IMG/VR virus record: IMGVR_UViG_3300042453_004042
Coordinates: 1-31,612 of that record
Length of the DNA: 31,612 nt
Reading direction: 5' to 3' (one strand)
Origin: a virus
In this document: positions 1 to 31,612 of the stretch, piece after piece
How the letters are laid out: the number at the start of each line of letters is the position of its first letter
How positions within the stretch are numbered: the first letter of the stretch is position 1
Position numbers and translations under genes: made by a program
The notes under the pieces: generated by a model
Told to the model about the DNA's origin: nothing
Seen by the model: only the letters and a program-made list of their open reading frames with translations
The model's database searches: none

Positions 1-2
1 TC

Positions 3-425
3 ATGAAATATAAATTAGTTACACTTCCTCGTGGTACAGCTAAAATGCCTATTCTTGATTTAGGATATTCTGCTATTGTGATTAAACAAGGTGCTTCACT
101 TGCAATTACACCTCAAACATTAAATTATTTTGGTGGAAATACTTTTGAAACATCAGGTTATACAGCTACAATTTCTGATGTTCGTTTAATGAGTACATTT
201 GAAGGAGTAGGTATTAATACACCTTCTGCACAAGCTTTAAATAGTACTACTACATTAGGTACTAATGTTTCTAAAACTGTTGTAGGTACTACAATTAATC
301 TAAGAGCAACAACTGTTAATACATTATTTGGTTCTAATACTCAATTACAAGCAACATTAACAGTTGAGGGTAGAGATAGTGGAGCTAGATTGACTATTCC
401 TATTACTGTAACTAAAATATCTTAA
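3..425 (+). CDS. putative virion protein, beta-rich, 140 aa
   Basis: I do not recognise the family. The protein is rich in Thr, Ser, Asn, Val and Ile, with alternating hydrophobic/polar stretches typical of beta-sandwich or Ig-like virion decoration domains. It has no Cys, no signal peptide and no membrane segment. The ATG lies two bases from the window edge, so the true start could be further upstream and completeness cannot be judged. The stop is followed after 17 bases by the next virion gene. Context (two larger Ser/Gly/Asn-rich virion-like proteins downstream in the same direction) suggests a head, neck or tail accessory protein. The structural role is inference from composition and neighbours only. 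Confidence 0.6.
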   Translation: MKYKLVTLPRGTAKMPILDLGYSAIVIKQGASLAITPQTLNYFGGNTFETSGYTATISDVRLMSTFEGVGINTPSAQALNSTTTLGTNVSKTVVGTTINLRATTVNTLFGSNTQLQATLTVEGRDSGARLTIPITVTKIS

Positions 426-442
426 AACTAAATTTATAAAAT

Positions 443-1444
443 ATGTCGTTTAATCGTTTAGCCCCTGAGGATTTCATAGTGAGTTCTGACTCCGTTACTG
501 CTCCATTATGGTCAGAAGGATCTCCAAGTTTAACTCAATTCTATTCATCATCAGTTCAAGAAGCAGGATCATCTGGAGACTTCTATCTAAATGTATACCA
601 AACTGCTTCTACAAATAATAATGCTGAAATTCAATTTGCTATAGCTTACGGAAATATATTAGGAAGCGGAAGTTCATGGTATAATCCTGGAGTCCCTGGG
701 GCTTCTCCTACAAGAACTACTTATGGTCAATATAGAAATTTAGTTTTAGGAAATGAAACTTCAGAATTTATTTTTGGTGGAATTGTTTCTAGTGATTTTT
801 GGGTTATATCTATAGATAGAAATAGATATAAACAATCTCTTCTTCCTGGATCTTTAACTTTACTTTTATCTGGATCTGGTGGAAGAATATCTTTAACTGA
901 TGATAGTTTAGTAGCTTCATCTGTTGTTTTCAATGACGCTGGTAGAGTATACCAAATAGTAAGTGGATCAGCAGGTAGTGTTAATACTACTAATTCTAAT
1001 GGGTATAGTGCCAACTCTGGATCTTATGGATTATTCCTTCCAGATATAGGTACAATATTATTAAATCCATCAGCTATTAGTTCTTCTATTCAATTAAATG
1101 CTAACAGAACATCCAACTCAGATGGTTTAAATTATAGATTATTATTTAATGCTTTAAATTTAGGAGGAGGTTTTACAGCAAATAGTCAAGAAACAATTTC
1201 CTCAGACTACATATTTGTTAGAGCAAGAAATGCGGAATTTAATTACTCAGAAAACCCAAGTTTTATTTCAGGTAGTACCGGTGAGGTAGTATTTAACTCA
1301 TTTATCAATAATCCTCAAACCTTTCCAACTACTATAGGATTATATAATGATAACAATGAATTATTAGCTGTAGCTAAATTATCAAGACCTTTATTAAAAG
1401 ATTTTACAAAAGAAGTATTAGTAAGAGTTAAGTTAGATTTCTAA
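443..1444 (+). CDS. putative phage structural protein, 333 aa (paralogue of the next gene)
   Basis: A Ser/Gly/Asn-rich protein with a beta-rich look throughout, no Cys and no membrane segment. Its last ~75 residues form a module also found at the C-terminus of the following gene: E-F-N-Y, then N-P-S-F-I-S-G-S, then T-T-I-G-L-Y-N-D, then L-L-A-V-A-K-L-S-R-P-L, ending in alternating hydrophobics. I have a recollection of similar T-T-I-G-L-Y endings in structural proteins of uncultured tailed phages, which I cannot verify here. The likely role is a tail, baseplate or fibre-associated component. ATG follows an AAATTTATAAAAT leader with no Shine-Dalgarno. Only five bases separate its stop from the next start, so the two are probably co-transcribed. 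Confidence 0.7.
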   Translation: MSFNRLAPEDFIVSSDSVTAPLWSEGSPSLTQFYSSSVQEAGSSGDFYLNVYQTASTNNNAEIQFAIAYGNILGSGSSWYNPGVPGASPTRTTYGQYRNLVLGNETSEFIFGGIVSSDFWVISIDRNRYKQSLLPGSLTLLLSGSGGRISLTDDSLVASSVVFNDAGRVYQIVSGSAGSVNTTNSNGYSANSGSYGLFLPDIGTILLNPSAISSSIQLNANRTSNSDGLNYRLLFNALNLGGGFTANSQETISSDYIFVRARNAEFNYSENPSFISGSTGEVVFNSFINNPQTFPTTIGLYNDNNELLAVAKLSRPLLKDFTKEVLVRVKLDF

Positions 1445-1449
1445 AATGA

Positions 1450-2880
1450 ATGGGTGCATACAAACAACTTCTTACATCCGACATTATTGTTACACCTCTA
1501 CAAGTAAATAAAGGATTTACTTTTAAAGGTTCTGCTGAACTCACATCTTCTAATGTAGGTATTGATAGATTTTTAGGCCAAAATATCACCCAGTTTAATT
1601 TTGACCCAAACTTAGATCCATACACTGGAAATTATACAGTTATAACTCCTGGAACTACATCCTCAGTATTACTTAATTATACTAATATTCATAATTTAGC
1701 TTCTAATGTTGGATCTAGTTCTTTTTCAGTAAATAATACTGTTTTTATAATAACAGGAAGTAACAAACCTCTTAATGGATTTAATACTATATATATCTCA
1801 TCAGGATCTACAAGTAATAATACAGCCACCAGTATAGTAAATAATATTAATAATAGTTCATCATTTTTCTCAGGAATATATAATATAAGTGCTTCTACTG
1901 CCTTAGCAGGAACTATAACTCTCCATTCAAAATCAACAGGCTATATAAATAATTTTAATTATTTAATTTCAGGTAGCATCATATATTTCTCTGGCGGTAC
2001 AAATGATATAGTATCAGGTTCATATCAATATCAAAGATTAGTTTATGATTCTATAAAACAGTTATACTATTCAAATTATTCAACTTCATCATATGGTGAT
2101 CCTGTTAATAGACAAGTATTAATACCAGGAAGAGATTCTGAAGGTGATAGATATATAGGTTCAGCAAGCAGTCAAGGTCATTATGATAATTATTTACAAA
2201 CTACATTATCATATCCAAGATTTTTTCCTACTGCCTCAAATAGTTATATAGGAGTATTATCCATCCCAGCAGGAGTATTTGGTGATTTCATAGAACCTTA
2301 CTCATTTAGAATGAGTTTTGATAGTAGTTCATTTTATGATGATGGAGAAGGAAATATACTAACTGGTTCTAATATAGTTGGTAATATTATATATACTCAT
2401 GGTATAGTTACATTAACTGGAAATCAGGCTTTATTTTTAGCTATGTCTAATGCCTCATCTCCTCCTAATGTTTTTAGTTCACTTTATGGCTCCGCTATTT
2501 ATGGGACTAATTATATATATGGTACTGCTAATATACCTGTAGACGTCAATAATACAATATTTGGATTTGTAAATGCTACTAATTTTACATGCTCATTCTC
2601 AAGTTCATATACTATTTATGAAACCCAATATAAATGCACTATAAGAGAAAATGAATTTAATTTTACTTTAAATCCAAGTACAATATCCGGTAGCTATGAT
2701 ACCGGAAGTACAGCAGGAAGTGTTTATGGATATATAACTGAATCATATTTTTCTCCATATGTTACAACTATTGGTTTATATGATGAACAGCAAAATTTAT
2801 TAGCAATAGGTAAATTAGCTCAACCTTTACCCTCTTCACCTACAACTGATACAACAATACTTATCAATATAGATAGATAA
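1450..2880 (+). CDS. putative phage structural protein, 476 aa (paralogue of the preceding gene)
   Basis: A Ser/Thr/Asn/Tyr-rich protein without Cys clusters or membrane helices until the C-terminal part, which matches the end of the preceding gene: R-E-N-E-F-N-F, N-P-S-T-I-S-G-S, T-T-I-G-L-Y-D, L-L-A-I-G-K-L-A-Q-P-L and a final beta-like strand. The N-terminal ~370 residues do not obviously match its neighbour, so the pair looks like two proteins sharing an attachment or folding domain with different exposed parts. An out-of-frame ATG lies at 1446, but only the one at 1450 opens this frame. The next gene starts three bases after the stop. A tail or baseplate role is inferred. Confidence 0.7.
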   Translation: MGAYKQLLTSDIIVTPLQVNKGFTFKGSAELTSSNVGIDRFLGQNITQFNFDPNLDPYTGNYTVITPGTTSSVLLNYTNIHNLASNVGSSSFSVNNTVFIITGSNKPLNGFNTIYISSGSTSNNTATSIVNNINNSSSFFSGIYNISASTALAGTITLHSKSTGYINNFNYLISGSIIYFSGGTNDIVSGSYQYQRLVYDSIKQLYYSNYSTSSYGDPVNRQVLIPGRDSEGDRYIGSASSQGHYDNYLQTTLSYPRFFPTASNSYIGVLSIPAGVFGDFIEPYSFRMSFDSSSFYDDGEGNILTGSNIVGNIIYTHGIVTLTGNQALFLAMSNASSPPNVFSSLYGSAIYGTNYIYGTANIPVDVNNTIFGFVNATNFTCSFSSSYTIYETQYKCTIRENEFNFTLNPSTISGSYDTGSTAGSVYGYITESYFSPYVTTIGLYDEQQNLLAIGKLAQPLPSSPTTDTTILINIDR

Positions 2881-2883
2881 AAT

Positions 2884-3339
2884 ATGAATAAATGGTTTTC
2901 AATTTCTGATATAACAAAAGAATACACATCAATAAAAGATTTCCCAGAAAATACCTATGGTTTTGTTTATATAGTAACTCATACACCAACAGGAAAAGCA
3001 TATGTTGGTAAAAAAGCTTTATATCACAACATATCTAAAAAACTTACTAAAAAAGAATTAGCGGAACAAAATGGTCCTGGAAGAAAATCTACTAAAAAAG
3101 TAATTCAAAAAGAATCTGATTGGAAAACATATCATGGATCTTCTAAACCTATTATAGAAATGATTAAAAATGGTAAAGAAGATGAATTCACTCGTGAAAT
3201 ATTAGTTATAGTTCCTAATAAAAAATTATTAACATATTATGAAACCAAAATATTATTCACACTAGGTGTATTAGAAAATCCAGAATATTACTTTAATGAT
3301 AATGTTTTAGGTAAATTTTTTGCTAAAGACTTTTTATAA
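2884..3339 (+). CDS. GIY-YIG-type nuclease, 151 aa
   Basis: The core carries a GIY-YIG signature in variant form: G-F-V-Y-I at residues 26-30, a ten-residue spacer, then Y-V-G-K-K at 40-44. A W-x-x-Y-x-G-S segment follows (80-86), and the conserved acidic residue of this fold is likely Glu120 in Y-Y-E-T-K. GIY-YIG enzymes cut DNA with one metal ion, and in phages they are often free-standing homing or host-DNA nucleases. No NUMOD or other DNA-recognition module is visible, unlike the second GIY-YIG gene at 23.7 kb, so a resident phage nuclease is as likely as a homing enzyme. The gene sits between virion genes and the primase, which is a common insertion position for mobile nucleases. Confidence 0.75.
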   Translation: MNKWFSISDITKEYTSIKDFPENTYGFVYIVTHTPTGKAYVGKKALYHNISKKLTKKELAEQNGPGRKSTKKVIQKESDWKTYHGSSKPIIEMIKNGKEDEFTREILVIVPNKKLLTYYETKILFTLGVLENPEYYFNDNVLGKFFAKDFL

Positions 3340-3361
3340 TAAAAGGCTTGGCCTTCAAAAA

Positions 3362-3369
3362 TATATTTT
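3362..3369 (+). promoter_or_regulatory. class II upstream element (TATATTTT) before primase
   Basis: TATATTTT followed by an A/T leader ending TTAAAGTT directly at ATG 3383. The same ending (AAAGTT or AAGGTT plus ATG) precedes the genes at 21477, 24855, 26081 and 30819. Promoter and/or translation-initiation function is inferred from recurrence. Confidence 0.45.
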
Positions 3370-3382
3370 ATATATTAAAGTT

Positions 3383-4315
3383 ATGTCTAATAATGCTCTA
3401 GTATTCTTAATTGATTCTGTTTTAGGTAAAGGTAAATCTACATCTAAAGGTAATAGGGCATACCATTGTCCTGAATGTAAACATCATAAATTAAAACTAG
3501 AAATTAATTTAAATGAAACATCACCTCATTTTCAGTTTTACCAATGTTGGGTGTGTGGTTTTAAAGGTAAAAAATTAACTACTTTATTTAAAAAACTAGA
3601 AGTAGATTATGATAAAATATCTCAATTAAGACTTTTAGTAAAAACTGATGGTAAACAAGTTGAAATTATTGATGATAAAAGAGCAGAATTACCTAAAGAG
3701 TTTATACTATTAATTAATCCACCATTAAATAGTTTAACCGCAAAACATGCTTTACATTATTTAAAAAATAGAGGTATTACTAAAGATGATATAATTAAGT
3801 ATAATATAGGATATTGTGAATTTGGTAAATTTGCTAATATGATTATCATTCCATCATATGATACGAATGGAAATCTCAATTATTTTACCGCAAGAAACTT
3901 CGATAAAAACTCGTCTATTAAATATAAAAATCCTGACGTAACTAGAGATATCATTGGTTTAGAACATTTTATTAATTGGAATGTACCTATCATTTTATGT
4001 GAAGGTATGTTCGATGCTATTGCTATTAAACGTAACGCGATACCATTATTAGGTAAAACAATACAAAAGAGTTTAATGAAACGTATTATCAACTCCTCAG
4101 TTGAAAAAATATATATTGCCCTAGACAAAGATGCTATTAAACAAGCGTTAAATTTTTGTGAAACACTAATGAACGAAGGTAAAGAGGTTTATTTAGTGAA
4201 TCTTGAAGATAAAGATCCTAGTGAAATGGGATTTGAAAAGTTTACTAATCTAATTCAAAACACTTTACCATTAACATTCTCAAATTTACTTGAGAAAAAA
4301 TTACAAATCATATGA
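3383..4315 (+). CDS. DnaG-type DNA primase (zinc ribbon + TOPRIM), 310 aa
   Basis: Synthesises RNA primers for phage DNA replication. Order of elements: a four-Cys zinc ribbon (Cys29/Cys32 and Cys55/Cys58), a DnaG-like core with K-N-R-G-I-T and N-I-G-Y-C near 129-145, and a TOPRIM domain with E207-G-M-F-D211 and the metal-binding D248-K-D250, then D-P-S at 278-280. Its length is close to T4 gp61 (about 340 aa) and far below bacterial DnaG, and no helicase domain is attached, so a separate helicase is expected elsewhere. I chose the ATG at 3383. An in-frame ATG at 3320 would overlap the previous gene and add 21 residues unlike the family, while 3383 carries the AAAGTT-ATG leader. It overlaps the next gene by four bases (ATGA). 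Confidence 0.9.
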   Translation: MSNNALVFLIDSVLGKGKSTSKGNRAYHCPECKHHKLKLEINLNETSPHFQFYQCWVCGFKGKKLTTLFKKLEVDYDKISQLRLLVKTDGKQVEIIDDKRAELPKEFILLINPPLNSLTAKHALHYLKNRGITKDDIIKYNIGYCEFGKFANMIIIPSYDTNGNLNYFTARNFDKNSSIKYKNPDVTRDIIGLEHFINWNVPIILCEGMFDAIAIKRNAIPLLGKTIQKSLMKRIINSSVEKIYIALDKDAIKQALNFCETLMNEGKEVYLVNLEDKDPSEMGFEKFTNLIQNTLPLTFSNLLEKKLQII

Positions 4316-5106
4316 TAGAAAAAAATGTAAATGTACATAAAAAAAGTGTTACAAGATTAGTCAAAATTGATTCTGAATCTAAACGAGTTAATATTCTAGA
4401 CACCAGATATTATAGTAGAAACGATAAACTATACCCATCAGTTACTAGTATATTACAGTATATGCCTAAAAATAAATTTTTTGAAAACTGGCTTAAAGAT
4501 GTAGGACATAACGCTGATGTTATAGCTAGAAAAGCGGCTGATGAAGGAACACAAGTACATGATGCTATTGAAAGATATTTAACAGGTGAAAAAATTGTAT
4601 GGGTAGATGAAAATGGATACTCTAAATATTCTTTAGAAGTATGGAAAATGATTTTAAAATTCCATGATTTTTGGACAACATATAAACCAACATTAATTGA
4701 AAGTGAAATCCACTTATTCTCAGATATCTATACTTATGCTGGTACTTGTGATTTAGTAGTAGAAATAAATGATAAAAGATGGTTATTAGATATTAAAACA
4801 TCAAATTCATTACATACTAGTTATGATTTACAATTAGCTGCTTATGCTCAAGCATGGAATGAATTATATGAAGAAAAAATTGATCAAATAGGTATTTTAT
4901 GGTTAAAATCATCAAAACGTGGTGAAGATAAAAAAGGTGATAAAATACAAGGTAAAGGTTGGGAATTGTATGAACCAACTAAATCAATTGAAGAAAATTT
5001 AAAATTATTTGGATATATACATGAATTGTATAAATTAGAGCACCCTGAACCTAAAGCATCAAACGAACAGTTCCCTACAGAAATCCAAATTGTTCCGGGT
5101 ATCTAA
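4312..5106 (+). CDS. PD-(D/E)XK exonuclease of the RecB/Cas4 type, 264 aa
   Basis: The order of conserved residues is that of the RecB/AddB/Cas4 nuclease family: G-T-Q-V-H83 (motif I His), E130/E132, the G-T-C-D147-L-V metal-binding Asp, L-D160-I-K162-T (the D-x-K core) and Q174-L-A-A-Y. Such proteins degrade or process DNA ends, and in phages they work in recombination, DNA repair or host DNA degradation. There is no four-Cys iron-sulphur cluster as in Cas4, and no helicase part. Translational coupling to the primase through an ATGA overlap supports a replication or recombination role. It could be the functional counterpart of a lambda-type exonuclease, but no annealing protein is adjacent. 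Confidence 0.88.
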   Translation: MIEKNVNVHKKSVTRLVKIDSESKRVNILDTRYYSRNDKLYPSVTSILQYMPKNKFFENWLKDVGHNADVIARKAADEGTQVHDAIERYLTGEKIVWVDENGYSKYSLEVWKMILKFHDFWTTYKPTLIESEIHLFSDIYTYAGTCDLVVEINDKRWLLDIKTSNSLHTSYDLQLAAYAQAWNELYEEKIDQIGILWLKSSKRGEDKKGDKIQGKGWELYEPTKSIEENLKLFGYIHELYKLEHPEPKASNEQFPTEIQIVPGI

Positions 5107-5107
5107 C

Positions 5108-5118
5108 ATATTTATGAC
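5108..5118 (+). promoter_or_regulatory. class I upstream element (ATATTTATGAC)
   Basis: One mismatch to the ATATTTATAAC element. It lies 11 bases before the ATG at 5130 and is followed by AAAAACATTTA. It marks the first gene of the long helix-tagged run. Confidence 0.5.
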
Positions 5119-5129
5119 AAAAACATTTA

Positions 5130-6095
5130 ATGGTATCTTTAATTGGTCTTTTAAGGGAATTGTATTTAGATGAAGGAGGCAATGTATTTGGTACTACATC
5201 TAGTATAAAAAAAGAATATATAAAACCTACATTAGAAAAATTTGTAGCGGAATTAAAACGAATATATCCTAAAATAAAATTTGATTTTAGTACTCTAGGT
5301 TCAGTCGGTAAAAAAGATGAGTCTGGAGATATTGATTTAGGTATGAGTGTTGATCAATTTATAGATAAAGATGGTAACCCATTATTATCTAATTGGAATA
5401 TTAATTCTGATGAATTTAATACTACTTATGAAAAAATAAGAAAAAGAGCTAAAAGTGCTACTGAAGCTCAAAGTAAATTAAAAGCTATGTTATACTTAAT
5501 AGCTATGCATCTCGAAGAAAAATCTCAACTTATTAATACCGATATTAAATCAGTAGGAAGCGGATCAATATTTTGTAGCTTTCCTCAATATAATGAAGAT
5601 GGAGAGCAAGTTGAAGATAAAACAATTCAAATTGATATCAATGTAGGTAATTTAGATTGGTTAAATTTTAGTTACTACTCTAATACTTATAAAGATAATG
5701 TTAAAGGTTTACATAGAACTCAATTATTAGTAGCTTTATTTCAAGCTTTAGGTATGACTTTTAGTCATGGAACCGGAGTTAAATCAAAAGATACAGGTGA
5801 AATGGTAGCTACTAGTCCACAAGAAGCATTACAAGTATTAAATAAAGGATTTAATATTAATATAACTCAAGATATTTTAAATGATTATTTTGAATTAATG
5901 GATTATATTAAAAAGAATTTACCTGAAGATAAACTTAATCAAGTATTTGATACATACTTAAAAATTTTAGATTCTACTAGAGCTGATATACCAAATGATT
6001 TACAAGACTACTGGATTAAAAATCAAGAACGTTTAGGTCTTAAAGGTAAGTTCTTACCAGACAATTCTAACTTATTTAAATATAAAATAGCATAA
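5130..6095 (+). CDS. nucleotidyltransferase-fold protein with N-terminal helix tag, 321 aa
   Basis: The polymerase-beta-like nucleotidyltransferase signature is clear: L-G-S at 56-58, then S-G-D67-I-D69-L as the first two metal ligands, and Q-I-D169-I as the third acidic position. It would transfer a nucleotide to an RNA, protein or small molecule; the substrate cannot be read. The first 15 residues form a hydrophobic/amphipathic helix ending L-D-E before G-G, matching the proposed packaging tag and L/I-x-E cleavage site of this region. The neighbouring 711-residue protein starts with a second NTase domain, so the two may be paralogues or partners. It overlaps the next gene by one base. No Shine-Dalgarno; the start is set by the class I element 11 bases upstream. 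Confidence 0.82.
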   Translation: MVSLIGLLRELYLDEGGNVFGTTSSIKKEYIKPTLEKFVAELKRIYPKIKFDFSTLGSVGKKDESGDIDLGMSVDQFIDKDGNPLLSNWNINSDEFNTTYEKIRKRAKSATEAQSKLKAMLYLIAMHLEEKSQLINTDIKSVGSGSIFCSFPQYNEDGEQVEDKTIQIDINVGNLDWLNFSYYSNTYKDNVKGLHRTQLLVALFQALGMTFSHGTGVKSKDTGEMVATSPQEALQVLNKGFNINITQDILNDYFELMDYIKKNLPEDKLNQVFDTYLKILDSTRADIPNDLQDYWIKNQERLGLKGKFLPDNSNLFKYKIA

Positions 6096-8230
6096 TGTCA
6101 GGATCAGCAGGAGGAAATAGAATATCTAGAGCGGCTGTTGAGAATACAGTTAAAGACTATATTGAAAAAGTCTTATCAAAATTTCCTGGATTTAAATCAG
6201 CTAAAATTACAGGTTCATATAATGCAGGAACAAAACAAGATTTTGGTGATATTGATTTAATTGTACAATTAGATGGTGAAGACAAAAAATTACTTAAACA
6301 AGATTTAGCTAAATTTTTTGCTACTCAACCTGACTCAGTAATAGTACCATTTAAAAGTGATAAATATAAAGGTAAAAAATCTCTTAGTAGTGGAGAATTA
6401 GTAACTATACTATATCCAATAGTAGGAATACCTAATGAATTTGTTCAAATAGATAATATTGTATCTATTAGTGAAGAAGAATCTACATTCAAAAATACAT
6501 TTTTAGATTACTCAGCTGAAGTACAAGGTTTATTATTAGGTTTAGCTAAAGTAATATGTTTAGAAGAAGATCCTAAAGAAATATTTGCTCGTTTAGGTAT
6601 TAAAAATGTACCTGCTTTAGAACCTAATCAAGAATATGAATTTAATTTATCAGGTGTTGGATTAACATTACGTATTGTTACTTTAGATAATTTTAAAGAA
6701 ACAGAAAGAACAGATGTTTGGAAATCTTCTAATTGGAATGATGTTAGAAAATTATTCACTAATTATAATATAGATGCTGATTTTAAAACATTATTAAAAG
6801 ATTTATCAACTAATTTAAAAAATCCTCGCTCTAAAAATAGAGTAAAAGGTATTTTTAAATCAATGGTGTCTATTAAAAGTGGAGAAGTAGGCACACCTAA
6901 AGGTGATAATAAACAACTAGCATTAAATTCTGTAGACAGTTTATTAGAAGCGAACGCTTTAGTTAGAGAATTACTTTTACCATTATTATTTGAACAAGCT
7001 TCAAACCCAATAATTGCTTTATATCCAGGTAAATTTAAACCACCTCATAAAGGACACTTTGAAGTAGCTAAAAAGTTACTTAATATAGCAGATAAAATAG
7101 AAATATTAATCTCAGCTAAACCAGTTGAAGGAATAACAGCTGAACAAAGTAAAGCAGTTTGGGATTTATATAATACATTACTTGATGGAAAATTAGATAT
7201 TAAAATTATTTCTGGTTCACCTGTGAAATATGTTCTTGATACTATAGAAGCTAATCAAAATAATAATTATATAGCTGTTTATGGTAAAGGAGAAGAAAGT
7301 AGATATATCAATGTAGGTAAAGATCCTCGTTATATGAATGCTAAAATATTTGATGGTGGAACAACTGTGACCCAAGATGGAAATATAAACGCCACAGATT
7401 TTAGACAAGCACTTCAATCAGGACAAGATATATCTAAATTCTTACCTACAGGAATATCACCTAAAGAAGTTAATAATATATTTAATCTACAAGAAGAAAT
7501 GTCTCAAGCTGATCTTGCCTCAGTTGAAGTATACGCTGATAAAGAGTTAGCACCAAATGATATTGATTTTACTAAACATTTCTTTGATAGATTAAATGAT
7601 CCTAGAAATATTAAACCTATTTCACCAGCGGAACTTATTGGATTTTTTAAACGTTTAGCTCGTAAGAAAAATGAATTAAATGATTTTCTTTTTAAATATA
7701 GAGAAATAGTAGCATCAGATAATAGAACAAATATTAATATTCCATTAGTTCAAATGTCTGATAAAATTATAGCTAAAACTATAATGCGTAAGAAAAATTT
7801 TCAAACTCCTGATCCTAAAATTGAATTAAATGAAAATTGTGGTTGTCAACAACCAAATACTTTTAAACAAGCCTTAGCATCATTAACTAAATATATGATC
7901 AATCAAGGTTATAATATTACACCTTTACCTAAATTGATTATCATAAATAGTGATACTAAAAATGCTGAAAATATCTTAGGTAAAACTGCTTATTATAATC
8001 CGAATAACTGTTCAATTACTTTATATACTTTAAATAGACATCCTAAAGATGTGTTACGTTCTTATTCACATGAAATGATCCATCGTATTCAAGATAACGA
8101 GGGAAGATTAAATAATGTTAACACTACTAATACTAATGAAGATTCTAACTTACAAGAGTTGGAGAAAGAAGCATATTTAAATGGAAATATAATTTTTAGA
8201 AATTGGGAGGATTCAATTAAAAATGTATAA
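6095..8230 (+). CDS. four-domain fusion: NTase, NMN-adenylyltransferase-like, unknown phage domain, zinc metalloprotease (711 aa)
   Basis: Domain 1 (about 10-270): nucleotidyltransferase fold with G-S-Y at 40-42, G-D52-I-D54-L and Q-I-D120. Domain 2 (about 305-450): HIGH-type cytidylyltransferase fold, P-G-K-F-K-P-P-H-K-G-H at 311-321 and I-N-A-T-D-F-R near 431-437, closest in style to the NMN adenylyltransferase part of NadR. Domain 3 (about 485-575): H-F-F-D-R-L-N-D-P-R-N and T-I-M-R-K-K-N-F, a phage domain of unknown function. Domain 4 (about 585-711): H659-E-M-I-H663 with downstream Glu690/Glu692, a gluzincin-like metalloprotease. The linkers carry L-x-E sites: L-L-E285 and L-F-E300 (flanking a helix tag, 283-299), L-Q-E467 and L-N-E580. 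I infer a polyprotein cut by the prohead protease. It overlaps the next gene by eight bases. Confidence 0.85.
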   Translation: MSGSAGGNRISRAAVENTVKDYIEKVLSKFPGFKSAKITGSYNAGTKQDFGDIDLIVQLDGEDKKLLKQDLAKFFATQPDSVIVPFKSDKYKGKKSLSSGELVTILYPIVGIPNEFVQIDNIVSISEEESTFKNTFLDYSAEVQGLLLGLAKVICLEEDPKEIFARLGIKNVPALEPNQEYEFNLSGVGLTLRIVTLDNFKETERTDVWKSSNWNDVRKLFTNYNIDADFKTLLKDLSTNLKNPRSKNRVKGIFKSMVSIKSGEVGTPKGDNKQLALNSVDSLLEANALVRELLLPLLFEQASNPIIALYPGKFKPPHKGHFEVAKKLLNIADKIEILISAKPVEGITAEQSKAVWDLYNTLLDGKLDIKIISGSPVKYVLDTIEANQNNNYIAVYGKGEESRYINVGKDPRYMNAKIFDGGTTVTQDGNINATDFRQALQSGQDISKFLPTGISPKEVNNIFNLQEEMSQADLASVEVYADKELAPNDIDFTKHFFDRLNDPRNIKPISPAELIGFFKRLARKKNELNDFLFKYREIVASDNRTNINIPLVQMSDKIIAKTIMRKKNFQTPDPKIELNENCGCQQPNTFKQALASLTKYMINQGYNITPLPKLIIINSDTKNAENILGKTAYYNPNNCSITLYTLNRHPKDVLRSYSHEMIHRIQDNEGRLNNVNTTNTNEDSNLQELEKEAYLNGNIIFRNWEDSIKNV

Positions 8231-8753
8231 ATTAACAGATTTATATAAACAATTAAAAGAGGAAGAACAAGCAGCTCAAGTTTCACAATATAAAATTTAT
8301 TGTGATATAGATGGTGTGTTGTGTGATTTTGATAGACGATTTGAACAGTTTGGAGGTATATCTCCTAAAGAATATGAATCCAAATATGGTACTAAACAAT
8401 TTTGGAAAATTATAAATGAAGTAGGTGAACAATTTTGGTCTAAAATGCCCTGGATGTCTGAGGGAAAACAACTTTGGAGCTATATTAAAAAATATAACCC
8501 ATTACTACTTTCAGCTCCGTCATCAGATTACTCATCACGTTATGGTAAAAAATTATGGGCACAAGAAAATACACCAGGAACTAAATTAATTTTATCTAAA
8601 AGAGAAAACAAAAAAGACTATGCCTCAGGAAAATCAATACTTATTGATGATAGAGAAGATAATATTAATGAGTGGAGAGAAGCTGGTGGTATAGGTATTT
8701 TATTTACCTCAACAGGACAAGTAATAAATGAATTAAAAAAACTAGGATTATGA
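8223..8753 (+). CDS. HAD-superfamily phosphatase (5'-nucleotidase-like) with helix tag, 176 aa
   Basis: HAD motifs are complete: D28-I-D30-G-V-L-C-D (nucleophile and general acid), L-L-S97 (motif II), a Lys near 121-131, and I-D142-D143-R-E-D (motif IV). Small phage HAD proteins of this kind are usually annotated as 5'(3')-deoxyribonucleotidases or polynucleotide 3'-phosphatase-like; the substrate is unproven. The first ~20 residues (Y-K-L-T-D-L-Y-K-Q-L-K-E-E-E) precede the fold and resemble the helix tags of neighbouring proteins, with a possible L-K-E cleavage point at residue 13. The ATG overlaps the end of the preceding fusion by eight bases and its own stop overlaps the next ATG by four, so translation is coupled. 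Confidence 0.85.
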   Translation: MYKLTDLYKQLKEEEQAAQVSQYKIYCDIDGVLCDFDRRFEQFGGISPKEYESKYGTKQFWKIINEVGEQFWSKMPWMSEGKQLWSYIKKYNPLLLSAPSSDYSSRYGKKLWAQENTPGTKLILSKRENKKDYASGKSILIDDREDNINEWREAGGIGILFTSTGQVINELKKLGL

Positions 8754-9400
8754 GTAAATATAAATATAAATTAGTAGAACAAGAGGGTGATGAAGAAACT
8801 TCATCAAGTAATAAAGAAAATATAATATACGATTTAGTATTAACTCCACTTGGTAGTACTGTACAAGACGCTGTAGCAGCTTTAGAAAAAATAGATAATT
8901 ATGGTACGTATATTTCTAATATACAAAACACAGGAGCTGATAAAGCAAATGCTATAATATCTCATTTTGGACCTAGCCAACGTTTTGATAAACTTGGTTT
9001 AGAAGCATCATTCAGTAAATCAGATGGTACTTTAGAATCTTTTAAAGAAATTGTAAATAAAACAAACCAAAAGAAATTTGTAAATTTACTTGATAGTATA
9101 TTTAATACTTTATCTAAAAATAAAGGTAAATTTTATCCTAAAACAACTAAAACTGATATTGATAATTTTATCAAAACATTATCTACAAAACCTAATTTAC
9201 TTAAATGGAAAATAGGGAAATCAGGAGATACATTAGTATTCCCACCAGCAGGTAATCCAACTAAAAAAATAACAGAAAAAATTATTAGTATTGTTATGGA
9301 TAACGCTGGTGTAGATTATAATTTAGAAAATAAAGAATCAACTAATGAATCTAAACTTAAAAAATTAGTTAAAGAAGAAATTAAAAAGTTACTAAAATAA
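8750..9400 (+). CDS. conserved phage protein of unknown function with C-terminal helix tag, 216 aa
   Basis: I do not recognise a catalytic family. After an acidic, Ser-rich N-terminus (residues 8-24) the body is Lys/Asn-rich and helical with some beta (W-K-I-G-K-S-G-D-T-L-V-F-P near 152-165). The last 16 residues, S-K-L-K-K-L-V-K-E-E-I-K-K-L-L-K, are a near-perfect amphipathic helix of the same style as the N-terminal tags of other proteins in this run, here at the opposite end. It is translationally coupled by an ATGA overlap with the HAD gene; the next gene starts after one base. Expected to be an internal head or DNA-associated protein, by inference. Confidence 0.75.
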   Translation: MSKYKYKLVEQEGDEETSSSNKENIIYDLVLTPLGSTVQDAVAALEKIDNYGTYISNIQNTGADKANAIISHFGPSQRFDKLGLEASFSKSDGTLESFKEIVNKTNQKKFVNLLDSIFNTLSKNKGKFYPKTTKTDIDNFIKTLSTKPNLLKWKIGKSGDTLVFPPAGNPTKKITEKIISIVMDNAGVDYNLENKESTNESKLKKLVKEEIKKLLK

Positions 9401-9401
9401 T

Positions 9402-9971
9402 ATGTCTGAAAACGTTTTAAAAAAAGATTTTAAATCAGCTGATGTTCAACGTCTTCGTAACCTAATGACAGGTAAACAAGGTGAAAGAACTAATGTTGGT
9501 ATCGGTTATAGTAAAAAACAAGAATTCCATGAGGAAGGTGATGTATGGGAAGAAAATGGAAGACAATGGACCATTAAAAATGGTATCAAACAAAATGTCA
9601 CTAAATTAGATAAAGCAAAGAAGGAAGTAACCCTTCCATTATTTTGTCCTTGTTGTTCTAATTTAATGAAAAATAGAAATGATAAATTATTTTATATTCA
9701 ATATAAAAGATGTTTTAATTGTCAAATAGATTTTGAAACCGATATCCGTAAAATGGGTTTATGGGAAGAATATGAAAAAAACATAATAAACTCAGATATA
9801 GATAGTTTAATAATAGACTATGACATTTGGATTAATGAATTAATAAATAGCTCAAATGAATCTTTTATCACAGAAGCAGGTGATGTAGAAAAATGGGTTG
9901 GTTCTTCAAAGAAGAAGTTGCTAGAGAATAAGGAAGAAACAATTAAATATTTGCAAAACTTAAAAAGATAA
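9402..9971 (+). CDS. zinc-ribbon phage protein, 189 aa
   Basis: A central zinc ribbon with Cys82/Cys85 and Cys104/Cys107 is preceded by D-V-W-E-E-N-G-R-Q-W-T-I-K-N-G-I and followed by W-E-E-Y-E-K. From memory, this arrangement recurs in large tailed phages, where the function is unknown; no search was possible. Near the C-terminus, F-I-T-E158-A-G-D matches a prohead-protease style I-x-E site and would release a short C-terminal peptide of about 30 residues. It lies one base after the previous stop and three bases before the next start. Probably a nucleic-acid or protein-binding accessory protein; no enzyme motif is visible. Confidence 0.78.
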   Translation: MSENVLKKDFKSADVQRLRNLMTGKQGERTNVGIGYSKKQEFHEEGDVWEENGRQWTIKNGIKQNVTKLDKAKKEVTLPLFCPCCSNLMKNRNDKLFYIQYKRCFNCQIDFETDIRKMGLWEEYEKNIINSDIDSLIIDYDIWINELINSSNESFITEAGDVEKWVGSSKKKLLENKEETIKYLQNLKR

Positions 9972-9974
9972 ATT

Positions 9975-10616
9975 ATGAGTAATCTACCAGTACCAGTAGT
10001 TGTAGCTATCATAACTGCTTTAATAACATCTCTAATAGGACCAACTATCCTAGAATGGATAAAATTAAAATTCCTCCAGAAAAATAATAAAGATATTTTA
10101 GGTGAATCTATTATAAAAGATGAAAAAATAGATTTACAAATTGAACAACTTATGGAAGAATTAGGTTGTGATAGAATATGTATCTCACAATTTCATAATG
10201 GAGGTAATTTTTATCCAACAGGTAAATCTATTAAAAAATTTAGTATATTTTATGAACGTACAACTACAAATGCTTTATCAATTAAAGAAATTTTTCAAAA
10301 TATTCCTGTGTCTTTATTTCCTAAAGTGTTTGCTGTTTTATATAAAGAAGGAGAGATAGCAGTACCTGATACTAGTGATAATAACATTGATTGTGGTCTT
10401 TTTCCAGTTATCGGTAAAGAATACAACACTAAATCATTTTATTTATTAGCCATTCATGACTTAAATGATAATTTTATCGGTGTGCTAGCTATATCATATT
10501 ATGAAAACAAATACCAATTAACTTTAGATGATTGGATATTAGTTAGACAAAAGATAGGAGCTATAGGCGGTATATTAACTGATTACCTTCATGATAAAAA
10601 AATAAAATATAATTAA
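9975..10616 (+). CDS. membrane-anchored GAF-like domain protein, 213 aa
   Basis: One N-terminal transmembrane helix (about residues 6-28, V-P-V-V-V-A-I-I-T-A-L-I) is followed by a short basic/charged linker and a soluble domain. The soluble domain begins C-D-R-I-C-I-S-Q-F-H-N-G-G and continues with K-K-F-S-I-F-Y-E-R-T, F-Q-N-I-P and L-D-D-W. The pattern (ligand-pocket domain with F-H-N-G-G and a late G-V-L-A-I-S strand) resembles GAF domains, which bind nucleotides or other small ligands. Its role in phage is unknown; signalling at the host inner membrane, superinfection control or lysis timing are possible. It is the only clear membrane protein in this tight run. It lacks the helix tag and ends before a class I element. 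Confidence 0.65.
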   Translation: MSNLPVPVVVAIITALITSLIGPTILEWIKLKFLQKNNKDILGESIIKDEKIDLQIEQLMEELGCDRICISQFHNGGNFYPTGKSIKKFSIFYERTTTNALSIKEIFQNIPVSLFPKVFAVLYKEGEIAVPDTSDNNIDCGLFPVIGKEYNTKSFYLLAIHDLNDNFIGVLAISYYENKYQLTLDDWILVRQKIGAIGGILTDYLHDKKIKYN

Positions 10617-10624
10617 AATCACTA

Positions 10625-10635
10625 ATATTTATAAC
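10625..10635 (+). promoter_or_regulatory. class I upstream element (ATATTTATAAC)
   Basis: Exact ATATTTATAAC followed by AAAATAT, 13 bases before the ATG at 10649, within a 32-base gap between genes. It is one of the best-formed copies. Confidence 0.6.
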
Positions 10636-10648
10636 AAAATATACTCAA

Positions 10649-11074
10649 ATGAGCAAACAATTTGAAAATATGCAAAAATTAGCTTTTGGTAAAGTAGTAA
10701 CTGAACCAAAGCTTTTAACTGAAAATAATCTTAGGTCTAAAATTAAAGAACTTGTACATTCATCATTAGGTGAAGCTAAGAAAAAGAAAAAAGAACCTGA
10801 AGATGTAGCTCCACAAGATGACTCAGTAGAATTAGATATGGACATGGATACAACAGAACCATCTCTAGATACAGAAATTCCTACTGATACTATGACTCCA
10901 GATGTATCTAATGAAATTGATATTGATCCTAAAGTTAAGGCTATTCAAGACTCATTAAGTAAAGCATTAGCTAATGCTAAAGCGTTAGGTGATGAAAAAT
11001 TAGTTCAACAAATTGGTAATACTATTACTATGTTAGTTAGAACACAAGTAGTAGGACAACAAACAGCTGAATAA
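10649..11074 (+). CDS. small acidic/basic helix-tagged protein, putative internal head or core protein, 141 aa
   Basis: Family not recognised. The N-terminus has M-Q-K-L-A-F-G-K-V-V-T-E, related to the M-Q-K-R-A-G-I-I-S-E segment in the 229-residue protein at 20.7 kb. It is followed by a helix tag (N-N-L-R-S-K-I-K-E-L-V-H-S-S-L, about 26-40) and L-G-E42 before A-K-K-K-K-K, an L-x-E site directly ahead of a Lys cluster. The middle (50-100) is strongly acidic and Pro/Thr-rich, probably disordered. The end is helical (K-A-I-Q-D-S-L-S-K-A-L-A-N-A). Composition and context suggest a scaffold or packaged internal protein. Its stop overlaps the next start by one base. Confidence 0.75.
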   Translation: MSKQFENMQKLAFGKVVTEPKLLTENNLRSKIKELVHSSLGEAKKKKKEPEDVAPQDDSVELDMDMDTTEPSLDTEIPTDTMTPDVSNEIDIDPKVKAIQDSLSKALANAKALGDEKLVQQIGNTITMLVRTQVVGQQTAE

Positions 11075-11466
11075 TGAAATCTACTCCACGCATATTAGCA
11101 TTACAAAAACAATTTTACAACCAATATAAGGCTAATAAAAGATCTTGGGTTAAAAAATATGAGCATAATACTGAACAAGCAATGACAGGAGCAGCATTTA
11201 ATAGAGCCAAATCCGCAGCTATGAAAAATGATAAACAACGAATCAAAGAAATGGTTAAAAAGGTCTTAATGGGTCCTGAAAATCCAATTGATACTACTAC
11301 TTTAGATATCCCCTTATTAATTCGTTTATTAGAATACGCTAAAGAAGATGCTCAAACTGATATGGATTTACATAAAGTAGCAGAAAATATTATTAAGTTA
11401 TCTAAAGGAGGTAAAACTCTTACTATGAGTGATTATAACAATATAGTATCTATATCAAATGACTAA
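11074..11466 (+). CDS. conserved phage helical protein, 130 aa
   Basis: A basic N-terminal half (K/R/N-rich, W-V-K-K-Y-E-H-N-T-E-Q-A) with a helix R-I-K-E-M-V-K-K-V-L at about 56-65 resembles the recurring tag. The C-terminal half has I-P-L-L-I-R-L-L-E-Y-A-K-E-D-A followed by T-D-M-D-L-H-K-V-A-E and T-M-S-D-Y-N-N-I-V. I believe similar C-terminal segments occur as a domain in T4-like and cyanophage proteins without known function, but this is recollection. No catalytic residues stand out. The ATG overlaps the previous stop by one base, and the next gene starts eight bases before its stop. Confidence 0.75.
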   Translation: MKSTPRILALQKQFYNQYKANKRSWVKKYEHNTEQAMTGAAFNRAKSAAMKNDKQRIKEMVKKVLMGPENPIDTTTLDIPLLIRLLEYAKEDAQTDMDLHKVAENIIKLSKGGKTLTMSDYNNIVSISND

Positions 11467-11965
11467 AGACGAATTAAAAAATAAAATTAAAGATTTAGTA
11501 AAAAAAGTTTACTCAGGTGTTAGTAAATCAACCGATGTAGACTTAGATAGTCCTTCTGTTGTTTCATTAGATAATGAAAGATTTCCAGTACTAGTTAAAT
11601 TTCCTACTCTTAAAGATACTATTATTAAAATATTAACTGATCAATATGAGTTATTTTTAAAAGATATTGAATGGGTAGCACCACGTCCTACTACATTTCG
11701 TATTATATTAGGTAATGATCAAGTATTTTATCTTATATACACTGATAGAACTTGGATCGCTAAAGTTGAAGGTAAAAAATATTATTTATTAAATTTAAGT
11801 GAAGAGCAAAATTGTATAGAAGCAATAGCTAGAATTTTATCATATGGAGCTAAACCAACTCCTGAAAAAGAAAAAGCACCAGCTGAGGCTCCAGCTCCAG
11901 AATCAGCACCAGCTGATGAAGAACCAATTGAAGAACCCTCTGAAGAAACACCCCCTACTGTATAA
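11459..11965 (+). CDS. helix-tagged phage protein with Pro/Ala/Glu tail, 168 aa
   Basis: An N-terminal amphipathic helix (T-K-D-E-L-K-N-K-I-K-D-L-V-K-K-V-Y, residues 2-18) precedes a compact alpha/beta domain (about 35-135) with F-P-V-L-V-K-F-P, W-V-A-P-R-P-T-T-F-R-I and W-I-A-K-V-E-G-K-K-Y-Y-L-L-N. The last ~30 residues are a disordered Pro/Ala/Glu tail. The domain family is not one I can name. No clear L/I-x-E site follows the tag here, so tag removal is less obvious than in the neighbours. Overlaps both flanking genes (eight bases and one base). Confidence 0.75.
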   Translation: MTKDELKNKIKDLVKKVYSGVSKSTDVDLDSPSVVSLDNERFPVLVKFPTLKDTIIKILTDQYELFLKDIEWVAPRPTTFRIILGNDQVFYLIYTDRTWIAKVEGKKYYLLNLSEEQNCIEAIARILSYGAKPTPEKEKAPAEAPAPESAPADEEPIEEPSEETPPTV

Positions 11966-12777
11966 TGGATTCACTAGATTTATTTTTTAAAAAATATGCG
12001 TATAAATTTCCAAAAGGATATCCTGACTTAAATGATGAGCAGGATATTAATCTTTTAGCTGATTTATTAGAAAATTTAGATGTTAATTTAGAAGAAGTTG
12101 AAACTGAAACTGAATTAGAACCACTTACTAAAGACGCTTTGGATAAAGATAAAAAAATTACTAAAATTGAATCTTTTACTGAATTAGCTAAATTAACATA
12201 TGAACAATATGATTTAGGAGATATTAAAACAGTATTTCCAAACTATGTTAATACTATAAAAGATTGGAAACAATATATTGATGAAAATTTATCCAATACA
12301 GGAAGAGTTATAGAAAATGCTTTAAAAAATTATTCTATTTCTAAAGGAGTAGAATCAAAAGAAATTAGTGGTAAAGGTGAAGACATTAGTATTGGAGATA
12401 AAATAGTTGAAGTAAAATCAAGTGCTGGAAATAAGATTAACACACAACTTCAAACTAGTTTCTATACTAAAAATCCTAATAAATTTTATGCTTTTGTATC
12501 AAACACATCCTCTAATGATATTCAAGTTAGAATAGTAGCTAGTGCTATGTTATATAAATTAGCTTTAGGTGATGAAATAGTTGATGAAATGGAAGCTAAA
12601 GGTGGATCAGATATACTTGTTAATCAAATAAAAAAAGGATTAGAAACTTTAGATCTTAAAAAATTTATTATGAGTTCTATATTAACAGGTAAAACCTCAG
12701 AAGATAGTAAATCTTTCTTTATAGGAAAAGATAATAAAATTAGATGTAGATTTGTAATTTACATTGAGCCAAAATAA
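11965..12777 (+). CDS. putative PD-(D/E)XK-fold nuclease-like protein, 270 aa
   Basis: The N-terminal segment (F-F-K-K-Y-A-Y-K-F-P-K-G-Y-P-D, residues 7-21) looks like a separate docking module, followed by an acidic stretch (50-65). The C-terminal domain has G-R-V-I-E-N-A-L (about 112-119), then G-E-D-I-S-I-G-D-K-I-V-E-V-K-S-S (about 137-152), and a T-Q-L-Q-T-S-F-Y helix, which is the spacing of an E...D...E-x-K restriction-endonuclease-like fold. It would bind and perhaps cut DNA, but the active site call rests on pattern only. It shares one base with the preceding stop. Being encoded within the helix-tagged run makes delivery with the DNA a possibility. Confidence 0.65.
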   Translation: MDSLDLFFKKYAYKFPKGYPDLNDEQDINLLADLLENLDVNLEEVETETELEPLTKDALDKDKKITKIESFTELAKLTYEQYDLGDIKTVFPNYVNTIKDWKQYIDENLSNTGRVIENALKNYSISKGVESKEISGKGEDISIGDKIVEVKSSAGNKINTQLQTSFYTKNPNKFYAFVSNTSSNDIQVRIVASAMLYKLALGDEIVDEMEAKGGSDILVNQIKKGLETLDLKKFIMSSILTGKTSEDSKSFFIGKDNKIRCRFVIYIEPK

Positions 12778-12778
12778 T

Positions 12779-12789
12779 GTATTTATAAC
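12779..12789 (+). promoter_or_regulatory. class I upstream element (GTATTTATAAC) abutting a start codon
   Basis: One mismatch to the class I element, ending only one base before ATG 12791 and overlapping the tail of the preceding gene region. The short spacing differs from the usual 11-14 bases. Confidence 0.4.
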
Positions 12790-12790
12790 C

Positions 12791-13696
12791 ATGAACAAAA
12801 TCCAACGACTTATACGCGAAGTTTTAGCTACTCCTCCTAAAAAAGATAAATGTAATTGTGGTTGCCATTCATGTGAAAATGTAGGTAATAAGGGCCCAGT
12901 ACTTAATGAAAATTTAGATACTAAGATTATTATGACTGAAAACATGAAACATCATGTTGATAATAAATTACCACTTACTGAGAACGCTTTTAGATATGGC
13001 TCAGAAGCATTTATAAATTTATGGGCTGAAGCACGTACATTATATGAGCAAAAGGCTATCTTTTTAAATGATATTGATAAAGCTTTTATTAGAGATACAG
13101 ATTTAGGTAAATTTGGTATATATGAAGGTGTGAAAGTACCTTTAGATTTATTAATGAGAGATGATAGTGATAGTACATTAGGTAGTAAAGAAGATGCTGA
13201 ATATACAAATAGTATTTTGTTTTTACCTTATTTAGATAAATTAAAAGATCTTAAAATGAGATATGAAAGATCTCAAGATGAAAAATCTAAAGCATTTTTC
13301 ATGAATTTACATGATGATCTTTTAGATGCTATTACTAGAATGGATAGAGATGCTATTAATAATATAGTAGCTAAATACCCAAAATATTTTGTTGGACTAA
13401 ATGAAGCAGATAAAAAGAAAACACCAGCTTTAAATAAACCAAAACGTGGTGGATCTAAGAAATTCTATGTGTATGTTCGTGACCCAAAATCAAAACGTAT
13501 TAAAAAAGTATCATTTGGTATGGCAGGTGGAGGATTACGTGCTAAATTAAATAATCCAAAAGCACGTCAAGCATTTGCTAAACGACATGATTGTGCAAAC
13601 AAAAAAGATAAAACTAAAGCATCGTACTGGAGTTGTAGACTTCCAAGATATGCTAAAGCATTAGGTTTTACCACAACATTCTCAGGATATTGGTAA
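12791..13696 (+). CDS. helix-tagged multi-segment phage protein with C-terminal Cys/His basic domain, 301 aa
   Basis: I start at ATG 12791; an in-frame TTG at 12764 would add nine residues inside the previous gene. The protein opens with the helix tag N-K-I-Q-R-L-I-R-E-V-L, then a Cys-rich knot (Cys21, 23, 25, 28 with His26), then linker segments L-N-E40, M-T-E50 and L-T-E64. The middle (65-120) has F-R-Y-G-S-E-A-F and G-K-F-G-I-Y-E-G. A further L-N-E205 before A-D-K-K-K precedes a basic domain (220-301) with K-F-Y-V-Y-V-R, R-H-D-C268 and S-Y-W-S-C282-R. The number of L/I-x-E sites is striking and suggests processing to at least a basic, DNA-binding fragment. Function of the domains is unknown. 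Confidence 0.75.
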   Translation: MNKIQRLIREVLATPPKKDKCNCGCHSCENVGNKGPVLNENLDTKIIMTENMKHHVDNKLPLTENAFRYGSEAFINLWAEARTLYEQKAIFLNDIDKAFIRDTDLGKFGIYEGVKVPLDLLMRDDSDSTLGSKEDAEYTNSILFLPYLDKLKDLKMRYERSQDEKSKAFFMNLHDDLLDAITRMDRDAINNIVAKYPKYFVGLNEADKKKTPALNKPKRGGSKKFYVYVRDPKSKRIKKVSFGMAGGGLRAKLNNPKARQAFAKRHDCANKKDKTKASYWSCRLPRYAKALGFTTTFSGYW

Positions 13697-13697
13697 T

Positions 13698-14078
13698 ATG
13701 ATAACTAAATCAGAATTTAAAAAATATATTAAAGAAGAAATACGTAAAACATTGCGTGAGGATTCTGCTTCAAAATTATATAAAATTGAAGGATTATTAG
13801 TTACTAATCTTAAAAAGAAAACCCAAACTCAAATACTCTCAGACATTCGTTCTATAACAGGTGTAACAACTATAGATACTGAGGAGTATACACCTAATGT
13901 ACCTAAACCAGGTTACAAATATGATAGAGTAGTAATTAAAGTTGATCCATATCCATATACTAAATTTGGTCAATTTGATATTAATACTATTAATCAAATA
14001 ATAAGTAATATAAATAAAATAAGAGGAGTAGTTAAGTTTGTTGTGAAGGATCCTCAATTAATTAATATAGGTATCTAA
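13698..14078 (+). CDS. helix-tagged small alpha/beta protein, 126 aa
   Basis: Residues 1-20 are a charged amphipathic helix (S-E-F-K-K-Y-I-K-E-E-I-R-K-T-L-R) ending in L-R-E21 before D-S-A-S, a good packaging-tag plus cleavage-site candidate. The remainder (28-126) predicts a compact alpha/beta fold of ferredoxin type: L-L-V-T-N, D-I-R-S-I-T-G-V-T-T-I-D, V-V-I-K-V-D-P-Y-P-Y and V-V-K-F-V-V-K. No catalytic residues are recognisable. It starts one base after the preceding stop and shares one base with the amidase start, so it is co-translated with them. Confidence 0.72.
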   Translation: MITKSEFKKYIKEEIRKTLREDSASKLYKIEGLLVTNLKKKTQTQILSDIRSITGVTTIDTEEYTPNVPKPGYKYDRVVIKVDPYPYTKFGQFDINTINQIISNINKIRGVVKFVVKDPQLINIGI

Positions 14079-14737
14079 TGACTATTACTCAATATAACTT
14101 TCCTCAAACTCAGTATATTCCTACTGAGACTCAAAAAGTTCAAATTTATCTACATCATACAGCAGGTAATTCAAATCCCTTTGGAACTTATAAAGATTGG
14201 GAATCAAATAAGGAAAGAATTGCTACTTGTATTGTTATAGGTGGAAAACCTAAAAAAGGAAACACACATATTGATGGACAAATAGTTCAAGGTTATTCTT
14301 CAAAATATTGGGCTTATCATTTAGGTTTAAAAGAATCAACATTTCATAAATTTGATTTACCATATAAATCTTTAGATAAAATATCAGTCGGTATTGAAAT
14401 TTGTAATTGGGGTCAATTAGTTCGTAAAAATACTAAATTTTACAATTGGGCTAATACTGTTGTACCTGAAGAAGAAATTATTGAATTAGATACTCCATTT
14501 AGAGGATTTAAATATTTTCATAATTATACAGACGCTCAAATCCAGTCAGTAAAAGAATTATTATTACTTTGGAAACAAAAATGGAACATTCCATTAACAT
14601 ATAATGAAGACATTTGGGGTGTTACACCTAGAGCTTTAAACGGTACTCCAGGAGTATACACTCATTGTTCTGTTAGATATGATAAAATAGATATCTATCC
14701 TCATCCTAAGATGATTGAAATGCTTAAATCACTATGA
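14078..14737 (+). CDS. N-acetylmuramoyl-L-alanine amidase (amidase_2 type endolysin), 219 aa
   Basis: Cleaves the bond between N-acetylmuramic acid and L-alanine in peptidoglycan, for lysis or for cell-wall penetration. The amidase_2 pattern is visible: Y-L-H26-H27-T-A-G, the T-H-I-D-G-Q-I-V-Q segment near 63-71, Y-W-A-Y-H81, G-I-E-I-C-N near 105-110, and T-H196-C-S-V-R-Y-D-K-I-D-I-Y-P for the distal zinc ligand and catalytic region. There is no signal peptide or wall-binding domain, so release would need a holin; a holin-like gene lies 7 kb downstream. It sits inside the helix-tagged run and overlaps its neighbours by one and four bases. It carries no obvious tag itself. Confidence 0.88.
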   Translation: MTITQYNFPQTQYIPTETQKVQIYLHHTAGNSNPFGTYKDWESNKERIATCIVIGGKPKKGNTHIDGQIVQGYSSKYWAYHLGLKESTFHKFDLPYKSLDKISVGIEICNWGQLVRKNTKFYNWANTVVPEEEIIELDTPFRGFKYFHNYTDAQIQSVKELLLLWKQKWNIPLTYNEDIWGVTPRALNGTPGVYTHCSVRYDKIDIYPHPKMIEMLKSL

Positions 14738-15159
14738 ATTTAAAAGATATAATTATACAATTAATTCTAGAAGAAAAAGCAAAACGTGATAGATGTCTAC
14801 GTATTGCTGATCGTAAATTTGATAAACCATCAGCATATAAATCTGGAGCGGTTGTTAGATGTCGTCAAGGCAAGATTTGGAAGGGCATAAAAGAAGAAGA
14901 ATTAAGAGAAATAATTAAAGGAATTATTCAAGAAGACGAGTCACTTTATAAATGGTTTAAACGTCAAGGCACTTCTGGTAAAGAAGGTGGATGGGTTGAC
15001 TGTAATACTTGTCGTAAAGATAAAAAAACAGGTAGAAAAAAATGTAAAGCTTGTGGTCGTAAAAAAGGCGAAAAACGAGCTAAATATCCTTCATGTCGTC
15101 CTACACCAGCACAATGTGGGCAACCAGGTAAAGGTAAAAAATGGGGTAAAACAAAATGA
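14734..15159 (+). CDS. helix-tagged Lys/Cys-rich phage protein, 141 aa
   Basis: Begins with helix N-L-K-D-I-I-I-Q-L-I-L-E-E, with I-L-E13 or L-E-E14 as possible cut points. A short module follows (C-L-R-I-A-D-R-K-F then A-V-V-R-C-R-Q-G-K-I-W-K-G, 21-51), then a second tag-like helix (E-E-E-L-R-E-I-I-K-G-I-I-Q-E, about 54-67), and then a basic Cys-rich domain with W-F-K-R-Q-G-T-S-G-K-E-G-G-W, C-N-T-C and C-K-A-C-G-R-K. The two helices flanking separate modules suggest two fused packaged peptides. The last part is strongly basic and Gly/Lys-rich, fitting DNA binding inside a head. ATGA overlap with the amidase; four-base overlap with the next gene. Confidence 0.75.
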   Translation: MNLKDIIIQLILEEKAKRDRCLRIADRKFDKPSAYKSGAVVRCRQGKIWKGIKEEELREIIKGIIQEDESLYKWFKRQGTSGKEGGWVDCNTCRKDKKTGRKKCKACGRKKGEKRAKYPSCRPTPAQCGQPGKGKKWGKTK

Positions 15160-15596
15160 TCAAACTATCAGACATATTAAATGAAATATTGTTAGAAAGT
15201 GATCCTAAAGTAGGTACTGGAAAAAAACCTAAAGGATCAGGTCGTAGATTATACACTGATGAAGATCCAACAGATACAGTACGTATAAAATTTAGAACAG
15301 TTCAAGATATAAGAGATACATTATCTAAAACATCTTTTAAATCAAAACCACATGTTCGTCAATCTCAAATTATTAATTTAATTCATCAACGAGTTAGAGC
15401 TGCTTATAATAAAGCCAAAGATCCTGAAGTTAAATCAAGATTAAAACAAGCTTTAAATTATATTACTAAACGTAAAGAAGCATCTAAAAAGAAAACTGAA
15501 CGTTTAAATAAATTAAAAGAAACCTTAAATCCTCAATCAGGTAAAGCAGCACCATATGGTTCTGGATATACCCCTATCACTAAAACAAATGATTAA
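15156..15596 (+). CDS. helix-tagged basic phage protein, 146 aa
   Basis: Residues 1-14 are the helix tag I-K-L-S-D-I-L-N-E-I-L-L-E, ending L-L-E14 before S-D-P, a close match to T4-type L/I-x-E processing followed by a small residue. The mature part has G-T-G-K-K-P-K-G-S-G-R-R-L-Y-T-D-E-D-P (residues 20-38) and a long Lys/Arg-rich helical stretch to ~125. I recall similar G-K-K-P-K-G-S-x-R-R-L-Y-T-D segments from other phages, without known function. No enzyme motif. The net charge suggests nucleic-acid binding. The next gene begins eight bases before its stop. Confidence 0.75.
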   Translation: MIKLSDILNEILLESDPKVGTGKKPKGSGRRLYTDEDPTDTVRIKFRTVQDIRDTLSKTSFKSKPHVRQSQIINLIHQRVRAAYNKAKDPEVKSRLKQALNYITKRKEASKKKTERLNKLKETLNPQSGKAAPYGSGYTPITKTND

Positions 15597-15909
15597 ATTA
15601 CTTGAATTATTAAAAGAAGCAAAAGAAACATTTGAAGATTTTGCTAATATTAGAGGTAAAGGCGCTTCTAAAATATCAGAAAACGCTGAAAAAAAAGGTG
15701 GTTTAGCACTTTTAACTTGGCATCATTTTAAAGTTAAATTACCTTATTATAAAAAAGCATCTGAGGGTAAATTAGATTTAGATAAAGCTAAAAAAGAATA
15801 CGAAGAAACTTATAAAAAAATATCTTTGAATATGACTCAAATTGAGTTTCAAAGAGAAGTTGGTCGTTTAGAAGTTTTAGGTGAGTTATTAATACAAAAT
15901 AAAAAATAA
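15589..15909 (+). CDS. small helix-tagged conserved phage protein, 106 aa
   Basis: I chose ATG 15589, which gives the tag M-I-K-L-L-E-L-L-K-E with L-K-E10 before A-K-E. An in-frame ATG at 15556 would add 11 residues inside the previous gene that do not fit the tag pattern. The body has G-A-S-K-I-S-E-N-A-E-K-K-G-G and L-T-W-H-H-F-K-V-K-L-P-Y-Y-K-K-A, then a helical hairpin ending G-R-L-E-V-L-G-E-L-L-I. The W-H-H-F motif with K-L-P-Y-Y is the most distinctive part; I know no function for it. The gene overlaps its predecessor by eight bases and the next starts one base after its stop. Confidence 0.75.
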   Translation: MIKLLELLKEAKETFEDFANIRGKGASKISENAEKKGGLALLTWHHFKVKLPYYKKASEGKLDLDKAKKEYEETYKKISLNMTQIEFQREVGRLEVLGELLIQNKK

Positions 15910-15910
15910 C

Positions 15911-16528
15911 ATGCTAAATGAAAATATTCCTTATTTTAAATGTTTAATAAGACGTTCTCATTATACTCATAATTTTAAAGATAGCAATATTTTTGATAAC
16001 GCTTATGCTTTTGGTATTCAATCTATTACAGGTAAAATATTAACTTTTCATGTTATGACAGATTTTGGGATGGTGAGAAGTAGAGTACCTATCTCAGAAC
16101 TTTTTTTAAAAGAACCAATTAAAGATATTCCTTTTTATTATAAACAACTATGGGATTGTTTTAGTGAAAATGTTACTATTACAAAATATTCTTTTTTATT
16201 AGAAAAAAGATGTCAAGTTGCTTTAAGGGATAAAACTAAAATTTGGGCAACTTATATGTTTACTATTGATTGGTTTAATAATCCATATTCAGATGAACCT
16301 ACTGATTATAAAGCAGGTCATATATTAATGGCTGATGATGGTTATCTTTTATGTATGCCTAATAATAGAATATATTGGAGAGATTCAAACTGGGTTACAA
16401 CAGACTTTCCATTAAATGTAAAAGATATAAAAGTAGATAAATATTTACCATCTGTAGAATCAGTAGCAGATAAATGGATAACAGAAGATACTGATTCATA
16501 CTATTATGATATTAACAAAACTATATAA
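15911..16528 (+). CDS. conserved phage protein of unknown function, 205 aa
   Basis: A Trp/Tyr/Phe-rich globular protein without membrane segment or tag helix: Y-F-K-C-L-I-R-R, T-H-N-F-K-D, Q-L-W-D-C-F-S, M-F-T-I-D-W-F-N-N-P-Y-S, and near the end K-W-I-T-E-D-T-D-S-Y-Y-Y-D. I recall homologues with the L-W-D-C-F and D-W-x-x-N-P-Y-S motifs in cyanophages and other T4-like phages, where no function has been assigned. It is followed by a gap of about 45 bases holding a class I element, so it is probably the last gene of one transcription unit. Aromatic richness hints at a virion or nucleic-acid-binding role, but this is weak. Confidence 0.75.
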   Translation: MLNENIPYFKCLIRRSHYTHNFKDSNIFDNAYAFGIQSITGKILTFHVMTDFGMVRSRVPISELFLKEPIKDIPFYYKQLWDCFSENVTITKYSFLLEKRCQVALRDKTKIWATYMFTIDWFNNPYSDEPTDYKAGHILMADDGYLLCMPNNRIYWRDSNWVTTDFPLNVKDIKVDKYLPSVESVADKWITEDTDSYYYDINKTI

Positions 16529-16555
16529 AAATCTAATTTTATCTAAATAATAAAT

Positions 16556-16566
16556 ATATTTATAAC
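16556..16566 (+). promoter_or_regulatory. class I upstream element (ATATTTATAAC)
   Basis: Exact copy followed by GAAATAT. No ATG follows at the usual distance. A TTG lies 8 bases and a GTG 14 bases downstream; the GTG matches the 11-14 base spacing of the other copies. Confidence 0.55.
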
Positions 16567-16574
16567 GAAATATC

Positions 16575-19145
16575 TTGCCTGTGAAGAATATATACTTATT
16601 TATAGTCCATATTGCAAATAACTTATTTCCTCTTAATGAATACTCATCAGGAGAAATAAAAAAGTTAATGGACAAATTTAAGGAAGAAGCTGATGACTTA
16701 AATATTGATATAGATGACGCTAAATTAGAATCATATATTCAACGTTTTGATCAATTAAAGAATTCACCTAAAATACAAGAAAAAGATCTACGTAAATACT
16801 CATTATCTAAACTTATTAAGTTAATTTCTTCTTCTGAAGGAGCAGATGATGATAGAGAAGATACAACACCAGATGTAGTATATGATGATGAAAATATTAC
16901 TATATGGAATGGTAGTAAAGAAGATAATTGTGTACATTATGGTAGAGGTGAACGTTGGTGTATAACTAGAGGTTCATTTAGTAATTATAGATATAGTCAA
17001 GATAGATCATATCCTACTTTCTATTTAGCTAAAAATAGTGCTTTATCAGATAGTGATAAATTAAGTTTTGTTGCTATTCAAGTTAGAGATACTCCAGATG
17101 ATAATAAAAAGTATGTTTATACTAATAGACAAAATAGTCCTCATGAATCTCAACCAATGAATTTTAGCTCTTTAATGAGTGAAATACCTTGGTTAAGAGA
17201 AGTATCTAATATTAAAAATGTACTTAAGTATATTCCTTTATCATCTACTGAAAAAGCAACCCAAGTATATGGTAAATCTGGAGGAGAATTATCTATTCGT
17301 AGATGGGTAGATTTACCTTTCCCAGTTAAAAAACAATATTTAGTAGCTAGAAAAGGTCAAAAAACATTATTCTCAGATATTAATAATGATGAATTTGTAT
17401 CTCAATATTTACCTCAATATCCACAGTTAGCTACATTTATAGCTGTTACTCCTGGAGTATTAAGTTCAATACTTTTATTAAAACATTTAGATAAATTCTC
17501 AAATAATGATAGAAAATCTATAACTGCTAATTTACGTGATAGTATTAAATTAGAAGAATTATCTAAAGAAAATATTCCTTTTCCTGTTAAAAAATTATTA
17601 GTAGCTTTAAATAAATGGGATATAAAATCTAATGAAAGATTATATACCACTAAAGATGGTAACGCTATAGTAAAATTAACATTTGGAGATGATGTTAAAG
17701 CAGGTGTTTATACTGCTGAAGATGACTATCCAGATATTAAATTAAATGCTCGTACATCTAAATATTTAACTGAATATCCTGATCTTGATAAAATACCATT
17801 TAATAATCTCTTAAAATTAGCATCAAATGAAGTTATTAGTAAAGAATTCATTAATACTGTATTAACTCAAGCACAAGAAGATCCTAACTCAGCTATTATA
17901 GTTAAGGATACTGATACAGGTAAATTAATATTAGATTCAAATTCATTTACTTCATATAAGTTAGAAGATGGTAAAATATCATCTGTTCCTTTTGATAGTG
18001 AAGAAGTACAAAATGCTTTAGCAAATGAAAATGAAAATAATGGTTTCCAAGAAAACGCTGTTAATTTAGTATTTTCTAATACACCAGAACTTCCTAGTCA
18101 AATAGATAAAGAAGCTTTTTATAAGATATTAAACAGTACACCATACGCTAATAGAACAAGAGGCGGATATGTAATATTAGTAAACCCAGGAGATAATCAA
18201 ATATTTGCTATGTCTATATCTCCATCAAGTGGTTTTGATTTTGATAGATTATATGGAAGTGGAGATAATTGGAAAAAAAGAAGTACATATAATAATGAAT
18301 TTAATGATAATAATTGGAGAATATATTTTGATTATTTAAGAAACCAAAATAGAGGTTATACTAGTGAAGAATTATTATCATTATTAAATACTAGTTGGAG
18401 AAGTGACTGGAAAAAAGCAATTATAGCAGCTAATCCTCCTATGATTGATAATAGTAGAATTAGACCAGCAGTAATTGATGGTAAACATGTTCTTATAAAC
18501 ACTCAAGATCCAAGAAATAGTCAAGTTATATCTGATAGAACAGGTCGTTTAATTAGAACTAGTATTAAACCAAATGAAGTTGCTAGAGCTTTAGGTCAAG
18601 CAGCCCCAACAGCAGCTCCAACAGCGGTACCCACGGCTGCAGGTGGAAGAGGCAGACCTGCAGGAGCTAGAGCAGCAGCGCCAGCAGCACCTGCACCAGC
18701 AGCAGGTGGAGAAGCAAATGCCGGTGTAACAACAGCTATTGAAAATGCTGGACTAACAACAGGATTCAATACTTTACCTGCAAATATAAGAACAAGAATA
18801 TCAGCGGGAACTGTTGTTCCATATACTAGAAGAAATGCTTCTTTAGATGCCATTGGTAGAGTAACAGGTGTGATAAATGCAGGTCAAAGCAGATTTTACA
18901 TAATGCGAATGCCTAGTGGGCGAGTGATTGGATTTGTTACTATGCAACCTGATGCTAAACACTATATTGTGACATCAAATGCCTCTTATAGAGTACCTAG
19001 AGTGAGTCAATTAGCAGCTTCTTTACAACAAAATAATATAACTGAAGAATTAAAAACATTAGTAAGATTCCATTCAGTAGCTATGCCTGAAGAAGCTCAA
19101 CAAATGAGAAAATTTTTACTAAATCTAAAAAATAAGAAAAAATGA
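16575..19145 (+). CDS. large phage protein with HYGxGxxWCIT domain and Ala/Pro-rich hinge, 856 aa
   Basis: The start is non-ATG: TTG at 16575, or more likely GTG at 16581, 14 bases after the class I element. The N-terminal part (1-90) is helical and charged. At 119-150 lies C-V-H-Y-G-R-G-E-R-W-C-I-T-R followed by Y-P-T-F-Y-L-A-K, a domain I recall from many tailed-phage proteins of unknown activity; the Cys/His/Trp spacing hints at an enzyme but no family can be named. The middle (200-670) has repeated W/Y/N-rich segments. Residues about 675-715 are an Ala/Pro/Gly hinge, coded by sequence visibly richer in G and C than its surroundings. A compact C-terminal domain (720-856) follows. Probably a virion or packaged internal protein. 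Confidence 0.75.
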   Translation: MPVKNIYLFIVHIANNLFPLNEYSSGEIKKLMDKFKEEADDLNIDIDDAKLESYIQRFDQLKNSPKIQEKDLRKYSLSKLIKLISSSEGADDDREDTTPDVVYDDENITIWNGSKEDNCVHYGRGERWCITRGSFSNYRYSQDRSYPTFYLAKNSALSDSDKLSFVAIQVRDTPDDNKKYVYTNRQNSPHESQPMNFSSLMSEIPWLREVSNIKNVLKYIPLSSTEKATQVYGKSGGELSIRRWVDLPFPVKKQYLVARKGQKTLFSDINNDEFVSQYLPQYPQLATFIAVTPGVLSSILLLKHLDKFSNNDRKSITANLRDSIKLEELSKENIPFPVKKLLVALNKWDIKSNERLYTTKDGNAIVKLTFGDDVKAGVYTAEDDYPDIKLNARTSKYLTEYPDLDKIPFNNLLKLASNEVISKEFINTVLTQAQEDPNSAIIVKDTDTGKLILDSNSFTSYKLEDGKISSVPFDSEEVQNALANENENNGFQENAVNLVFSNTPELPSQIDKEAFYKILNSTPYANRTRGGYVILVNPGDNQIFAMSISPSSGFDFDRLYGSGDNWKKRSTYNNEFNDNNWRIYFDYLRNQNRGYTSEELLSLLNTSWRSDWKKAIIAANPPMIDNSRIRPAVIDGKHVLINTQDPRNSQVISDRTGRLIRTSIKPNEVARALGQAAPTAAPTAVPTAAGGRGRPAGARAAAPAAPAPAAGGEANAGVTTAIENAGLTTGFNTLPANIRTRISAGTVVPYTRRNASLDAIGRVTGVINAGQSRFYIMRMPSGRVIGFVTMQPDAKHYIVTSNASYRVPRVSQLAASLQQNNITEELKTLVRFHSVAMPEEAQQMRKFLLNLKNKKK

Positions 19146-19393
19146 AAGTAAGCGATTTAAGACGTATAATTCAAGAAGAATTAGCTTCAATATTAGCAGA
19201 AAATGCACCTGCTAAAGAAAAAGAAACAATTGAAGCACCCCCAACTACTAAACCTGGTACAAAACCAAAACGTAGAGGATTTGATAAACCAGCTCCTGGT
19301 GTAAAACCAACACCTAAAAATGAAAATCTTTCAGAAGCTGAAAAAGAATTAGCAAATAAAATAGCTCAACGCTTTTTAAAATTAAAAAAATAA
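19142..19393 (+). CDS. minimal helix-tagged internal protein, 83 aa
   Basis: Almost nothing but a tag and a tail: residues 2-19 (K-V-S-D-L-R-R-I-I-Q-E-E-L-A-S-I-L-A) are the cleanest form of the recurring helix and end L-A-E20 before N-A-P. The remainder is a Pro/Lys/Thr-rich, probably unfolded linker (T-K-P-G-T-K-P-K-R-R-G) and a short C-terminal helix. It resembles T4 internal proteins in plan: targeting peptide, cleavage site, small basic cargo. It overlaps the preceding stop (ATGA) and shares a base with the next start. No known family. Confidence 0.75.
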   Translation: MKVSDLRRIIQEELASILAENAPAKEKETIEAPPTTKPGTKPKRRGFDKPAPGVKPTPKNENLSEAEKELANKIAQRFLKLKK

Positions 19394-20679
19394 TGAAACG
19401 TTTACTTGAAATAGAATACGAAAAGATATTTAAACCTGAGACTATGGCCTCTTTAAAAGGCAAGTCAGGTGAATCTTTAAAACAAATGCTTGGTAACAAG
19501 TCATTAATGCAAACTATATCTCGCTCATCACAGTTAGTAAGTGAAATTGTGGCTGCTGAAGATGGTCACCGTGACGCTTTAGAAGGTATGGCAGCTGATA
19601 TGGTTACTCAAGCTTATCCTATTATTGACTATGCTAATATTAAAATAGATGCTAAAATAGTTAGTATGGGTAATTTAAATGTGGCTCCTGAACCTAATGA
19701 GGAAGAAGTAAATACTCCTGATTTTGGTGAAGGTAACCCAGATTTAATGAAAGCTAAACGTCGCATTATAAATGGTATTACTCAAGGAGCTTCTATCCGT
19801 GGAGCTTTTGCTTTTTATTTATTTAGAGAGTATCTAGATCTTTTAGATGATACTTTAGTGGATAAATATGGAGAAATATTAAAATTATCTTTTGGTATAT
19901 ATGATGATGAAAATGCTATAGCTATGTTATTAGCTATGATAGCTCAAAATAGAAATATGCCTGGTGGAGAAAGTGAGATGGTTTATGATGAAGAAGAAGA
20001 TCGTTTTGTTATTAAAGCTAGAGCAATCTGTTTCCCAATGTTAGTTCATGAAATTGTAAAAGGTTTATATGAAATTGTTGGTATACAAGGTTTCAGCGGA
20101 GATAAAGAACAAAATAAAGCTATTATAGGAGCAGTTGATAAAGTATCTAATGAACCTCGCGATTTTCAATATGGTAAATTTATTTATGATGGTTTAAATG
20201 ATTTATATCTTGATAGTAATATAGATGACGCTCGTGTTAGAGAATTGTTCTTTGCTGAAGTATATAAATTAAGTGAAAGTGAATTTATTAGTTTTATTGA
20301 AAATTTAGTTAATAATAAATTAACATCTACTCAACGTAATTGGGCTATAGGTGAGATGAAACAAATTGCTAAAGATCTTACTAAAGATGATACTGGTTTA
20401 GAAGATTTAGATGAAGATAAAAAACCATATAAAGATTTAGAAATCACAGACAAATATATTATTCGTGAATTTAACGAAAATATAGATCCAATTGAATTAA
20501 TGTGGCACCGTGATAATGAAAATCGTATTATTGAAATTATAGGAGAGACCGATTGGAAAATCCAATTAGATAACCAGTTACCAACTTCAATGAATGAATC
20601 AATTTCTATACCTAAACATATGTATCATAGATTAATTAAAGGTACAGGTAATCTAAAATTAAAAATTCATAAATCTTAA
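19393..20679 (+). CDS. large conserved phage protein, 428 aa, unknown function
   Basis: A mostly helical protein opening with the short helix K-R-L-L-E-I-E-Y-E-K-I-F. It continues with repeated Met/Ala/Glu-rich helices, K-I-D-A-K-I-V, then N-G-I-T-Q-G-A-S-I-R-G-A-F-A-F-Y-L-F-R-E (about 131-150), I-C-F-P-M-L-V-H-E-I-V-K-G-L-Y-E and L-F-F-A-E-V-Y-K-L. I recall similar proteins with the V-H-E-I-V-K-G and E-V-Y-K-L-patterns from uncultured tailed phages, with no assigned function. The V-H-E-I-V-K-G segment is not a zinc motif (no second His). It is the last long gene of this block before a class I element. A structural or head-interior role is plausible from position only. Confidence 0.75.
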   Translation: MKRLLEIEYEKIFKPETMASLKGKSGESLKQMLGNKSLMQTISRSSQLVSEIVAAEDGHRDALEGMAADMVTQAYPIIDYANIKIDAKIVSMGNLNVAPEPNEEEVNTPDFGEGNPDLMKAKRRIINGITQGASIRGAFAFYLFREYLDLLDDTLVDKYGEILKLSFGIYDDENAIAMLLAMIAQNRNMPGGESEMVYDEEEDRFVIKARAICFPMLVHEIVKGLYEIVGIQGFSGDKEQNKAIIGAVDKVSNEPRDFQYGKFIYDGLNDLYLDSNIDDARVRELFFAEVYKLSESEFISFIENLVNNKLTSTQRNWAIGEMKQIAKDLTKDDTGLEDLDEDKKPYKDLEITDKYIIREFNENIDPIELMWHRDNENRIIEIIGETDWKIQLDNQLPTSMNESISIPKHMYHRLIKGTGNLKLKIHKS

Positions 20680-20690
20680 TTAAAACATAC

Positions 20691-20701
20691 ATATTTATAA
20701 T
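20691..20701 (+). promoter_or_regulatory. class I upstream element (ATATTTATAAT)
   Basis: One mismatch at the last base, followed by AAAAATAT, 14 bases before ATG 20716, within a 36-base gap. Confidence 0.5.
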
Positions 20702-20715
20702 AAAAATATTTTATA

Positions 20716-21405
20716 ATGAACCAAACCGCTCAACTTAGACAACTTATTAGAGAATCAATTCAAGAATATATTCGTGAAATTGATGAAGCAGGTAATAGAG
20801 CCGCTTTAGAAGCTAAAATGGCTAAAACTCAAGAAGCTATTGATCTTCGCAAGAAAAAACTTAACATGGAAGGTTTAGATGAAGCTTACCATGATATGAT
20901 GGATAAAGGTAAGATGAAAGAAATGACATCTGAAATTAAAATGCTTGAGAAATCATTGGATAAGTATGGCAGGATGCTTGAAAAAATGGACGCTAAAAAT
21001 GCTCCTAAAATGGAAGAAATGAAAGATGATAAAGTTGAAGAAGAAATAATTGATGAAGTTTCAATTGATGAATCTGAAAACGAAGAAGAAGAAAGATACG
21101 ATGAAAAGGGTAAACCCGATCCAAATGGACAATATGACTCAGGTGATAATTATATAGGACCAAAAATGGAAGAATCAATGGATGTATATGAAATACTTCA
21201 TATGCAAAAAAGAGCAGGCATCATCTCAGAAACTGAGTATATTGCTAAGTTAGAAGAAGCTAAAAAGAAAATGACAGCTGCTCAAAAAGAGAAGAAAGAA
21301 GATATTGTGAAAAGCATGAAAAAATCTAAAAGCTTCGGTAAATCAAAAGAAGAAAAAGCTAAAATGTATGCTACTGCTACTAAATTAGCTACTAAGAAAA
21401 AATAA
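20716..21405 (+). CDS. helix-tagged, highly charged coiled-coil protein, putative core/internal head protein, 229 aa
   Basis: N-terminal tag T-A-Q-L-R-Q-L-I-R-E-S-I-Q-E-Y-I-R-E-I-D-E ends I-D-E24 before A-G, the best T4-like site in the window. Residues 30-100 form a Lys/Glu/Met-rich coiled coil, 100-130 are very acidic, and 155-180 carry M-Q-K-R-A-G-I-I-S-E-T-E-Y-I-A-K-L-E-E (shared in part with the 141-residue protein at 10.6 kb). The basic C-terminus has K-K-E-D-I-V-K-S-M-K-K-S and Y-A-T-A-T-K-L-A, a segment I recall at the ends of many phage proteins. It resembles prohead core/scaffold proteins in composition. A strong terminator follows its stop. Confidence 0.75.
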   Translation: MNQTAQLRQLIRESIQEYIREIDEAGNRAALEAKMAKTQEAIDLRKKKLNMEGLDEAYHDMMDKGKMKEMTSEIKMLEKSLDKYGRMLEKMDAKNAPKMEEMKDDKVEEEIIDEVSIDESENEEEERYDEKGKPDPNGQYDSGDNYIGPKMEESMDVYEILHMQKRAGIISETEYIAKLEEAKKKMTAAQKEKKEDIVKSMKKSKSFGKSKEEKAKMYATATKLATKKK

Positions 21406-21431
21406 TTTTCTTTTAAAATTTTTATAAAGTT

Positions 21432-21454
21432 AGGCCTCCTAGGAGGCCTTTTTT
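21432..21454 (+). terminator. intrinsic terminator closing the long helix-tagged run
   Basis: A perfect 18-base GC-rich palindrome (AGGCCTCC-TAGG-AGGCCT style, 21432-21449) is followed by a run of T, 26 bases after the stop of the 229-residue protein. Confidence 0.88.
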
Positions 21455-21461
21455 ATATTTA
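21454..21461 (+). promoter_or_regulatory. class II upstream element (TATATTTA)
   Basis: TATATTTA directly after the terminator T-run, followed by an A-rich leader ending AAAGGTT at ATG 21477 (15 bases between). Promoter role is inferred. Confidence 0.45.
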
Positions 21462-21476
21462 AATAAAACAAAGGTT

Positions 21477-21956
21477 ATGAATATATTTTATATTAATGAA
21501 GATCCGATTATCGCTGCGCGTGAATTAGCAGACGATCACATTCGCAAAATGCAAATTGAAAGTGCACAAATGTGTTGCACAGCACACTGGGCTATTGGTG
21601 GTGAAGCACCATACAAACGAGCACACCTCAATCATCCATCAACAAAATGGGTTAGAGAATCTATACAACATTATAGATGGCTTATAGCACATGGTCTTGA
21701 AATTTGTAACGAATTCACTAAACGTTATGGTAAACATCATAAAACACAAGATGTATTAGAATGGTGCAAAATAAATGAACCCAACATTCCAGATAATGGT
21801 TTTACTCCTCCACCACAATGTATGCCTGATATTTATAAAAAAGCAGATACAATCGAAGCATATAAAAACTTTTATATTAAAGATAAAATAGGTATTAAAA
21901 AACTAGATTGGAAAAAACTAAATAATACACCTTTATGGATTTCTACATATTTATAA
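21477..21956 (+). CDS. conserved phage protein of unknown function, 159 aa
   Basis: A Trp/His/Cys/Pro-rich globular protein. Distinct motifs are D-D-H-I-R-K-M-Q-I-E-S-A-Q (about 19-31), H-L-N-H-P-S-T-K-W-V-R-E-S (about 50-62), R-Y-G-K-H-H-K-T-Q and F-T-P-P-P-Q-C-M-P-D-I-Y-K. I recall this small family (H-x-x-K-M-x-x-E-x-A-Q plus N-H-P-S-x-W plus P-P-Q-x-M-P) from many tailed phages, where the function is unknown; conserved His, Glu and Cys make an enzymatic or nucleic-acid role possible. It has no helix tag and is the first gene after a terminator, led by a class II element. Confidence 0.78.
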   Translation: MNIFYINEDPIIAARELADDHIRKMQIESAQMCCTAHWAIGGEAPYKRAHLNHPSTKWVRESIQHYRWLIAHGLEICNEFTKRYGKHHKTQDVLEWCKINEPNIPDNGFTPPPQCMPDIYKKADTIEAYKNFYIKDKIGIKKLDWKKLNNTPLWISTYL

Positions 21957-21978
21957 TAAACATTAAAAAATTAAAAAT

Positions 21979-22161
21979 ATGACAGACGTAAAATCTTGGA
22001 TCCAATCAAAAACAATTTGGGCAGCATTAGTAGTGCTTGCTCCTATTATCACTAAATTAGTAGGTTTTGATGTTGATGCTGTATTAGCAGATATTTTAAC
22101 AATTGCTGGTGCTGGAGGTGCTATTTATTTCCGCATTGTAGCCTCAACAAAATTAAAATAA
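21979..22161 (+). CDS. putative holin, 60 aa
   Basis: A very small membrane protein: charged N-terminus with K-S-W-I-Q-S-K-T-I-W, a hydrophobic helix (about 14-28, A-A-L-V-V-L-A-P-I-I-T-K-L-V), a short acidic loop (D-V-D-A-V-L-A-D), and a second weakly hydrophobic helix rich in Gly/Ala (G-A-G-G-A-I-Y-F-R-I-V-A). Size and the S-K-T-I-W plus A-I-Y-x-R-I pattern match a group of phage holin-like proteins that permeabilise the inner membrane for the endolysin. The amidase is 7 kb upstream, so this is not the usual adjacent lysis cassette. The leader is an A-rich stretch (AAAAATTAAAAAT) before ATG. Confidence 0.65.
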   Translation: MTDVKSWIQSKTIWAALVVLAPIITKLVGFDVDAVLADILTIAGAGGAIYFRIVASTKLK

Positions 22162-22168
22162 ATTTATA

Positions 22169-22200
22169 GACCGATTCATAGCCGGTCGCTCTAAATAGAG
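22169..22200 (+). other. two short hairpins in the gap after the holin gene
   Basis: GACCG (22169-22173) pairs with CGGTC (22183-22187), and CTCT (22189-22192) pairs with AGAG (22197-22200) around AAAT. They directly precede the terminator at 22218. They may be part of a small structured 3' UTR or RNA; short stems mean chance is possible. Confidence 0.3.
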
Positions 22201-22217
22201 ATAAAAATATGGTAGCT

Positions 22218-22245
22218 GTGGCACCCTTAAAAGGTGCCACTTTTT
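22218..22245 (+). terminator. intrinsic terminator
   Basis: GTGGCACC (22218-22225) and GGTGCCAC (22233-22240) form an 8-bp perfect stem with a seven-base loop, followed by TTTTT. It ends the holin-side transcript before the FAD-dependent dehydrogenase gene. Confidence 0.88.
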
Positions 22246-22282
22246 ATTTGGCTAACAAAATAAAAAATCTTATATTAATAAT

Positions 22283-23635
22283 ATGAAAAAAATAGTAATC
22301 ATAGGCGCAGGAGTAGCAGGAATTAATGCAGCTACTAAATTAGTTGATAATGGATACCCAGGAGAACTTATCACCATTATAGATAAAGGAAATGATCCAC
22401 ACAATCGTTTACCTGAAGAAGTAATGACAGGTATGTTAGGTGCTGGAGGTTGGAGTGATGGTAAACTGACTTACCATACTGCAATTGGAGGAGTATTAAG
22501 CAAATATTGTGGTGAGGATAAAGCAATGGAATTAATGGATCAAGTTATCTCTAATTTCAGACGTTTTCACCCTAAACCAGAAGAAATATTTTGCTCTGAT
22601 CCACAAGAAGAACCTGAATTCATTAAACCATATTTTGGTTTACGTTTATTTCCTGTATGGCATATTGGTTCAAACTATTTACATGAGATTGCTAAAACAT
22701 GGTATCAATATTTAGTTGATAAAGGTGTAAAGTTTTATTGGAATTGTGAAGTTAAAGAAATCGATTTCAATAATAATTTAGTAAAATCTCAATTTGATAG
22801 GGAGGTAGTAGAAGGATTTGGTAATCACTATGACTTTGAATATAATGAACTCATATTCGCTGTAGGCAAATCAGGTATTGATTTTGGTAAACAACTAGCA
22901 GATGATTATAAATTAGAAACTGAACCTAAATCAGTACAAATAGGTGTTCGTTTTGAAGCACCACAAAAATACTTCCAAAAATTAATTGATATATCATACG
23001 ATTTTAAATTATATCAAAAACCAAATGATAAAGTATCTTTAAGATCATTTTGTACAAATAATAATGCAGCTTATGTTGCTGTAGAAGAAACTTATGGAGA
23101 CATAAGCTACAATGGGCACGCAAAGAAAGGTGAAGAATTTAGAAATGATATGACTAATTTTGGTATTTTAATGGAAATTAAAGGCATTGAAAATCCGTTT
23201 GAATGGTCAAGAGAAGTAGTTAAAAATTTACAAATGAAATTAGATTTAGATGAACCCACTAAGACAACGGGGATATATTATTCGCCTTCAAGAAAACCAT
23301 CAATAACTTCTGAAGGACAATTAGTAAATTCTCACCAAATACCTTACGAAGATGTTTTTGAAGATACCTTTAAAGCAGCAATGGGTGAATATGCTGAATA
23401 TATTCTTAATTTTATAGACCAAATGAACGAAGTATTTGAATTTGGTGATGACTATGGAATCTATATACCCGAGGTAAAATATGTCTCTGCAGAACCTCTT
23501 GTTAATTATGATGATTTAAGTCTTACAACATATAATAATGTTTATTTTGCAGGAGACGCATTATCAGCAAGAGGGATAACAGTAGCAGGTAGTCAAGGTA
23601 TATACATTGCTGAAAGCATTTTAAGAAAAGTGTAA
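22283..23635 (+). CDS. FAD-dependent dehydrogenase (COG2509-like), 450 aa
   Basis: A full-length Rossmann-type flavoprotein. I-V-I-I-G-A-G-V-A-G at 5-13 binds the FAD ADP part; G-A-G-G-W-S-D-G-K-L-T at about 53-63 matches the G-x-G-x-x-S-D-G-K-L signature of the uncharacterised COG2509 FAD-dependent dehydrogenases; S-V-Q-I-G-V-R-F-E lies mid-protein; and V-Y-F-A-G-D-A near the end followed by G-S-Q-G-I-Y-I-A-E is the second flavin-contact motif. The substrate is unknown. No domain is missing and there is no signal peptide, so it should be a cytosolic oxidoreductase. It stands alone between a terminator and a homing endonuclease gene. A flavoprotein of this kind is unusual cargo for a phage and suggests an auxiliary metabolic or nucleic-acid modification role. 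Confidence 0.85.
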   Translation: MKKIVIIGAGVAGINAATKLVDNGYPGELITIIDKGNDPHNRLPEEVMTGMLGAGGWSDGKLTYHTAIGGVLSKYCGEDKAMELMDQVISNFRRFHPKPEEIFCSDPQEEPEFIKPYFGLRLFPVWHIGSNYLHEIAKTWYQYLVDKGVKFYWNCEVKEIDFNNNLVKSQFDREVVEGFGNHYDFEYNELIFAVGKSGIDFGKQLADDYKLETEPKSVQIGVRFEAPQKYFQKLIDISYDFKLYQKPNDKVSLRSFCTNNNAAYVAVEETYGDISYNGHAKKGEEFRNDMTNFGILMEIKGIENPFEWSREVVKNLQMKLDLDEPTKTTGIYYSPSRKPSITSEGQLVNSHQIPYEDVFEDTFKAAMGEYAEYILNFIDQMNEVFEFGDDYGIYIPEVKYVSAEPLVNYDDLSLTTYNNVYFAGDALSARGITVAGSQGIYIAESILRKV

Positions 23636-23652
23636 GTATTTAACTTCTGGTT

Positions 23653-23663
23653 ATATTTATAAT
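23653..23663 (+). promoter_or_regulatory. class I upstream element (ATATTTATAAT) abutting a start codon
   Basis: One mismatch at the last base, one base before ATG 23665. As at 12779, the spacing to the start is far shorter than in the other copies. Confidence 0.4.
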
Positions 23664-23664
23664 C

Positions 23665-24285
23665 ATGAAATATTATATATACCATTGGATTAGAAAAGAT
23701 ACAGATGAACCGTTTTATGTAGGAAAAGGATCTGGAAATAGAGCAAGCCATAAAAAATCAAATAAAGGATGGAAAAACATCACTTCTAAAGTTGAATGTT
23801 TTTGGGAAATTATTAAATATTTCGATGATGAACAACAAGCATATTTATACGAACATATTCTTATTGAAGAATATAAAAAATTAGGATATAAAATAATTAA
23901 TCAAACTGAGTATTCTGAAGGTGGAAGTTCTTGGGCATATACTGATGAAGTAAAACAACGTCAAAGTGAAAATAGAAAAGGTAAAGGATTAGGGCCTAGA
24001 AGTGAAGAATGGAAACAAAATATTAGTAAAGCTAATAAAGGTAGAAATATAACATGGTACAAAAAAATAGGAGATGCTCTCAGAGGAATACCTAAAAATT
24101 ATCCCAACCCAAATAAGAAAATAATAGAACAATATACTTTAGATAATATAAAAGTTGATGAATTTCCAAGTGCAACTGAAGCAGGAAATACTTTAAATAA
24201 AAGTGGAAATAGTATAGCAGATTGTGCTTCGGGGCGCCAAAAAACAGCTTATGGTTATATTTGGAAATATAAATCACTTTCCTAA
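23665..24285 (+). CDS. free-standing GIY-YIG homing endonuclease with NUMOD DNA-binding modules, 206 aa
   Basis: The N-terminal nuclease has Y-Y-I-Y-H-W (3-8) and F-Y-V-G-K-G (17-22), with Arg26 and a Glu in E-H-I-L-I-E-E (63-69) as likely catalytic residues. Residues about 94-127 are a NUMOD3-like stretch (S-E-N-R-K-G-K-G, then K-Q-N-I-S-K-A-N-K-G-R). The end (153-203) is a NUMOD1-like helix-turn-helix with F-P-S-A-T-E-A-G and Y-G-Y-I-W-K-Y. This is the standard plan of phage homing endonucleases, which cut a target and spread by repair. It sits between two unrelated genes with no intron visible. It may have been inserted next to the flavoprotein gene or the following helix-tagged gene. Confidence 0.9.
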   Translation: MKYYIYHWIRKDTDEPFYVGKGSGNRASHKKSNKGWKNITSKVECFWEIIKYFDDEQQAYLYEHILIEEYKKLGYKIINQTEYSEGGSSWAYTDEVKQRQSENRKGKGLGPRSEEWKQNISKANKGRNITWYKKIGDALRGIPKNYPNPNKKIIEQYTLDNIKVDEFPSATEAGNTLNKSGNSIADCASGRQKTAYGYIWKYKSLS

Positions 24286-24294
24286 AATTTAACC

Positions 24295-24305
24295 ATATTT
24301 ATAAC
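24295..24305 (+). promoter_or_regulatory. class I upstream element (ATATTTATAAC)
   Basis: Exact copy followed by AAAATAT, 14 bases before ATG 24320, inside the 34-base gap after the homing endonuclease gene. Confidence 0.6.
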
Positions 24306-24319
24306 AAAATATTACTTAA

Positions 24320-24799
24320 ATGGCAAATAAACTAGCTCAAATAATTAGAAGTATTGTTAGAGAAGAAATAACTATATCTGAAGATCGTCTTGGTAAAGGA
24401 TTAGTTATAGTAGATCCTGAAAAAGCAGCTAAAATTAAAAGATTATACCCAGAAGATAACTATGTAGTTAAAATAATTAAAGCTATTGAAGGAGCTACTA
24501 ATTATGATATGACTAGATTAGGATATAAAGATCCTCAAACTGGAGAATTTATCAAAGGTTTATCACAAATTTTAGGTATGAAAAATACTAGATTTGGTCC
24601 TCAAGTTAAAGAACTTATAGCTAGTGGTGTTATAGCTGATAAAGCTGAAACTGCTATACCTAAAAAAGTAAAACCAGCAACTACAGGTAAAAGAGGTAGA
24701 CCATCAAGTGATGAAGATGCTTTAACTCGAAGAGTAAATAGAGCATTAAGTGAAGAACCACTTCATGAAGCATATCGAAGATTACAAAAAATCAAATAA
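24320..24799 (+). CDS. helix-tagged DNA-binding-like protein with AT-hook-like motif, 159 aa
   Basis: N-terminal tag A-N-K-L-A-Q-I-I-R-S-I-V-R-E-E-I-T-I-S-E ends I-S-E21 before D-R-L. A small helical domain (30-105) contains Y-V-V-K-I-I-K-A-I-E-G-A and L-G-Y-K-D-P-Q-T-G-E-F. A basic linker with G-K-R-G-R-P-S (about 123-129), of AT-hook type, follows, then a charged C-terminal helix (L-H-E-A-Y-R-R-L-Q-K). The arrangement suggests a packaged minor-groove DNA-binding protein, which would suit this AT-rich genome. It is separated from the main helix-tagged run by four genes, but it has the same class I element and tag. A terminator follows its stop after six bases. Confidence 0.78.
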   Translation: MANKLAQIIRSIVREEITISEDRLGKGLVIVDPEKAAKIKRLYPEDNYVVKIIKAIEGATNYDMTRLGYKDPQTGEFIKGLSQILGMKNTRFGPQVKELIASGVIADKAETAIPKKVKPATTGKRGRPSSDEDALTRRVNRALSEEPLHEAYRRLQKIK

Positions 24800-24805
24800 A
24801 TAAGA

Positions 24806-24830
24806 GGCTCGGGTTACCGAGCCTTTTTTT
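24806..24830 (+). terminator. intrinsic terminator
   Basis: GGCTCGG (24806-24812) pairs with CCGAGCC (24817-24823) around GTTA, followed by seven T, six bases after the preceding stop. Confidence 0.9.
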
Positions 24831-24831
24831 A

Positions 24832-24839
24832 TATATTTA
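24832..24839 (+). promoter_or_regulatory. class II upstream element (TATATTTA)
   Basis: TATATTTA follows the terminator and is followed by ATAAAAATAAAAGTT directly at ATG 24855 (15 bases between). It is one of the two clearest copies of this leader. Confidence 0.5.
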
Positions 24840-24854
24840 ATAAAAATAAAAGTT

Positions 24855-26027
24855 ATGATACACGATGATCTTTCCAAAATTGGAAAACAATTAATGTTTA
24901 GTGAGCCATTTTATGGTGTGTTTTTATCAACACTAAATAAAGTGATTAGAAAAGATGTTCCAACTGCTGGAGTATGTAAAAATGGAGTTAATTATCAATT
25001 AGCAGTTAATGAAGAATTTTGGAACAGTTTAAATACTGATAAGAAAAAAATTGGATTATTTAAACATGAATTACTCCATATATGTTTTGGTCACTTAACA
25101 TTTAAGGATGATTTCCCAGATCATGAATTAGCAAATGTTGCTATGGACATTGAAATTAATCAATATCTAACACCTGATTATTATCCAACACCTGATATTT
25201 TATTACCAAGTTCATTCCCAGAACTTAAATTACCATTAAAAGCGGGTGCTAGAGAATATTACAGACTATTACAAAAATCACTTGATGAAGGTACAAGTCC
25301 TGGATTATGTGAATTAATGGATAGTTTAAGAAGTGATGGTCAAGGATTACACCCAACATGGAAAGAATTTGATGATTTATCTGAAGCTGATAAAAAATTA
25401 GCTGAAGCACAATTAAGACATCAAATAAAACAAGTTTTAGAATCATCTAAAGATATGGGTTTTGTACCTTCTGAACTTAAATCGTATATTGATGATTTAC
25501 TTGAAGTTAAACAGCCTTCATATGATTGGAAAGGATATTTTAGGCGATTTTTTGGCTCATCAAGTAAAATATACACTAAAAAAACAAGACGTAAATATAA
25601 TAAACGATTTCCATCTAACCCAGCATTAAAAATTAAACCTAAAAAACATGTATTAGTAGGAATTGATACATCAGGCTCAGTTAGTGATAAAGATATATTA
25701 GAGTTTTTTAATGAAATTAATCATATGTACAAAACAGGTATTAACATCACTATAGCAGAAGGTGATGCTGATGTACATAATGTATATGAATATGATGGTA
25801 GAGTACCTGAAACTGTAACTGGTAGAGGAGGTACAGATATGAATCCATTTGTTAAATATTTTAATGAACACAGACAATATAATAGTTTAATTGTATTAAC
25901 AGACGGATATATTCCTGAAAAATCAGTTAATACTTTTAAACCTATGTTAATGGTATTATCATCAAATGGTGCAACTGTAGAATCTGTTAAAGACTTAGAT
26001 TGGGGAAATATTATAAAAATTCAATAG
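24855..26027 (+). CDS. VWA-like protein with N-terminal metallopeptidase domain (DUF2201 type), 390 aa
   Basis: The N-terminal part has F-K-H71-E-L-L-H75 with further His80, the zinc motif of the DUF2201_N putative metallopeptidase domain. A central charged helical region (125-260) includes the R-x-F-G-x-x-x-K-x-Y pattern typical of this family. The C-terminal VWA domain has the MIDAS D271-T-S-G-S275, G-G-T-D in the middle and L-T-D-G-Y near the end, a complete metal site. VWA proteins of this type work with MoxR AAA+ ATPases to remodel protein complexes; the next gene is such an ATPase. They form the start of a three-gene unit led by a class II element. Targets are unknown. Confidence 0.88.
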   Translation: MIHDDLSKIGKQLMFSEPFYGVFLSTLNKVIRKDVPTAGVCKNGVNYQLAVNEEFWNSLNTDKKKIGLFKHELLHICFGHLTFKDDFPDHELANVAMDIEINQYLTPDYYPTPDILLPSSFPELKLPLKAGAREYYRLLQKSLDEGTSPGLCELMDSLRSDGQGLHPTWKEFDDLSEADKKLAEAQLRHQIKQVLESSKDMGFVPSELKSYIDDLLEVKQPSYDWKGYFRRFFGSSSKIYTKKTRRKYNKRFPSNPALKIKPKKHVLVGIDTSGSVSDKDILEFFNEINHMYKTGINITIAEGDADVHNVYEYDGRVPETVTGRGGTDMNPFVKYFNEHRQYNSLIVLTDGYIPEKSVNTFKPMLMVLSSNGATVESVKDLDWGNIIKIQ

Positions 26028-26051
26028 TTAGGGCTCCAGGATCCTTAAACA

Positions 26052-26059
26052 TATATTTA
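26052..26059 (+). promoter_or_regulatory. class II upstream element (TATATTTA)
   Basis: TATATTTA, then a leader ending AAATAAAAGTT at ATG 26081 (21 bases between, longer than the other copies). It could give the AAA+ gene its own transcript or act only in translation. Confidence 0.45.
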
Positions 26060-26080
26060 CTCTAAATAAAAATAAAAGTT

Positions 26081-27283
26081 ATGGCTAAAGCAAAAACAAC
26101 ATCAAAATCAACAACACAACGTGTTTCATTAAATATTAATGAAGCAAAAGATTTCTTACGTCACATTATTAACAACAATCGCTATCTACAAGATAATAAT
26201 AAACCACCAGTAGCGGTTGAAATTGTAGGTGACTCAGGTATTGGTAAAACATCATCTATTGTTCAATTAAAAGATGAATTAGGATTTAATTTTGTTAAAT
26301 TGAATCTCGCTCAAATTGAAGAATTAGGTGATTTAGTTGGTTTTCCAATCCGTCAATTTGAAATGGAAAACAAAACAGAAAAAAATTGGATTGATGAACA
26401 TGCTGTAGAAGATTATCATAAAAAAGGATGGATGACTACAGGTCGTAATCAAATGAGTTATTGTCCACCTGAATGGATATCAGGTAAGGATCAAGGTGGA
26501 GTATTATTATTAGATGATTGGAATCGTGCTGACATTAGGTTTATACAAGCTGTAATGGAGCTAATTGATCGTCAAGAATATATTAGTTGGAAATTACCTA
26601 AAGATTGGCATATTATATTAACAAGTAATCCTGATAATGGAGAATATTTGGTTAATAGTATAGATAATGCTCAACGTACTCGATTTATTACTGTTGATTT
26701 AAAATTTGATATTAAATGTTGGAGTGTGTGGGCTGAAGAGAATCAAATTGATGGTCGATGTATTAACTTCTTATTAAAACACCCAGAACTAGTATCAACA
26801 AATACTAACTCAAGAAGTATTACAACGTTTTTTAATTCAATTTCATCAATTAAATCATTTGACTCTAATTTAGGTTTAATACAAATGATTGGAGAAGGAT
26901 CAGTTGGTCCTGAGTTCACAACATTATTTACAATGTTTATTAATAATAAATTGGATAAGATGATTTCACCTGAAGATATCTTATTCCATGAAAGTGAAGA
27001 ATATGTTTTAAATACACTTAAAGGTATTATTGGTAAAGGTGATAAATATAGAGCTGATTTAGCATCAATTTTATCAACTCGTCTTATTAATTATAGTTTA
27101 TTTTATGCTAAAACTACTAAGATTAGTAAAGAAATGATTGATCGTTTAGCATTCCTAATGAATGAAGATTTATTTGCTGTAGATTTAAAATATAGTATGG
27201 TTAAATCAATTTATAATGGTAATTCAGCAGCATTTAAATCATTAATGTTAAATAAAACACTTCTTAAATTTTTAACTAAATAA
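26081..27283 (+). CDS. MoxR-type AAA+ ATPase, 400 aa
   Basis: ATP-driven chaperone partner of the preceding VWA protein. Walker A is G50-D-S-G-I-G-K56-T, Walker B V-L-L-L-D145-D146, followed by N-R-A-D as in the MoxR group. Sensor 1 is T-S-N183-P-D, and R-T-R-F near 199-202 supplies the arginine finger. A basic Thr/Ser/Lys N-terminal tail (1-14) and a helical lid (250-400) complete it. MoxR-VWA pairs (RavA-ViaA, CoxD-CoxE and gas-vesicle GvpN systems are cellular examples) assemble or activate protein complexes or insert metals. A phage pair could remodel host or virion complexes. The next gene starts two bases after its stop, so the third gene is likely part of the same unit. Confidence 0.9.
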   Translation: MAKAKTTSKSTTQRVSLNINEAKDFLRHIINNNRYLQDNNKPPVAVEIVGDSGIGKTSSIVQLKDELGFNFVKLNLAQIEELGDLVGFPIRQFEMENKTEKNWIDEHAVEDYHKKGWMTTGRNQMSYCPPEWISGKDQGGVLLLDDWNRADIRFIQAVMELIDRQEYISWKLPKDWHIILTSNPDNGEYLVNSIDNAQRTRFITVDLKFDIKCWSVWAEENQIDGRCINFLLKHPELVSTNTNSRSITTFFNSISSIKSFDSNLGLIQMIGEGSVGPEFTTLFTMFINNKLDKMISPEDILFHESEEYVLNTLKGIIGKGDKYRADLASILSTRLINYSLFYAKTTKISKEMIDRLAFLMNEDLFAVDLKYSMVKSIYNGNSAAFKSLMLNKTLLKFLTK

Positions 27284-27285
27284 TT

Positions 27286-28296
27286 ATGTATATAGAAATA
27301 TCACATAGTGGTTGGGGATCTACTAGATACAGTTTTAACTGGGCGAAAACTGCGGGTTTTTTAAATAAAGAAATTGTCAATAAGTATAAAGAATTATGCG
27401 AGAAAAATAAAGACAATAAAATCCAAGACAACTCAGTAATTTATTCATCTCCATTATCAAATTACCCAGCGTATAAATTAAAAAATTATATTCAAGAAAA
27501 TAAATTGAATATTAAGAAAGCTAGAAAATGGGATAAAATAGATACTATTATTATTGATAAAGATATTTTAAATTTTTCTGAAACAGAAAAAAATAAAAAA
27601 TATATTCTTATTCCCGCTAAAGAAATTCTTGATAGTAAAAATAAATATATTGGAAAAGATAATTATTCTTATGAAAGAAATAATAAATTTCAAGATACAT
27701 TATTTTTCTATATAGATGAAGATTTACCTATCACTCATTACCATGAATTTGAACAATTTAAAAATTATCCTAAAATTGAAGGTTTTCCTGTTATGAATCG
27801 TCACGGTATGAAAAGTATATGTGATGGATTAGATTTTTTAATGGAGTTATTTGATAATATAGAAAAATATAATGTAAATGTTGTACTTGACTCATCTATA
27901 GATAAAGAAATTAATAAAGATACTGTTGTTGATTTAGAAATTTATGAGAATTTATACAGTATGTTAAATAGTAGTGACAAAGGAAACCATAAATTAGCTC
28001 GAGAAATTATAGCAAATTGTGAATACGATCAATCTAGACCGTATATTTTATTTTTAACTAGTATATTTTCTACATTAATGAATAAATCAGATAATAAAAA
28101 TTATCATGCTGTTCATAAAAATTTAAATAAAGATCGATCATATTTTAAATGGAGTTATAGAGGAGAACATTTTGATATGGTAAAACTTATTTTAGAAAAA
28201 TGTCCTGAGTATAGGCAAATATTTAGTCGATGTATGAAAATACATATAAATAGTTTATATAAATTTGATTTAGTTAAAGAAATAATATCTGTCTAA
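27286..28296 (+). CDS. unknown protein, third gene of the VWA/AAA+ unit, 336 aa
   Basis: I recognise no family. The protein is Lys/Asn/Ile/Tyr-rich and soluble-looking, with no membrane segment. Visible features are an N-terminal I-S-H-S-G-W-G-S-T-R-Y-S-F-N-W, a T-I-I-I-D-K-D strand (about 86-92), an acidic aromatic middle (L-F-F-Y-I-D-E-D, about 144-151), H-Y-H-E-F-E-Q-F, and a helical C-terminal half with R-E-I-I-A-N-C-E-Y-D and L-I-L-E-K-C-P-E-Y. Translation follows the AAA+ gene after two bases, so it may be a substrate, adaptor or regulator of the VWA-ATPase pair. Codon and base use look like its neighbours. The next gene is preceded by a class I element, marking the unit's end. Confidence 0.7.
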   Translation: MYIEISHSGWGSTRYSFNWAKTAGFLNKEIVNKYKELCEKNKDNKIQDNSVIYSSPLSNYPAYKLKNYIQENKLNIKKARKWDKIDTIIIDKDILNFSETEKNKKYILIPAKEILDSKNKYIGKDNYSYERNNKFQDTLFFYIDEDLPITHYHEFEQFKNYPKIEGFPVMNRHGMKSICDGLDFLMELFDNIEKYNVNVVLDSSIDKEINKDTVVDLEIYENLYSMLNSSDKGNHKLAREIIANCEYDQSRPYILFLTSIFSTLMNKSDNKNYHAVHKNLNKDRSYFKWSYRGEHFDMVKLILEKCPEYRQIFSRCMKIHINSLYKFDLVKEIISV

Positions 28297-28306
28297 TATT
28301 TATAAC
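28296..28306 (+). promoter_or_regulatory. class I upstream element (ATATTTATAAC)
   Basis: Exact copy followed by AAAATAT, 11 bases before ATG 28318. It overlaps the last base of the preceding stop. Confidence 0.6.
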
Positions 28307-28317
28307 AAAATATATAG

Positions 28318-28800
28318 ATGGCCAAAATTGTACTACTAAGTTGTACTAAATCTAAATTAGATCGTAGGGCTCCCGCACAGGAGCTCTACTCCGCTTCTCC
28401 TATGTTTAAAAAAACATTAGAATACGGTAAATCACTCCAACCAGATAAAATGTACATCCTCTCAGCCAAACATCATTTAGTTCCTTTAAACAAAGAATTA
28501 GCGCCTTATGATAAAACTCTTAAGGAAATGCCTGCGGATGAAAAAGAAAAATGGGGAGAAGAAACAGTAAAGCAAATGAAATCTGCTGGTCTTAATTTAA
28601 ATAAAGATAAGTTTATATTTTTAACTGGTAGTGAATATATGAAACCATTAACTAAATATATTCCTGATTCTAATATAGAAAAACCTATGGAAGGCAGAAG
28701 AATGGGAGAACGTTTAAAATGGTTAAATACCCAAATTAGTAAACTAAATGAATTATTTAACAAAGTAAAAAACATGATTTATGAGTGCTTATCTAAATAA
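28318..28800 (+). CDS. DUF6884-like protein, 160 aa
   Basis: Opens K-I-V-L-L-S-C-T-K-S-K-L (3-14), followed by A-P-A-Q-E-L-Y-S-A-S, M-Y-I-L-S-A-K-H-H-L-V near 45-55 and P-Y-D-K-T-L, which is the layout of DUF6884 proteins found in phages and bacteria. The S-C-T/S-K-S-K start and S-A-K-H-x-L motif suggest a small Rossmann-like enzyme or binding domain; relatives have been linked to nucleic-acid base metabolism, but I would not assign an activity. A class I element lies 11 bases upstream. The C-terminal 20 residues form a helix and its coding end overlaps the next start by 20 bases. Confidence 0.75.
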   Translation: MAKIVLLSCTKSKLDRRAPAQELYSASPMFKKTLEYGKSLQPDKMYILSAKHHLVPLNKELAPYDKTLKEMPADEKEKWGEETVKQMKSAGLNLNKDKFIFLTGSEYMKPLTKYIPDSNIEKPMEGRRMGERLKWLNTQISKLNELFNKVKNMIYECLSK

Positions 28801-29005
28801 AGTAATAGAATTATACCTTAATGACTTATCAGATTATGATGCTGGTGAGGTATTATTAGCCGAATCAGCTTTAAAACCTATGAGACAATTAATAACAGAA
28901 GGTAAAAAAAATCAAAACCAAATTATACTTGAAACCTTTAAAAATGCTTCTCCTGAACATCAAGTTATTATAGAAGACTTTTTAATTTACATGAGAGAAT
29001 TATAA
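28781..29005 (+). CDS. small acidic protein, 74 aa, unknown
   Basis: A short helical, acidic protein (Y-L-N-K-V-I-E-L-Y-L-N-D-L-S-D-Y-D at 4-20, then A-L-K-P-M-R-Q-L-I-T-E-G-K-K-N and D-F-L-I-Y-M-R-E-L). The Q-L-I-T-E-G segment contains an L/I-x-E site. No recognised family. It starts 20 bases inside the preceding gene and its stop shares a base with the start of the tail fibre gene, so it looks like a coupled gene, perhaps a virion assembly factor or chaperone for the fibre; this role is a guess from position. Confidence 0.6.
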   Translation: MSAYLNKVIELYLNDLSDYDAGEVLLAESALKPMRQLITEGKKNQNQIILETFKNASPEHQVIIEDFLIYMREL

Positions 29006-30768
29006 TGGGTGGAGTCAGTAAATCACTAATACGGAGAATATTAGTTAATGATGCCATCCAGGCTCAACAAGCTGATATAGCTACTACTTCTACTTCAGCC
29101 ACAAGTGCTAGCTATGCTTTAACAGCTAGTTATGCTATGAATGGAGGTGGAGGTGGAGGTACAACAACAGGTTCATTTACTGGTTCATTTACCGGAAGTT
29201 TATTAGGGACAGCCTCTTATGCTTTAACCGCCTCATATGCTTTAAATGGAGGAGGCAGTGTAGATACTTCATCTTTAGTCACAACTGCTTCTTTTAATGC
29301 TTTTACTGGGTCATATAATACTGGTTCATTTACTGGTTCATTTACCGGAAGTTTATTAGGGACAGCCTCATATGCTCTAACAGCCTCATTCTTATCAGGA
29401 AGTGTTACCTCAGCTAGTTATGCTCTTACTTCTAGTTATACACAAGTTACAGATAAAATAAATGTAATAAATGGTAGTTCTTTAGCAGCGGAATTTTATC
29501 CTGTTATAGTTGATGATTTAGGGAATATGATTCCTTATTTAGATACTAGTTTTAATTATACTCCTTCAACTAATCAATTAAATGTAGGAGGAATAACTAG
29601 TAGTTTATTAGGAACTGCTTCCCAAGCTTTAACAGCCTCATATCTCTCAGGAAATGCTTTATCAGCAAGTTATGCTTTAAGTAGTTCATATGCTTTATCA
29701 TCTTCATTCTCATCAACAGCATCATATGTTAGGGCCCCTGGAATAGACGGAGAATTATTATTTAACACTAACGGAAATATAAATGCTCAATCAACTCCTA
29801 GTCTAATATATGACTCAGCATCAAAAGTATTATCTATTAACTCTGTTAACGCTGGCCCAACATTAAGAATTAATCCCCCCAGCACAGATGGGTTGTATTT
29901 AGGGACTCAAGGAGGAGGAGAATCAGGGTTATATGATAATGGGTCAGATTTTGTACTGGCAGAACTTACACAAGATACATTTTTTAATTATTCCGATAGA
30001 AATTATAAATTTAAATCTAGTAATATAATACATGAATTTACCGGGTCAATGTTTGTAACGGCAGGCATAACCGGTTCACTATTTGGTACTGCTTCATGGG
30101 CTACAACAGCATCCTATATATTAAATGTAGTTAGTTCTTCCTTTGCATCAACTGCTTCTTCAGTTATAAACGGATTAGGAGCAGAAAATTATAAACGACC
30201 ATCTAGATGGCATGTTGTATCATCAATTGATACAGCAACCTTATCTACAATTGCTGTTACTTCAGGATCAGCGGGAGGAATAACAACATTGATTGTACCC
30301 TTTGTAATAACTAAACCAACTACAATTACATCAATGTCTTTTGAGGTAACTAGTGCTCCTGCAACTCTATCATCGGCTTCTGTAGGAATATATAGTTCTA
30401 ATATAGACACGACTCTTCCTAATTTTTTAATAACATCTATGAGTAATATAGGAGTTACTACTGGGGCAGGTCGAGTATATAGCGGCTCATTAACCACCGG
30501 AGCTATTACATTAAATTCAGGACTATATTATACCGCGTTTCAACATAGTGGTAGTGCAACTATGACTGTACGCTCAATACCAAATGGTTCTATACCAAAT
30601 ATTATAGGTTTAACTACACCTGGTAATACAAGCGTACTTAATTATTATGCGGGTGTGAGATCATCAGCGGGATCAGCTGCCTTTTTACCATCGTCTACAT
30701 CATCTTTTACAACTATGAATCCATTAACCGCAACTTCACAACCAGCTATATGGATTTTATTTAGTTAA
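29005..30768 (+). CDS. tail fibre / receptor-binding protein with GTASYAL repeats, 587 aa
   Basis: A virion adhesin. The N-terminal ~30 residues (S-K-S-L-I-R-R-I-L-V-N-D-A) probably dock to the tail. Residues about 30-260 consist of repeats of G-S-F-T-G-S and G-T-A-S-Y-A-L-T-A-S-Y in tandem, with poly-Gly spacers, giving a trimeric beta-rich shaft of the sort seen in tail fibres of many environmental tailed phages. A mid region (250-380) lacks repeats, and the C-terminal ~190 residues (from about R-P-S-R-W-H-V-V) form a distinct Ser/Thr-rich beta domain, likely the host-binding tip. A 47-base exact DNA repeat within the shaft shows recent duplication. No intramolecular chaperone or peptidase is visible. 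Confidence 0.88.
   Translation: MGGVSKSLIRRILVNDAIQAQQADIATTSTSATSASYALTASYAMNGGGGGGTTTGSFTGSFTGSLLGTASYALTASYALNGGGSVDTSSLVTTASFNAFTGSYNTGSFTGSFTGSLLGTASYALTASFLSGSVTSASYALTSSYTQVTDKINVINGSSLAAEFYPVIVDDLGNMIPYLDTSFNYTPSTNQLNVGGITSSLLGTASQALTASYLSGNALSASYALSSSYALSSSFSSTASYVRAPGIDGELLFNTNGNINAQSTPSLIYDSASKVLSINSVNAGPTLRINPPSTDGLYLGTQGGGESGLYDNGSDFVLAELTQDTFFNYSDRNYKFKSSNIIHEFTGSMFVTAGITGSLFGTASWATTASYILNVVSSSFASTASSVINGLGAENYKRPSRWHVVSSIDTATLSTIAVTSGSAGGITTLIVPFVITKPTTITSMSFEVTSAPATLSSASVGIYSSNIDTTLPNFLITSMSNIGVTTGAGRVYSGSLTTGAITLNSGLYYTAFQHSGSATMTVRSIPNGSIPNIIGLTTPGNTSVLNYYAGVRSSAGSAAFLPSSTSSFTTMNPLTATSQPAIWILFS
29170..29216 (+). repeat. 47-base direct repeat, copy 1, in the fibre shaft
   Basis: Identical over 47 bases to 29323-29369 in the same frame; it encodes G-S-F-T-G-S-F-T-G-S-L-L-G-T-A. 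Identity at DNA level, including third positions, indicates recent duplication or gene conversion. Confidence 0.9.
29323..29369 (+). repeat. 47-base direct repeat, copy 2, in the fibre shaft
   Basis: Second exact copy of the sequence at 29170-29216, 153 bases (51 codons) downstream in the same frame. Confidence 0.9.
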
Positions 30769-30799
30769 TTTAAAATTTGGCTTTCTTAAAAATTTAACA

Positions 30800-30807
30800 T
30801 ATATTAA
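30800..30807 (+). promoter_or_regulatory. class II upstream element (TATATTAA)
   Basis: TATATTAA followed by AAATAAAAGTT directly at ATG 30819. The leader end is identical to those at 24855 and 26081. Confidence 0.45.
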
Positions 30808-30818
30808 AAATAAAAGTT

Positions 30819-31040
30819 ATGAATCCTGTAAAAAAATACAAGTCACCTGACGGTACAATTCGTTTTATTAAGGACAATAAATTACATAACGCTGATGGTC
30901 CTGCTTTAATTCATCCTAATGGTAAAGAAGAATACTATTTGAATGGTATTCTTTTAACTAAAGATGATTTTAAAAAACGCAAAAAAGAAAGTGTAGGATT
31001 GCCTTTCTATAAACAAAGTGGAAATAAAATGAGACATTAA
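30819..31040 (+). CDS. small protein with one DGPA/YLNG-type repeat, 73 aa
   Basis: Contains L-H-N-A-D-G-P-A-L-I (about 22-31) and E-E-Y-Y-L-N-G-I-L (about 37-45), a single unit of the H-R-x-D-G-P-A ... W-Y-x-N-G repeat seen in many phage and bacterial proteins, where it forms MORN-like beta hairpins. The rest is Lys-rich. Function unknown; it may bind a protein or DNA partner. It has a class II leader and the kinase gene starts one base after its stop, so the two are probably expressed together. Confidence 0.72.
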   Translation: MNPVKKYKSPDGTIRFIKDNKLHNADGPALIHPNGKEEYYLNGILLTKDDFKKRKKESVGLPFYKQSGNKMRH

Positions 31041-31041
31041 T

Positions 31042-31572
31042 ATGAAAATAGGTTTTTGTGGAACAGTAAGTGTAGGCAAAACTACATTAGTAAATGCGTT
31101 AAAAGAATTACCTAAATTTAAAGACTATAAGTTTGCTACTGAACGTAGTAAATATTTACGTGATTTAGGTATTCCATTAAATACAGATAGTACATTAAAA
31201 GGTCAAACTATATTTTTGGCTGAACGTTGTAGTGAATTACTTCATGAGAATATTATTACAGATCGTACTATTATAGATGTAATGGCATTCACTATGTGTG
31301 CTGAATCTATTGATGTATTTCATAAAGATGGATTTGAAGATTATGCTTCTAGATTTATTGAAGAATATGATTGGATTTTTTATGTAAGTCCTGCTGGAGT
31401 GCCTATTGAAGATAATAATGTACGTACTACCAATGCTAATTATAGAGATCAAATAGATCAAATGATTAAATATCTATGTTCATCTAAATTAAACAATATT
31501 AGAAATTTTGGAGTTATATCAGGATCTAACGAGGATAGAATAAAACAAATAAAATCTTATTTAAATTTGTAA
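31042..31572 (+). CDS. NadR-like P-loop kinase (AAA_28 type), 176 aa
   Basis: Walker A is G7-T-V-S-V-G-K13-T14 immediately at the N-terminus. The T-E-R-S-K-Y-L-R-D segment (about 33-41), T-D-R-T-I-I-D (about 73-79) and W-I-F-Y-V-S-P followed by E-D-N-N-V-R-T-T-N (about 122-136) follow the plan of the ribosylnicotinamide-kinase half of NadR and related small P-loop kinases. It may phosphorylate nicotinamide riboside or a deoxynucleoside; sequence alone does not decide. If nicotinamide riboside is the substrate, its product NMN is what the adenylyltransferase-like domain of the 711-residue fusion would use. Complete length for the group. No helix tag. Confidence 0.8.
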   Translation: MKIGFCGTVSVGKTTLVNALKELPKFKDYKFATERSKYLRDLGIPLNTDSTLKGQTIFLAERCSELLHENIITDRTIIDVMAFTMCAESIDVFHKDGFEDYASRFIEEYDWIFYVSPAGVPIEDNNVRTTNANYRDQIDQMIKYLCSSKLNNIRNFGVISGSNEDRIKQIKSYLNL

Positions 31573-31582
31573 TATTTATAAC
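31572..31582 (+). promoter_or_regulatory. class I upstream element (ATATTTATAAC)
   Basis: Exact copy starting on the last base of the kinase stop codon, followed by TAAAACTCGCTA (12 bases) and ATG 31595. Confidence 0.55.
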
Positions 31583-31594
31583 TAAAACTCGCTA

Positions 31595-31612
31595 ATGAAA
31601 CGTAAAGATTTA
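31595..31612 (+). CDS. start of a truncated gene at the window edge
   Basis: ATG with six codons (M-K-R-K-D-L) before the window ends, 12 bases after a class I element. The beginning resembles a helix-tag start, but too little is present to say more. Confidence 0.5.

Follow-up and report, generated by a model that had tools for sequence, protein, structure and literature searches.

A third gene, here called G3, is near-obligatorily coupled to a phage gene pair that encodes a VWA-metallopeptidase protein and a MoxR-like AAA+ ATPase, in a group of phages that are uncultured and probably of Flavobacterium type. The pair itself has already been published (N4 gp24/gp25; jumbo phages), and the new part is G3, whose product is predicted to join a BRCT-like fold to an ARM/HEAT-like domain. 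We tentatively read the trio as a phage remodelling machine that G3 aims at complexes on phage DNA, a reading to which we give somewhat less than an even chance. Within the paper library that was searched, none combined BRCT, MoxR and phage.

The cassette and its conserved pair

The window, the whole stretch of 31,612 nt analysed here, belongs to an uncultured virus (IMG/VR record IMGVR_UViG_3300042453_004042). Its initial annotation, a trio of VWA gene, ATPase gene and 336-residue gene two bases downstream, is borne out by three plus-strand open reading frames at 24855-28296, with G3 starting 2 nt past the ATPase stop. These and the two genes that follow are:

24855-26027, + strand: VWA gene; DUF2201 protein with a zincin-like domain and a VWA domain, 390 aa
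26081-27283, + strand: AAA+ gene; MoxR-like ATPase, 400 aa
27286-28296, + strand: G3, the third gene; predicted BRCT-like fold and ARM/HEAT-like domain, 336 aa
28318-28800, + strand: DUF6884 (YaaA-like) gene, PF21818 at 1e-40; a fourth cassette gene, in the window's clade only
28781-29005, + strand: gene for a 74-aa protein, conserved alongside the DUF6884 gene, with which it has a 20-nt overlap

The 74-aa protein has matches in 57 of 91 sequences, the window counted among them. A fibre-like gene comes after the cassette in the window.

Pfam assigns the N-terminus of the VWA protein to PF13203 (DUF2201_N; 51.3 bits against a cut-off of 23.2) and its C-terminus to PF09967 (DUF2201 VWA; 39.5 against 26.4). 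The HELLH motif (residues 71-75) and the MIDAS (D271-T-S-G-S275, T327, D350), both described earlier as intact, are invariant together with D98 in 70 of 70 distinct relatives, and the zincin peptidase domain is probably active. The protein matches 215 phage records as well as phrog_1314, a family labelled HNH endonuclease; common in large and N4-like phages, it has stood there unexplained under that database label.

The ATPase had been credited with a complete set of AAA+ motifs. Walker A (GDSGIGKT) is indeed present, but Walker B (LLLDDWN) has Asp-Asp in place of Asp-Glu and thus lacks the catalytic Glu in all 66 relatives, with D145-D146 likewise invariant in another set (23/23). Among other AAA proteins from phages or faecal contigs, those whose motif was caught by a sequence pattern have DE in Walker B in 8/8 distinct cases. 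Because its matches to AAA_5 (19.4 of 22 bits) and AAA_3 (15.2 of 27) miss the Pfam cut-offs, we name the protein MoxR-like only, by virtue of its VWA partner and the gene arrangement; it matches phrog_1297, 'ATPase', at 7.3e-32.

Coupling of G3 to the pair

Loci were found through the VWA protein, and the best 80 of 122 matching stretches comprise 56 of clade 1, to which the window belongs, and 24 of clade 2. The ATPase gene is present at 78 of these best 80, in keeping with the MoxR-VWA plan initially assigned to the pair; at the remaining two (L011, L064), the sequence stops at the VWA gene. Within the same best 80 of 122, G3 comes next after the ATPase in 66 of the 67 pair loci with at least 600 nt beyond it, which supports the view that the third gene belongs with the pair. 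Set apart from this count are the two loci without ATPase and 11 with less than 600 nt beyond, of which three have G3 and eight do not. The ATPase-G3 gap is at most 30 nt in 64 of the 69 loci with G3, and one 11-kb clade-1 contig (L016) has the pair without G3.

Does G3 occur away from the pair, as the initial annotation had named as an argument against a link? Starting from G3, we found 64 loci and no such case: the ATPase lies directly upstream in 54 (53 at ≤30 nt), and the other 10 end within 300 nt, too near to judge. Likewise, full-length G3 is always at the pair in 12/12 large contigs (62–163 kb). Several loci are overlapping or near-identical contigs, so that the counts are of loci rather than independent events, and some further locus sets share contigs with the VWA-found set. 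Over 29 contigs (that of the window and those of 28 distinct clade-1 loci whose genes are long), pairwise identities correlate at 0.77 for AAA and VWA, 0.71 for AAA and G3, and 0.22 for AAA and DUF6884, the pairs being non-independent. G3 evolves fast, with a median identity of 0.36 in these contigs as compared to 0.81 for the ATPase.

True to its first description as a gene of no known family, G3 lacks a match in Pfam, PHROG, NCBIfam and PADLOC. tblastn against 50,697 phage records returned zero matches, and two clade-2 G3 proteins gave nothing at E 1 in the phage records. G3 is absent from the crAss001, Moorella, S-TIM54, Kc283 and immuto records (0/5), and the third gene of the Moorella phage (353 aa) was rejected as a G3, having no match at maximum sensitivity. 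In a bacterial and archaeal genome collection, searched for close relatives only, 46 pattern stretches for G3 and 25 for the window ATPase yielded no confirmed relative. An Hsp33 match in a G3 paralogue (4.6e-5; 22.5 of 346 bits) was rejected as weak. Among the clade-2 tandem copies and short G3 relatives, a single-sequence search missed some, which a profile search recovered.

Predicted fold of G3

AlphaFold2 was run on 51/53 non-redundant G3 sequences (A1) and on 30 sequences (A4), and the model of G3 reached a pLDDT of 90.7. In the predicted structure, a BRCT-like part (approximately residues 50–90 and 181–209) is interrupted by an insertion (91–180) and followed by a C-terminal helical domain of ARM/HEAT-like appearance (approximately 210–336). 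The BRCT order of strands and helices fits in two paralogue models. VIA-align placed two predicted G3 models on the PARP BRCT at Z 4.5 and 6.3, under the tool's trust level, and the tool itself cautions that a Z of as much as about 8 may reflect a mere common arrangement. For the clade-2 paralogue, four of the 50 rows listed start in the N-terminal half, and all are BRCT domains: that of PARP (2le0; Z 6.3, rmsd 2.6, 75 residues), 7scy (Z 5.7), the DNA ligase DNLJ (Z 5.6) and the Sir4 H-BRCT (Z 5.2). Most of the remaining rows listed are ARM/HEAT repeats, with Z 7.0 at best.

At the sequence level, no G3 exceeds the Pfam cut-offs for BRCT or BRCT_2 (best 21.6 of 27.3 and 18.2 of 21.3 bits), with sub-threshold matches among 51 members to BRCT_2 in two (best E 0.0039) and to BRCT in one (0.0074). 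When the two BRCT models were run against 20 phage contigs (1.68 Mb), all five matches fell within G3 genes, namely the second tandem copy in three contigs. E-values of this size are weak for BRCT, because a stretch of the window at 11411-11644, rejected as a chance match on account of two internal stops, reaches 4.7e-5. Neither model had a Foldseek match in the PDB under E 0.001, and the sole match when PDB sequences were searched with a profile was 20 residues long (E 0.55). Among viral models, Foldseek retrieved four phage proteins that are uncharacterised, at E 7e-13 to 2e-4; two of these belong to the same phage. Together, the models make a BRCT assignment of the N-terminal half suggestive. 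To the BRCT domains of PARP1 and bacterial DNA ligase, the G3 model is alike in element order and in VIA-align score (Z 6.3 and 5.6, clade-2 paralogue), and it differs in its ~90-residue insertion, its scores below the Pfam cut-offs and the attached ARM/HEAT-like helices.

Candidate functions and known systems

What might such a cassette do? The three genes may encode one machine, wherein the AAA+ protein would be a protein-remodelling ring and the VWA protein its co-chaperone, bearing a zincin peptidase domain. In NorQD and other MoxR-VWA pairs, protein remodelling by the AAA+ ring is established. G3 would serve as targeting adaptor, with an ARM/HEAT-like module to dock on the pair and a BRCT-like one to select the target. 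The likeliest targets would be protein complexes, of phage or host origin, that sit on phage DNA—in replication, recombination, repair or packaging—to be disassembled, activated or cleaved. The predicted architecture of G3 strengthens the earlier guess of an adaptor or substrate, and its resemblance to DNA-repair-type adaptors hints that the set acts on phage DNA, not host membranes.

Genomic context points the same way in clade 2, where the cassette sits within a block of primase, DnaB, exonuclease and DNA-polymerase genes. Among the 24 clade-2 loci of the best 80 of 122, primase is a neighbour in 23, DnaB in 19 and DNA polymerase in 10, and an exonuclease VIII-like gene in 15, that is, in 15/15 of those with 5 kb downstream; this setting therefore points to DNA transactions. 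A short protein matching only the C-terminal domain of G3 precedes the VWA gene in 19 of the 24, and part of clade 2 has G3 duplicated beside one pair. Against this reading, the clade-2 primase, DnaB and exonuclease queries, which divergent genes could escape, had no match in 56/56 clade-1 loci (best 80 of 122), and the window's own primase (3320-4315) lies 20 kb from the cassette. Within the best 80 of 122, DUF6884 follows G3 within 40 nt in 47 of 48 clade-1 loci with room and in 0 of 24 clade-2 loci. In the unrelated phages Moorella MTATph1, Kc283, XC38 and K479, the VWA gene is at most two genes from a DNA helicase.

The main rival, which we consider rather unlikely, is a virion assembly chaperone with a processing peptidase, G3 being a scaffold or structural client. 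Such a role was proposed for jumbo-phage MoxR-vWA-metallopeptidase pairs in the excerpted PMC7824862, and the pair p618/p892 of the archaeal virus ATV is tied to tail development in that of PMC4124505. A terminase lies near the cassette in 40/56 clade-1 loci (best 80 of 122), the fibre-like gene follows it in the window, and in cyanophage S-TIM54 a virion structural gene is one small gene away from the pair. Against this, the clade-2 cassettes lie in a replication block, and the clade-1 terminase query, which a divergent terminase could escape, had no match in 24/24 (best 80 of 122). Moreover, Flavobacterium phage immuto, the closest isolate found, has the primase-to-nucleotidase block in common with the window and a full structural set, yet lacks the cassette (G3 and VWA across the whole genome, AAA in the stretches examined); and the N4 homologues are middle genes, as the available part of PMC4193335 describes. 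The virion assembly idea of the initial annotation keeps some standing, with the clade-2 setting pointing rather to DNA transactions.

Improbable, in our view, is that G3 is the client, matured or activated by the pair in the way that cellular MoxR-VWA pairs serve the maturation of a single dedicated enzyme. The one-to-one coupling would suit it, as would NorQD, which serves a single target, nitric oxide reductase (PMC13036017, in part). However, G3 resembles two interaction modules with no enzyme match, evolves faster than the ATPase and, in some clade-2 loci, is present twice next to a single pair. A slim chance goes to a phage equivalent of the eukaryotic machinery for DNA-protein crosslinks or replisome unloading, in which zincin peptidase, AAA+ unfoldase and BRCT/ARM adaptor might act on proteins held fast on phage DNA, whether in stalled replisomes, as host roadblocks or through crosslinks, with DUF6884 as a possible lesion-binding helper in the window's clade. 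Slimmer still is that for a conflict system against host defences or rival phages, like bacterial vWA-MoxR ternary systems (VMAP, iSTAND). It would share their plan of AAA, VWA and fast-evolving third part (PMC7159879, as excerpted); the clade-1 neighbour DUF6884 matches the PADLOC candidate PDC-M57A (4.9e-49), and presence is patchy, immuto lacking the cassette. Yet VWA, AAA and G3 all lack a PADLOC match, neither G3 nor AAA of the window had a confirmed close relative in the bacterial and archaeal collection, and the clade-2 cassette is embedded in a replication block. A role in membrane stress, suggested initially, or in a respiratory complex was set aside, as no tool supported it.

For the VWA-metallopeptidase, the choice is between two testable roles, DNA metabolism and virion assembly, and a near-obligate G3 of readable architecture offers a concrete handle on its target.

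Among known systems, the jumbo-phage pair is likewise a two-gene unit whose VWA protein carries a metallopeptidase domain at its N-terminus; the excerpt of PMC7824862 names no third protein, whereas the window's cassette has a near-obligate G3 and a Walker B DD, and its relatives, unlike jumbo-phage pairs, are on contigs of at most 163 kb. N4 gp24 (AAA)/gp25 (vWFA) and the Schitoviridae (phrog_1297/phrog_1314) have a homologous VWA protein (24–28% identity, Schitoviridae rows), a nearby AAA gene and a setting among middle or replication genes; according to a partial source, the pair of some N4-like phages is near a mid-phase structural module. They differ in that the AAA gene comes first, Kc283 lacks G3 and ort11 has Walker B DE. 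The interacting ATV proteins p618/p892 share, by description, the viral MoxR-VWA plan (PMC4124505, in part), and are described without a peptidase domain in the excerpted PMC7824862. The vWA-MoxR ternary systems are also built on a logic of three parts, the third of which varies, and from this third part G3 is set apart by description: VMAP-C is mixed alpha/beta in the available text of PMC7159879, G3 predicted to be BRCT-like with helical repeats.

Genes of the cassette

The cassette occupies the plus strand of this 31.6-kb virus record and comprises three genes:

24855-26027, + strand: VWA protein, a DUF2201 (metallopeptidase-VWA) member with both Pfam domains above cut-off
26081-27283, + strand: MoxR-like AAA+ ATPase (AAA), a phrog_1297 member
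27286-28296, + strand: G3, the third gene of the set, encoding a 336-residue partner

The PHROG family of the VWA protein, phrog_1314, is named 'HNH endonuclease', a label repeated in many phage records; the Pfam result lends it no support, and it looks like a propagated mis-annotation. One relative (L035:405-1900) has its VWA frame in two pieces, 261 and 102 residues long, reflecting a broken gene or an assembly error.

The ATPase reads DD at Walker B, invariant in 66/66 relatives. A pattern applied to AAA proteins from other phages or faecal contigs detected the motif in eight distinct proteins, and all eight read DE (14 rows compared: nine with the motif, one of them a duplicate, and five without). 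Since an Asp at the catalytic position of Walker B generally makes AAA+ proteins hydrolyse ATP more slowly, the cassette ATPase may be slow or regulated.

The ATPase gene has also been hit repeatedly by homing elements. The stretch L081:7298-8879 holds a homing-endonuclease-like ORF and a group I intron (Rfam RF00028, 81.6 bits), the intron immediately preceding the HMM-found ATPase frame. A similar ORF splits the ATPase gene at L085:7338-9598, a region with no Rfam match at gathering score, and another endonuclease-like ORF (L068:7248-7979) sits between VWA and AAA. Elements of this kind are often lodged in conserved genes, and their presence here is a further sign of constraint.

Coupling of G3 to the pair and its predicted fold

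G3 had no match in Pfam, PHROGs, NCBIfam or PADLOC, and none by tblastn among 50,697 phage records; its relatives are numerous in IMG/VR. Loci collected in three scans with G3 proteins and one with VWA fell into two clades, the window-like clade 1 (VWA identity 64-94%) and clade 2 (41-51%); some loci overlap or are near-identical, so counts are not of independent events. How tightly is G3 tied to the pair? Among the 80 VWA-found loci (the best 80 of 122 matching stretches), 67 extend at least 600 nt past the ATPase, and G3 comes next in 66 of these, L016 being the sole exception. Conversely, the ATPase lies directly upstream of G3 in 54 of 64 G3-found loci, the remaining ten ending within 300 nt. 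In 12 large contigs, full-length G3 occurred nowhere but at the pair; one held a short, weak match to its C-terminal part elsewhere (E 6e-4).

G3 diverges more quickly than the genes around it: over 29 contigs its median pairwise identity is 0.36, compared with 0.81 for AAA, 0.71 for VWA and 0.74 for DUF6884. In clade 1, conservation concentrates in residues 50-90 (0.64) and 210-260 (0.54), with an insertion at 91-180 (0.29). The window G3 model (pLDDT 90.7, pTM 0.80) places strand-helix-strand-strand, then helix-strand-helix, in residues 51-90 plus 182-209, which is the BRCT order; the remainder consists of an N-terminal piece, the insertion and a helical C-terminal domain. In VIA-align, a PARP BRCT row (Z 4.5, rmsd 3.5, 77 residues) tied for the top with an unrelated row, and several more BRCT rows appeared lower down among other alpha/beta folds. 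The clade-2 paralogue L069:9512-10684 gave a second model that was poor overall (pLDDT 60), with most of its core at 75-92; all four rows starting in its N-terminal half were BRCT domains (best Z 6.3, rmsd 2.6, 75 residues), and its C-terminal rows were mostly ARM/HEAT repeats (best Z 7.0). BRCT HMMs stayed below cut-off everywhere searched, and their only five matches in 20 contigs (1.68 Mb), in three contigs, all fell inside the second G3 copy. As counter-evidence, a similar BRCT model gave a chance-looking match in the window, with stops inside, at E 4.7e-5. On balance, we judge a BRCT-like fold for G3 likely.

Genomic setting

Clade-2 loci run, on one strand, DnaB - (Sak4) - 247-aa protein - primase - short protein - VWA - AAA - one or two G3 - exonuclease VIII-like - DNA polymerase. 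The 247-aa protein, otherwise unassigned, was labelled SSB-like by eye, and the short protein matches the C-terminal domain of G3 only. Across the 24 loci, many of them incomplete, we found primase in 23, the 247-aa protein in 21, DnaB and the short protein in 19 each, exonuclease in 15 (15/15 with at least 5 kb downstream), DNA polymerase in 10 and Sak4 in 9; the clade-1 terminase, used as query, matched in 0/24.

None of the 56 clade-1 loci matched the clade-2 primase, DnaB or exonuclease; terminase is present in 40, and in 47 of the 48 with room DUF6884 comes no more than 40 nt after G3. Its Pfam authors liken DUF6884 to YaaA and mention a putative DNA-binding cleft, and the member YfjM has turned up among DNA-lesion binders (PMC11701544). 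The window's DUF6884 protein (28318-28800) matches the PADLOC candidate defence protein PDC-M57A (4.9e-49). Other window genes include, just upstream of the cassette, a 159-aa protein (24320-24799; 17/91 sequences match, window included) with an AT-hook-like KRGRPSS motif; an FAD-dependent oxidoreductase-like gene (22283-23635), unusual for a phage and upstream of the cassette in 29/45 distinct neighbourhoods; and a 587-aa fibre-like protein (29005-30768) with many GTASYALTASYA-type repeats, matchless in most relatives (5/91 sequences match, window included).

Elsewhere, the VWA gene lies within two genes of a helicase in the Moorella, Kc283, XC38 and K479 phages, with a polymerase also close in two of them. 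In S-TIM54 a virion gene lies near the VWA gene, and in Vibrio phage Va1 and its relatives a long distance separates the VWA gene from the ATPase match. Because most genes in the eight other phage neighbourhoods lack names, helicase proximity is a tendency only.

A primase, nuclease, NadR-like and nucleotidase block is common to the window and Flavobacterium phage vB_FspM_immuto_2-6A (38-54% identity), so the window's host is probably a flavobacterium. Neither the whole immuto genome (searched for G3 and VWA) nor two compared stretches of it (VWA, AAA and G3) gave a match; the cassette is thus not universal in this phage group.

A possible mechanism and known systems

In NorQD, a MoxR-VWA pair, the VWA protein's finger enters the AAA+ hexamer pore, and the force reshapes a linker on which insertion of metal into the target depends (PMC13036017). 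Our results being the genes, couplings and models, we infer from them, by analogy, a phage AAA+ ring that, together with its VWA-zincin partner, would be brought to a target by G3, which the initial annotation had suggested as a possible substrate or adaptor. The recurrence of the G3 C-terminal module in the short protein beside this pair points to that module as the likely contact with the AAA/VWA machine; the BRCT-like part and variable insertion would then meet the target. From the gene setting, the target class may be proteins acting on phage DNA.

The VWA/AAA pair itself is already known. A jumbo-phage MoxR-vWA pair with a fused metallopeptidase was proposed to act in virion assembly (PMC7824862); N4 gp24/gp25, which are middle genes (PMC4193335), are listed as an ATPase and a vWFA protein of unknown function (PMC2784036); ATV p618/p892 are the tested viral case (PMC4124505); and bacteria have ternary systems that include a third component (PMC7159879). 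Our literature search found no report joining BRCT, MoxR and phage. Within the reach of our searches, three features are new: the near-obligate, putatively BRCT-like partner, the DD at Walker B of the ATPase, and the setting in a replication block.
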